Assembly: GCA_024276375.1 (NCBI GenBank)
Contig: JAJRXG010000364.1
Location: 1-46,632, forward strand
Origin: Bacteroidota bacterium
GTDB taxonomy: Bacteria; Bacteroidota; Bacteroidia; Chitinophagales; Saprospiraceae
Direction: 5' to 3'
DNA length: 46,632 nt
The stretch's first letter is position 1, and every line of letters starts with the position of its first letter. This document shows positions 1 through 46,632 of the stretch, piece after piece. The notes under the pieces are model-generated. The model saw only the letters and a program-made list of their open reading frames with translations, did not search any database and was not told the origin of the DNA. The position numbers and the translations under genes are program-made.

Positions 1-81
1 AAATGCAGAAATCTGTATCGGTTTGCTCCTTTGATTATAACCAACCGTATTAATTTAGATCCCAAACAAACAAGTGGTTAC

Positions 82-1437
82 TTATTCTTGTGCCATCAAT
101 TGATCGATACAAGATTGAAGGAGGAGTTTATATATACCATCATCGGATTCCGTTTGATATGGCTTTAAAGATTCATCTTGTTCATTGTTGGAATAGGCGG
201 TATGAAGAGATTGAACCGAAGAAATATCCTCACCCGCCGTCAACTGAATCTGATCTTTCATATTCTCAAGAATCTTACCTTCACAGGCCGCAGCATTCAT
301 TAAAAGAAATATCTTGCCTGTTTCTCCATAAGTACTTCCCAGATAAATCTCTCCATTTTCGGAATTCCCAATCGCGCTAATTGCTCCATAGGGAGAAAGG
401 TCATATTTTTCTACCACAAAATCCCGATTGGGGTCAATCTTCCACAGACTTCGGCTACATAAATCAGCAACAAATGCTTGCCCTGTCCAATCCGGAAATA
501 ATCCTCCATTGTAAGTCGCACCCCCTACAATATGACACCCTTCATAGTGATCATACTGAAATATGGGTAGTGATTCTAACCGCCTCCTTGTAGGCCTCTC
601 AGAATTGGCTTTGGCTCGACATCCAAAATGATTGCCTCCTTTGTACGACAAGGACTTCATATTCAATTCTTCACCCTCTTTCAATCCGCTGTCAGTAACA
701 TACAGGGATGAAGTGGTTGGTTCTATAAAAAGGTATTTGGGATTTCTTAGACCCAGCAGATAAAACTCAGATTTTACATCCTCCATATCTTTCCATGGAT
801 TGTCTCCGGGTATGGCGTAGTTGCGATCTCTTAAATAGGGAAAATCATCGCCATCAATATTCAACCTTAATACACCACACATCAGTTTATTCATGTCTTG
901 ATTGCAGTCATAGGACACCTCTGTGGCACCTCCATCACCGAGACTGATGTATAAGTATCCATCTCCGCCAAATTCTAATGCACCGCCTTGATTATATCCT
1001 TTGGCAAAAGGTATTTCGATAATCGTCCGGCTACTCCCGGGAATGGCTACATTGGGATCACCGATGACGGTATAACGCTCCACTTTGAGATACCACCTTC
1101 CGGATTTCATTGTGGTATAAGAAACAAAAAAATACGGTGCAAAAGGATAATTGGGATGAAACGCCAGTGCTTTTAGTCCCTTGTCCCCACTTGCGATCAC
1201 CTTGCTCGATATATCTAAAAAAGGTCTATTGCGAACGCTATAAGTGTGTGTATGTTCTATGATTTTAATCATCCCTGCTTGCTCACATACGAAGATCCGG
1301 TTACTCCCATCATGGGCGTTTTCTATGGCTGTCGGATGTTGAAATCCCGACGCTATCTCCACATACTCGGGCTCAGATTGAGCCATACCCACAATCGAGA
1401 TCATCACTAGGATTATCGTTAATATTTGCATTCTCAT
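82..1437 (-). CDS. PQQ-dependent sugar dehydrogenase / glucose-sorbosone dehydrogenase-like secreted beta-propeller
   Basis: 451 aa ORF with signal peptide; motifs GFQHPTAIEN, GDKGLKALAFHPNY, GGALEFGGDGYLYISLGDGG, GLRNPKYLF typical of the GSDH family. Confidence 0.85.
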   Translation of the reverse strand: MRMQILTIILVMISIVGMAQSEPEYVEIASGFQHPTAIENAHDGSNRIFVCEQAGMIKIIEHTHTYSVRNRPFLDISSKVIASGDKGLKALAFHPNYPFAPYFFVSYTTMKSGRWYLKVERYTVIGDPNVAIPGSSRTIIEIPFAKGYNQGGALEFGGDGYLYISLGDGGATEVSYDCNQDMNKLMCGVLRLNIDGDDFPYLRDRNYAIPGDNPWKDMEDVKSEFYLLGLRNPKYLFIEPTTSSLYVTDSGLKEGEELNMKSLSYKGGNHFGCRAKANSERPTRRRLESLPIFQYDHYEGCHIVGGATYNGGLFPDWTGQAFVADLCSRSLWKIDPNRDFVVEKYDLSPYGAISAIGNSENGEIYLGSTYGETGKIFLLMNAAACEGKILENMKDQIQLTAGEDISSVQSLHTAYSNNEQDESLKPYQTESDDGIYKLLLQSCIDQLMAQE

Positions 1438-1523
1438 AGCTCTTTACAGATATGAAGCTATAAAGATTGCTACAATTATCGATATAACGCTATGGGTTTT
1501 CCCCATAAAGGCTTAAAAAACAG

Positions 1524-2120
1524 CTATTTATGCCTTTTGCTGAGGATTTCAACGACATTTGTCAGAGTCATGCCACGGTTTCTAAGCAAAATGAGAAAAT
1601 GATATAGCAAATCGGCCGCCTCTCCCAAGAACAATTCATCATTGTCATCCTTGGCTTCGATCACAAGTTCTACAGCCTCTTCTCCCACTTTCTGAGCAAC
1701 CTTATTAATACCTTTATCAAAAAGACTACTCGTATAGGATCCAGCTAAACGATTGCGATATCGGTCATCGATTATTGTTTCGAGTCTCCCGAGGAAACCG
1801 TATGTTTCAGGTGCATTAATGCTTCCCCAACAGGTATCAGTACCACGATGACAAGTCGGCCCTTGGGGTTGTGCCTGAACCAGTATCGTATCATTGTCAC
1901 AGTCGAGTGCCATACTGACAAAAACTAAAACGTTGCCACTAGTCTCTCCTTTAGTCCATAGGGTATCTCTCGAACGACTCCAGAAGGTCACCAATCCCGA
2001 AGCCTTCGTCTGCTCAATTGAGGCTTCATTCATATAACCAAGCATAAGCACTTGTCGTGTCGTAGCATCTTGAACAATGGCCGGAACCAAACCTTGGTTA
2101 TCGTATTTGGGTTGTATCAT
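1524..2120 (-). CDS. hisI: bifunctional phosphoribosyl-AMP cyclohydrolase / phosphoribosyl-ATP pyrophosphatase
   Basis: HisI motifs (GYMNEAS, FWSRSRDTLWTKGETSGN, GPTCHRGTDTCW) fused to a HisE domain (KVGEEAVELVIEAK). Confidence 0.96.
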   Translation of the reverse strand: MIQPKYDNQGLVPAIVQDATTRQVLMLGYMNEASIEQTKASGLVTFWSRSRDTLWTKGETSGNVLVFVSMALDCDNDTILVQAQPQGPTCHRGTDTCWGSINAPETYGFLGRLETIIDDRYRNRLAGSYTSSLFDKGINKVAQKVGEEAVELVIEAKDDNDELFLGEAADLLYHFLILLRNRGMTLTNVVEILSKRHK

Positions 2121-2125
2121 ATTGA

Positions 2126-2887
2126 TTATAATCTGATGGGAATCTGAGCTAAATGCAAGTACTGCTTGAGTTCAGGTATGGGTATTTCATCAAAGTGAAA
2201 TATACTCGCAGCAAGACCTGCATCTGCCTTCCCTATTGTAAAAACCTCTTTAAAATGCTCTTTTGTTCCCGCTCCACCTGAAGCGATTATAGGAATACTC
2301 AATAAGGTACTCATATGAGACAACATATCACAGGCAAATCCTTGATGAGTACCATCGTGATCCATAGACGTAAACAAAATCTCTCCCGCGCCGAGATCCT
2401 CCATCTGTCGTGCCCAGTCTAACAGGTCGATACCTGTCGATCGAGATCCTCCATGAGTGTAAACAGACCATCGATCTCCCTCTTTGCGGGCATCTATGGC
2501 AACAACTAAACACTGCGATCCAAATTCCCGAGCAATCTCAGCTGCCAAGGCCGGTCGTTGTACAACGGCACTATTGATACTCACTTTGTCCGCTCCTTGA
2601 GTGAGTAATTTCCTGACTTTCTCAACGTCATAAATACCTCCACCAACTGTAAACGGTATGTTGATTTGCTCCGCTACACGGCGTACCAATTCATAAATCG
2701 TCTCTCTCTCTTCAATAGTAGCCGAAATATCCAGAAAGACAAGTTCGTCTGCTCCTTGAGCTGCATATTTGGATGCCAATTCCACTGGATCGCCCGCATC
2801 TCTTAAGTTAACAAAATTGATCCCTTTTACCGTACGTCCATTTTTGACATCGAGACACGGAATAATTCTTTTGGTCAGCATAATCAA
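2126..2887 (-). CDS. hisF: imidazole glycerol phosphate synthase subunit HisF
   Basis: [41 protein letters not shown]; in his operon. Confidence 0.97.
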
Positions 2888-3603
2888 CTAAATGCTTTGC
2901 GCAATTCTATCAAATCAATCAAGCCTTCATAATAGGCCTTGCCGATAATGACACCTTTTACTCCCATCTCTTCCAGTATTTTAATTTCTTTGATAGAAGA
3001 TACACCTCCACTGGCGATCAAAAATATATCAGGAAAGTTCTCAAGTATGGTATCGTACATCTTCAGAGCCGTACCCTCCATCATGCCATCCTTGCTTACA
3101 TCTGTACAGACAAAGTATTTGGCTCCGGCATCAACAAAGCTATTTATGAATTCCAGAAGATTGTAATCAGAAGTCTCTTGCCATCCATTGACGGAAATCC
3201 TCCCGTCCTTTACATCTGCACCTATTATGATCTGCTCGGGACTATATCTCATCAACCAAAACTTAACCAAATTAGGATTCCGAACCGCCAGACTACCTAT
3301 ATTGACCTGATTAGCTCCGGATCTCAATACCTGAACCAATGAATCCTCACTCTTGACACCTCCTCCAAAATCAATCTTTAAGTTGGTTTCTAAAGCAAGT
3401 TGATTCAATACAAATAGGTTATGCGGATGACGTCCTTTGGCTCCTTGAAGATCGACAAGATGCAGATATTCGTATCCCATAGATTCTATTTCTCTAGCGA
3501 CATCTATGGGTGATTTAGAATACACCTTCTTCTCCTTATAGTCACCTTGTGTCAGTCTTACACATTGACCATCAATAATATCTATTGCCGGTATCAATCT
3601 CAT
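2884..3603 (-). CDS. hisA: phosphoribosylformimino-5-aminoimidazole carboxamide ribotide isomerase
   Basis: [35 protein letters not shown]; 4-nt overlap with hisF. Confidence 0.97.
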
Positions 3604-3606
3604 AAT

Positions 3607-4203
3607 TTATGTTATGCTTCCTTTGACAAAATTAGCAAGAAGGGTTGACCCTATCTTTCCACTTTTTTCAGCATGACACTGAATGCCCCAAAAATTGTCC
3701 TTTCTAATGACAGCTGAAAATACCTCGCCATATGTACATCGAGCGATCGTCTCCTGCATCAATGGTACATAGTAACTATGAACAAAATAAAAATAACTCT
3801 TATCCGCGATATCAGTCCATAACACATCGTCTTCTTCTATATGTACTGTGTTCCATCCCATATGCGGTATTTTGAGCCCCGATGCTACATCAAATTTTCT
3901 CACACATCTATCAACGATGCCCAGACATGCTATATTCCCTTCCTCAGAACGCTTACACATCAACTGCATTCCAACACATATCCCCAACACAGGTTGTGTC
4001 AATTGTCTAATCACTGTTGTCAAATTTCTCCTGCGCAATGCATCCATCGCCGCCGCAGCATGACCGACACCGGGAAAAATCACCTTCTCCGCAGCTCTTA
4101 ACTGTTCAGCATCATCCGTAAGAACATAACTCACATCCAAGCGATCAAGTGCATTCATAACTGATCGAGTGTTGCCTGCATCATAATCGATAATCGCAAT
4201 CAT
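3607..4203 (-). CDS. hisH: imidazole glycerol phosphate synthase glutaminase subunit HisH
   Basis: MIAIIDYDAGNTRSVMNAL, PGVGHAAAAMD, GICVGMQLM, WGIQCHAEKSG. Confidence 0.97.
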   Translation of the reverse strand: MIAIIDYDAGNTRSVMNALDRLDVSYVLTDDAEQLRAAEKVIFPGVGHAAAAMDALRRRNLTTVIRQLTQPVLGICVGMQLMCKRSEEGNIACLGIVDRCVRKFDVASGLKIPHMGWNTVHIEEDDVLWTDIADKSYFYFVHSYYVPLMQETIARCTYGEVFSAVIRKDNFWGIQCHAEKSGKIGSTLLANFVKGSIT

Positions 4204-5324
4204 AACACTCCTTTGGTTGAAGGCAACTGATCACTCGTCCCATCTCTGACTACACTCATCTTTATCGCTTTCGCAAATGCCTTAAAGACACCTTCTATCT
4301 TATGATGCTCATTCTCTCCTTCCGCTTTGATATTCAGATTGCATTGTGCATGATCGGAAAACGATTTGAAAAAATGATAAAACATCTCTGTAGGAACATC
4401 TCCAACATACTCCCTATTAAAATGAACATCCCATTCTATCCATGCCCGACCACCCCAATCCAAGGCTACTTGTGCAAGTACATCATCCATAGGCAGACAA
4501 AATCCATAACGCTCAATGCCTACTTTTTTGCCCAAAGCTTCCCTAAACGCTCTACCCAGAGCAATCCCCGTATCCTCTATCGTGTGATGTTCATCTATCT
4601 CAAGGTCTCCCCTCGCCTCTATCGTTAAGTCCAACTGCCCATGTCGAGCAATCTGGTTGAGCATATGATCAAAAAAATGTAATCCCGTATCAATATTTCC
4701 ACGTCCTTGACCATCGAGATCCAAATCTATACAAATCCTTGTCTCATAGGTCGATCTCAATAGACGTGCTTGTCTCGGCAAATCCTTCAAATAGTCGTAA
4801 ATCTCCTTCCAGGAATCCGCCCTGAGTACTACGTCATTACTTAATTCTACCGGGACTTTAGCCTCTCTTCCCATATCCTCATGAAGAAAAATCCCCTTTG
4901 CTCCTAGATTTTTGGCCAACTCCATATCACTCCACCTGTCACCGATCACATATGATCCCGCCAGATCATACGAACCCCGAAAATACTTCTTGAGCATTCC
5001 GATACCCGGCTTTCGATAGGGTGAACCATCTGACTCCAGACTCCTATCTATATGAATTTCTTCAAATACTATTCCTTCCCCAGCCAGCGTTTCCACCATC
5101 AACTCTTGCAATGGCCAAAAATCAGATTCCGGATAGCTATCTGTCCCCAAGCCATCTTGATTGGTGACCATCACAAGTCGATAATCCAGTTCTCGTACGA
5201 TCTTGCCCAAATAAGTCATCATCATCGGAAAAAATGAAAACTTACTCAATTGATCCACTTGGTAATCTTCCTTAGGTTCACGGATCAACGTGCCATCTCT
5301 ATCTATAAACAATACTTTCTTCAT
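4200..5324 (-). CDS. hisB: bifunctional histidinol-phosphatase / imidazoleglycerol-phosphate dehydratase
   Basis: N-terminal HAD phosphatase (FIDRDGTLIREP) fused to IGPD (GLHFFDHMLNQIARHG, DEHHTIEDTGIALG). Confidence 0.96.
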   Translation of the reverse strand: MKKVLFIDRDGTLIREPKEDYQVDQLSKFSFFPMMMTYLGKIVRELDYRLVMVTNQDGLGTDSYPESDFWPLQELMVETLAGEGIVFEEIHIDRSLESDGSPYRKPGIGMLKKYFRGSYDLAGSYVIGDRWSDMELAKNLGAKGIFLHEDMGREAKVPVELSNDVVLRADSWKEIYDYLKDLPRQARLLRSTYETRICIDLDLDGQGRGNIDTGLHFFDHMLNQIARHGQLDLTIEARGDLEIDEHHTIEDTGIALGRAFREALGKKVGIERYGFCLPMDDVLAQVALDWGGRAWIEWDVHFNREYVGDVPTEMFYHFFKSFSDHAQCNLNIKAEGENEHHKIEGVFKAFAKAIKMSVVRDGTSDQLPSTKGVL

Positions 5325-6364
5325 TTTTTATTCAAAGCATAAAATTCATTAATGTTTGCTATGAGTTGTGCATTCTCATCATGCATACCCACAGTGATTC
5401 TCAAGCATTGCTCACAGCCCGGAAGTGTGCTTCGATCGCGTACTATGATACCATGATCTTCTAAAAAATCCTTCAACTCAAGATGATCCTCAAAGCGTAC
5501 CAATAAAAAATTTGATTCAGAGGGATATATCTTTATCACTTCCTCAATCCCCGACAGAAATCTTCTCATGCGTTCCCTTTCGGAAATAATGGATGCCAAA
5601 TCACCAGACTCCATCAAGGCAGTTATGAGTTCTTCGGCTATCTCTTGAGTCAATGACCCAATATTATACGGTGGCTTGACTTTATTCAAATACTTGACAA
5701 CAACCACATCAGCATAACAAATCCCGACCCTCAATCCAGCCCCTCCCAAGGACTTAGAAAACGTCTGCAAGACAATGAGATGATTCAACCGCTCTATCTC
5801 CTTTAGCAGAGAATCCTGTTGACTAAAGTCAATATAAGCCTCATCCACTACGACTATTCCCTGCCAACCTTCTATAACAGTAAGTAAGTCGGATGGGTTG
5901 AGGTCATTGCCGGTCGGATTATTGGGAGAACACATAAAGAGTAACTTGTTATGCTCTGTCTGATCTCTCAAACAAGCATCTACATCAAGTTGAAAGTCTA
6001 AATTCAATGGTATGCTTTCTACCGCAACATCATGGATACGCGAGGATACTTCATACATTCCAAATGTCGGTTCTATAACCCGCACTATGTCCTTGCCCGG
6101 AACACAAAATGTCCGTATGATCATATCTATTATCTCATCAGAACCATTGCCCAATATGATCTGATCCACCTCAATATTTCTCCATTGTGCGATCTTGGCT
6201 CGTAACTTTTTATGAAAGGGATCGGGATACCTATTGTATCGCGATGGCTCGGGATGCTCATTGGCATCTAAGTATATATCCGCATGACCGGCAAATTCTG
6301 ATCTTGCAGATCGAAATGGTCTCAGGGATACAATATTGGGTCTTACCAAAGCTTCTAAATTCAT
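5321..6364 (-). CDS. hisC: histidinol-phosphate aminotransferase
   Basis: PLP aminotransferase motifs (NGSDEIIDMIIRTF, SPNNPTGN, VVDEAYIDFS, FSKSLGGAGLRVG); his operon. Confidence 0.95.
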   Translation of the reverse strand: MNLEALVRPNIVSLRPFRSARSEFAGHADIYLDANEHPEPSRYNRYPDPFHKKLRAKIAQWRNIEVDQIILGNGSDEIIDMIIRTFCVPGKDIVRVIEPTFGMYEVSSRIHDVAVESIPLNLDFQLDVDACLRDQTEHNKLLFMCSPNNPTGNDLNPSDLLTVIEGWQGIVVVDEAYIDFSQQDSLLKEIERLNHLIVLQTFSKSLGGAGLRVGICYADVVVVKYLNKVKPPYNIGSLTQEIAEELITALMESGDLASIISERERMRRFLSGIEEVIKIYPSESNFLLVRFEDHLELKDFLEDHGIIVRDRSTLPGCEQCLRITVGMHDENAQLIANINEFYALNKK

Positions 6365-7656
6365 AACCGTTTCATTCTTATGCTTACCGAATTTGCATGT
6401 CCTGCTAGCTTCTCGTGTTCCGCCATAGTAATAACTGTAGCGCCAAGATTATTGAGCCCACTTGGGTTCATTTCTTGAAATGTTATCTTCTTCACAAATG
6501 AATCCAAAGACAAACCGCTATATGATTTGGCATATCCCGAAGTGGGGAGTGTGTGATTGGTACCGGAAGCATAGTCCCCGACACTCTCCGGTGTCCAATG
6601 ACCTATAAAAACAGATCCGGCATTTCGGATCATTGGCAACATCTCTCGACCGTTGTCCAAGGCCAATATCAAATGCTCCGGAGCATAGTCATTGATAAAA
6701 TCAAAAGCTCTCCTGACATCCTTGATTACACACGCAAAACCATGTCCCAAGGCTCGTATGGCCAACAATTTTCTCGGAAGTTGATCTAATTGCTCAATCA
6801 AATGATCGTTAACCGCATGAACTATCTGCTCTGTTGTGGCCACCAGTATGACTTGGCTATCAGCACCATGTTCAGCTTGTGAAATCAGATCCGCGGCAAC
6901 AAATTCAGGATAACAAGTCTCATCCGCATATACCAAAACCTCTGAAGGCCCCGCAGGAAGATCTATCGCAATACCATACTCTAAAGCCTTCATCTTAGCA
7001 GTGGTAACATATTGATTGCCAGGGCCAAATACTTTGTTGACTCTAGGAATTGTTTCCGTACCGAACACCATACCCGCAATCGCTTGTGCCCCTCCCACCA
7101 TGTATATGCGCCTCAAACCACATCTTGCCGCCGCGTACAGAATGGCCGGATGTACAGATCCATCTGCTCGCGGGGGTGTACACAATACAACGTTGGCACA
7201 ACCTGCTATCTGTGCCGGAATAGCCAACATCAAGACAGTGCTGAACAATGGAGCAGTTCCTCCCGGTACATACAAACCTACACTTTGGATCGCTCGCATC
7301 TCCCGCCAACAAGTTACACCTTGAGTCGTCTCGATCTCCTGTGGCTCATATTGTTGCACTCTATGAAATGAAGCAATATTGGCATAAGCTTGATCGATCG
7401 CTCTACGAAGATCATCCGGTATATCGGGTTTGACCAAAACCTCTTGATCAATATGTACTACAACATCATCTATTGCCACTTGGTCAAATCGCTTTGTCAA
7501 TTCGATGAGGCCGCGATCTCCACTAGATCGGACTTGTTCAAACACTTCATCCATCAACGAAGACAACTCCGCTTGATTGATCTCCGGTCGTTGCACCAGT
7601 CGAGCTATCTGATCCTTTGAAGGTTCTATATGTATCCTGAGTTGGGAATATTGCAT
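6361..7656 (-). CDS. hisD: histidinol dehydrogenase
   Basis: GLYVPGGTAPLFSTVLMLAIPA, FGPGNQYVTTAK, GPSEVLVYAD, NHTLPTSGYAKSYSGLS. Confidence 0.97.
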   Translation of the reverse strand: MQYSQLRIHIEPSKDQIARLVQRPEINQAELSSLMDEVFEQVRSSGDRGLIELTKRFDQVAIDDVVVHIDQEVLVKPDIPDDLRRAIDQAYANIASFHRVQQYEPQEIETTQGVTCWREMRAIQSVGLYVPGGTAPLFSTVLMLAIPAQIAGCANVVLCTPPRADGSVHPAILYAAARCGLRRIYMVGGAQAIAGMVFGTETIPRVNKVFGPGNQYVTTAKMKALEYGIAIDLPAGPSEVLVYADETCYPEFVAADLISQAEHGADSQVILVATTEQIVHAVNDHLIEQLDQLPRKLLAIRALGHGFACVIKDVRRAFDFINDYAPEHLILALDNGREMLPMIRNAGSVFIGHWTPESVGDYASGTNHTLPTSGYAKSYSGLSLDSFVKKITFQEMNPSGLNNLGATVITMAEHEKLAGHANSVSIRMKRL

Positions 7657-8510
7657 CAGACGACCATTTTTTCGATGGGAACTATCAATATGTCCTCTGC
7701 CCCCAATTCTTTCAATCTATTGATGACATTCCAAAAATCATCTTCTCTAATCACAGAATGAAGCGAACTCCACCCCGCTTCTACTAGTGGCAATACAGTC
7801 GGACTTTTTAGTACAGGTAGCACAGAACTTATTTGCTCTATGCGCTCATTGGGAACATTCATCAATATGTATCTGTTCTGTTGTGCTTTTAAGACTGTGC
7901 GGATTCGAAACAAAAGTTGATCAACAAGCGCTCGTTTTTTCGCAGTGAGATTCTTATTGATCGCAAGACAAGCTTGAGATTGCAATATCACCGTCTGCTC
8001 TTCAAGGCCATTTTTAAACAAGGTGCTCCCAGAACTCACCAAATCGCAGATGGCGTCTGCCAATCCAATATTGGGAGCAATTTCAACCGATCCGCTGATC
8101 AAATGGATACTGGCATCAATACCATTATCATCAAGAAACTTTGTCAAGGTATTGGGATAAGAAGTGGCGATGCGCTTGCCCTGTAGATCTTGGATATCTC
8201 TATAAGATACCCCTTTGGGCAAGGCAATTGACAAACGGCATTTTTGAAATCCGAGGTATTCTATAATCTCAACATCGGCTTCCTTCTCGATAATCGTATT
8301 CTCACCGAGTACAGCTATATCAGCGACACCGTCTTCAAGGTACTTGGGTATATCGCTATTGCGGAGAAACAATGCATGCGCATCAAATCCCCGAAAGGCG
8401 GCACGCAATTGGTCATTGGTGTTATGCACCCGCAGTCCAATACTTCCTAACAATCTGGTCGTATCGTCATAGAGACGTCCTGATTTTTGTATTGCGATGT
8501 TTAAACTCAT
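7656..8510 (-). CDS. hisG: ATP phosphoribosyltransferase (long form)
   Basis: MSLNIAIQKSGRLYDDT, GVADIAVLGENT, RIATSYPNTLTKFL, plus C-terminal regulatory domain; first gene of the operon. Confidence 0.96.
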   Translation of the reverse strand: MSLNIAIQKSGRLYDDTTRLLGSIGLRVHNTNDQLRAAFRGFDAHALFLRNSDIPKYLEDGVADIAVLGENTIIEKEADVEIIEYLGFQKCRLSIALPKGVSYRDIQDLQGKRIATSYPNTLTKFLDDNGIDASIHLISGSVEIAPNIGLADAICDLVSSGSTLFKNGLEEQTVILQSQACLAINKNLTAKKRALVDQLLFRIRTVLKAQQNRYILMNVPNERIEQISSVLPVLKSPTVLPLVEAGWSSLHSVIREDDFWNVINRLKELGAEDILIVPIEKMVV

Positions 8511-8521
8511 TGTTAAGCATT

Positions 8522-8551
8522 AAAAAACCCGCTTGCTTGTGGCGAGCGGGT
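8522..8551 (-). terminator. his operon attenuator: intrinsic terminator between leader ORF and hisG
   Basis: Minus-strand ACCCGCTCGC-CACAA-GCAAGCGGGT followed by TTTTTT, starting 34 nt after the leader stop and ending 12 nt before the hisG ATG. Confidence 0.85.
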
Positions 8552-8584
8552 CAATTTATCTAAATTAATTCTTCCTCACAAAGA

Positions 8585-8656
8585 TCATAGACACCATATC
8601 TCCACACCCCCACTTGAGGTAATATGATTGCGATGATGCCTACCAAAAATTTTCAT
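8585..8656 (-). CDS. his operon leader peptide (23 aa: MKIFGRHHRNHITSSGGVEIWCL)
   Basis: Short ORF read directly from the minus strand upstream of hisG; His-His-Arg-Asn-His codons followed by a terminator. Not in the supplied ORF track because of its size. Confidence 0.75.
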   Translation of the reverse strand: MKIFGRHHRNHITSSGGVEIWCL

Positions 8657-8660
8657 AACA

Positions 8661-8668
8661 CAAGTATA
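8661..8668 (-). promoter_or_regulatory. putative -7 promoter element of the his operon
   Basis: Minus-strand TATACTTG, one mismatch to Bacteroidota consensus TAnnTTTG, 4 nt upstream of the leader ATG. Confidence 0.4.
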
Positions 8669-8752
8669 AAGCAAATTTTTGAATAATTTGCCCTCTATTT
8701 ATTGTTCAAAACAATATACCTCAATCAAAAGCATAAAGGTCTTGACCCAACT

Positions 8753-8845
8753 TCTTTAGGATTACTATTCAGGAGGGTGCTTTTGAAATAAAAAAAGGCA
8801 ATTTTTTCGTCAGATGACGCCTACCTGAATAGTAACTCTTTAGGA
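8753..8845. repeat. MITE-like element: 12-bp perfect inverted repeats flanked by 9-bp direct repeats
   Basis: TTACTATTCAGG (8762-8773) and CCTGAATAGTAA (8824-8835); direct repeats TCTTTAGGA at 8753-8761 and 8837-8845. Confidence 0.55.
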
Positions 8846-8973
8846 GAGTGAAGTGATTTGTACGACTGTTTTGGAAGCTAAGTATATATCTCGTCGTCCT
8901 TTTGCTTGGATTGATCGAAGTTAAACAACGATGTTGTCAATGACCGTTATCTTGTCGCTCAAATTCGTCTATT

Positions 8974-9866
8974 ATGCCCGTGTTAAAGATCAAAAATCTA
9001 TCCAAATCATATGGTCGTACTAAGGCCTTAGACAATCTCAATCTTACAATTGAGAAAGGTCAGGTATGTGGCATTCTCGGCCCCAATGGCAGCGGCAAAA
9101 CTACCACTTTGGGTATCATTCTTAATATTTTAAAAAAAGATAGTGGTAGTTATGAGTGGTTTGATGGAGCCTATGGTGAACGGGCAAGATTAAAAATCGG
9201 AACGATTCTCGAAACTCCCAATTTCTACCCTTATATGAATGCCGCCCAAAACCTCGATATCGTTCGCCAAATAAAAGGCGTAGAAAGAATAAACAGTGAT
9301 GAGCTTCTGCAACAGGTAAATCTCGCCCATCGAAAAAAACATCCTTTAGAGCCTATTCTCTAGGTATGAAGCAGCGTCTCGCCATTGCTGCGACACTTAT
9401 CGGAGAGCCTGAAGTATTGATTTTTGACGAACCTACCAATGGTCTAGACCCCGAAGGAATCTCTGAAGTGAGAAGTATCTTGTCACATATCGCCTCGTCC
9501 GGTAGAACGGTCATTATGGCTTCTCATTTGCTCGATGAAGTTGAAAAAATATGCTCTCATGTCGCTATTATCAAAGCCGGCACCTTGCTCGCAACCGGAC
9601 CGGTTGGTTCCATACTCAACGACAACGTAACACTTGAAATAGATGCACCTGACAGAGAACGCTTACTTGCGCATATCAATAGTCTTCAAATCTCAAGTCA
9701 CGTCACAGAAACCCCAAAATGGGTAGAATGTGTATTGACAGATGATGTTGACATTGTAGCATTGAGTAGGAGTTTTTATGAAGCGGGGATCATACCCACA
9801 CATTTTGCAACTCGTAAGAAAAAACTCGAAGAGGAGTTCTTGGAGATCACACGAGCATCACATTAA
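8974..9866 (+). CDS. ABC transporter ATP-binding protein split into two frames (8974-9363 and 9366-9866); full-length if a -1 shift occurs at the A7 run
   Basis: First ORF has Walker A GPNGSGKTTT; second has Walker B VLIFDEPTNGLDPEG and H-loop; signature YSLGMKQRLA is restored only by a -1 shift at 9333-9339. Confidence 0.8.
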
Positions 9867-9874
9867 TTCATCAT

Positions 9875-10702
9875 TTGAAGTGTAAATATAATATGATTAG
9901 ATTGCTAAAATTGGAGTATTCCAAGTGGAAGAACAACAGCGTAATAGGAATATTGGTGTTTCTATATGTCATCATGATGCCAACACTGATTTTTCTCGGC
10001 AAACAGTTTGACAACCTCCCCAATGGCATGCCTAGTAATGATGTATTTTTTGAGTTCCCTACCATGTGGGGGTGGCTTGGATATGCGGCGAGTTGGCCCG
10101 TGTTTTTCTGCCTGGGATTGATTGCCGTCTTTATAGTTGTCAATGAAGTGAGCTATAAAACCATGAGACAAAACGTGATGACCGGACTTACCCGCAAGGA
10201 ATTTTTTGTGGCGAAAGTCTTAAGCGTCATAGTGATCAGTATTTTGGCTACTCTTCTGTTTACGGTTGTGGGCTTAGTTATTGGATTTGTTCACACCCAA
10301 GGAGCATCATTGTCAGATGCATTTGACAACAGTTGGTCTATAGGAAGATTCTTTTTATTGTGTATGGGATATATGTCCTTCGGGCTTTTCTGTGGATTTG
10401 TATTGAGGAGATCCGGTGTAGCGGTATTGTTCTATCTGATCTACATCATTGTCTTGGAATCTATCCTCAAATGGCTGATTCACTTTCAATTGTTAAACAA
10501 TAGCAGTGTGAATTTTTATCCTGCCAATAGTTTTGAAGATCTCATGCCTTTGCCTTTGTTTCACTTCGCCGATGCCATCCCAAAAAAGGAAATGAGCTTT
10601 GATTTTCTACTGACTTACACAGAAGCCAGTATTTCGACAATCGTATGGATCATCGTATTCTTGGGTTTATCGTATTGGAGCATGACAAGAAGGGATATAT
10701 AA
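9875..10702 (+). CDS. ABC transporter permease (ABC-2 type)
   Basis: 275 aa multi-TM protein directly downstream of the ATPase. Confidence 0.8.
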   Translation: MKCKYNMIRLLKLEYSKWKNNSVIGILVFLYVIMMPTLIFLGKQFDNLPNGMPSNDVFFEFPTMWGWLGYAASWPVFFCLGLIAVFIVVNEVSYKTMRQNVMTGLTRKEFFVAKVLSVIVISILATLLFTVVGLVIGFVHTQGASLSDAFDNSWSIGRFFLLCMGYMSFGLFCGFVLRRSGVAVLFYLIYIIVLESILKWLIHFQLLNNSSVNFYPANSFEDLMPLPLFHFADAIPKKEMSFDFLLTYTEASISTIVWIIVFLGLSYWSMTRRDI

Positions 10703-10724
10703 TCCCGAATTGGATTGAGCACCA

Positions 10725-12143
10725 CTAAGAAATTTTAGGACGCAAACCCAATTCGATTCCGATTCTTAGCATATAATCACGTGCCGAGGATGCATCATTG
10801 GGGATAATACCATCGAGTATGGCCTCTCTAATGGCTGTTTTGACTTCTCCAACTTGACGAGAAGGAGGAATGTCAAAGGTTGCCATTATTTCTTCTCCGG
10901 AAATAGGTGGCTGCCAATTGCGCAAGCGGTCTTTCTCCTCAAGCTCTATCATTTTTTCTTTTACCAATTGGTAATTGGCCAAAAAGCGCTGCATCTTGCT
11001 TGGGTTCTTGGTAGTGATATCGGCTTGACATAAAGTCATCAAATCATCGATTTCATCACCGGCCTCATAAAGCAATCTCCGTACGGCAGAATCTGTAATA
11101 TTTTTTCCGGTCAAACTGATAGGCCTTAAATGCAAGAGCACTAGTTTTTGCACATATTTCATTTCATTTCCCAAGGGTAGTTTCCATCTACGAAAAATCT
11201 TGGGAACCATATATGAACCTACAGCATCGTGTCCATGAAATGTCCACCCCACTCTCTGATCAAATCGCTTCGTTCGGGGCTTACCAATGTCATGCAACAG
11301 CGCGGCATACCTCAACCACAGATTATCAGAGACTCGAGATACATTGTCCAGAACCTCCAACGTGTGGTAAAAATTGTCTTTATGTCCCTTGTTATTGATA
11401 TAATCTACCCCTCTCAAGGCGTAAACCTTTGGAGCTATAATCTCGCACAATCCTGTATCCATCAATAACTTCCAACCTAGTGAAGGTTTTGTTGAAGCCA
11501 TTATTTTATTGATCTCCGTAGTGATGCGTTCTTGTGAAACAATCTCAATGCGCTCAGCATTATTGACGATTCCATTGAAGCTGTCTTCATGAATTCTAAA
11601 ATCCAACTGACAGGCAAATCGCACTGCACGCATCATTCTCAGTGGATCATCAGAAAATGTAATATCCGGATCCCGGGGTGTTCTGATAATACCCTCCTCT
11701 AAATCCTTCATCCCATCAAAGGGATCGATAAACCTCCCCTCGTCCGAACCACTAATCTGCAATGCCATTGCATTGATCGTGAAGTCTCTGCGTCTCTGAT
11801 CATCCTCGAGCGTTCCCAAACTTACAACCGGATTGCGCGAATCAACAGCATACGATTCCTTGCGAGCTCCAACAAACTCAATATCCACTCCTCTATAAAC
11901 GATCATGGCTGTACCAAATCGCTTGAAAATCTGAGGTCGCCCAACCCCCAATCTCTTGGCAACACCTTGCGCCAACTTGATACCATCACCCACACAAACG
12001 ATATCAACATCTTGAGTGCTACGGTTTAAAATCTTGTCCCTAATATATCCTCCTATGAGATAGGCCGACATCTCTATACGATCAGCTTCAACACGTACCG
12101 CAGCAATAATATCTTGCTCTGCTTCAGTATATTTCCAGTTCAC
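10725..12143 (-). CDS. cca: CCA tRNA nucleotidyltransferase / poly(A) polymerase family protein with HD domain
   Basis: AYLIGGYIRDKILNRSTQDVDIV, RRRDFTINAMA, DPFDGMKDLEEGIIRTPRDP, HD motif LLHDIGKP. Confidence 0.92.
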   Translation of the reverse strand: MNWKYTEAEQDIIAAVRVEADRIEMSAYLIGGYIRDKILNRSTQDVDIVCVGDGIKLAQGVAKRLGVGRPQIFKRFGTAMIVYRGVDIEFVGARKESYAVDSRNPVVSLGTLEDDQRRRDFTINAMALQISGSDEGRFIDPFDGMKDLEEGIIRTPRDPDITFSDDPLRMMRAVRFACQLDFRIHEDSFNGIVNNAERIEIVSQERITTEINKIMASTKPSLGWKLLMDTGLCEIIAPKVYALRGVDYINNKGHKDNFYHTLEVLDNVSRVSDNLWLRYAALLHDIGKPRTKRFDQRVGWTFHGHDAVGSYMVPKIFRRWKLPLGNEMKYVQKLVLLHLRPISLTGKNITDSAVRRLLYEAGDEIDDLMTLCQADITTKNPSKMQRFLANYQLVKEKMIELEEKDRLRNWQPPISGEEIMATFDIPPSRQVGEVKTAIREAILDGIIPNDASSARDYMLRIGIELGLRPKIS

Positions 12144-12164
12144 TCAATGATACTTTTCAAATCA

Positions 12165-13163
12165 TTAAATATATTGCGAGGATAGAGTCTCTGAATAACG
12201 TGCTTCTACCTCGTCAATTATTGCATATATCCTGTCGGGATCGGATTCAGTGACCAACCTTGATCGATATGTTTTAATTAAGGGTAGTCCTTTAAAATAA
12301 TTGGTATAATGCCTGCGCATTTCAAGTACTCCCAACTTCTCTCCTTTCCATTCAATACTATGCTTCAAGTGTTGACGTACAGCGGTGCACTTTTCTTCAA
12401 TACTTGGTGGATCCAACTTCTCTCCTGTTTCTAAATAATGTTTTATCTGCCTGAAAATCCATGGATTCCCTATACTTGCACGGCCGATCATTATGCCATC
12501 TACACCGTAGCGATTCTTATACTCCAATGCCTTTTCCGGACTATCAATATCCCCGTTTCCGATGATGGGAATGTGAATTCTAGGGTTCTCTTTAACTCGT
12601 CTAATGTGAGACCAATCCGCCTCCCCTTTATACATTTGCTTGCGCGTACGTCCATGAATCGCCAATGCCTGGATACCGACATCCTGCAATCGTTCGGCAA
12701 CTTCTGATATCATTATGGAGTTTTCATCCCATCCGAGACGTGTTTTGACGGTAACGGGAAGTTGAGTGGCATTGACAATCTCAGCTGTCAGTTTGACCAT
12801 CCTAGGAATGTCCTTGAGTATTCCTGCACCAGCCATTTTACAAACGACCTTCTTGACGGGACAACCAAAGTTGATATCCAACACTTCCGGCTGTGCTTCT
12901 TCTACAATCTCCGCTGCCCTACGCATACTATCAATCTCGGCACCAAATATCTGAATCCCGATGGGACGTTCATAATCGTATATATCCAACTTCTGAATAC
13001 TCTTGTGTGCATCGCGAATGAGACCTTCTACCGATATGAACTCCGTGTACATCATATCGCATCCCGCCTGTTTACACAATGCTCTAAAAGGGGGATCACT
13101 AACATCCTCCATCGGCGCCAAAAACAGCGGAAAACCATCAAACTCAATATTTGCAAGACGCAT
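12165..13163 (-). CDS. dusB: tRNA-dihydrouridine synthase
   Basis: LAPMEDVSDPPFRALC, DINFGCPVKKV, VTVKTRLGWD, IHGRTRKQMYKGEADW, IMIGRASIGNPWIF. Confidence 0.93.
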   Translation of the reverse strand: MRLANIEFDGFPLFLAPMEDVSDPPFRALCKQAGCDMMYTEFISVEGLIRDAHKSIQKLDIYDYERPIGIQIFGAEIDSMRRAAEIVEEAQPEVLDINFGCPVKKVVCKMAGAGILKDIPRMVKLTAEIVNATQLPVTVKTRLGWDENSIMISEVAERLQDVGIQALAIHGRTRKQMYKGEADWSHIRRVKENPRIHIPIIGNGDIDSPEKALEYKNRYGVDGIMIGRASIGNPWIFRQIKHYLETGEKLDPPSIEEKCTAVRQHLKHSIEWKGEKLGVLEMRRHYTNYFKGLPLIKTYRSRLVTESDPDRIYAIIDEVEARYSETLSSQYI

Positions 13164-13256
13164 ACAACACGTTTCAGTAATCCTTAAATCGACAATTTGC
13201 TTAGAACCTCAATATTGAAGTCATCCTATCATACTTTCTTCACTGACTTCATGGCA

Positions 13257-13264
13257 CAAAGGTA
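13257..13264 (-). promoter_or_regulatory. putative TAnnTTTG promoter for dusB
   Basis: Minus-strand TACCTTTG, exact consensus match, about 95 nt upstream of the dusB start. Confidence 0.5.
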
Positions 13265-13578
13265 ATTGAATGCATCAATTATGACCCATATTTGTCATGC
13301 ATCCAAAACAGATCATAGGATCTGAAAATGATAAGCAAAGCATAACTCCCTCCAAACGAAGGCATCCAGCACCACATCATCTACCTGCATTGATGCCCTC
13401 ATTTATCCGTGCAGAATACTAATGACTAGCTTAAATCAAAAAATATGGATCCTAAAACACGGATTGGGAACTACTTCATATCTTAAAATGTTCTTAAAAT
13501 TGAGTCTCATACATAAGAAAATGTACTCTATAGGAGTTACTATAACAGTTAGATAGTTTTTTCATACAATTCGGTTTA

Positions 13579-13610
13579 GAAGCTTACTTAAATGTGAGCT
13601 TCTTTTTTTT
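13579..13610 (+). terminator. intrinsic terminator with no annotated upstream gene on the plus strand
   Basis: GAAGCTTAC-TTAAAT-GTGAGCTTC followed by T8. Confidence 0.75.
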
Positions 13611-13795
13611 GTGGTGACATAAAAATGCTGACAAGCAAAAAGGTCATTATCGTCCATTATAATTTGAAGTCCCCCCTCTCCATTTTATCCACGAAAAGGC
13701 AACCAATCTGATTTGGTCTTGCTCCAATCAAATCATATGTCAGCCCAATCAAAATGACAGACGAACTAGTCAGGATCAGCTACTTACTGATTACA

Positions 13796-14764
13796 TTATA
13801 GAGTGTTCTCTTTGGTATTCCAAAGATCAATAGGATATTTGCCCTCTGAAATTAAGGCTCGTAATCGTTTCATTACAAATGGCTTGTCCTTCTGATACGT
13901 CACTCCAAACCATGACTCATCACACGTAAGAATTTTTACTTTCTTTGCATCCGTAGATATCAGATTCTCGATCAGCAAGGGAATAAAAAACTCAGATTTT
14001 GGTTCATGGCCATGTTTCGCCATAAATGAAATAAACGCCGCTTCACAAAAGGGAAAATAATCCTTATGAAAGATCCACAAATTCATGGACACCGGTGTAT
14101 CGGGATCGAAATATGTCACCACTCCCTCATCTGAAGTATTAAAAATCCTACCTTCCTGATCAAATCCAATTTTTAAGGTTTCCTCAATGCCCGCAAGGTT
14201 GTTCTCTTGATCAATTGAACAAACACCTCGATTGACGGTACCGTATTTGCTCATAGTTTGACGCAATTTATACGCTACCAATCCATATGCCATATCTTGC
14301 TGCGTATTCAAAAATCGAATACAAGTGTCATAGGCATCTCGACCATAAAAGTCATCCGCATTGATTACGACAAAAGCACTCTGTATCTCATCTCGTGCCA
14401 CCCAAACGGCATGCGCCGTTCCCCAAGGTTTTGTTCTGTCTTCGGGGATCTGAACCCCTTGAGGAACATCTTCTAACTCCTGAAACACATAGCTGATTTG
14501 GATCAGATCCTCAAATTTGTTAGAGAAAAAAGTTCGAAATTCCACTTCAAATGACTTGCGAATAACAAATACCACTTTGCCAAAACCCGCTTTTATGGCA
14601 TCATATATCGAATAATCCAAAATAGTTTCTCCATTGGGTCCAAAGGCATCCATTTGCTTCAGTCCTCCATATCTGCTGCCCATTCCGGCTGCCAGTACCA
14701 CTAGCGCCGGAGCGCCTTCTTGTATCCTCATATCTACATTATTACTCAAGGTCGCAAAGATCAC
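13796..14764 (-). CDS. sugar-phosphate nucleotidyltransferase family protein
   Basis: LVVLAAGMGSRYGGLKQMDAFGPNGETILDYSIYDA; NTP transferase fold. Start could be 14734 (MRIQEG). Confidence 0.8.
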   Translation of the reverse strand: MIFATLSNNVDMRIQEGAPALVVLAAGMGSRYGGLKQMDAFGPNGETILDYSIYDAIKAGFGKVVFVIRKSFEVEFRTFFSNKFEDLIQISYVFQELEDVPQGVQIPEDRTKPWGTAHAVWVARDEIQSAFVVINADDFYGRDAYDTCIRFLNTQQDMAYGLVAYKLRQTMSKYGTVNRGVCSIDQENNLAGIEETLKIGFDQEGRIFNTSDEGVVTYFDPDTPVSMNLWIFHKDYFPFCEAAFISFMAKHGHEPKSEFFIPLLIENLISTDAKKVKILTCDESWFGVTYQKDKPFVMKRLRALISEGKYPIDLWNTKENTL

Positions 14765-15054
14765 TAATATGTCAATAAATCATATCAATATGCGCATTTT
14801 AAATGCTCATCACATTGCCAGACAAAGACTGTTAGAGCAATCTGATATGACGGAATCAGTGTATGCTGTAGTCAGGATATGTCAGGAGTATGGCATATTG
14901 TCAAAAATATGCCATAAAAACATAATGTGAAGCGTCATATTTCGTATTTTTGAACCTTGAAAAACTTGGCCGGTGTGTCGCTTCAGCATAGAGATTATGC
15001 TAAAACCACCTGAATTAGGCATGTCATATATACATATGTAAATAAAATGTAATG

Positions 15055-15062
15055 TATATTTG
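15055..15062 (+). promoter_or_regulatory. putative TAnnTTTG promoter for the cytochrome c peroxidase gene
   Basis: TATATTTG exact match, 25 nt upstream of the preferred ATG at 15088. Confidence 0.4.
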
Positions 15063-15087
15063 CCTGATAACAAATAAAATAGGATTG

Positions 15088-16425
15088 ATGAGTCGATTTA
15101 TTGCGTGTTTATTTCTTCTTGTATTGCTTACGGGGTGCACAAAAGATGTAATGGATAGAAATATCCAATTGGATTTAGATATAAAGCGCCAGATAAGTAG
15201 TTTCAGTCCTGATGGCAGTTATACATACTACATTTTACCGGATGAAGGCGATCTTGCCAGTTTGCCACAGGATCAGCGCAATCTGTTAAGTCCCGAGAAG
15301 GTAGCCTTGGGTAAGATGTTGTTTTATGAAACAGGGCTGGCCACTGGCGCCAAGTTTGAATCCGGAATCGGCACCTATTCATGTGGCAGTTGTCATCTTC
15401 CAACAGCGGGAATGCGACCTGGGGCGCCTCAAGGAGTTGCAGACGGAGGTATGGGATACGGTGTCAATGGTGAGAACCGCTTGAGATTGAGTGAATACAA
15501 CGAAGATGATCTTGATGTCCAGAGTGCTCGCCCACTGAGTTTAATCAATGTGGCATATGTAACCAATACTTTTTGGAATGGTCAGTTTGGCGGAGAAGGA
15601 AGTAATATTGGTACAGAAGATGTCTGGGATCTCAGAGAGGACACTCGACGAAATGCACTTGGATATAAGGGTGTTGAAACGGTCAATTTTGCGGGAATTA
15701 TCACTCATAGAATCCTAATAAACAAGGAGTTATTGGATCAATACGGCTATACAGAAATGTTTGATAGAATTTTTCCGGAATTTGAGCCGGAGGAGCGTTA
15801 TACACAATTTGTAGCTTCCTTGGCATTGTCGGCATACTTGAGAAGTATCGTATCGGATCAAGCTCCTTTTCAGAAATGGTTAAAAGGAGATATGGAAGCA
15901 ATGTCGAAACAAGAAAAGCTAGGAGCTTCGCTGTTCTTTGGCAAGGCAAGGTGTGCCAATTGTCACTATGAAAAGAACTTAGGATCGAATGAGTTTCATG
16001 CCTTAGGCGTCAAAGATATTTATCAACGTCCGAGTTATAGTGCTTCCGAGGATGATCGACGCAACTTAGGTCGTGGTGGATTTACGCTCAAAGAAGAAGA
16101 CAACTATAAGTTTAGAGTACCTCAATTGTACAACATGGGAGATGCCCCATTTTACTTTCATGGTGCAAGCAAGACAAATTTAGAAGAACTCTTGGAGTAT
16201 AAGATAATAGCTCAATCCGAAAATCCCAAAATATCCAATGATAGACTATCCGAAAAATTCTTGCCTATCGATTTAAATCAAGAAGAGAAAGATGCAGTAC
16301 TCGCTTTTTTAAATCAAAGTCTAAGAGACCCCAATTTAAAAAGATACATGCCGGAATATGTTCTGTCCGGTCAATGCTTTCCGAACAATGACTTTAGGTC
16401 TCGTGTCGATCTCGGTTGCAATTAA
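15088..16425 (+). CDS. dihaem cytochrome c peroxidase / MauG-family lipoprotein
   Basis: Two CxxCH motifs (CGSCH, CANCH); lipobox LLTGC if translation starts at 15088 rather than the ORF-track start 15052. Confidence 0.85.
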   Translation: MSRFIACLFLLVLLTGCTKDVMDRNIQLDLDIKRQISSFSPDGSYTYYILPDEGDLASLPQDQRNLLSPEKVALGKMLFYETGLATGAKFESGIGTYSCGSCHLPTAGMRPGAPQGVADGGMGYGVNGENRLRLSEYNEDDLDVQSARPLSLINVAYVTNTFWNGQFGGEGSNIGTEDVWDLREDTRRNALGYKGVETVNFAGIITHRILINKELLDQYGYTEMFDRIFPEFEPEERYTQFVASLALSAYLRSIVSDQAPFQKWLKGDMEAMSKQEKLGASLFFGKARCANCHYEKNLGSNEFHALGVKDIYQRPSYSASEDDRRNLGRGGFTLKEEDNYKFRVPQLYNMGDAPFYFHGASKTNLEELLEYKIIAQSENPKISNDRLSEKFLPIDLNQEEKDAVLAFLNQSLRDPNLKRYMPEYVLSGQCFPNNDFRSRVDLGCN

Positions 16426-16433
16426 AAGGCATC

Positions 16434-17390
16434 TTAACGAGTAAAATACTTCGAATCTATTCTTGGAATCAAGTACCATGCTTTGGGCGTGATCTCCTCT
16501 TGAACTTTCTCCAGATAATCTCCGAGATCTTGGACATCACAATCAAATACAACAAAAACCCTAAATCCTGCGCCTTGGTCAATTATGTCAGATTGATATC
16601 CTTTGGCTCTGGCTTGTTGAGCGAGTCGTTCGGCGTTATGCTTCATTCCAAAGGAACCAATCACTATTTTACACCCTTCACGTCTGATACTGTCTGTTAA
16701 AAAAGACCGATACTCGGCATTCAAATCTGATGTGCTCATCGTATCCTTGTGGAGCTCCACTCGAACCGCTATCAGCTGTTGAGTCCGCAGATGATAAGAT
16801 CGCAAGCCTACAACGAGAAGTCCCGCACCCAATACTACAATGAGCAACGGTAATAAAGACGCCTTCCACCACATAGAATCATCTAGGGACTTTGCCTCCT
16901 GCGTCGATGTCAAAGACGTATGGATACTTGGTTTTTTATGGCTATACGCATCTATATCGGATAGGCTGTCAGCCCTACTCCCTATAGGAGTAAGGCTAAT
17001 TGGCAGCAGGTGCTTTATTTTTCTTTTCCAATCTTCATCAATGCGTTCTAAAACAGAGTTCCCATCCTCCAATCTTCGTATATCTCCGATTCCCGGCAAA
17101 TGAGTTTTGCCGATATTCAAGAGCTCGTTAATCTTCAAAGACACCTGTTTTTTTAGGGCTTTTTGACGCGCTTTTGCCATAAGGTTCTCGCGCTCAATTA
17201 TCTCCCAAATATTCTCCCCGTGTCGTGCTTGAGTCTGAAGATATAGGATCTTTGAAGGAGGATGTATGACATGGTTTTTAGTATCAAGATGAGCCGGAAT
17301 CTGCTCCCATGAAAAATACCCTATTCCCGGTATAGCTACACATGGAAAGCGAGATAGTGCATAATCGAGAAGATCAGATATTGATGTCAT
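16434..17390 (-). CDS. membrane protein with N-terminal HU-CCDC81-like region and C-terminal SPOR-like domain
   Basis: N-term ISDLLDYALSRFPCVAIPGIGYF; single central TM; C-term CKIVIGSFGMKHNAERLAQQARAKGYQSDII...GFRVFV resembles SPOR. Confidence 0.65.
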   Translation of the reverse strand: MTSISDLLDYALSRFPCVAIPGIGYFSWEQIPAHLDTKNHVIHPPSKILYLQTQARHGENIWEIIERENLMAKARQKALKKQVSLKINELLNIGKTHLPGIGDIRRLEDGNSVLERIDEDWKRKIKHLLPISLTPIGSRADSLSDIDAYSHKKPSIHTSLTSTQEAKSLDDSMWWKASLLPLLIVVLGAGLLVVGLRSYHLRTQQLIAVRVELHKDTMSTSDLNAEYRSFLTDSIRREGCKIVIGSFGMKHNAERLAQQARAKGYQSDIIDQGAGFRVFVVFDCDVQDLGDYLEKVQEEITPKAWYLIPRIDSKYFTR

Positions 17391-17412
17391 TTAAGAACCA
17401 AGGTTAGTATAT

Positions 17413-17547
17413 TGAGTTGCAAATGCTCTATTATCCAAGATCACGCCCTTGCACAATGCCATAATCAAAATGGAGGAATCGTTAAAGCTCAAGTAACGGA
17501 AACTAATGACTTGCAAATATCTTGACAATATGATTTTAAATGACTTC
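17413..17547 (+). repeat. dispersed intergenic repeat, copy A
   Basis: Shares head TGAGTTGCAAATGCT and tail AATGACTTGCAAATA.CTT.ACAATATG...TAAATGACTTC with copy B at 31520-31656; nearly equal length. Confidence 0.65.
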
Positions 17548-17594
17548 ATTGTACTTTCGTGTAACAATAAACCTAAGTTAAAATATAAAGAGTG

Positions 17595-17602
17595 CAAAGG
17601 TA
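17595..17602 (-). promoter_or_regulatory. putative TAnnTTTG promoter of the HU-CCDC81/SPOR gene
   Basis: Minus-strand TACCTTTG exact match; implies a ~200-nt 5' UTR containing repeat copy A. Confidence 0.45.
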
Positions 17603-17741
17603 AGAAGTGTGAACTTAAGTCGTATCTTAAATCTCTTGATCCATCAAGATTAGAGCCACGAGCCATCACTGGTGCTTTTGAATGATTTTAAATCAATACT
17701 GATTGATGGATGAGTAGTATGTAACTAAAGAAGATAAACAC

Positions 17742-19040
17742 ATGAGTTTGAATAGAGATCAATCATCTCGTCTTTATAGTGAAGCCCAACAGTATTTTCC
17801 AGGTGGGGTCAATTCTCCCGTTCGGGCATTCAAATCAGTTTACGGCTCACCATTGTTCATTCGAAATGGACATGGAGCTATGATCTATGATGAAGATGGT
17901 AACCAATTTGTAGATTTTTGTGGTTCATGGGGTCCATTAATATTGGGGCACAACCATCCGGTGATCAAAGATGAGGTCATCCGGACGATCGAGAATGGAC
18001 TCAGTTTTGGGGCTCCTACGGTACATGGAAATGCCTTGGGGAAAATCATCGTTGACAATCACAGATTCATCGACAAATTGAGATTTGTAAGTTCCGGAAC
18101 AGAGGCCGTGATGTCTGCCATCCGGTTGGCAAGAGGATATACCGGCAAGAACAAAATTATCAAATTTGAAGGTTGCTACCACGGACATGTGGACTCCTTG
18201 CTCGTCAAAGCCGGATCGGGTCTTGCGACTTTCGGTGTATCTACAAGCTTGGGCATACCAAAGGGGTTTATCGATGAGACTATTGTATTGCAACTCAATG
18301 ATTTGGCGAGATTTGAAGAAGTCTTGGCGTCATCTTCTGATTCCATAGCATGTGTAATTTTAGAGCCTATTCCGGCCAACAACGGATTGCTGTTGCAGGA
18401 CAACAACTATCTGGCATGGCTGAGATTACTCTGTGACCAATATGGAGTACTGCTCATTTTTGACGAAGTCATTTCGGGATTCCGGGTGGGATTTGAAGGA
18501 GCATCGGGTTATTATAACATTCAACCTGATCTCATCACAATGGGCAAAATCATAGGAGGTGGCATGCCTGTTGGTGCCTTTGGAGGAAAGGCGGAGATAA
18601 TGAAAAAGATCTCCCCTGAGGGCGATGTATATCAAGCTGGAACCCTCAGCGCCAATCCGGTTGCTATGACGGCGGGCCTCGCCTGTCTGAATATTTGTTT
18701 GCAACCTGATTTCTACCAAGATCAAGAGAAAAGAACCAAAACTTTTGTAAGAAAAATCGAATCCCATATAGATGCCCAAGGATATGATATGCATATTCCG
18801 CAGATCGGATCCATTTTTTGGTTGGCATTTGGAAAGAAAAGAATCGTCACTCCCGATGATATCAATTCCGACAGTATGGGATTGTTCAAAGAGTTACACC
18901 GGTATTTGCTAGATCATGGTGTGTATCTAGGCCCGTCGGGCTATGAAGTGGGATTTGTTTCTATGTCACATACTCCCCAGCTTCTAGAGCGGAGTGCAGA
19001 GATCATATGCAACGCATTGGATCATATATTTAAACGATAG
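17742..19040 (+). CDS. hemL: glutamate-1-semialdehyde 2,1-aminomutase
   Basis: YFPGGVNSPVRAF, FVSSGTEAVMSAIRLARGYTGKNKIIKFEGCYHGH, LIFDEVISGFRVG, MGKIIGGGMPVGAFGG, AGTLSANPVAMTAGL. Confidence 0.95.
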   Translation: MSLNRDQSSRLYSEAQQYFPGGVNSPVRAFKSVYGSPLFIRNGHGAMIYDEDGNQFVDFCGSWGPLILGHNHPVIKDEVIRTIENGLSFGAPTVHGNALGKIIVDNHRFIDKLRFVSSGTEAVMSAIRLARGYTGKNKIIKFEGCYHGHVDSLLVKAGSGLATFGVSTSLGIPKGFIDETIVLQLNDLARFEEVLASSSDSIACVILEPIPANNGLLLQDNNYLAWLRLLCDQYGVLLIFDEVISGFRVGFEGASGYYNIQPDLITMGKIIGGGMPVGAFGGKAEIMKKISPEGDVYQAGTLSANPVAMTAGLACLNICLQPDFYQDQEKRTKTFVRKIESHIDAQGYDMHIPQIGSIFWLAFGKKRIVTPDDINSDSMGLFKELHRYLLDHGVYLGPSGYEVGFVSMSHTPQLLERSAEIICNALDHIFKR

Positions 19041-19045
19041 TAATT

Positions 19046-19978
19046 GTGATCAAGTGGTTGAGTATAAGTGTTTTAGTCTATTTGGTCGTTGGGATTAGCT
19101 GGTGGGGACTGCTGCTTTATGATAAAAACATACAATTATATCAGCTCAAACTAAGTATTGCTGAGAATCACCAACAAGCGTTCATCAATGAGGAATTCAA
19201 TAAGCAGAAGATGATGATCATTGGCGAGGGACTGTTTCTGGGTATTTCTATCCTCGGCGGTATCTTTATCGTATATAGGGCGGCTCGACATGAAATACAA
19301 AATATGCAACAACAGAGTGATTTTCTCCTCTCCGTATCTCATGAATTGAAATCCCCTATCGCGGCCATAAAACTGGCTTTACAGACTCTAAACAGAAGTG
19401 ACATTCCGCAACAGGCCACTTCCGAAATAAAAAATGCCGCTCTCAATGATGTTGACAGACTAGAGCAATTGGTGCAAAATATACTTCTATCTGCATCGAT
19501 AGCCGAACAAGGGTTGTCATTGATCAAAGAGCCAACCGAAGTAGGAGCTTTCATCCAATCGATTATAGAAGACTTCAGAAAGCGAACGCTCTCCGTTGAA
19601 TTTCGCTGGAGTCCGAACTCCGAAGAAAGCACCATCTTGATCGACCGTTTGATGATGCGTCAAGCGATAGCCAATATCCTTCAGAATGCTGTCAAATACT
19701 CGTATCCCGATACATCTGTTGATATAAGTTATACGACAAATACTGAGATTGTGCAGATTTTCATTCGCAACCAAGGGATAGGTATCGCCCAATCCAATAG
19801 AGACCAATTATTTAAACGATTTTATAGAAGTGTTGATGGAGAAATACGAAAAAAAGAAGGAACAGGAATCGGTCTTTACATAAGTAATGAGATTGTCAAA
19901 GCCCATAAAGGCTATATTAGAGTTGAAGGAGAAAGAGATAAGTATGCCTTGTTTGTTGTCAACTTACCTAGAGCATAA
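19046..19978 (+). CDS. sensor histidine kinase
   Basis: Two TM segments; H-box SVSHELKSPIAAIKLALQT, N-box IANILQNAVKYS, G-box GTGIGLYIS; GTG start. Confidence 0.9.
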   Translation: MIKWLSISVLVYLVVGISWWGLLLYDKNIQLYQLKLSIAENHQQAFINEEFNKQKMMIIGEGLFLGISILGGIFIVYRAARHEIQNMQQQSDFLLSVSHELKSPIAAIKLALQTLNRSDIPQQATSEIKNAALNDVDRLEQLVQNILLSASIAEQGLSLIKEPTEVGAFIQSIIEDFRKRTLSVEFRWSPNSEESTILIDRLMMRQAIANILQNAVKYSYPDTSVDISYTTNTEIVQIFIRNQGIGIAQSNRDQLFKRFYRSVDGEIRKKEGTGIGLYISNEIVKAHKGYIRVEGERDKYALFVVNLPRA

Positions 19979-20671
19979 ATGGATAAACAACGTACCATAC
20001 TCATCGTTGATGACGAGATTCATATCAGCAACTTGCTCAAGACAAATTTGAATCTCGAGGGATACAACACCATCGTTGCAGAAAATGGACAACAAGCACT
20101 AAACGTCATCGACAATAGACATATTGACTTAATATTACTTGATGTTATGCTGCCTGACATTTCTGGTATGGATTTGTGTGCAAAAATCAAGAGAGAAAGA
20201 AGGACGTTGCCCATCCTAATGCTCTCTGCGTTGGGGCAGTCCAACGACCGGATCAAAGGACTCCAGTCAGGAGCAGATGACTACTTGGGCAAACCCTTCA
20301 ATCTGACCGAATTATTGCTGAGAATTGAGAATGTTCTAGATCGTTATGTCCATCATCAATCAAATAATCTTGCCAAGTTCTCTCTTGGAGCAGCACAAAT
20401 AGATCTTGACAACTCTCTATTGATCCGTGATGGCGAGGTACATATCCTTACCGAGAAAGAAGTCTCATTGCTGCGATATATGATAAGACGATCAAATCAA
20501 GTGATCAATCGCAAAGAGATTCTTGATGAAGTCTGGGGCTATGATGTATATCCCACGACCCGAACGATCGATAATTTTGTCGCCAAGTATCGCAAACTAA
20601 TAGAGTCCAACCCCAACAAGCCCCAAGTTATAAAAACTGTCAGAGGTGTCGGCTATATTCTGATCCGCTAG
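19979..20671 (+). CDS. OmpR-family response regulator
   Basis: Receiver domain (ILIVDDEIH, LILLDVMLPDISGMDLC, GADDYLGKPF) and winged-helix C-terminus; abuts the kinase gene. Confidence 0.93.
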   Translation: MDKQRTILIVDDEIHISNLLKTNLNLEGYNTIVAENGQQALNVIDNRHIDLILLDVMLPDISGMDLCAKIKRERRTLPILMLSALGQSNDRIKGLQSGADDYLGKPFNLTELLLRIENVLDRYVHHQSNNLAKFSLGAAQIDLDNSLLIRDGEVHILTEKEVSLLRYMIRRSNQVINRKEILDEVWGYDVYPTTRTIDNFVAKYRKLIESNPNKPQVIKTVRGVGYILIR

Positions 20672-21414
20672 CTTGTGAGGATCCGATTGGTCTTATAGTC
20701 GTGTGCCTGCAACGTCCCGGCAATAGTGGCAAGTGGAGGAGCTATAAATACTCCGACAAGTGGGATGGCCAGAAGCAATATATAAATGAGCCCATTGGCA
20801 GTAAGCATACCTTTATGCCGCGGCATAAACTTCAAAGTATCTCGATAATTGAATTGCCGCTCTGCCCAAAAATCTATGTTGCCAAATCCTGCAAAGTAGG
20901 ATTGTACCAACATAATCATCGCGGTCGAAAGTACCCCAACTACCGGAACAAAACCAAGGATAAATAAGAATATAGTAATAGCGATCTCTCTGATGATGTT
21001 GCGCAACGAGATCCGCAATCCTCGAATCAACTCCTGCCCCATCGTTCGCAAACTCGTCCTGCGGTCAGTATCTCCATCAATATATGATTCTACCTTGGCA
21101 GACAAATCACTCATCAATGGAGCCGTAAATATGAGCATCAAGTACTTGAATATCGTCAGAAAGAAAATACTGCTAAAAATAACCGTTATCCAACTCCCTA
21201 CTCCTTGATTAAGAATGCCTATATCCCAAGGTATCAAAGACACCAACCAAGCCCCTAGTGACGTATGGGTATAATAAACAATGCTGATAGACAAGGTCAT
21301 AAGACCCAGTCCAATCAAACCTGAATAAACAAAGTATCGTCCTAAGCCCGCCCTCGAAACAAATGTGAGAGCTCGTAAATATGACACTATACCTTTGATG
21401 AACTCCACGACCAT
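20668..21414 (-). CDS. EI24 domain-containing (CysZ-like) membrane protein
   Basis: Multi-TM protein, FIKGIVSYLRALTFVSRAGLGRYFVYSG... Confidence 0.65.
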   Translation of the reverse strand: MVVEFIKGIVSYLRALTFVSRAGLGRYFVYSGLIGLGLMTLSISIVYYTHTSLGAWLVSLIPWDIGILNQGVGSWITVIFSSIFFLTIFKYLMLIFTAPLMSDLSAKVESYIDGDTDRRTSLRTMGQELIRGLRISLRNIIREIAITIFLFILGFVPVVGVLSTAMIMLVQSYFAGFGNIDFWAERQFNYRDTLKFMPRHKGMLTANGLIYILLLAIPLVGVFIAPPLATIAGTLQAHDYKTNRILTS

Positions 21415-21667
21415 GATCGCTAAAGTAGCCTAAATTAACAATATTTACCAGGCTATATATACAACCACCTCCGAATTATCGACCAAAAAGAAGACTTCAT
21501 TTGACCTTGTACTTTACAGAAAATCAAATCTGTTTGTCGCATGCAATTCACTTTTTGTATCAATACATATACTATCAATACCAATACTATGAACATAAAG
21601 GCGGAGCATCACCTTTCAGCACAAAAAAATAGATACTCCGGATGTCGATACTGATAATTGTCCTAGG

Positions 21668-23050
21668 CTAGGCTGCCGTGACTTTTTTACGCTTCGTCTT
21701 AAAGAGTTCCTTGACCTCCTTTTCATTAAGAAAGCCAATGTCTTGAAATACAGCAGTCACAAACTTCTTGATATCCTGATAATCCTTACTGCGCTTTTGA
21801 GTAAACTTGCGTAATAGCTTGCGGACATAAGACATACTTATCCCTTTTACACTTTGATTGAACTTCTCATTGTCCATGATATTCATGTAAACCATAAATA
21901 CCTTGTTTAACTCAAAGTACTCGTTAAAATCATCCACCGAAAGGTTGTTCAAAAAGGATTTAAACTTATCAAAAATAAAGTTTCTAAAGCAAGCATTTTC
22001 GAGAGAGGTTCCTCTATTGCTTTCATAATAAGTCTTACTCAATTCTATCGCTTCGGGATTGATATAGCCTTGCTTGCATATGGCAACCACCGTACTTAGA
22101 AACTTACCAAGGGATGACAAGTTGCCAAGGGCAACAACTGCTGACAATCTAGAGTAATCCTCATCCCGTACCACATGACTGCCCAACTGAATCTTATTTA
22201 ACGTGTTGAATATCGCATCCTCACCACCACTTTTATATTCGTCCAGTCTCTTGGCCAACTCTTTTTGCTCCGGCTTTTTCAAATCAAAGAACAAACCGAT
22301 AATCAGCAATATTTCAAGATGCTCCTCACTCATCCCGAGAGATGCGTTAGATACAAACCCTTTATTAAAATCATAGATGGCATTGCGTGTCTCAGAACTT
22401 AATCCAGCTCTAAATGACAAGAAATTAACGATAGACTTGTATTCGATTTTCACTTCTGCTCCCGAATGAGGAAGTGTAGCGGTCAAAAAGTTGAATGCTA
22501 CAAATTGCTTCGAATATTTCAGATGAGCGGTATGTCGTGACCGAATGTCGGTATACTTCACTTTCTTTTGTCCTAACAAGAAATTTTTCACCTGCTTGCT
22601 CCCTACTTCAGCAATTAAGTTGGTAATCCAAATATCACTACTCAAAGCAAATCCCACTTCTATGGTTTGACCGATGCGATTTTTAAGCAATTCAAAATTG
22701 GCAGAATTGGCAATGGAAAGAAGAATATTTTTAAAGTGCTCTTGAGGTCTGACATACTTGTAGTTGTCATTGAGAGCACCTCGCAACACAGAATAACCCA
22801 GAATTCGAGGCAAAAACAAACCTTCAAATCCTTCATCCAACAATTCTTCTTCAAAAGCCTCTAGCTGAAGGGGCGTCAACTCCGCTACTTTGATATGGAT
22901 CGCTTCAATCTTGGGTTCGAACATCTCTCTAAACGCTTCATATTCTTCTTCACCCTCCTCTTCCAAATACCTTTCAAGGAGTTCAGAATTCTGAATTTCC
23001 GCTTTCAATTCCTCCAAGGCGGACTTGTATTGGCCATCTAGCTCAGTCAT
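21668..23050 (-). CDS. hypothetical protein, 460 aa
   Basis: Long intact ORF, acidic/charged N-terminus, no motif recognised. Confidence 0.75.
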   Translation of the reverse strand: MTELDGQYKSALEELKAEIQNSELLERYLEEEGEEEYEAFREMFEPKIEAIHIKVAELTPLQLEAFEEELLDEGFEGLFLPRILGYSVLRGALNDNYKYVRPQEHFKNILLSIANSANFELLKNRIGQTIEVGFALSSDIWITNLIAEVGSKQVKNFLLGQKKVKYTDIRSRHTAHLKYSKQFVAFNFLTATLPHSGAEVKIEYKSIVNFLSFRAGLSSETRNAIYDFNKGFVSNASLGMSEEHLEILLIIGLFFDLKKPEQKELAKRLDEYKSGGEDAIFNTLNKIQLGSHVVRDEDYSRLSAVVALGNLSSLGKFLSTVVAICKQGYINPEAIELSKTYYESNRGTSLENACFRNFIFDKFKSFLNNLSVDDFNEYFELNKVFMVYMNIMDNEKFNQSVKGISMSYVRKLLRKFTQKRSKDYQDIKKFVTAVFQDIGFLNEKEVKELFKTKRKKVTAA

Positions 23051-23165
23051 GACATGAAAATATTTGTCAGTTAAATAAAAATATTGGGGTAGTCTCCAAG
23101 AGTAGAAGTCATTTAAGAGCGCATATTAAAATGAGTCCATATAGTAGAACACAATATGCACGCAA

Positions 23166-23858
23166 CTATTCTTCTCCTTCCTTGGTCTCATCTGTTGTTG
23201 CTTCAACTTCTTGTTCCGGCTCCGTTGTTGCTTCAACTTCTTCTGCTTGCTCTGTCGTCGCTTCAACTTCTTTTGTTGGCTCAACTTCCGCTACAGATTC
23301 TTGAGCCTTCTCTTCTTCTGTCACTTCAGTCATCGGCTCTTGGGCAGCGACTTCACTTCCCTCCGCACTATCTCCTTGCTCAACTGCTTCTTCAACTTGA
23401 AACTCCTTAACTGTTTCTTCTGCTGAATCTTCTTTCTTATAAACGGCTTCCGGTGTACCATTGACTGCTCTATGAAAGGCTAATCGCTCCTGTTTATAAG
23501 CCTCTCTTCTCTCATTGATTTTTGCTTCTTTTTGCTCAACATACGTATTGAACAATTGATCGGCTTCTTCTTGAGTCATAGCTCCTTTTGAAACACCACG
23601 TTGCAGGTGTTTTTTGTACATAACACCTTTAAATCTAAGAATTGATCGCGCCGTTTCAGTGGGTTGAGCTCCTAATTCTATCCACTCCAAAGCTCTCTGT
23701 ACATCTAATTCTATTGTTGCCGGTTTTGTCATCGGATTGTAGCTACCGATTTTCTCAATGAATTTTCCGTCACGAGGAGCTCTTGTATCGGCTACAACAA
23801 CATGATAATAGGGTTTTTTTCTGCGGCCACGTCGAGCCAGTCTGATTTTTACTGCCAT
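23166..23858 (-). CDS. rpsP: 30S ribosomal protein S16 with long Glu-rich C-terminal extension
   Basis: [42 protein letters not shown]; acidic repeat tail EVEATTE... Confidence 0.95.
23191..23280. repeat. 30-nt tandem repeat (3 units) in the rpsP 3' coding region
   Basis: Units tctgttgttgcttcaacttcttgttccggc / tccgttgttgcttcaacttcttctgcttgc / tctgtcgtcgcttcaacttcttttgttggc. Confidence 0.8.
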
Positions 23859-23935
23859 TATTTTATTAATTTAATTGGATCAACCATACCTCATTTCATG
23901 ACTCTAATCATCTTGAGGATTATCAAAAACAGCCG

Positions 23936-23943
23936 CAAAGATA
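23936..23943 (-). promoter_or_regulatory. putative TAnnTTTG promoter for rpsP
   Basis: Minus-strand TATCTTTG exact match, ~78 nt upstream of rpsP ATG. Confidence 0.5.
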
Positions 23944-24046
23944 ATAATATTTCTACGATAAATTATATTATTAAGTCTAAAGACCATGAAGTGCTAAAAA
24001 GCATGCTTGGATTGCTCCAGATGGGATTGAACTTATCGATTGTACC

Positions 24047-24439
24047 CTATTCTGCCTCCAATGTATCCTTGAGTAAAAAGAAATTGAAGTCATATTTCTT
24101 AATTCTAGCATACAACTGCATCGAATCCTTTGTCAGTTGAAGGATCTGATAGTCGATGTTCATTTGACCTTTTTGACTAATTTTCTGACCGTCCAAGGCA
24201 TATTTAAAAATCAAATCCTCTTGAAGGAGATTGGTCTTAAGGATACTGTCCCCAAGAAATTCAAAATACGCATCTTTTAACGTAGTAGTTGGCCGACCTT
24301 CTCGAAATGCCTGCACCATATTCCATCTACCTTGAAGCAAAGAATGATCCGTTTTATCCACTTGACAGGATGTCAAGAGCACAAGAAGAATAAAAAACAA
24401 TATATGCCTAAGGCTAACCATATTCAATTCATAACGCAT
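24047..24439 (-). CDS. small hypothetical lipoprotein
   Basis: Lipobox LLTSC after hydrophobic segment; SLLQGRWNMVQAFREGR suggests a lipocalin-like domain. Start may be internal (24421). Confidence 0.6.
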   Translation of the reverse strand: MRYELNMVSLRHILFFILLVLLTSCQVDKTDHSLLQGRWNMVQAFREGRPTTTLKDAYFEFLGDSILKTNLLQEDLIFKYALDGQKISQKGQMNIDYQILQLTKDSMQLYARIKKYDFNFFLLKDTLEAE

Positions 24440-24468
24440 CGTTAGAAAGGCATCATACTTGGATTCGA

Positions 24469-24834
24469 CTATTTGACTCCAAATTTTTTCTCCTTGATCT
24501 TGGCTTTCTTACCCACTCTGTCACGCAAATAATATAGTTTCGCTCTACGTACCTTGCCTCGCTTATTTACTGTAATATCGATGATACTTGGAGCAGCAAA
24601 CGGAAAAATCCGTTCAACACCTATATTGCCCGACATTTTTCTGACAGTAAAGGTTTTGGTCGATCCCTCTCCTTTTATCTGTATAACGTCACCTTTATAT
24701 ATTTGAACGCGCTCCTTGGCACCTTCAACAATTTTATAGCTCACTGAAATATTATCTCCAGGATGAAAAACGGGATAATTCTGATCTTTACTTAATTCTT
24801 GCTGTACAAAGCTTATTGAATCCATGTCCGACAT
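24469..24834 (-). CDS. rplS: 50S ribosomal protein L19
   Basis: FHPGDNISVSYKIVEGAKERVQIYKGDVIQIKGEG...RVGKKAKIKEKKFG; start placed at 24834 because a TACCTTTG element overlaps the longer ORF start. Confidence 0.93.
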   Translation of the reverse strand: MSDMDSISFVQQELSKDQNYPVFHPGDNISVSYKIVEGAKERVQIYKGDVIQIKGEGSTKTFTVRKMSGNIGVERIFPFAAPSIIDITVNKRGKVRRAKLYYLRDRVGKKAKIKEKKFGVK

Positions 24835-24849
24835 TTTTAAAAAGAGCCG

Positions 24850-24857
24850 CAAAGGTA
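24850..24857 (-). promoter_or_regulatory. putative TAnnTTTG promoter for rplS
   Basis: Minus-strand TACCTTTG exact match, 15 nt upstream of the M7 start. Confidence 0.5.
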
Positions 24858-25063
24858 ACGCTTCTCTTCAATACTTTTATGTCTTTATTTTATTTTTTGC
24901 TTTGATTTGTGACAACAACAGCCTATTGTAGCCGTCTCTCGTCATATAAAGCGTTTCACTCAATACAATACTTTACTTATCCCAACTACATATCCCGATC
25001 GCTATCCGGTAAAATTATGCTAGGACGGTGTCTGGCTCTACCATATATAATCCGTATGACAAA

Positions 25064-25690
25064 TTAGTAGACATCAATAGATTGAGACTTCGGTAGATTT
25101 CGAACCAATAAACCCTCAATCACAAACCGACTTAGCTCACTATGCAAATCCAAGGCATTCATCGTATTGCCTTCTTGTGTATAAGTGTTATAAATCCATC
25201 TCACCGTTCCTAGAATAGCCCCGGCAATAATCCGTACATCAACATCTCTAAAAGCGCCCTCATCCACTCCGGCTCGGACGAGAATCTCTACTTTCTTCTC
25301 AAATAGCGCGCGGAGGCTGATATATTCTTCCTTTGAACTAGGTTGAAGGTGTCGCCATTCATTGATGACCAAAGCTACTTCATATGGTCGCTCAACAGTA
25401 ATCTGTATATGCAAGCGCAACAGGGCACTAATCTTTGCGATAGAATCTATCTGAGCACTCATGATATCATCCAACCCTCTGTGTAAAGCCTCAGAGATAC
25501 CCAGTAACAAATCCTCCAACAAAGCACTTTTAGAACTTGTATAGTTGTATATATTGGATACATCACACCCCATCTCCTGAGCCAAATCCCGCATGGTCAT
25601 CGCCTTAAATCCCTTACGGTTAATAAGACGAAGAGCAATCTGCTTAAAGCGCTTATGTCGCAATCGACTTGACAGTTTCCGGGTAATCAT
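25064..25690 (-). CDS. TetR/AcrR family transcriptional regulator
   Basis: N-terminal HTH (QIALRLINRKGFKAMTMRDLAQEMGCDVSNIYNYTSSKSALLEDLL). Confidence 0.88.
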   Translation of the reverse strand: MITRKLSSRLRHKRFKQIALRLINRKGFKAMTMRDLAQEMGCDVSNIYNYTSSKSALLEDLLLGISEALHRGLDDIMSAQIDSIAKISALLRLHIQITVERPYEVALVINEWRHLQPSSKEEYISLRALFEKKVEILVRAGVDEGAFRDVDVRIIAGAILGTVRWIYNTYTQEGNTMNALDLHSELSRFVIEGLLVRNLPKSQSIDVY

Positions 25691-25724
25691 CTATGCGAAA
25701 GTAAAAATAATTGTTTATTATTGC

Positions 25725-25740
25725 ATCAACAATTGTTGAT
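25725..25740. promoter_or_regulatory. 16-bp perfect palindrome, candidate TetR operator
   Basis: ATCAACAATTGTTGAT, self-complementary, in the TetR/hmgA divergent intergenic region. Confidence 0.5.
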
Positions 25741-25875
25741 ACAGTTTTAGATAAGCTCCAATCGAGCAGCGCTGTCGTACGAGGTAAGTTTTGAGAGTTC
25801 ATCGTATGATGCCGTACTGTTGTTATAGCTTGCATATCGATCATTGTACTCAATTTTCAAATTAAATAATTTGCT

Positions 25876-27036
25876 ATGCCCATATATCATAAATTAGGTC
25901 AGATACCCACTAAAAGGCATACCCAATTTCGTAAACCTTCAGGAGATCTGTATCACGAAGAGGTTTTTGGGACGATTGGATTTGACGGGATGTCGTCATT
26001 GTTGTATCACCACCACAGACCCACACAAGTGGCTGCCATCAGGACACCACGTGATGTCCAACCGATCATAGCTTTGGACAAAAACATCACTTCTCGGAAG
26101 TTCATCACATATGATGTACCGCCACAGGATGATTATCTTGATAGTCGCGTACCATTATTGGTCAATAACGATGTGTATGTAGGCGTTGCAGCACCCAAGA
26201 AGTCTCTCCGCTCGTATTTTTACAAAAATGCGGATGCGGATGAGCTGTTGTTCATTCACAAAGGACAAGGGGTTCTGAGAACGCAGTTGGGCAACATAGA
26301 CTTTGAATACGGAGATTACCTCGTTATACCTAGGGGCATGATCTATCAGATAGATTTTGAGAGTGAAGACAATCGCATCCTGTATGTCGAGTCGTTTCAT
26401 CCCATCTACACGCCCAAGAGATATCGCAACTGGTTTGGACAGCTATTGGAACATTCACCGTATTGTGAGCGGGACTATAAGTTGCCCACAGTATTGGAGA
26501 CATATGATGAGCAGGGTCAATACGTAATAAAAATAAAAAAAGAGGATACCCTTCATGAGTTGGTTTATGCCAGCCATCCGTTTGATGTAGTAGGATGGGA
26601 TGGATACAACTTTCCTTATGGTTTTTCGATTCACAATTTTGAACCGATCACCGGACGCATTCATATGCCTCCTCCGATACATCAGACATTTGAGACGTCG
26701 GCATATGTTATATGCTCGTTTTGTCCTAGGCTTTACGATTACCATCCACAGTCGATTCCTGCACCATATAACCATTCCAATATAGACAGTGATGAAGTGT
26801 TGTACTATGTCGATGGAGACTTTATGAGTCGCAACGATATTGCTCCGGGATACATCACATTGCATCCTGCTGGCATACCTCACGGGCCTCATCCGGGTGC
26901 ATATGAACGCAGTATTGGCAAGAAAGAGACGAGAGAGTTGGCCGTGATGATTGATACATTCAAGCCACTTAAAATAACACAAGCGGCCTTAGACATTCAA
27001 GATGGTTCTTATTTTCAGTCATGGCTATCACATTAA
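25876..27036 (+). CDS. hmgA: homogentisate 1,2-dioxygenase
   Basis: MPIYHKLGQIPTKRHTQFRKPSGDLYHEEVFGTIGFDG; cupin-like core; followed by fumarylacetoacetase. Confidence 0.88.
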   Translation: MPIYHKLGQIPTKRHTQFRKPSGDLYHEEVFGTIGFDGMSSLLYHHHRPTQVAAIRTPRDVQPIIALDKNITSRKFITYDVPPQDDYLDSRVPLLVNNDVYVGVAAPKKSLRSYFYKNADADELLFIHKGQGVLRTQLGNIDFEYGDYLVIPRGMIYQIDFESEDNRILYVESFHPIYTPKRYRNWFGQLLEHSPYCERDYKLPTVLETYDEQGQYVIKIKKEDTLHELVYASHPFDVVGWDGYNFPYGFSIHNFEPITGRIHMPPPIHQTFETSAYVICSFCPRLYDYHPQSIPAPYNHSNIDSDEVLYYVDGDFMSRNDIAPGYITLHPAGIPHGPHPGAYERSIGKKETRELAVMIDTFKPLKITQAALDIQDGSYFQSWLSH

Positions 27037-27049
27037 ATAAAACTAAAGT

Positions 27050-28282
27050 ATGCACAGTTGGATTTCAATAGACAAGGATTCTGATTTTAGTATTTACAAC
27101 ATCCCATTTGGCATTTACAGCCAAAATGGCGCTCAAAAGAGGGTCTGTACGGCAATTGGTGAAAGCATTCTGGATTTGGCGATGTTACATGATATGGGTC
27201 TCTGGAAGGACTTGTCTATAGAACGGAGTATCTGGACTCAGGATGTTTTAAATCCATTTATAGGCCTTGGCAAACAAGTGACCAATACCGTCCGTGAGCG
27301 GATTCAGAACACCTTGGCGGATGTTGATTCTCCTCTCAAAGGCAATCCCAAGGCATTGATTCCGATGGAGGAAGTACAGCTACATTTACCCGTTTCGATA
27401 GGAGACTATACGGATTTTTACTCGAGTATTGAGCATGCGACCAATGTCGGAAAGATGTTTCGGGATCCCGATAATGCATTGCTACCCAATTGGAAGCATC
27501 TACCAGTGGGTTATCACGGCAGGGCATCCTCAGTGATTGTTTCAGGCGTTAATATTCACAGACCTAAAGGTCAGACCAAACCCAACGAGGGCGCACCGGT
27601 TTATGGAGCTACTAAAAGGTTGGATTTTGAGCTCGAAATGGCATTTGTCATAGGCAAGAACTCGGATCTTGGTACTTCCATTAGTACAGAGGAAGCTGAT
27701 TCATATATATTTGGAATGGTACTCTTCAATGATTGGTCTGCGCGGGATATCCAGAAATGGGAGTATGTACCCTTAGGTCCATTCCTCGGCAAGAGTTTTG
27801 CCAGTTCTATGTCTCCATGGATTGTGACGACTGAGGCCTTAGACTTTGCCAGAGTAGCCGGTCCCGTACAAGATCCGGATGTACTTCCCTATTTGAAGTA
27901 TTCGGGCGATCAAAATTATGACATTAGATTATCTCTTGGCTTGACCCCAAAATCAGGTGAAGAAACGATCATCTGCCAAACCAATTTTAGATACATGTAT
28001 TGGAATATGCTCCAGCAGTTGGCACACCACACAGTCAATGGGTGCAATGTCAATATTGGAGATCTCATGGCATCCGGCACCATCAGTGGCTCCGAGGCCG
28101 GCAGCTATGGCTCGCTACTTGAATTGTCTTGGGGCGGCAAGAGAGAAGTACAACTCAAGAACGATCAAACCCGGAAGTTTTTGGAAGACTACGATATAGT
28201 GACGATATATGGTCATGCCAAAAAAGGAGATCGGCGCGTGGGATTTGGTGAAGTAAGTGCAGAAATATTGCCATCAAAATAA
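27050..28282 (+). CDS. fahA: fumarylacetoacetase
   Basis: DYTDFYSSIEHATNVGKMFRDPDNALLPNWKHLPVGYHGRASSVIVSG, DFELEMAFVIGK, LFNDWSARDIQKWEYVPLGPFLGKSF. Confidence 0.96.
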   Translation: MHSWISIDKDSDFSIYNIPFGIYSQNGAQKRVCTAIGESILDLAMLHDMGLWKDLSIERSIWTQDVLNPFIGLGKQVTNTVRERIQNTLADVDSPLKGNPKALIPMEEVQLHLPVSIGDYTDFYSSIEHATNVGKMFRDPDNALLPNWKHLPVGYHGRASSVIVSGVNIHRPKGQTKPNEGAPVYGATKRLDFELEMAFVIGKNSDLGTSISTEEADSYIFGMVLFNDWSARDIQKWEYVPLGPFLGKSFASSMSPWIVTTEALDFARVAGPVQDPDVLPYLKYSGDQNYDIRLSLGLTPKSGEETIICQTNFRYMYWNMLQQLAHHTVNGCNVNIGDLMASGTISGSEAGSYGSLLELSWGGKREVQLKNDQTRKFLEDYDIVTIYGHAKKGDRRVGFGEVSAEILPSK

Positions 28283-28288
28283 TGCACA

Positions 28289-29140
28289 ATGCCTGATTTT
28301 ATTAGTTTCAGCCCCAGTGATTTGTCCGTAGCGGAGTTGCACAAATATCTATTGAGTGCTGTAGCTCCGAGACCTATCGCATTGGCCAGCACGATAGATC
28401 TGCAAGGCTGTGTTAATCTCAGTCCATTTAGTTTTTTTAATGTTTTTTCCAGCAATCCACCTGTCGTTGTTTTTTCACCGGCAAGACGATCGCGTGATAG
28501 TACAACCAAGCACACATATCAGAACGTCCTTGAGGTCAAGGAAGTCGTCATCAATATTGTCAATTATGCCATTGTTGAACAAACATCACTTAGTAGCACG
28601 GAGTACGGCAAAGGAGTCAATGAATTTGACAAAGCCGGATTTACTATGCTTACTTCTGATCTTGTCAGTCCTCCGCGAGTCGCCCAAAGTCCTGTCTCCA
28701 TGGAATGCAAGGTAGATGACATCATAGTTCTCGGAAAGGAAGGGGGAGCCGGGCATCTTATCATCGCTCAAGTTGTGCGGATGCACATTGATGAGCAATA
28801 TCTCGATCGAGAGGGACAATTGGACACAACAAAATTGGATTTAGTGGGTCGGATGGGTGGCCATTGGTACACGCGCGTGACCAAAGATGCGCTATTTGAA
28901 ATACCTAAACCACTGTCCGCAAAAGGAATCGGTATTGATAGTCTGCCAGAACATATCCGTAATAGTCCTATCCTGACAGGCAATGAGCTCGCTAGGCTTG
29001 GCAATCTAAAGGAGCTCCCCAAACTCAGAAAACCCACTAATAGCAAAATGAATCCGGATCAACTACATCGCGAAGCGCAAAAACTCATACGTGAAAACAA
29101 AAGTCTGGAAGCACTAGAACTGCTGTTGAGTAAAGTATAA
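28289..29140 (+). CDS. flavin reductase family protein
   Basis: SAVAPRPIALASTIDLQGCVNLSPFSFFNVFSSNPPVVVFSP; FMN-binding split barrel pattern. Confidence 0.82.
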   Translation: MPDFISFSPSDLSVAELHKYLLSAVAPRPIALASTIDLQGCVNLSPFSFFNVFSSNPPVVVFSPARRSRDSTTKHTYQNVLEVKEVVINIVNYAIVEQTSLSSTEYGKGVNEFDKAGFTMLTSDLVSPPRVAQSPVSMECKVDDIIVLGKEGGAGHLIIAQVVRMHIDEQYLDREGQLDTTKLDLVGRMGGHWYTRVTKDALFEIPKPLSAKGIGIDSLPEHIRNSPILTGNELARLGNLKELPKLRKPTNSKMNPDQLHREAQKLIRENKSLEALELLLSKV

Positions 29141-29152
29141 ATCAACAACCCA

Positions 29153-31471
29153 TCATCGCACAAGAGTGGCATACCCGCGCGACTCCTTTCTCTCCCCTCT
29201 AGGAATGCGGTAAGTAGCCAAATACATATAAACACCACCGGGCAAATCCATTCCGCTATTCTGCAACTTACCATTCCATCCCAGTTCAGGATCTGTAGTC
29301 GTAAAAACCTCCTTACCCCAACGATCAAAAATGATTAGCTGATAGTCATTGATCAGAGATGACGTTCCCACACCGATAAAAATATCATTGCGACCGTTGC
29401 CATCAGGCGTAAATGCATTGGGATAGAATATCTCGGCCACGGGAACCACATCAATCAACTTAGAGATGGTATCCGTACATCCATTACTACTCGTCGCTTG
29501 AAGTATCACATTGTACAAACCCGTATCCTTAAACATAAAAGACGGATTAGTTTCAAATGATATTCCTGCCATTCCGAAGTCCCAAAAGTATCCCACTGCC
29601 CCTGTAGTCAGATTGGTAAATTGTACAGTGCTCTGGTACAAAGTCGGCTCTTCTGGACTAAATGTAAAATCTGCATCCGGCCCTTTTTGCACTTGAATCA
29701 ATCCATTAAATCTACGGCTTACCGTACATCCGATGGGAGAAGTAATCTCAACAGAAACAGAGTAAGTACCGTCCTCCTCATACACATGCACAGGGCTGAG
29801 CTCCGTTCTTTCGTCTCCTTCACTTCCATCTCCAAAATCCCATAGAATATCATATTGATCGTTAATGGGTTCCGTTAGATTGTCAAAGAAAACCTCTGCC
29901 GGCTCGCATCCCAAAAATATACTGGGCTCAACAATGATTGTGCTAGGTGCAGGTTGATAATTAACAATCTTTGACTGGCGATCGATACAGCCATTGTTGT
30001 CCTCAATTTCCAATATCACTTCATTTCTTCCCGGAATCTGATACAGGTGTTGAGGATCCGTAAGTGTTGAGCTGTTGTTGTCCCCAAAATCCCATCTTCT
30101 GGCTCGGATAAAGTCTGCATCCGTATATGAAAGATCCATAAATGCTACCGGCCCTGCTACACAAGTGTCATAATCAAACTCAAAGTCTGCCTCCAATCCC
30201 GGATATACTGAAATTGTTACAAATGCGCTGTCTGTACAATTGGGGATCCCGGGATTTAGCACCATTTTAGCTTGATAGGTTCCGACATCAGGCAATGTAA
30301 ACGAGGGGTTTTTTACACTGGAAGTAAGCAGATCCCCATTGACATCTATTTCCCAATAAAACTCTTTAATATCCTCATCCCGAACACTGAGATTTTCAAA
30401 CTGAACTTCCAAATCACCACATAGGATCACTTCAAACTCTCTTTCACCCAAGGTGCGATCAGAGGCAATCCTAGCCTCTACAGCTTTCTCGCAACTACTC
30501 ACAATAAACTGAAAATCCCTTCTAATAGTACTCAATAGAACACCATCGCGATATTCCTTGGCACAGACAGCCATAACGTGCTCTCCGATGATCGTCGGTG
30601 TGCCCGTGATACGGCCGGTATTGCGATCGATAGCGACCGGTGGTGATCCGCCCATCGGTGCCCTTGCCGTAAATTGTGGGGATCTAAATACTACATTGCG
30701 AAACTCATCAGGGCCACAAAATGCAGGGTCAGGAATCACAGAATCACATTGAGTAGGAGGGGCATCCGTGTTATTGCCGCCCGCAGAAAGAGGAATGCAA
30801 AATTCATAAACTATTTGATCTCCTTCTCTATCTCTGGCAGAATGGTCATATTCTAGGGGAAATCCCGCACATACGATCAATGGAGGAAACTCATTGTATA
30901 TCGGACTGTTGTTGCACGCCATGAGTGACTCACTCGTAAACTCAATTGCAAATGCTGCTCCAAAATCACCCGGGGCAACAAGATTGCTGATCGACTCGCT
31001 CCTACAGCATCGTTGATAAGCAACCATATACTCAGTTCCTTCAGAATATGAAACCGTTATATTAAACTCATAAATGGCTCGTTCTACAAAGATCGCCGGT
31101 GGCGCTATCAAACAAGGTGGCGAATTGCCCGGGACACGCTCCCTCAAGTTATAGATTATAAAAGAGGTCTTGCTGACAAACCTCCATGCTCCACCCGATT
31201 GTCGCTCATATAGCCCAAAAACCGCACCATTGTTCAAGCTCCTCGGTCCACCATCAAAATCTGCGCCCTCTTCATCTCGACCATCTCTATACATTTGAAA
31301 TTCAAAGCGCAACTCCGCTCTATTGTTGATCGTATCCAAACTGGTACATTCAAAAAATACATCCCCTCCTATAATGTGTTTCGCACTCAAATAAGAATTG
31401 AAAGCAAGACATATCGTAATTGTGAAGATATATTTGGAAATTTGCACGCTGAATCTTTTTAATGTAACCAA
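29153..31471 (-). CDS. PKD-domain cell-surface protein with T9SS type-B C-terminal sorting domain
   Basis: PKD motifs (RRWDFGDNNSSTLTDPQHLY, ILWDFGDGSEG); C-term PNAFTPDGNGRNDIFI...IFDRWGKEVF...GGVYMYLATYR. Confidence 0.93.
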   Translation of the reverse strand: MVTLKRFSVQISKYIFTITICLAFNSYLSAKHIIGGDVFFECTSLDTINNRAELRFEFQMYRDGRDEEGADFDGGPRSLNNGAVFGLYERQSGGAWRFVSKTSFIIYNLRERVPGNSPPCLIAPPAIFVERAIYEFNITVSYSEGTEYMVAYQRCCRSESISNLVAPGDFGAAFAIEFTSESLMACNNSPIYNEFPPLIVCAGFPLEYDHSARDREGDQIVYEFCIPLSAGGNNTDAPPTQCDSVIPDPAFCGPDEFRNVVFRSPQFTARAPMGGSPPVAIDRNTGRITGTPTIIGEHVMAVCAKEYRDGVLLSTIRRDFQFIVSSCEKAVEARIASDRTLGEREFEVILCGDLEVQFENLSVRDEDIKEFYWEIDVNGDLLTSSVKNPSFTLPDVGTYQAKMVLNPGIPNCTDSAFVTISVYPGLEADFEFDYDTCVAGPVAFMDLSYTDADFIRARRWDFGDNNSSTLTDPQHLYQIPGRNEVILEIEDNNGCIDRQSKIVNYQPAPSTIIVEPSIFLGCEPAEVFFDNLTEPINDQYDILWDFGDGSEGDERTELSPVHVYEEDGTYSVSVEITSPIGCTVSRRFNGLIQVQKGPDADFTFSPEEPTLYQSTVQFTNLTTGAVGYFWDFGMAGISFETNPSFMFKDTGLYNVILQATSSNGCTDTISKLIDVVPVAEIFYPNAFTPDGNGRNDIFIGVGTSSLINDYQLIIFDRWGKEVFTTTDPELGWNGKLQNSGMDLPGGVYMYLATYRIPRGERKESRGYATLVR

Positions 31472-31519
31472 AGGGTTGTATTTTTTAGCTGTGAAGTCAC
31501 TAAAGAATGTATGTTATGC

Positions 31520-31656
31520 TGAGTTGCAAATGCTATATTGACAAGACGAAACTCTTTTTTGAATAGCATAGCCAAAGCTATGGAGTAGAAAGAGACGATG
31601 TATTGTGAATCAATGACTTGCAAATAACTTAACAATATGTTTACATAAATGACTTC
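31520..31656 (+). repeat. dispersed intergenic repeat, copy B
   Basis: See copy A; contains hairpin CATAGC-CAAA-GCTATG (31567-31582) and outer CTCTTT/AAAGAG. Confidence 0.65.
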
Positions 31657-31705
31657 TGTGCTAACAGGATACAGGAATAACGTATAGAACTAAGATAGTG
31701 TTTTA

Positions 31706-32314
31706 ATGTCAATGGACGAAATGGAAGAAAGAGTAATAATGTCATCGATTTATGAGGATTTGATTGATGCAACGGTTCAAGCCATCAACAAGGGTCTGAG
31801 CATACTGTACCCAACGGATACAATATGGGGTCTCGGTTGTGATGTCTCCAACAAGAGTTCTGTACAATACATCAGAAAAATCAAACAAGTCCCGGTTGAC
31901 TTTCCCATGGTCATACTCGTTAATAGTATCGAAATGATCAAGCAGTATGCCCTGTATATTCATCCTCGAATTGAAACCCTTTTGCTCCATCATGAGCAAC
32001 CACTGACTATATTATACGACGCTCGACCTGGACAAATCGATCATCTAACCTCTCCGGAGGGTCAGATCGCAATACGACTTTGTCATGATCAATTTTGCAA
32101 TGATATAATCTATCGCATAGGTGCACCTTTGTTGGCGACTGCTGCCTCGATATATGGCCAAGCGATTCCGACAGACTTTGAGGAGATTGATAGCCGGATA
32201 AAGCAAGAAGTGGATTACATAGTCTCAGACCGGCAACGTAAGTCTAATCAAAGACTACCGTCAATAATGGCGTCATTTAATCATAAGGGAGATCTCATTT
32301 TTCTCAGGGAGTAG
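31706..32314 (+). CDS. L-threonylcarbamoyladenylate synthase (Sua5/YciO/YrdC family)
   Basis: LSILYPTDTIWGLGCDVSN, IRKIKQVP, RLCHDQFCNDIIYRIGAPLLATAAS. Confidence 0.9.
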   Translation: MSMDEMEERVIMSSIYEDLIDATVQAINKGLSILYPTDTIWGLGCDVSNKSSVQYIRKIKQVPVDFPMVILVNSIEMIKQYALYIHPRIETLLLHHEQPLTILYDARPGQIDHLTSPEGQIAIRLCHDQFCNDIIYRIGAPLLATAASIYGQAIPTDFEEIDSRIKQEVDYIVSDRQRKSNQRLPSIMASFNHKGDLIFLRE

Positions 32315-32320
32315 ATTTCT

Positions 32321-33778
32321 TTATTTATTTTCCAACAAAGTTTCGTATTCATCCGACACGATGACTTCATATGCGGCTTGCAAGACCAGATCTAAATCTT
32401 TTGGATAGATCTCAGATCTCCCTGCGAGTATTATATCCATCATATTCCATCTCAGATCCGACCATTTTGCCCTTGAGCAAGAATCCTGTGACGACTCATC
32501 CCAAGATTGTTTATCTATATATTCAAGCAGTGATTGTTGGCTCCAAAGCTTGTTTTCGACCAATTTATTGAGCGCTTTTCTTCTGTGTTGAAACTGACTC
32601 TTACTGCATCTCTCAACCATTCTATCGGGATTCACTCCTTTTCCATCTTTTAGTAACCGTCGATTTCTGAGCGTATAAAACAAGGTGTCTGTCAAGACCT
32701 TATTAATCTTTCTACCCGAAGGCAAAATATAGGCTCCAACCGTAAGGTTTAAGCTGCCATTATTGCTTAAACTATAGTTCTGCTGAATCACACCCTTGCC
32801 AAAAGAGTTGGCTCCCATGATGACGGCGCGATCATAATCTTGAAGTACCGCCGCAAGAATCTCACTTGCAGACGCCGATCTTTCATCTATAACAACAACA
32901 ATTCTGTCTATATCAAGAAAATTGCGACCATTGGATTTGTAGATCTGAGTATCATCGACATTGTTGATTGTCGAAAGCAAGGTGAGATCCTTGTCCTTAA
33001 AAAACTGATTTAGTAACTTGATCGTCTCATCCACGACACCTCCCAGATTACCTCTCAAATCGATAATCAAGTCCTTTATATCAATAGAATCCCTTTGAAA
33101 ATGATCTAATTCATCCATAAAGTCTCGAAAAACGCCTTTGTAAAATCGGCTGATTCTTATGTAGGCAACATCCGGTTTGTTCCCAAATACATAACTTTTT
33201 ACCAGAGGTACAGACACGTTATCAACAACAATACGATAGACTCCAATCTTATCGTCTTGATGATGATAAATGGATATATCTATGGAGTCTCCAACATCTT
33301 GGGATATTAAAAATCGTACACTGTCAAGATTAATATCATAGATATCAATATCATCTATGCGCAATAAAACATCTCCTCTCTCTATACTATATTGATCGGC
33401 AGGACTGTCGGGTATAACTGAAGTAATATATACGGTATCTTGAAATGCAGCGTACTCGATACCGATACCTTCGTAAAGCCCTTTGATATATCTATTGTAA
33501 TCGGCATCCTTAGCAGCGGGAAAGTAATGACTATAATCATCAAGTTCTTCAACCATATCGGAGAGCACCTTGTCGGAAAATTTGATATAATCCAAATCTC
33601 CGTAAAATTTTGATTTAATATGATTTAAGGCTTCCTTAATACTTGTTTCAGGTGTGGGTTTGATCACCTCAACCATACTGTCAGTGCCCAAGGTTTGTTG
33701 CAATCTCATGCCGAGGATCACCCCAACTCCCGCAACAACACCCAGTATCAGCGGCAAAAATTTTGTCACTTTATTCAT
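32321..33778 (-). CDS. S41 family C-terminal processing peptidase
   Basis: PDZ region, DLIIDLRGNLGGVVDE, VVIDERSASASEILAAVLQDYDRAVIMGANSFGKGVIQ. Confidence 0.93.
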   Translation of the reverse strand: MNKVTKFLPLILGVVAGVGVILGMRLQQTLGTDSMVEVIKPTPETSIKEALNHIKSKFYGDLDYIKFSDKVLSDMVEELDDYSHYFPAAKDADYNRYIKGLYEGIGIEYAAFQDTVYITSVIPDSPADQYSIERGDVLLRIDDIDIYDINLDSVRFLISQDVGDSIDISIYHHQDDKIGVYRIVVDNVSVPLVKSYVFGNKPDVAYIRISRFYKGVFRDFMDELDHFQRDSIDIKDLIIDLRGNLGGVVDETIKLLNQFFKDKDLTLLSTINNVDDTQIYKSNGRNFLDIDRIVVVIDERSASASEILAAVLQDYDRAVIMGANSFGKGVIQQNYSLSNNGSLNLTVGAYILPSGRKINKVLTDTLFYTLRNRRLLKDGKGVNPDRMVERCSKSQFQHRRKALNKLVENKLWSQQSLLEYIDKQSWDESSQDSCSRAKWSDLRWNMMDIILAGRSEIYPKDLDLVLQAAYEVIVSDEYETLLENK

Positions 33779-34047
33779 GAGTGCGAAGGTATATCATTGA
33801 GCGCGTCAAGATGCAATTCTTATACTCGAAATGCTCAATTCAAAAATACAAGAAATGTTAAAATGAATTTTATTCCGAATAATATATATGTTTTAGGAGG
33901 AAAACATGTGTTAAAAACTAGTAAATACCCATTTTCTTTTACTTTGTAAGTAAATTGCCAATAAATAATACCGCTATTTTGCGGTATATTGTCATATTTG
34001 CTATCACTTATATTTATCAAAAATTATTCAAAAATTATTTAAAGAGT

Positions 34048-34530
34048 ATGAAACACAGATCAGATTTAGATCACATAGATCTACAGATCATTGCACTCAT
34101 GCTAAAGGACGCAAAAACTTCTTATGCCGACATCGGTCAGCAGTTATTTGTTTCCGGAGGAACAGTGCATGTACGCCTCAAGAAACTTACCGAATTGGGT
34201 ATTATTACAGGCTCTCAATTGAAAGTAAATTACACAAAACTTGGTTTTGGTGTACTTGCTTTTATTGGTATTTTTCTTGAAAAAAGCCAATATTACGATA
34301 AGGTAATAGAGGAATTGAGAGAAATCCCGGAAATTGTCTCAGCACATTACACAACGGGCAACTACAGTATTTTCACCCGAATCATGTGCAAGGACACCAA
34401 TCACCTTCGGGAGATCCTTTCTACAAAAATCCAAATGATTGAAGGTATTCAGCGGACAGAGACATTTATCTCCTTAGAAGAGTCTATCAACAGACCCCCT
34501 AAAGTATATGAAGGTGGTGACAAAAGATAA
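34048..34530 (+). CDS. Lrp/AsnC family transcriptional regulator
   Basis: LDHIDLQIIALMLKDAKTSYADIGQQLFVSGGTVHVRLKKLTELGIITG plus RAM-like C-terminus; start at 34048 preferred over 33955. Confidence 0.88.
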   Translation: MKHRSDLDHIDLQIIALMLKDAKTSYADIGQQLFVSGGTVHVRLKKLTELGIITGSQLKVNYTKLGFGVLAFIGIFLEKSQYYDKVIEELREIPEIVSAHYTTGNYSIFTRIMCKDTNHLREILSTKIQMIEGIQRTETFISLEESINRPPKVYEGGDKR

Positions 34531-34635
34531 TCGCTAGACTGTTTTGTATCAAGTGGCTTGTTGGTCTTTTTTCGATAAAACAAGTACTTTTTCTTTATTG
34601 GAAGTGATAAGATGCTACCGATAAAGTAAAACCAT

Positions 34636-34671
34636 AACAAAAGAGTGAATCCTTGGAGTCACTCTTTTGTT
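34636..34671. terminator. bidirectional intrinsic terminator between convergent genes
   Basis: 13-bp perfect stem AACAAAAGAGTGA-N10-TCACTCTTTTGTT immediately after the minus-strand amidohydrolase stop codon. Confidence 0.85.
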
Positions 34672-36192
34672 TTACGTACCGCTACGCCTTTTTAGCACAA
34701 CTCGTCCATTGCGCATCAAGGAATGATTCTCCACTCTGACTATTTTGCCTCCTATAATAATCAATTGAAATCCCACCGAAAATTGATGTGGCACACTGTA
34801 TGTTGCCCTTTCTTTTACATTCTCCGGATCAAAAACTACCAAATCCGCTACCATGCCCTCTTGGATGATCCCTCGATCACCTAGTCCAACAGTACGCGCC
34901 GGTTTGCCTGTCATTTTGAAGATGGCCTCGTGGATTGTCATCAAAGAATCTTGAACTACATACTGTTGTATGACTTTGGCAAAAGTGCCATATCCTCGCG
35001 GGTGCTCCATAGTAGTGCTACCATCAGATGCTATCATTACACTCGGATGAAGCATCATGGCTTCTTGGAGTTCGTCATTCATCACAAAGTATGCAGCACT
35101 TGCACCATACGGACCTATGATATCTCGGAGAATAATCTCAAAGGGCCGGTTATATTCAACAACAAGTTGTTGGAGTGTTTTGCCTTTATAAGGCACAGAT
35201 CCAAATAGTGTCGCCTCAGGACCATTGCGTTGCATGATTTTATTGCGCAAGTATTCGAGTAGCTCCTCCCCTCGTTCCAATTTCACTCGGCCATATGTCC
35301 GGGGGTTCTTGGCCCACTTTGGAAAAACAATCCCAATCCCCGTGTAGCTTGCAGAATAGGGGTATAAATCAGCAGTCAATCGATACTGCTTGTTCTGAGG
35401 GCTTTCAAGAATAGATAAAATCTCTGTTGCTCGATTGGTATCCTTGCCATAGACTACTTTGAGATGAGATATATTGACATTGCAATACTTTGTCAAGGCG
35501 ATCATCTCCGCTAGAGATTGATCGATACGATCATTGTCTTCGTTTCTAATATGACTTGTGACAAGTCCGTCATTAAAACCTACAACGGCAGCCATTTTGG
35601 CCAACTCCAAACTGTCAGCAAAATACCCCGGAAAATATTCTAACCCCATCGAAAGCCCCCAACATCCGGCATCCATAGATGATTGAATCAAATCAACCAT
35701 ACGATCCAAATCAACTCCATCAACATCCTCGGAGTCCCCTATCCCACTCTCTCGCCGAATCGTCCCGTGGCCGATGAAAGGAAGAATATTGACTCCCGGC
35801 ACAATGGAATCCACTTCTCCTATCCACGACTTCAACTTACTGCTCTCGACACTCGATCCGTCCATGCCCAACGCAATGCTCGTCACACCCATAGAAAGAA
35901 AATTTTCAAATCCCGGAGTTCTCAATGGATCTCCATGTGCATGAATATCTATAAATCCCGGAGATATGTACAGATCCTTCAAATCAATAATAGTATCCAC
36001 AGTGGCAATGACGTCATCCAATTGTCCAATCCAAATAATCTTTTGCCCATCCACAATGATATCTCCTTTAAAGGGTGCTGATCCAGTTCCGTTAATGACC
36101 ATACCATTTTGAAGAAGCATCGAACCTGTAATCACTACTTTAGGACGGCAACCAAACGATATGAGAAAGATCAAAAAAATAAATAGCCGCAT
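34672..36192 (-). CDS. N-acyl-D-amino-acid deacylase family amidohydrolase, lipoprotein
   Basis: Lipobox SFGC; LLQNGMVINGTGSAPFKGDIIVDGQKI, SPGFIDIHAHGDP, ASDGSTTMEHPRGYGTFAKV, VADLVVFDPENVKERATY. Confidence 0.88.
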   Translation of the reverse strand: MRLFIFLIFLISFGCRPKVVITGSMLLQNGMVINGTGSAPFKGDIIVDGQKIIWIGQLDDVIATVDTIIDLKDLYISPGFIDIHAHGDPLRTPGFENFLSMGVTSIALGMDGSSVESSKLKSWIGEVDSIVPGVNILPFIGHGTIRRESGIGDSEDVDGVDLDRMVDLIQSSMDAGCWGLSMGLEYFPGYFADSLELAKMAAVVGFNDGLVTSHIRNEDNDRIDQSLAEMIALTKYCNVNISHLKVVYGKDTNRATEILSILESPQNKQYRLTADLYPYSASYTGIGIVFPKWAKNPRTYGRVKLERGEELLEYLRNKIMQRNGPEATLFGSVPYKGKTLQQLVVEYNRPFEIILRDIIGPYGASAAYFVMNDELQEAMMLHPSVMIASDGSTTMEHPRGYGTFAKVIQQYVVQDSLMTIHEAIFKMTGKPARTVGLGDRGIIQEGMVADLVVFDPENVKERATYSVPHQFSVGFQLIIIGGKIVRVENHSLMRNGRVVLKRRSGT

Positions 36193-36323
36193 GATTGAGA
36201 ATATAAAATGACTAGTAGCCTTGTAGCGGATGGTGACTCAACTCACTAACTACTTTCTCAAATATATAGATAAGTATAGTAAGTGCAGAAATATCAACCG
36301 CCCTTCATTAAATTTACACGATT

Positions 36324-36848
36324 ATGCGCAAATCTCAATTCTTAAAACATCTACAAGAACTTAACGAAGACGAACTTCGCGAAGAACTCTCCGCCCTCTT
36401 TGAACAGGTGTCGGAGGTCAAAGTGTACTATGCCATGGAACTCGGTTCTGAAAAAGAGCGAAAAAAACTCTATGACAAAGCCAAAAAAGAAATCGACGCC
36501 AAATACAAGACAAAGTCTTTCAGAAGACCGAGACGTCCGCGCATTCAAAAAGTAAATCAGATTCTGGCTGAAATGAAGCGCAAAAGTATTTTCTCTCATG
36601 AAATGGCAGATCTATACCTATATGATGTTGAAACTGCCATTGCTTTTATGAGAAAGTATGGTTTTTACTCCGCAGTGTTGAGCAACCATATTGTCAAAAC
36701 CTTTCATCTCGCTTGTCGCATCATACAAGACCAGATTCTTCAAGAATCCTACAGAGAGAGAAGTAGAGATATCCTCCTATCCATTCTTTACTATCCTACA
36801 ATTCATATGGAATTGGAACCCATCCATGATCAAACTTTTAGATCGTAA
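36324..36848 (+). CDS. DUF6155-like conserved hypothetical protein
   Basis: Intact 174 aa ORF, MRKSQFLKHLQELNEDELREELSALFEQVSEVKVYYAMEL; family call from memory. Confidence 0.6.
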   Translation: MRKSQFLKHLQELNEDELREELSALFEQVSEVKVYYAMELGSEKERKKLYDKAKKEIDAKYKTKSFRRPRRPRIQKVNQILAEMKRKSIFSHEMADLYLYDVETAIAFMRKYGFYSAVLSNHIVKTFHLACRIIQDQILQESYRERSRDILLSILYYPTIHMELEPIHDQTFRS

Positions 36849-37000
36849 AACAATTGAAAAGAATCATAAGATCACACGGATTATAGACCAATACAACCCA
36901 AGTGAGTTTATGATCGTACAATAATCCTGTTGACTAATGGTTTTCCCTATATCACGACTGCCAAAATCCACGTTACTAAACCTATATCAATTTAGATCAC

Positions 37001-37762
37001 ATGAACAAAGTAATTCTTATTCTGACAACCTTCGCATTGTTGGGTAGCTGTAAAAACCAAAAAGCTGAAATATTGCAAAAACAAGTAGATCAACTCAATG
37101 AACAGCTCTCTAAAACACAAGAAGCAAACTCAAGTCTACTAGATCGCATGGCAGATCTATCCATTATCAATAAATCAGGTGCCGAAAGTATCCGCAGTTC
37201 ACTCGAAAATCTCAATCGCCAAAACGCTTTCATTCAAGATCTGACTACAAAGATTCACGAAAAAGACTCCATCAACTTTGCTCTAGTCAATAACTTAAAA
37301 CGTAGCTTACTGGATGTCAATGATGAGGATATCCAGATAGAAGTCAGAGGCAGTGCTGTCTATGTATCACTCGCAGATGATATGTTGTTTCAATCCGGTA
37401 GTGCTCAATTGTCACCAAATGCCAAAGGCATCCTAGGAAAAGTAGCTCGCATCATCAATGATCACGATGGTGTTAATGTCCTCGTTGAAGGACATACTGA
37501 CAATGTCCCCATTTCCAATACTCGGGTCAAAGACAACTGGGATCTCAGTGCTTTGCGTGCGACTTCAGTTGTGCGAGAACTTCAGAGAAACCATGAGGTA
37601 GATCCGGCTCGGTTGACAGCTGCCGGAAGATCTTCGTACGTCCCAAGAGGTGAAAACAATACCAGCTTTGGCCGGGCCAAGAATCGCCGTACCGAAATCA
37701 TAATTACCCCTCAATTGGATCAGTTCTTTCAATTGTTAGAGGCTCCCGAATTGATGGATTGA
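37001..37762 (+). CDS. OmpA/MotB family lipoprotein
   Basis: Lipobox LLGSC, coiled-coil, OmpA motif VLVEGHTDNVPIS...NWDLSALRATSVVREL...GENNTSFGRAKNRRTEIII. Confidence 0.9.
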   Translation: MNKVILILTTFALLGSCKNQKAEILQKQVDQLNEQLSKTQEANSSLLDRMADLSIINKSGAESIRSSLENLNRQNAFIQDLTTKIHEKDSINFALVNNLKRSLLDVNDEDIQIEVRGSAVYVSLADDMLFQSGSAQLSPNAKGILGKVARIINDHDGVNVLVEGHTDNVPISNTRVKDNWDLSALRATSVVRELQRNHEVDPARLTAAGRSSYVPRGENNTSFGRAKNRRTEIIITPQLDQFFQLLEAPELMD

Positions 37763-37774
37763 TACATAATAAGA

Positions 37775-38863
37775 TCAACTTAGATAAGAAGTAATAGATG
37801 GCTCGCCTTTTTTCTTCAACGATTGGTCTCTTGGCAGTCTATCCAACTTCCGATTCATCACCCAAAACCAAAGAGGTTGAGCCAAGGCCAATATCATCAT
37901 GCCAGGATAACCCGTGGGCATTTGAGGACTCTCTTCGAGAGACTCGAGGATTTGATATTTCTTGCTTCCGTTGTAGTGATGATCTGAATGACGAGACAGG
38001 TTGAACAGCAATAACCGCCCTATGGGATGGTCAGAATTCCAAGAATGAGTATGCCTTACTTTATCATAGCCACCTTTATCATTTTTCTTTCTCAATAGTC
38101 CATAGTGCTCGATATAGTTTACGGTCTCTAACAATAGAATGCCGATAACAGCCGCACTCACAAACGCAAGCATTACCTTCATTCCAAAAAAGGAGTAGAT
38201 TAATACCAAAACAATCACATTGGCAATCGAATAAACCACCATTCTATTGGATAAAGAAAGCAGATGCTTATTCATTTGCCGCATCCGATTAAACTCGAGG
38301 TTCCAAGCCTCTCGATAACTCCCAAAATGAGAAGTAACCCAAAAGGTAAATAGACTTTCGTTGCGCAATGCCGTTGCTGAATCTTGAGGCGTAGCAACGT
38401 TCTTGTGGTGACCTCCATTATGATAGGGAAGAAAGTGCGTATTCAATGAGGTCAGCAAAAGCAACTCTCCAATAAATTGCTCCACTCTGTTTCTTCTATG
38501 TCCAAGTTCGTGACCAACATTAATGCCACATACACCACAGAGCAACCCCATACTAATAACTCGGCCATAATATTCAGAACTACCCAAAGATGTATCCCTT
38601 ATCACAAACAAAAACAATACGAGGGACAACAACTGAATAGGTAACGCCAAATACAAAATCCAATCATAGATCTGTACGTTTTTCTCATCTTGCGCAATCC
38701 GATATTCTATGTTCGTATTGTCGGGTTTTATGAGCAGTTCCAATATCGGTACTGCCACATAAAACAGTATTAACGGAACGAAAGATCCGATTCCTGTGAC
38801 GTAAAATGAATATATCACACTGATGGGCAGTATATATACCAACAAATACTTTAAACGTTGCAT
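37775..38863 (-). CDS. alkB: alkane 1-monooxygenase
   Basis: Histidine boxes HELGHRR, HHKNVATPQD, NYIEHYGL and FNLSRHSDHHYNGSKKYQIL. Confidence 0.93.
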   Translation of the reverse strand: MQRLKYLLVYILPISVIYSFYVTGIGSFVPLILFYVAVPILELLIKPDNTNIEYRIAQDEKNVQIYDWILYLALPIQLLSLVLFLFVIRDTSLGSSEYYGRVISMGLLCGVCGINVGHELGHRRNRVEQFIGELLLLTSLNTHFLPYHNGGHHKNVATPQDSATALRNESLFTFWVTSHFGSYREAWNLEFNRMRQMNKHLLSLSNRMVVYSIANVIVLVLIYSFFGMKVMLAFVSAAVIGILLLETVNYIEHYGLLRKKNDKGGYDKVRHTHSWNSDHPIGRLLLFNLSRHSDHHYNGSKKYQILESLEESPQMPTGYPGMMILALAQPLWFWVMNRKLDRLPRDQSLKKKGEPSITSYLS

Positions 38864-38874
38864 AAAGTAAGATT

Positions 38875-39453
38875 TTATAGTTTTGAAATTCCCTTGGTTA
38901 TAACATGGATCAAATCATCAAAGTGGGCAAGCAGTTTGTCATATTCACCTTTCAAGAAGAAAGGCCCCTCCAATCCCTTTAACATCATGACAACAACACG
39001 TGCATATACCTTCGGCTTACCCGGTATCTCGAGCGTTCCATGCTTTATTCCCTTCTTAAGAAGAACATGGATCTGTTCAACCTCCCACTGTTCCATCTCG
39101 TCTTTCATTTCATTTAGAAACTCATAAAACTCGTAAAACTCGGGTCTGAGCGTCTCTCTATAGTTTATTGAAGTACTCAAAATCTTCATTCTTTCCAGCA
39201 TGTAAGCCTTTAAGATATCTCGAACATCAACATCCTCTTGGGCAAAAATCACACTAAGTGCGCTCTTCAAGTTTGCCAATTCTCTTTCGACTATAGTCTT
39301 GAACAATAATTCCTTGCTGTTAAAATGATAATACAATGAGCCTTTTGCCTTGTGTGCAGCTCTTGCGATGTCCTCCATTGATGTTTTATAATATCCGTAC
39401 TTGCCAAATGTCTGTCCCGCAACCACAGCAATTCTCTCCTTAGTTCGATTCAT
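38875..39453 (-). CDS. TetR/AcrR family transcriptional regulator
   Basis: MNRTKERIAVVAGQTFGKYGYYKTSMEDIARAAHKAKGSLYYHFNSKELLF; ATG at 39453 preferred over TTG at 39486. Confidence 0.9.
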   Translation of the reverse strand: MNRTKERIAVVAGQTFGKYGYYKTSMEDIARAAHKAKGSLYYHFNSKELLFKTIVERELANLKSALSVIFAQEDVDVRDILKAYMLERMKILSTSINYRETLRPEFYEFYEFLNEMKDEMEQWEVEQIHVLLKKGIKHGTLEIPGKPKVYARVVVMMLKGLEGPFFLKGEYDKLLAHFDDLIHVITKGISKL

Positions 39454-39461
39454 TGTACTTT

Positions 39462-39491
39462 TTGACCATTTTCGTTTATTGGTCAAATATA
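39462..39491 (-). promoter_or_regulatory. promoter (TATATTTG) overlapped by inverted repeat TTGACCA-N11-TGGTCAA upstream of tetR-alkB
   Basis: Minus-strand TATATTTG at 39491-39484; 7-bp inverted repeat arms at 39462-39468 and 39480-39486. Confidence 0.55.
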
Positions 39492-39591
39492 AATAGTTTT
39501 TCTTTCTTCGCAGTGAAATTTTGGATAGATCATTATCCTTAAATATTCATAAGTGACGAGTTGCACACTCAATATCAATAAGTGAAGATGC

Positions 39592-40470
39592 CTATCTACG
39601 TTTTTTTACTTGGCTATAGAGTGTATCGAAGACAACAACAGAGAGAATGATCAATCCTCCAACAATGGTATTGATGGATGGCACTTCAGACAAAAACCAA
39701 TAACCCCAAACTATGCCATATATAGGCAAAATGGCAGACAATATACCCACTGTACTTGCTCGAAAAACCTTCAATCCCCCTACGTACAACAAATGTCCAA
39801 ATGCTGAGGTAAAGACCCCAAGAGCAGCAATCGCCACCCACTCAGAAGGGCTCGTATCACTGGACATATATAATAAAAAAGGACTCAGTAATACGGCAAC
39901 AATCCCCAACTGAGCAAGCATAATCAACAATCCATCATGGCGCTCCGTTAGTCTCCGGGTGACAATATTGCGCAGACTATAGCACAAAGCAGAGCCCAAC
40001 CCAAGATAAATTCCTAAAGTTGTATTCTGTGATAAGGATTCGATTGGAGATACCATAATATAAAGTCCACACAATACAACAACCCCAAGTATCAAGTCCA
40101 TTTTTTTTACAGGAATGCGTAAAAGAAGCGGTTCAAGTACAGCCGTTATCGCCGGATGTACAAATAATGTGAGCATCGCAATAGCCACGGAGGAATAATC
40201 CAAAGAATAGAAATAAGTCAACCAATGAGCTCCCATTAACAATCCTGACAAAAACATCAATATGTGATCCTGACGTGTTCCGATACGAGCCATCTTCTTG
40301 GTACACATGCTGACAACTAGGATGACAAAATATCCGATCAAACTCCTATAGAATATCACGAGCGTGGAAGACATGGTCACATACTTTCCTAGTACTCCCG
40401 AGGTACTGATGAATACAATACCGAGATTGAGTAAGAGCAACTCCTTTAATCTATTGGAAGATTGCGGCAT
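39592..40470 (-). CDS. DMT/EamA family transporter
   Basis: Ten-TM pattern; two EamA-like halves. Confidence 0.85.
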   Translation of the reverse strand: MPQSSNRLKELLLLNLGIVFISTSGVLGKYVTMSSTLVIFYRSLIGYFVILVVSMCTKKMARIGTRQDHILMFLSGLLMGAHWLTYFYSLDYSSVAIAMLTLFVHPAITAVLEPLLLRIPVKKMDLILGVVVLCGLYIMVSPIESLSQNTTLGIYLGLGSALCYSLRNIVTRRLTERHDGLLIMLAQLGIVAVLLSPFLLYMSSDTSPSEWVAIAALGVFTSAFGHLLYVGGLKVFRASTVGILSAILPIYGIVWGYWFLSEVPSINTIVGGLIILSVVVFDTLYSQVKKRR

Positions 40471-40482
40471 AAATGATGTCGA

Positions 40483-42777
40483 CTAACTTTTTAAGATTTT
40501 AACACGGATAGATTTGGAGATGGGCGTACCACTGCCCTTCGCAAATTGATTGAGTGGGATCAAGGGATTGGTCTCCGGAAAGTAAGCCGCCAAATTGCCG
40601 ATCGGGATATCATATGATACCACGTGAAAATTGTGTACGCTCCTATCAACATCATCATAGCTGGAGGTGATACTGACGATGTCCAAATTTTTCAGATTGA
40701 GGCGCTCCAAGTCTTTTTCGTTCATCAAAACAATCCTACGTTCATTAAATATACCGCGATAACGATCATCAAGACCATAAATCGTCGTGTTAAACTGGTC
40801 GTGAGACCTTATAGTCATCATCAGAAATTCATCTTTCTCCAGTGCGTGATCCGGCAATGGACAGACAGAAAACTGGGCTTTGCCTTTTGGCAGTTTAGAA
40901 AAATCCAATTTTCTTGAATTGTTGGGCAAGTAAAACTCCTTTCCTCCTGCTACTCTTTTGTTATATTGCTCAAACCCACTTATTACGGCTGAAATATCCT
41001 TTCTTATAATCTCATAATCATGTGCATAGGCATCCCAATCAACACAACTGTCGGTTGGAAAAACTGACTTAGCTATACCGCAGACGATGGCCGGCTCACT
41101 CATCAAATCACTAGATACAGGGTTGAGTACTCCTTGTGAGGCATGCACCTTTCCCATACTGTTTTCAACCGTTACTCTTTGAGGTCCTTGGCGGGAAATA
41201 TCTTTTTCGGAACGTCCTAAAGTGGGCAAAATCAATCCCACGTGACCGGGATACAAATGAGTTCGACAGAGTTTGGTGCTGATATGAATAGTCATATCAC
41301 ATTGTTGCATAGCTCCGGCGCAGATCTCTGTGTCAGACATCGCTCCGATGATATTACCTCCTAAGGAAGTAAACACTTTTACTTTGCCCGCTTGCATGGC
41401 CATAAAAGCTCGGACGACATCATACCCCTCTTCAAGTGGTGGTTCAAAACCATATTTAGATCTGATGCGGCTTGCCATATCCGGAGACAAGCGGTGATTG
41501 ATGCCTACTGTTCGATCTCCTTGAACATTGGAATGACCTCTCACGGGGCATGTACCCGCTCCTCGTTTTCCAAGTGCTCCTTTCATCAACAGGATATTGA
41601 CACATTCTTTGATATTGTCAACACCATTTTTGTGTTGCGTTAGACCCATAGCCCAACAGATTATAATCTTCTTGGCCGGGATAAGCAACTTCAATGCCTC
41701 GTCCAATACATTTCTGGATATTCCTGCTTGACGCAACAAAGTATTGACATCATATCCATCCAAGTCCGTCTTGAGTTGATCAAATCCCGTTGTATATTTT
41801 TCTATAAATACCGTATCCAGAACATTCTCGTTCTGGAGATGAGCACTGAGCAACCCCTTCATAATGGCTTTTAAAAGAGGGATATCTTGATTGATACGCA
41901 CGCGCAGGTACACATCCGTGATCGCCGTTCCACTACCGAATATGTCTTGAGGACGTTGAGGGTTTTTGAATCGTCTCAATCCCGCTTCTTCAAGGGGATT
42001 GATGGTGATAATTTTAGCTCCATTGTCTTTGGCCTCTTGCAGTGTGGTCAACATTCTCGGATGATTGGTACCTGGATTTTGACCGATGATAACAATGACT
42101 TCTGCCTCTTTGAAATCCGATTGCAATACGCTACCCTTACCGATACCCAAGGTTTCAGATAGTCCGACACCACTACTTTCATGACACATATTGGAGCAGT
42201 CAGGCAGGTTGTTGGTTCCTAACCTCCTCGCCAATAGACCATAGAGATACGCCGCTTCATTGGAAGACCTTCCTGAAGTATAGAATACTGCTTGATTGGG
42301 GTCATCGAGTTGTCTGAGTTGATTGCCAATCAGCCGATATGCTTCCTCCCAACTTATCGGTCTGTAGTGCGTATCTCCGGATGTGATGAGCATAGGTTGA
42401 GTAATGCGGCCGCTTTTACCCAATTGAAAGTCAGACCAACTCCTTAGTTCATCGATGCTATAGTGTGAGAAGAATTTTTCGCCGACTTTTTTTAGGGTAG
42501 CTTCTTCCGCCAGTGCCTTGGCTCCATTCTCGCAATACTCTCCCAATACAGACCTTCGGTCATCCGGATCCGGCCATGCACATCCGGGACAGTCAAATCC
42601 TCCTTTTTTATTCATCCTGTTGATGGCATAGAAAGCTCGCTTCAGATCCATCTCCGAGTTCAGATACCACATGGCTTCTTTAATAGCAAGAAATCCTGCT
42701 GCGTAGGATGCCGGTTTACTCACTTTTATCCCGGTGAGCTGCTCAGAAAATATAGATGTTTTCTTCTTCACGCCCAA
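40483..42777 (-). CDS. FdhF/YdeP family molybdopterin oxidoreductase
   Basis: FDCPGCAWPDPDDR, FYTSGRSSNEAAYLYGLLARRLGTNNLPDCSNMCHESSG, MGLTQHKNGVDNI, CPVRGHSNVQGDRTVGI. Confidence 0.93.
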   Translation of the reverse strand: MGVKKKTSIFSEQLTGIKVSKPASYAAGFLAIKEAMWYLNSEMDLKRAFYAINRMNKKGGFDCPGCAWPDPDDRRSVLGEYCENGAKALAEEATLKKVGEKFFSHYSIDELRSWSDFQLGKSGRITQPMLITSGDTHYRPISWEEAYRLIGNQLRQLDDPNQAVFYTSGRSSNEAAYLYGLLARRLGTNNLPDCSNMCHESSGVGLSETLGIGKGSVLQSDFKEAEVIVIIGQNPGTNHPRMLTTLQEAKDNGAKIITINPLEEAGLRRFKNPQRPQDIFGSGTAITDVYLRVRINQDIPLLKAIMKGLLSAHLQNENVLDTVFIEKYTTGFDQLKTDLDGYDVNTLLRQAGISRNVLDEALKLLIPAKKIIICWAMGLTQHKNGVDNIKECVNILLMKGALGKRGAGTCPVRGHSNVQGDRTVGINHRLSPDMASRIRSKYGFEPPLEEGYDVVRAFMAMQAGKVKVFTSLGGNIIGAMSDTEICAGAMQQCDMTIHISTKLCRTHLYPGHVGLILPTLGRSEKDISRQGPQRVTVENSMGKVHASQGVLNPVSSDLMSEPAIVCGIAKSVFPTDSCVDWDAYAHDYEIIRKDISAVISGFEQYNKRVAGGKEFYLPNNSRKLDFSKLPKGKAQFSVCPLPDHALEKDEFLMMTIRSHDQFNTTIYGLDDRYRGIFNERRIVLMNEKDLERLNLKNLDIVSITSSYDDVDRSVHNFHVVSYDIPIGNLAAYFPETNPLIPLNQFAKGSGTPISKSIRVKILKS

Positions 42778-42813
42778 TCATTCATAAGTAGTTGACTATA
42801 AATTAAATACATA

Positions 42814-43269
42814 TTAACTATTCTGAAATTTCCTCAATAGCCTTCCTGTTTGTTCTTGCAATTTTTTCTTAAAAAACTGAGTCCAACCCAACAACTTACC
42901 TTTCCAACCCATGGCTTGACTCGCCCATCGATGTAGATCAAATCTGTCTGTATGCTTGACAATCTTATCATTCTTGATGACCATTTCGGCTCGAATGATA
43001 TTGTGAACAGTTCGCCCTGTTTTTGAAAATGTATAGTTGGCCTCCCAATGCACTTTGGCATGATCAGGCGATTCTTCCAAGATCCGATAAGAAATCCTCA
43101 GGTCTTCAGAATTTTGACACAACATACGCCACATATCTCTTGCATCTTGACCCTTCAATTGACCAAACGCCGGGTCATTAAACACGATACTTTCATGATA
43201 ACAGGCAGCCATGTCATCACTGTTTTTATTTTCAAAAGCCGAATAGAATCGAGTTGCTACAGTGTCCAT
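42814..43269 (-). CDS. SnoaL/NTF2-like family protein
   Basis: ATRFYSAFENKNSDDMAACYHESIVFNDPAFGQLKGQDARDMWRML. Confidence 0.85.
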   Translation of the reverse strand: MDTVATRFYSAFENKNSDDMAACYHESIVFNDPAFGQLKGQDARDMWRMLCQNSEDLRISYRILEESPDHAKVHWEANYTFSKTGRTVHNIIRAEMVIKNDKIVKHTDRFDLHRWASQAMGWKGKLLGWTQFFKKKLQEQTGRLLRKFQNS

Positions 43270-43672
43270 TTTTACGTTGCACTAATCATTAAAACCTAAA
43301 TATACAATACTAATAGTTGAAAAAATGGTATAACGCTGCGGCTAGCAGGGCTTAAAGCCCAAGATGAAAAAGGCATGACCCTCCCGGATATAAATATCCC
43401 GGCAAAAGTGTGTATAATAAATAGCATAAAATAGGATATTGTTTCGGTACGCCTCTGTGCTCATATGTTTAAGAATTCCTCATAAAGAGTCTCCCTTGAT
43501 GAGCCAAATGAATCAACCCCTCCCCACCACGCATTGCCAGCTCATAAAGTGCAATATCTTATACACACTTCTGTCACAGATACTAAAACGCAATCAAGAT
43601 TTGTCTATACCTTGTATTGCGCAAATAAGCTAAACAATAGGTTTTAAAATGATATCATGGTATAGACGTAAA

Positions 43673-43705
43673 AAAGGCACTCTTCCCTCCCGGAAGAATG
43701 CCTTT
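43673..43705 (-). terminator. pnp intrinsic terminator
   Basis: Minus-strand AAAGGCATTCTTCC-GGGAG-GGAAGAGTGCCTTTTTT. Confidence 0.85.
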
Positions 43706-43730
43706 ATTATCTAAATATTAAGGTGATGAT

Positions 43731-45962
43731 CTAATCTCGTCTGCGATCGTCTCGTCGTCTGTCATCTCGTCGTTTATCGTCTCGTCGTCTGTCATCTCGT
43801 CGTCTATTGTCCTTTTGGTGATTATCACCATCTCCCTCTTCACGCTTTAATAAAACTTTTCGAGACAATCGAAATTTTCCGGATTTAGGATCGATACCGA
43901 CTAGTTTAACTTTAACATCGTCTCCGACGGAATACACATCTTCCACACGATCGATTCTTGTATGGGAGATTTCAGATACATGAAGTAATCCACTTTTACC
44001 TTTAAAGTCAACAAAGACTCCATACGGCATAACACTCGCTACCTTCGCGTCAAATATATCACCAACATCGGGTCTAAAAGCAATATCATCAATCACGCGT
44101 TTTGCTTCTTTGATACCTTTGGCGTCTGTGGAGAAGATACTCACAACACCCATGTTGTCCACTTCTTCTATATTGATTGTCGTTCCGGTATTGGCTTGTA
44201 GCTCTTGAATCACTTTGCCACCGGGACCTATAACAGCACCTATATACTCCTTGTCTATTTTGAATTCAATCATTCTCGGAGCATGATCTTTTGGTTCTTC
44301 TCTAGGCTGACTAATGGTCTTGGCCATTTCAGCAAGGATGTGGAGTCTTCCTTCTTTAGCCTGCAACAATGCCTCCTCAAGCAAGTCATAAGAGAGTCCT
44401 TCTATTTTGATATCCATCTGGCAGGCAGTAATTCCGTCCTCGGTGCCCGTAACTTTAAAATCCATATCTCCCAATGCATCTTCATCTCCAAGAATGTCCG
44501 TGAGAATCACATTGCGTTCACCATCAGAAATCATCCCCATTGCGATGCCGGATACCGGCTTTTTGATTTGAATTCCAGCATCCATTAAAGCCATAGCCCC
44601 TGCGCATACAGTGGCCATAGACGAAGACCCATTGGATTCTAGGATATCAGATACTACTCTTATTGTATAGGGGGTGTCTTCCGGCATCACTTGCTTGAGT
44701 GATCGCCCGGCCAGATTGGCATGACCGATCTCTCGACGACCCGGCCCTCTCATCGGCTTGGTTTCCCCAACCGAAAGAGCGGGAAAATTATAGTGAAGGA
44801 AAAACTTGTCATATACCGTCTCCATAGCTGTATCGTTGAGGATCTGATCCTGCTTGGTACCTAAGGTTACAGTCGTCAATGATTGTGTCTCACCTCTGGT
44901 AAAGATGGCCGAACCATGAGCCGAAGGCAAATAATCAACTTCCGTCCATATGCCTCTAACAGTCTTAGGATCGCGACCATCAAGACGAACCCTTGTGGAC
45001 ATGACCATCTCTCTGATCAATTCTTTTTTGACTTTCTCAAAGTAAGAACTTACATCTTCACCATGCTGTTCTATCCAGTCTTCATCTTTGTTTTCTTGAA
45101 TATGGGCTGCCAAATCCTCTTTGATAGCTGTAAAGCCATCCTTGCGTGTTTTCTTGTCCAATTTGCCTTGAGCTATCTCAAGAATTCGATCTTTGGCAAA
45201 ATCCAGTACTAGGTTCTTGATTTCAGTATTTTCTTCTTCAACCGGCAATTCTCTCTTTACCAAGGCTTTTTCACCTACCTTCTGGGCGAGATCTAACTGA
45301 GCATCACATTGCAACTTGATCACTTCATGCCCGGCTTTTATGGCTTCTATCAATTCTTGCTCATCACATTCCTTGGCATCCCCTTCAACCATCATAACGT
45401 TGTCTTTAGTAGCCGCCAATATGATATTCAATGTGGCATTTTCGAGTTCGGATTTTAGTGGGTTGACGATGTACGCTCCATTTATTTTAGCCACGCGACA
45501 TTCAGAAAGGGGGCCGGCAAATACGATATCTGACACTGACAATGCAGCTGATACTGCCAAAGCAGCATAAGCATCAGGCAGGATCTCCTTATCAACTGAG
45601 ATTAGATTGACGATAACTTGTGTCTCATTCATGTATCCATCCGGAAACAGAGGACGGATCGCCCGGTCAATCAAACGACAGACCAAAATCTCATGTTCGG
45701 ACAATCTCGCTTCTCTTCTAAAAAAATTGCCGGGGATTCTTCCGGCTGCCGCATACTTCTCTTGATAATCCACGGAGAGCGGAAAAAAGCTCTGTCCCTC
45801 ACGGGGTTCGTAAGCAGATACAACGGAGGCGAAAATCATCATATTTCCGACTCTAACAACAGCAGATCCATGTGCCTGAGCAGCAAGTTTGCCGGTTTCT
45901 ATCGTTACCACCTGCCCATTAGGCTGTGTAAACGATGTGGTAATAGGTGTTTGTAAACCCAT
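43731..45962 (-). CDS. pnp: polyribonucleotide nucleotidyltransferase
   Basis: PNPase motifs (FFRREARLSEHEILVCRLIDRAIRPLFPDGY, GRREIGHANLAGRSL, KH IGAVIGPGGKVIQEL, S1 GVFVDFKGKSGLLHVSEIS); RRDD-repeat tail. Confidence 0.97.
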   Translation of the reverse strand: MGLQTPITTSFTQPNGQVVTIETGKLAAQAHGSAVVRVGNMMIFASVVSAYEPREGQSFFPLSVDYQEKYAAAGRIPGNFFRREARLSEHEILVCRLIDRAIRPLFPDGYMNETQVIVNLISVDKEILPDAYAALAVSAALSVSDIVFAGPLSECRVAKINGAYIVNPLKSELENATLNIILAATKDNVMMVEGDAKECDEQELIEAIKAGHEVIKLQCDAQLDLAQKVGEKALVKRELPVEEENTEIKNLVLDFAKDRILEIAQGKLDKKTRKDGFTAIKEDLAAHIQENKDEDWIEQHGEDVSSYFEKVKKELIREMVMSTRVRLDGRDPKTVRGIWTEVDYLPSAHGSAIFTRGETQSLTTVTLGTKQDQILNDTAMETVYDKFFLHYNFPALSVGETKPMRGPGRREIGHANLAGRSLKQVMPEDTPYTIRVVSDILESNGSSSMATVCAGAMALMDAGIQIKKPVSGIAMGMISDGERNVILTDILGDEDALGDMDFKVTGTEDGITACQMDIKIEGLSYDLLEEALLQAKEGRLHILAEMAKTISQPREEPKDHAPRMIEFKIDKEYIGAVIGPGGKVIQELQANTGTTINIEEVDNMGVVSIFSTDAKGIKEAKRVIDDIAFRPDVGDIFDAKVASVMPYGVFVDFKGKSGLLHVSEISHTRIDRVEDVYSVGDDVKVKLVGIDPKSGKFRLSRKVLLKREEGDGDNHQKDNRRRDDRRRDDKRRDDRRRDDRRRD
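43734..43808. repeat. 15-nt-period tandem repeat encoding the (RRDDR)n tail of PNPase
   Basis: Repeated ctcgtcgtct/gtcatctcgtcgt blocks; encodes DRRRDDRRRDDKRRDDRRRDDRRRD. Confidence 0.75.
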
Positions 45963-46162
45963 AATATATATAGCTAAAGGTTAATAATTGTCAAGGGGTG
46001 TCGCTTTGAGCCCTTAGACGATGTAAATAAATTAAATTTCTTCTTTGTGTTTTCTCAACCTATGCCATACATCCTCCATTGAATCTCCTTCTTTAAGGAA
46101 ACCTATCTGTATCGAACATTCGAAACCTATTAAATATCGAAACCAAGCAAGAGTGGTATAAC

Positions 46163-46438
46163 TTACTTTCTTATACCCAACTTCTCAATAAGTGAGCGGT
46201 ATTTTTGAATATCCTTGCTTGCTATGTATTTGAGTAGTCGTTTTCTTTTTCCCACGAGGGTTAAAAGTGCCCTCCTACTGGAGTGATCCTTTTTATTCTC
46301 TCGAAGATGATCGGACAATGCATTGATGCGATAGGTAAACAAAGCCACCTGTCCCTCAGATGATCCTGTATTTTGAGCACTTCCACCGTACTCAGCAAAA
46401 ATTTCCTCTCTTTTTTCTTTAGTCAAATATGTTGCCAT
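46163..46438 (-). CDS. rpsO: 30S ribosomal protein S15
   Basis: MATYLTKEKREEIFAEYGGSAQNTGSSEGQVALFTYRINALSDHLRENKKDHSSRRALLTLVGKRKRLLKYI; start 46438, since a promoter lies inside the longer ORF. Confidence 0.97.
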   Translation of the reverse strand: MATYLTKEKREEIFAEYGGSAQNTGSSEGQVALFTYRINALSDHLRENKKDHSSRRALLTLVGKRKRLLKYIASKDIQKYRSLIEKLGIRK

Positions 46439-46488
46439 AATGTTGTTACATTTACCAAATAGGATTACGAAAATCGTTATTAGCGGCG

Positions 46489-46496
46489 CAAAGATA
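46489..46496 (-). promoter_or_regulatory. putative TAnnTTTG promoter for rpsO
   Basis: Minus-strand TATCTTTG exact match, ~50 nt upstream of rpsO ATG. Confidence 0.5.
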
Positions 46497-46522
46497 GTTT
46501 TTAATTTAACAAAAATCACCCT

Positions 46523-46632
46523 ATGAACTTACTTACTTTAGAAACTTCCATTCAACTATTGTGTCTTGCCATCCTGTCGATCCTCTTTCTTCAGTCAGGA
46601 TTCAACAAGGTTTTTGACTACAAGGGCAATCT
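46523..46632 (+). CDS. partial membrane protein (DoxX-like), truncated by window end
   Basis: MNLLTLETSIQLLCLAILSILFLQSGFNKVFDYKGN...; open to the window end. Confidence 0.5.
   Translation, partial: MNLLTLETSIQLLCLAILSILFLQSGFNKVFDYKGN

Follow-up and report, generated by a model that had tools for sequence, protein, structure and literature searches.

A highly probable ribosome-mediated attenuator upstream of hisG in a Saprospiraceae genome, with His-rich leaders in many Bacteroidota families

The his attenuator of enterobacteria (hisL; Rfam RF00514) combines a His-rich leader peptide, mutually exclusive hairpins and a terminator before hisG, the first gene of the his operon. A survey based on Rfam models pointed to a possible origin of amino acid attenuators in gamma-proteobacteria, with few transfers (PMC3766115). 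Comparative analysis has also predicted his attenuators in three groups of Firmicutes, the Bacillus cereus group, Peptostreptococcaceae and Erysipelotrichales; these leaders carry three to five His codons, a terminator and an antiterminator, and the main text of that paper is silent on Bacteroidota (PMC9413887). For Bacteroidota themselves, leaders go unmentioned in the main text of a study of the his genes (PMC8305728). The transcriptome of Flavobacterium psychrophilum, on the other hand, gave indications that amino acid operons are subject to leader peptide attenuation, and revealed a structured element upstream of hisG that is conserved in Flavobacteriaceae and has no Rfam match, although the main text presents neither a hisG leader peptide nor an antiterminator (PMC9723704). 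An earlier prediction of Bacteroidota his leaders may also be contained in the survey of Lopatovskaya et al. 2010. The attenuator class is thus known already, and its presence in Bacteroidota has been hinted at, including the published hints for Flavobacterium hisG.

In the present work, we analyze a leader upstream of hisG in 46,632 nt of a contig from a Saprospiraceae genome (hereafter, "the window" is this whole stretch of DNA). We consider it highly likely that this leader is a ribosome-mediated transcription attenuator of the his operon. It resembles the enterobacterial system in its parts and in having hisG as the first gene of the operon, and differs from it in several respects: its His runs are shorter and more varied (HHRNH here, mostly 4-6 His in eight residues in the family); its sequence and hairpins are different; RF00514 is blind to the window; and the leader has a predicted leaderless start here and lies behind tRNA-Phe in some relatives. 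The Firmicutes leaders have the same kinds of parts as those of Bacteroidota but belong to another phylum. With the F. psychrophilum element, as far as it is described in the main text, the window leader has in common the phylum, the gene and the lack of an Rfam match, the family being another. The present analysis adds the antiterminator, the conservation across family and phylum, the inability of the Rfam model to recognise these leaders, the prediction of a leaderless start and the arrangement with tRNA-Phe.

The leader and its locus

The source genome is a member of Saprospiraceae, its best named relatives being Saprospiraceae MAGs, Neolewinella and Lewinella. The leader and the genes behind it lie on the minus strand:

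8585..8656 (-): his leader peptide ORF, MKIFGRHHRNHITSSGGVEIWCL and stop, 23 codons (sequence; His-rich homologues upstream of hisG)
8624..8638 (-): regulatory His codons 7, 8 and 11, CAT CAT CGC AAT CAT (sequence)
8522..8551 (-): intrinsic terminator with T6, ACCCGCTCGCCACAAGCAAGCGGGTTTTTT (best-scored hairpin from 8552; -15.0 kcal/mol, more stable than 20 of 20 shuffles)
7656..8510 (-): hisG in its long form, including the C-terminal regulatory domain; it heads the operon (TIGR00070, TIGR03455)
1524..7656 (-): hisD, hisC, bifunctional hisB, hisH, hisA, hisF and hisIE, the remaining his operon (NCBIfam)

The operon is complete, with hisG followed by seven his genes identified by NCBIfam models, and the regulated genes therefore match the amino acid of the leader. 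The terminator ends 11-12 nt before the hisG start codon, an ATG at 8510 on the minus strand. A preliminary description, made from the letters of this DNA, had reported the 23-codon ORF with three His codons and the hairpin with T6 upstream of hisG, and both are exact in the sequence; its naming of hisG is borne out by the two NCBIfam models, and the genome that it called "Bacteroidota-like" is indeed from that phylum.

Taken by themselves, the three His codons of the window (three among 23 residues) are a weak signal against chance. On the two strands of the 46.6 kb, six short ATG ORFs contain three His within five residues, and at least three His in eight residues arise in 1.4% of dinucleotide shuffles of the window's own upstream region. 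The complete leader RNA has a folding z of -2.15, with 5 of 200 shuffles folding as well.

Searches of the window with Rfam returned no match to the His_leader model RF00514, either at the gathering threshold or at E <= 10, and in 20 relatives the best score of that model was 39 bits, reached in one of them, against a gathering cut-off of 49. Neither the T-box leader RF00230 nor any riboswitch was found in the window at gathering or relaxed thresholds. A sub-threshold Trp_leader match (E = 0.76) was rejected, as were the best Rfam matches, which are to microRNA models, meaningless in a bacterium, and fall on an inverted repeat at 8753-8845.

A 76-bp copy of a mobile element occupies 8761-8836 (within 8753-8844), about 100 bp upstream of the leader; its ends are inverted (GTTACTATTCAGG...CCTGAATAGTAAT) and its 8-bp target duplication, CCTAAAGA, is perfect. 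The element has about 40 matching places in the genome, mostly about 165 bp long and in several cases at contig ends. The copy in the window has been shortened internally, and another short copy (L129) has the 8-bp duplication AAATCTTG. The copies form a MITE-like family. The gene upstream of the leader is divergent. It encodes an ABC transporter ATPase (8974-9866 on the plus strand) as two ORFs in different frames, 8974-9363 and 9366-9866; the split falls just before the signature motif and is a frameshift, either genuine or an assembly error.

Leaders and terminators in relatives

We collected hisG upstream regions from a sample of the family and from 37 named contigs, which gave 120 regions after removal of duplicates. 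In 105 of them, a short ORF has three or more His within eight residues. For a stricter comparison, we used the 115 Bacteroidota regions of sufficient length, restricted to 350 nt: 103 hold a His-rich short ORF at the level of at least three His, versus 4.3 in shuffles, and 93 at the level of at least four, versus 0.3, while the antisense strand of the same regions gives 8 and 2, respectively. It is this conservation in relatives that places the leader far beyond chance.

Within the family, leaders mostly have 4-6 His in eight residues, and only 10 of 104 loci have three. The closest relatives carry MNTKGHTHFHLHGHLTLG (L003) and MKLTIHIHVHHTHRVHLLW (L004), with five or six His, and a locus of the same genus (L005) carries MKNMVNHHTLAYVHHLMNKRC, with HH and HH. 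The window, whose three His codons are non-contiguous, is thus at the low end of the family, and this counts against an attenuator. Two His-rich short ORFs precede hisG in L064, L100, L106 and L109.

Between leader and hisG, a terminator is found in 103 of the 104 homologous leaders, each more stable than 20 of 20 shuffles, and in essentially all relatives the hairpin is followed by a T-run. The gap to hisG varies from about 15 nt to more than 200 nt; in L014, L041, L047 and L051, leader and terminator lie more than 190 nt from the gene.

Outside the family, 45 of 58 hisG regions from other Bacteroidota families have a His-rich leader. It is present in all sampled members of families f2, f3, f4, f5, f8, f10, f11, f16, f23, f34 and f42, mixed or ambiguous in f21 and f29, and was not found in the sampled hisG regions of f9, f14, f15, f17, f18, f19, f25 and f28. 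The leaders of f5 and Flavobacteriia loci, such as MFTIQLHHHHFHYCSQAMC, are very probably of the same kind as the hisG element described in Flavobacteriaceae.

Alternative pairings and the proposed mechanism

Four segments of the window leader can enter alternative pairings:

8633..8642 (-): segment 1, TAGGCATCAT, overlapping the first two His codons and pairing with 8597-8588 (minimum-energy fold)
8588..8597 (-): partner of segment 1, ATGGTGTCTA; the segment 1 hairpin encloses segment 2 (minimum-energy fold)
8601..8614 (-): segment 2, the antiterminator, AGTGGGGGTGTGGA, pairing with 8551-8538 (family swap test)
8538..8551 (-): segment 3, the terminator 5' arm with its loop, to which segment 2 can pair instead (nascent folding, duplex energy)

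The antiterminator of the window pairs AGUGGGGGUGUGGA (8614-8601) with ACCCGCUCGCCACA (8551-8538) at -15.9 kcal/mol. Folds of many relatives have a segment 2 like GCAGATGGTG, which can pair with the His codons (CACCAT) or, alternatively, with the loop of the terminator (ACCATTTGC).

We folded the nascent RNA at the point before the terminator 3' arm exists, placing a stalled ribosome on the cluster's first His codon. Across 102 loci, the terminator 5' arm and loop then pair upstream with a mean probability of 0.64, compared to 0.44 when the linkers are shuffled, 0.32 when no ribosome is present and 0.18 when the ribosome has reached the stop codon. In the window, the values with the ribosome stalled (0.69) and without it (0.60) are nearly equal, which counts against attenuation. 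Folding the complete leader to equilibrium with a stalled ribosome was set aside, as the terminator nearly always wins and the states cannot be separated; the attenuation model therefore needs co-transcriptional folding.

The complementarity of segments 2 and 3 was measured by a swap (covariation) test over 100 loci, in which the segment 2 of each locus was paired with the terminator arm of every other. With row and column means removed, native duplexes are 4.29 kcal/mol better than swapped ones (z = -14.5). Kinship among the loci improves the swapped pairs and so makes the test conservative, but the loci are not independent. Shuffling segment 2 cuts the advantage to 0.2-0.6. The terminator itself, as a positive control, gives z = -27, and segments 1 and 2 give z = -7.5 (100 loci). 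Locus by locus, the native segment 2:3 duplex beats 95% of its own shuffles in 60 of 100 cases. The window's own duplex is no better than its shuffles (p = 0.37), so that the antiterminator at this locus rests on the family. Modeled for the family as a whole, then, the leaders have an antiterminator that excludes the terminator and would be freed by stalling at the regulatory codons, whereas the window on its own gives p = 0.37.

The preliminary description had proposed ribosome-mediated his attenuation, with conservation in relatives as a check, and had left the antiterminator open. The leaders, terminators and alternative pairings of relatives now support the proposal: His codons and hairpin are kept in L003, L004 and L005, in the family and in many other Bacteroidota families, and the antiterminator has been located (8614-8601 with 8551-8538), with the swap test over 100 loci behind it. 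Direct support thus exists for the parts, for their conservation and for the family-wide complementarity of the alternative pairings.

We infer the start site, the stalling, the termination and the histidine response of the his leader as follows. Transcription would begin at or beside the leader ATG, with a ribosome trailing the polymerase. When His-tRNA is ample, the ribosome would get to the stop codon and mask segment 2 (8614-8601); the terminator (8551-8522) would then form and transcription would stop before hisG. If charged His-tRNA runs low, the ribosome would stall at the His codons (8638-8624), covering segment 1 and freeing segment 2, which would capture the terminator 5' arm (8551-8538) before the 3' arm is made, and the operon would be transcribed. 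If there is no translation, the segment 1 hairpin (8642-8633 with 8597-8588) would tend to bury segment 2. Judging from the sequence, expression of the his operon is very probably switched on when histidine is short.

One alternative is that the attenuator is decaying, the His run having eroded to HHRNH in the window's lineage and the hairpin serving for the most part as a partial terminator of fixed strength that hardly responds to histidine. The small number of His codons (three, two of them contiguous, against the typical 4-6 of the family), the non-significant antiterminator of the window (p = 0.37) and the draft state of the assembly (414 contigs) would fit such decay. However, the ORF is intact, the terminator is strong and every alternative pairing is present in the window, and the same-genus L005 has HH and HH, with five or six His in L003 and L004; we regard decay as improbable. 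It is less probable still that attenuation is translational, the hairpin blocking ribosome loading on hisG until stalling at the His codons relieves the block. The 11-12 nt between terminator and hisG ATG are few enough to hinder initiation, but a T-run follows the hairpin in essentially all relatives, and the distance to hisG, about 15 to over 200 nt among them, varies, whereas an initiation block needs a short, fixed one. Finally, a chance ORF beside the ordinary terminator of another transcript is the least probable reading: three-His-in-five short ORFs do arise six times in the window, but ORF, terminator and alternative pairings are all conserved in relatives, which refutes chance at the level of the family, and the upstream gene is divergent, leaving no co-directional gene for the terminator to serve.

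Transcript start and the tRNA-Phe arrangement

One further element bears on the start of the leader transcript:

8661..8668 (-): predicted sigma-A -7 box, TATACTTG (consensus TAnnTTTG), 4 nt before the leader ATG (sequence; spacing in relatives)

A box-like sequence lies at the same 4 nt from the leader start codon in eight further loci, including L003, L004 and L005, and at 5 nt in L081. Of the 64 loci that have no tRNA next to the leader, 56 carry a box matching at least five of six positions within 45 nt, versus 24 in shuffles, and most of these have a longer 5' UTR than the window. In F. psychrophilum, the box TAnnTTTG spans -12 to -5 and about 5.5% of mRNAs are leaderless (PMC9723704). 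The same spacing would put the transcript start of the window on the A of the leader ATG, and the leader mRNA is accordingly predicted to be leaderless, with its start at 8656.

A different arrangement is seen in part of the sample. In 43 of the 120 regions, there is a tRNA-Phe(GAA) gene upstream in the same orientation, and in 26 Saprospiraceae loci (L016, L035, L036, L038, L039, L040, L062 and 19 more) its 3' end is 0-26 nt from the leader ATG, the gap being zero in seven Neolewinella-type loci. Such gaps leave hardly any space for a promoter, so that leader and operon probably depend on the tRNA promoter; judging by this layout, those 26 loci probably transcribe tRNA-Phe together with the his operon. 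In four genomes tested, the tRNA-Phe next to the leader has no second full-length, high-identity match. No such tRNA-Phe was found in the 58 hisG regions of other Bacteroidota families. In the window's genome, the best match to this tRNA-Phe is on another contig, and a search of that genome for the tRNA 3'-end pattern found nothing.

A broader reading is that his attenuation is an ancient, phylum-wide device in Bacteroidota rather than an occasional gamma-proteobacterial import, and that in part of Saprospiraceae the attenuator became attached behind tRNA-Phe, with the tRNA promoter driving the his operon and tRNA 3' processing making a (nearly) leaderless mRNA; we hold this to be evenly balanced between right and wrong. 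Since his leaders are widespread in Bacteroidota and missed by RF00514, the current view of which bacteria use attenuation is biased by the models. The his leaders would give Bacteroidota a natural means of reporting on transcription-translation coupling, and the arrangement with tRNA-Phe offers a link, open to test, from tRNA synthesis to an amino acid operon.
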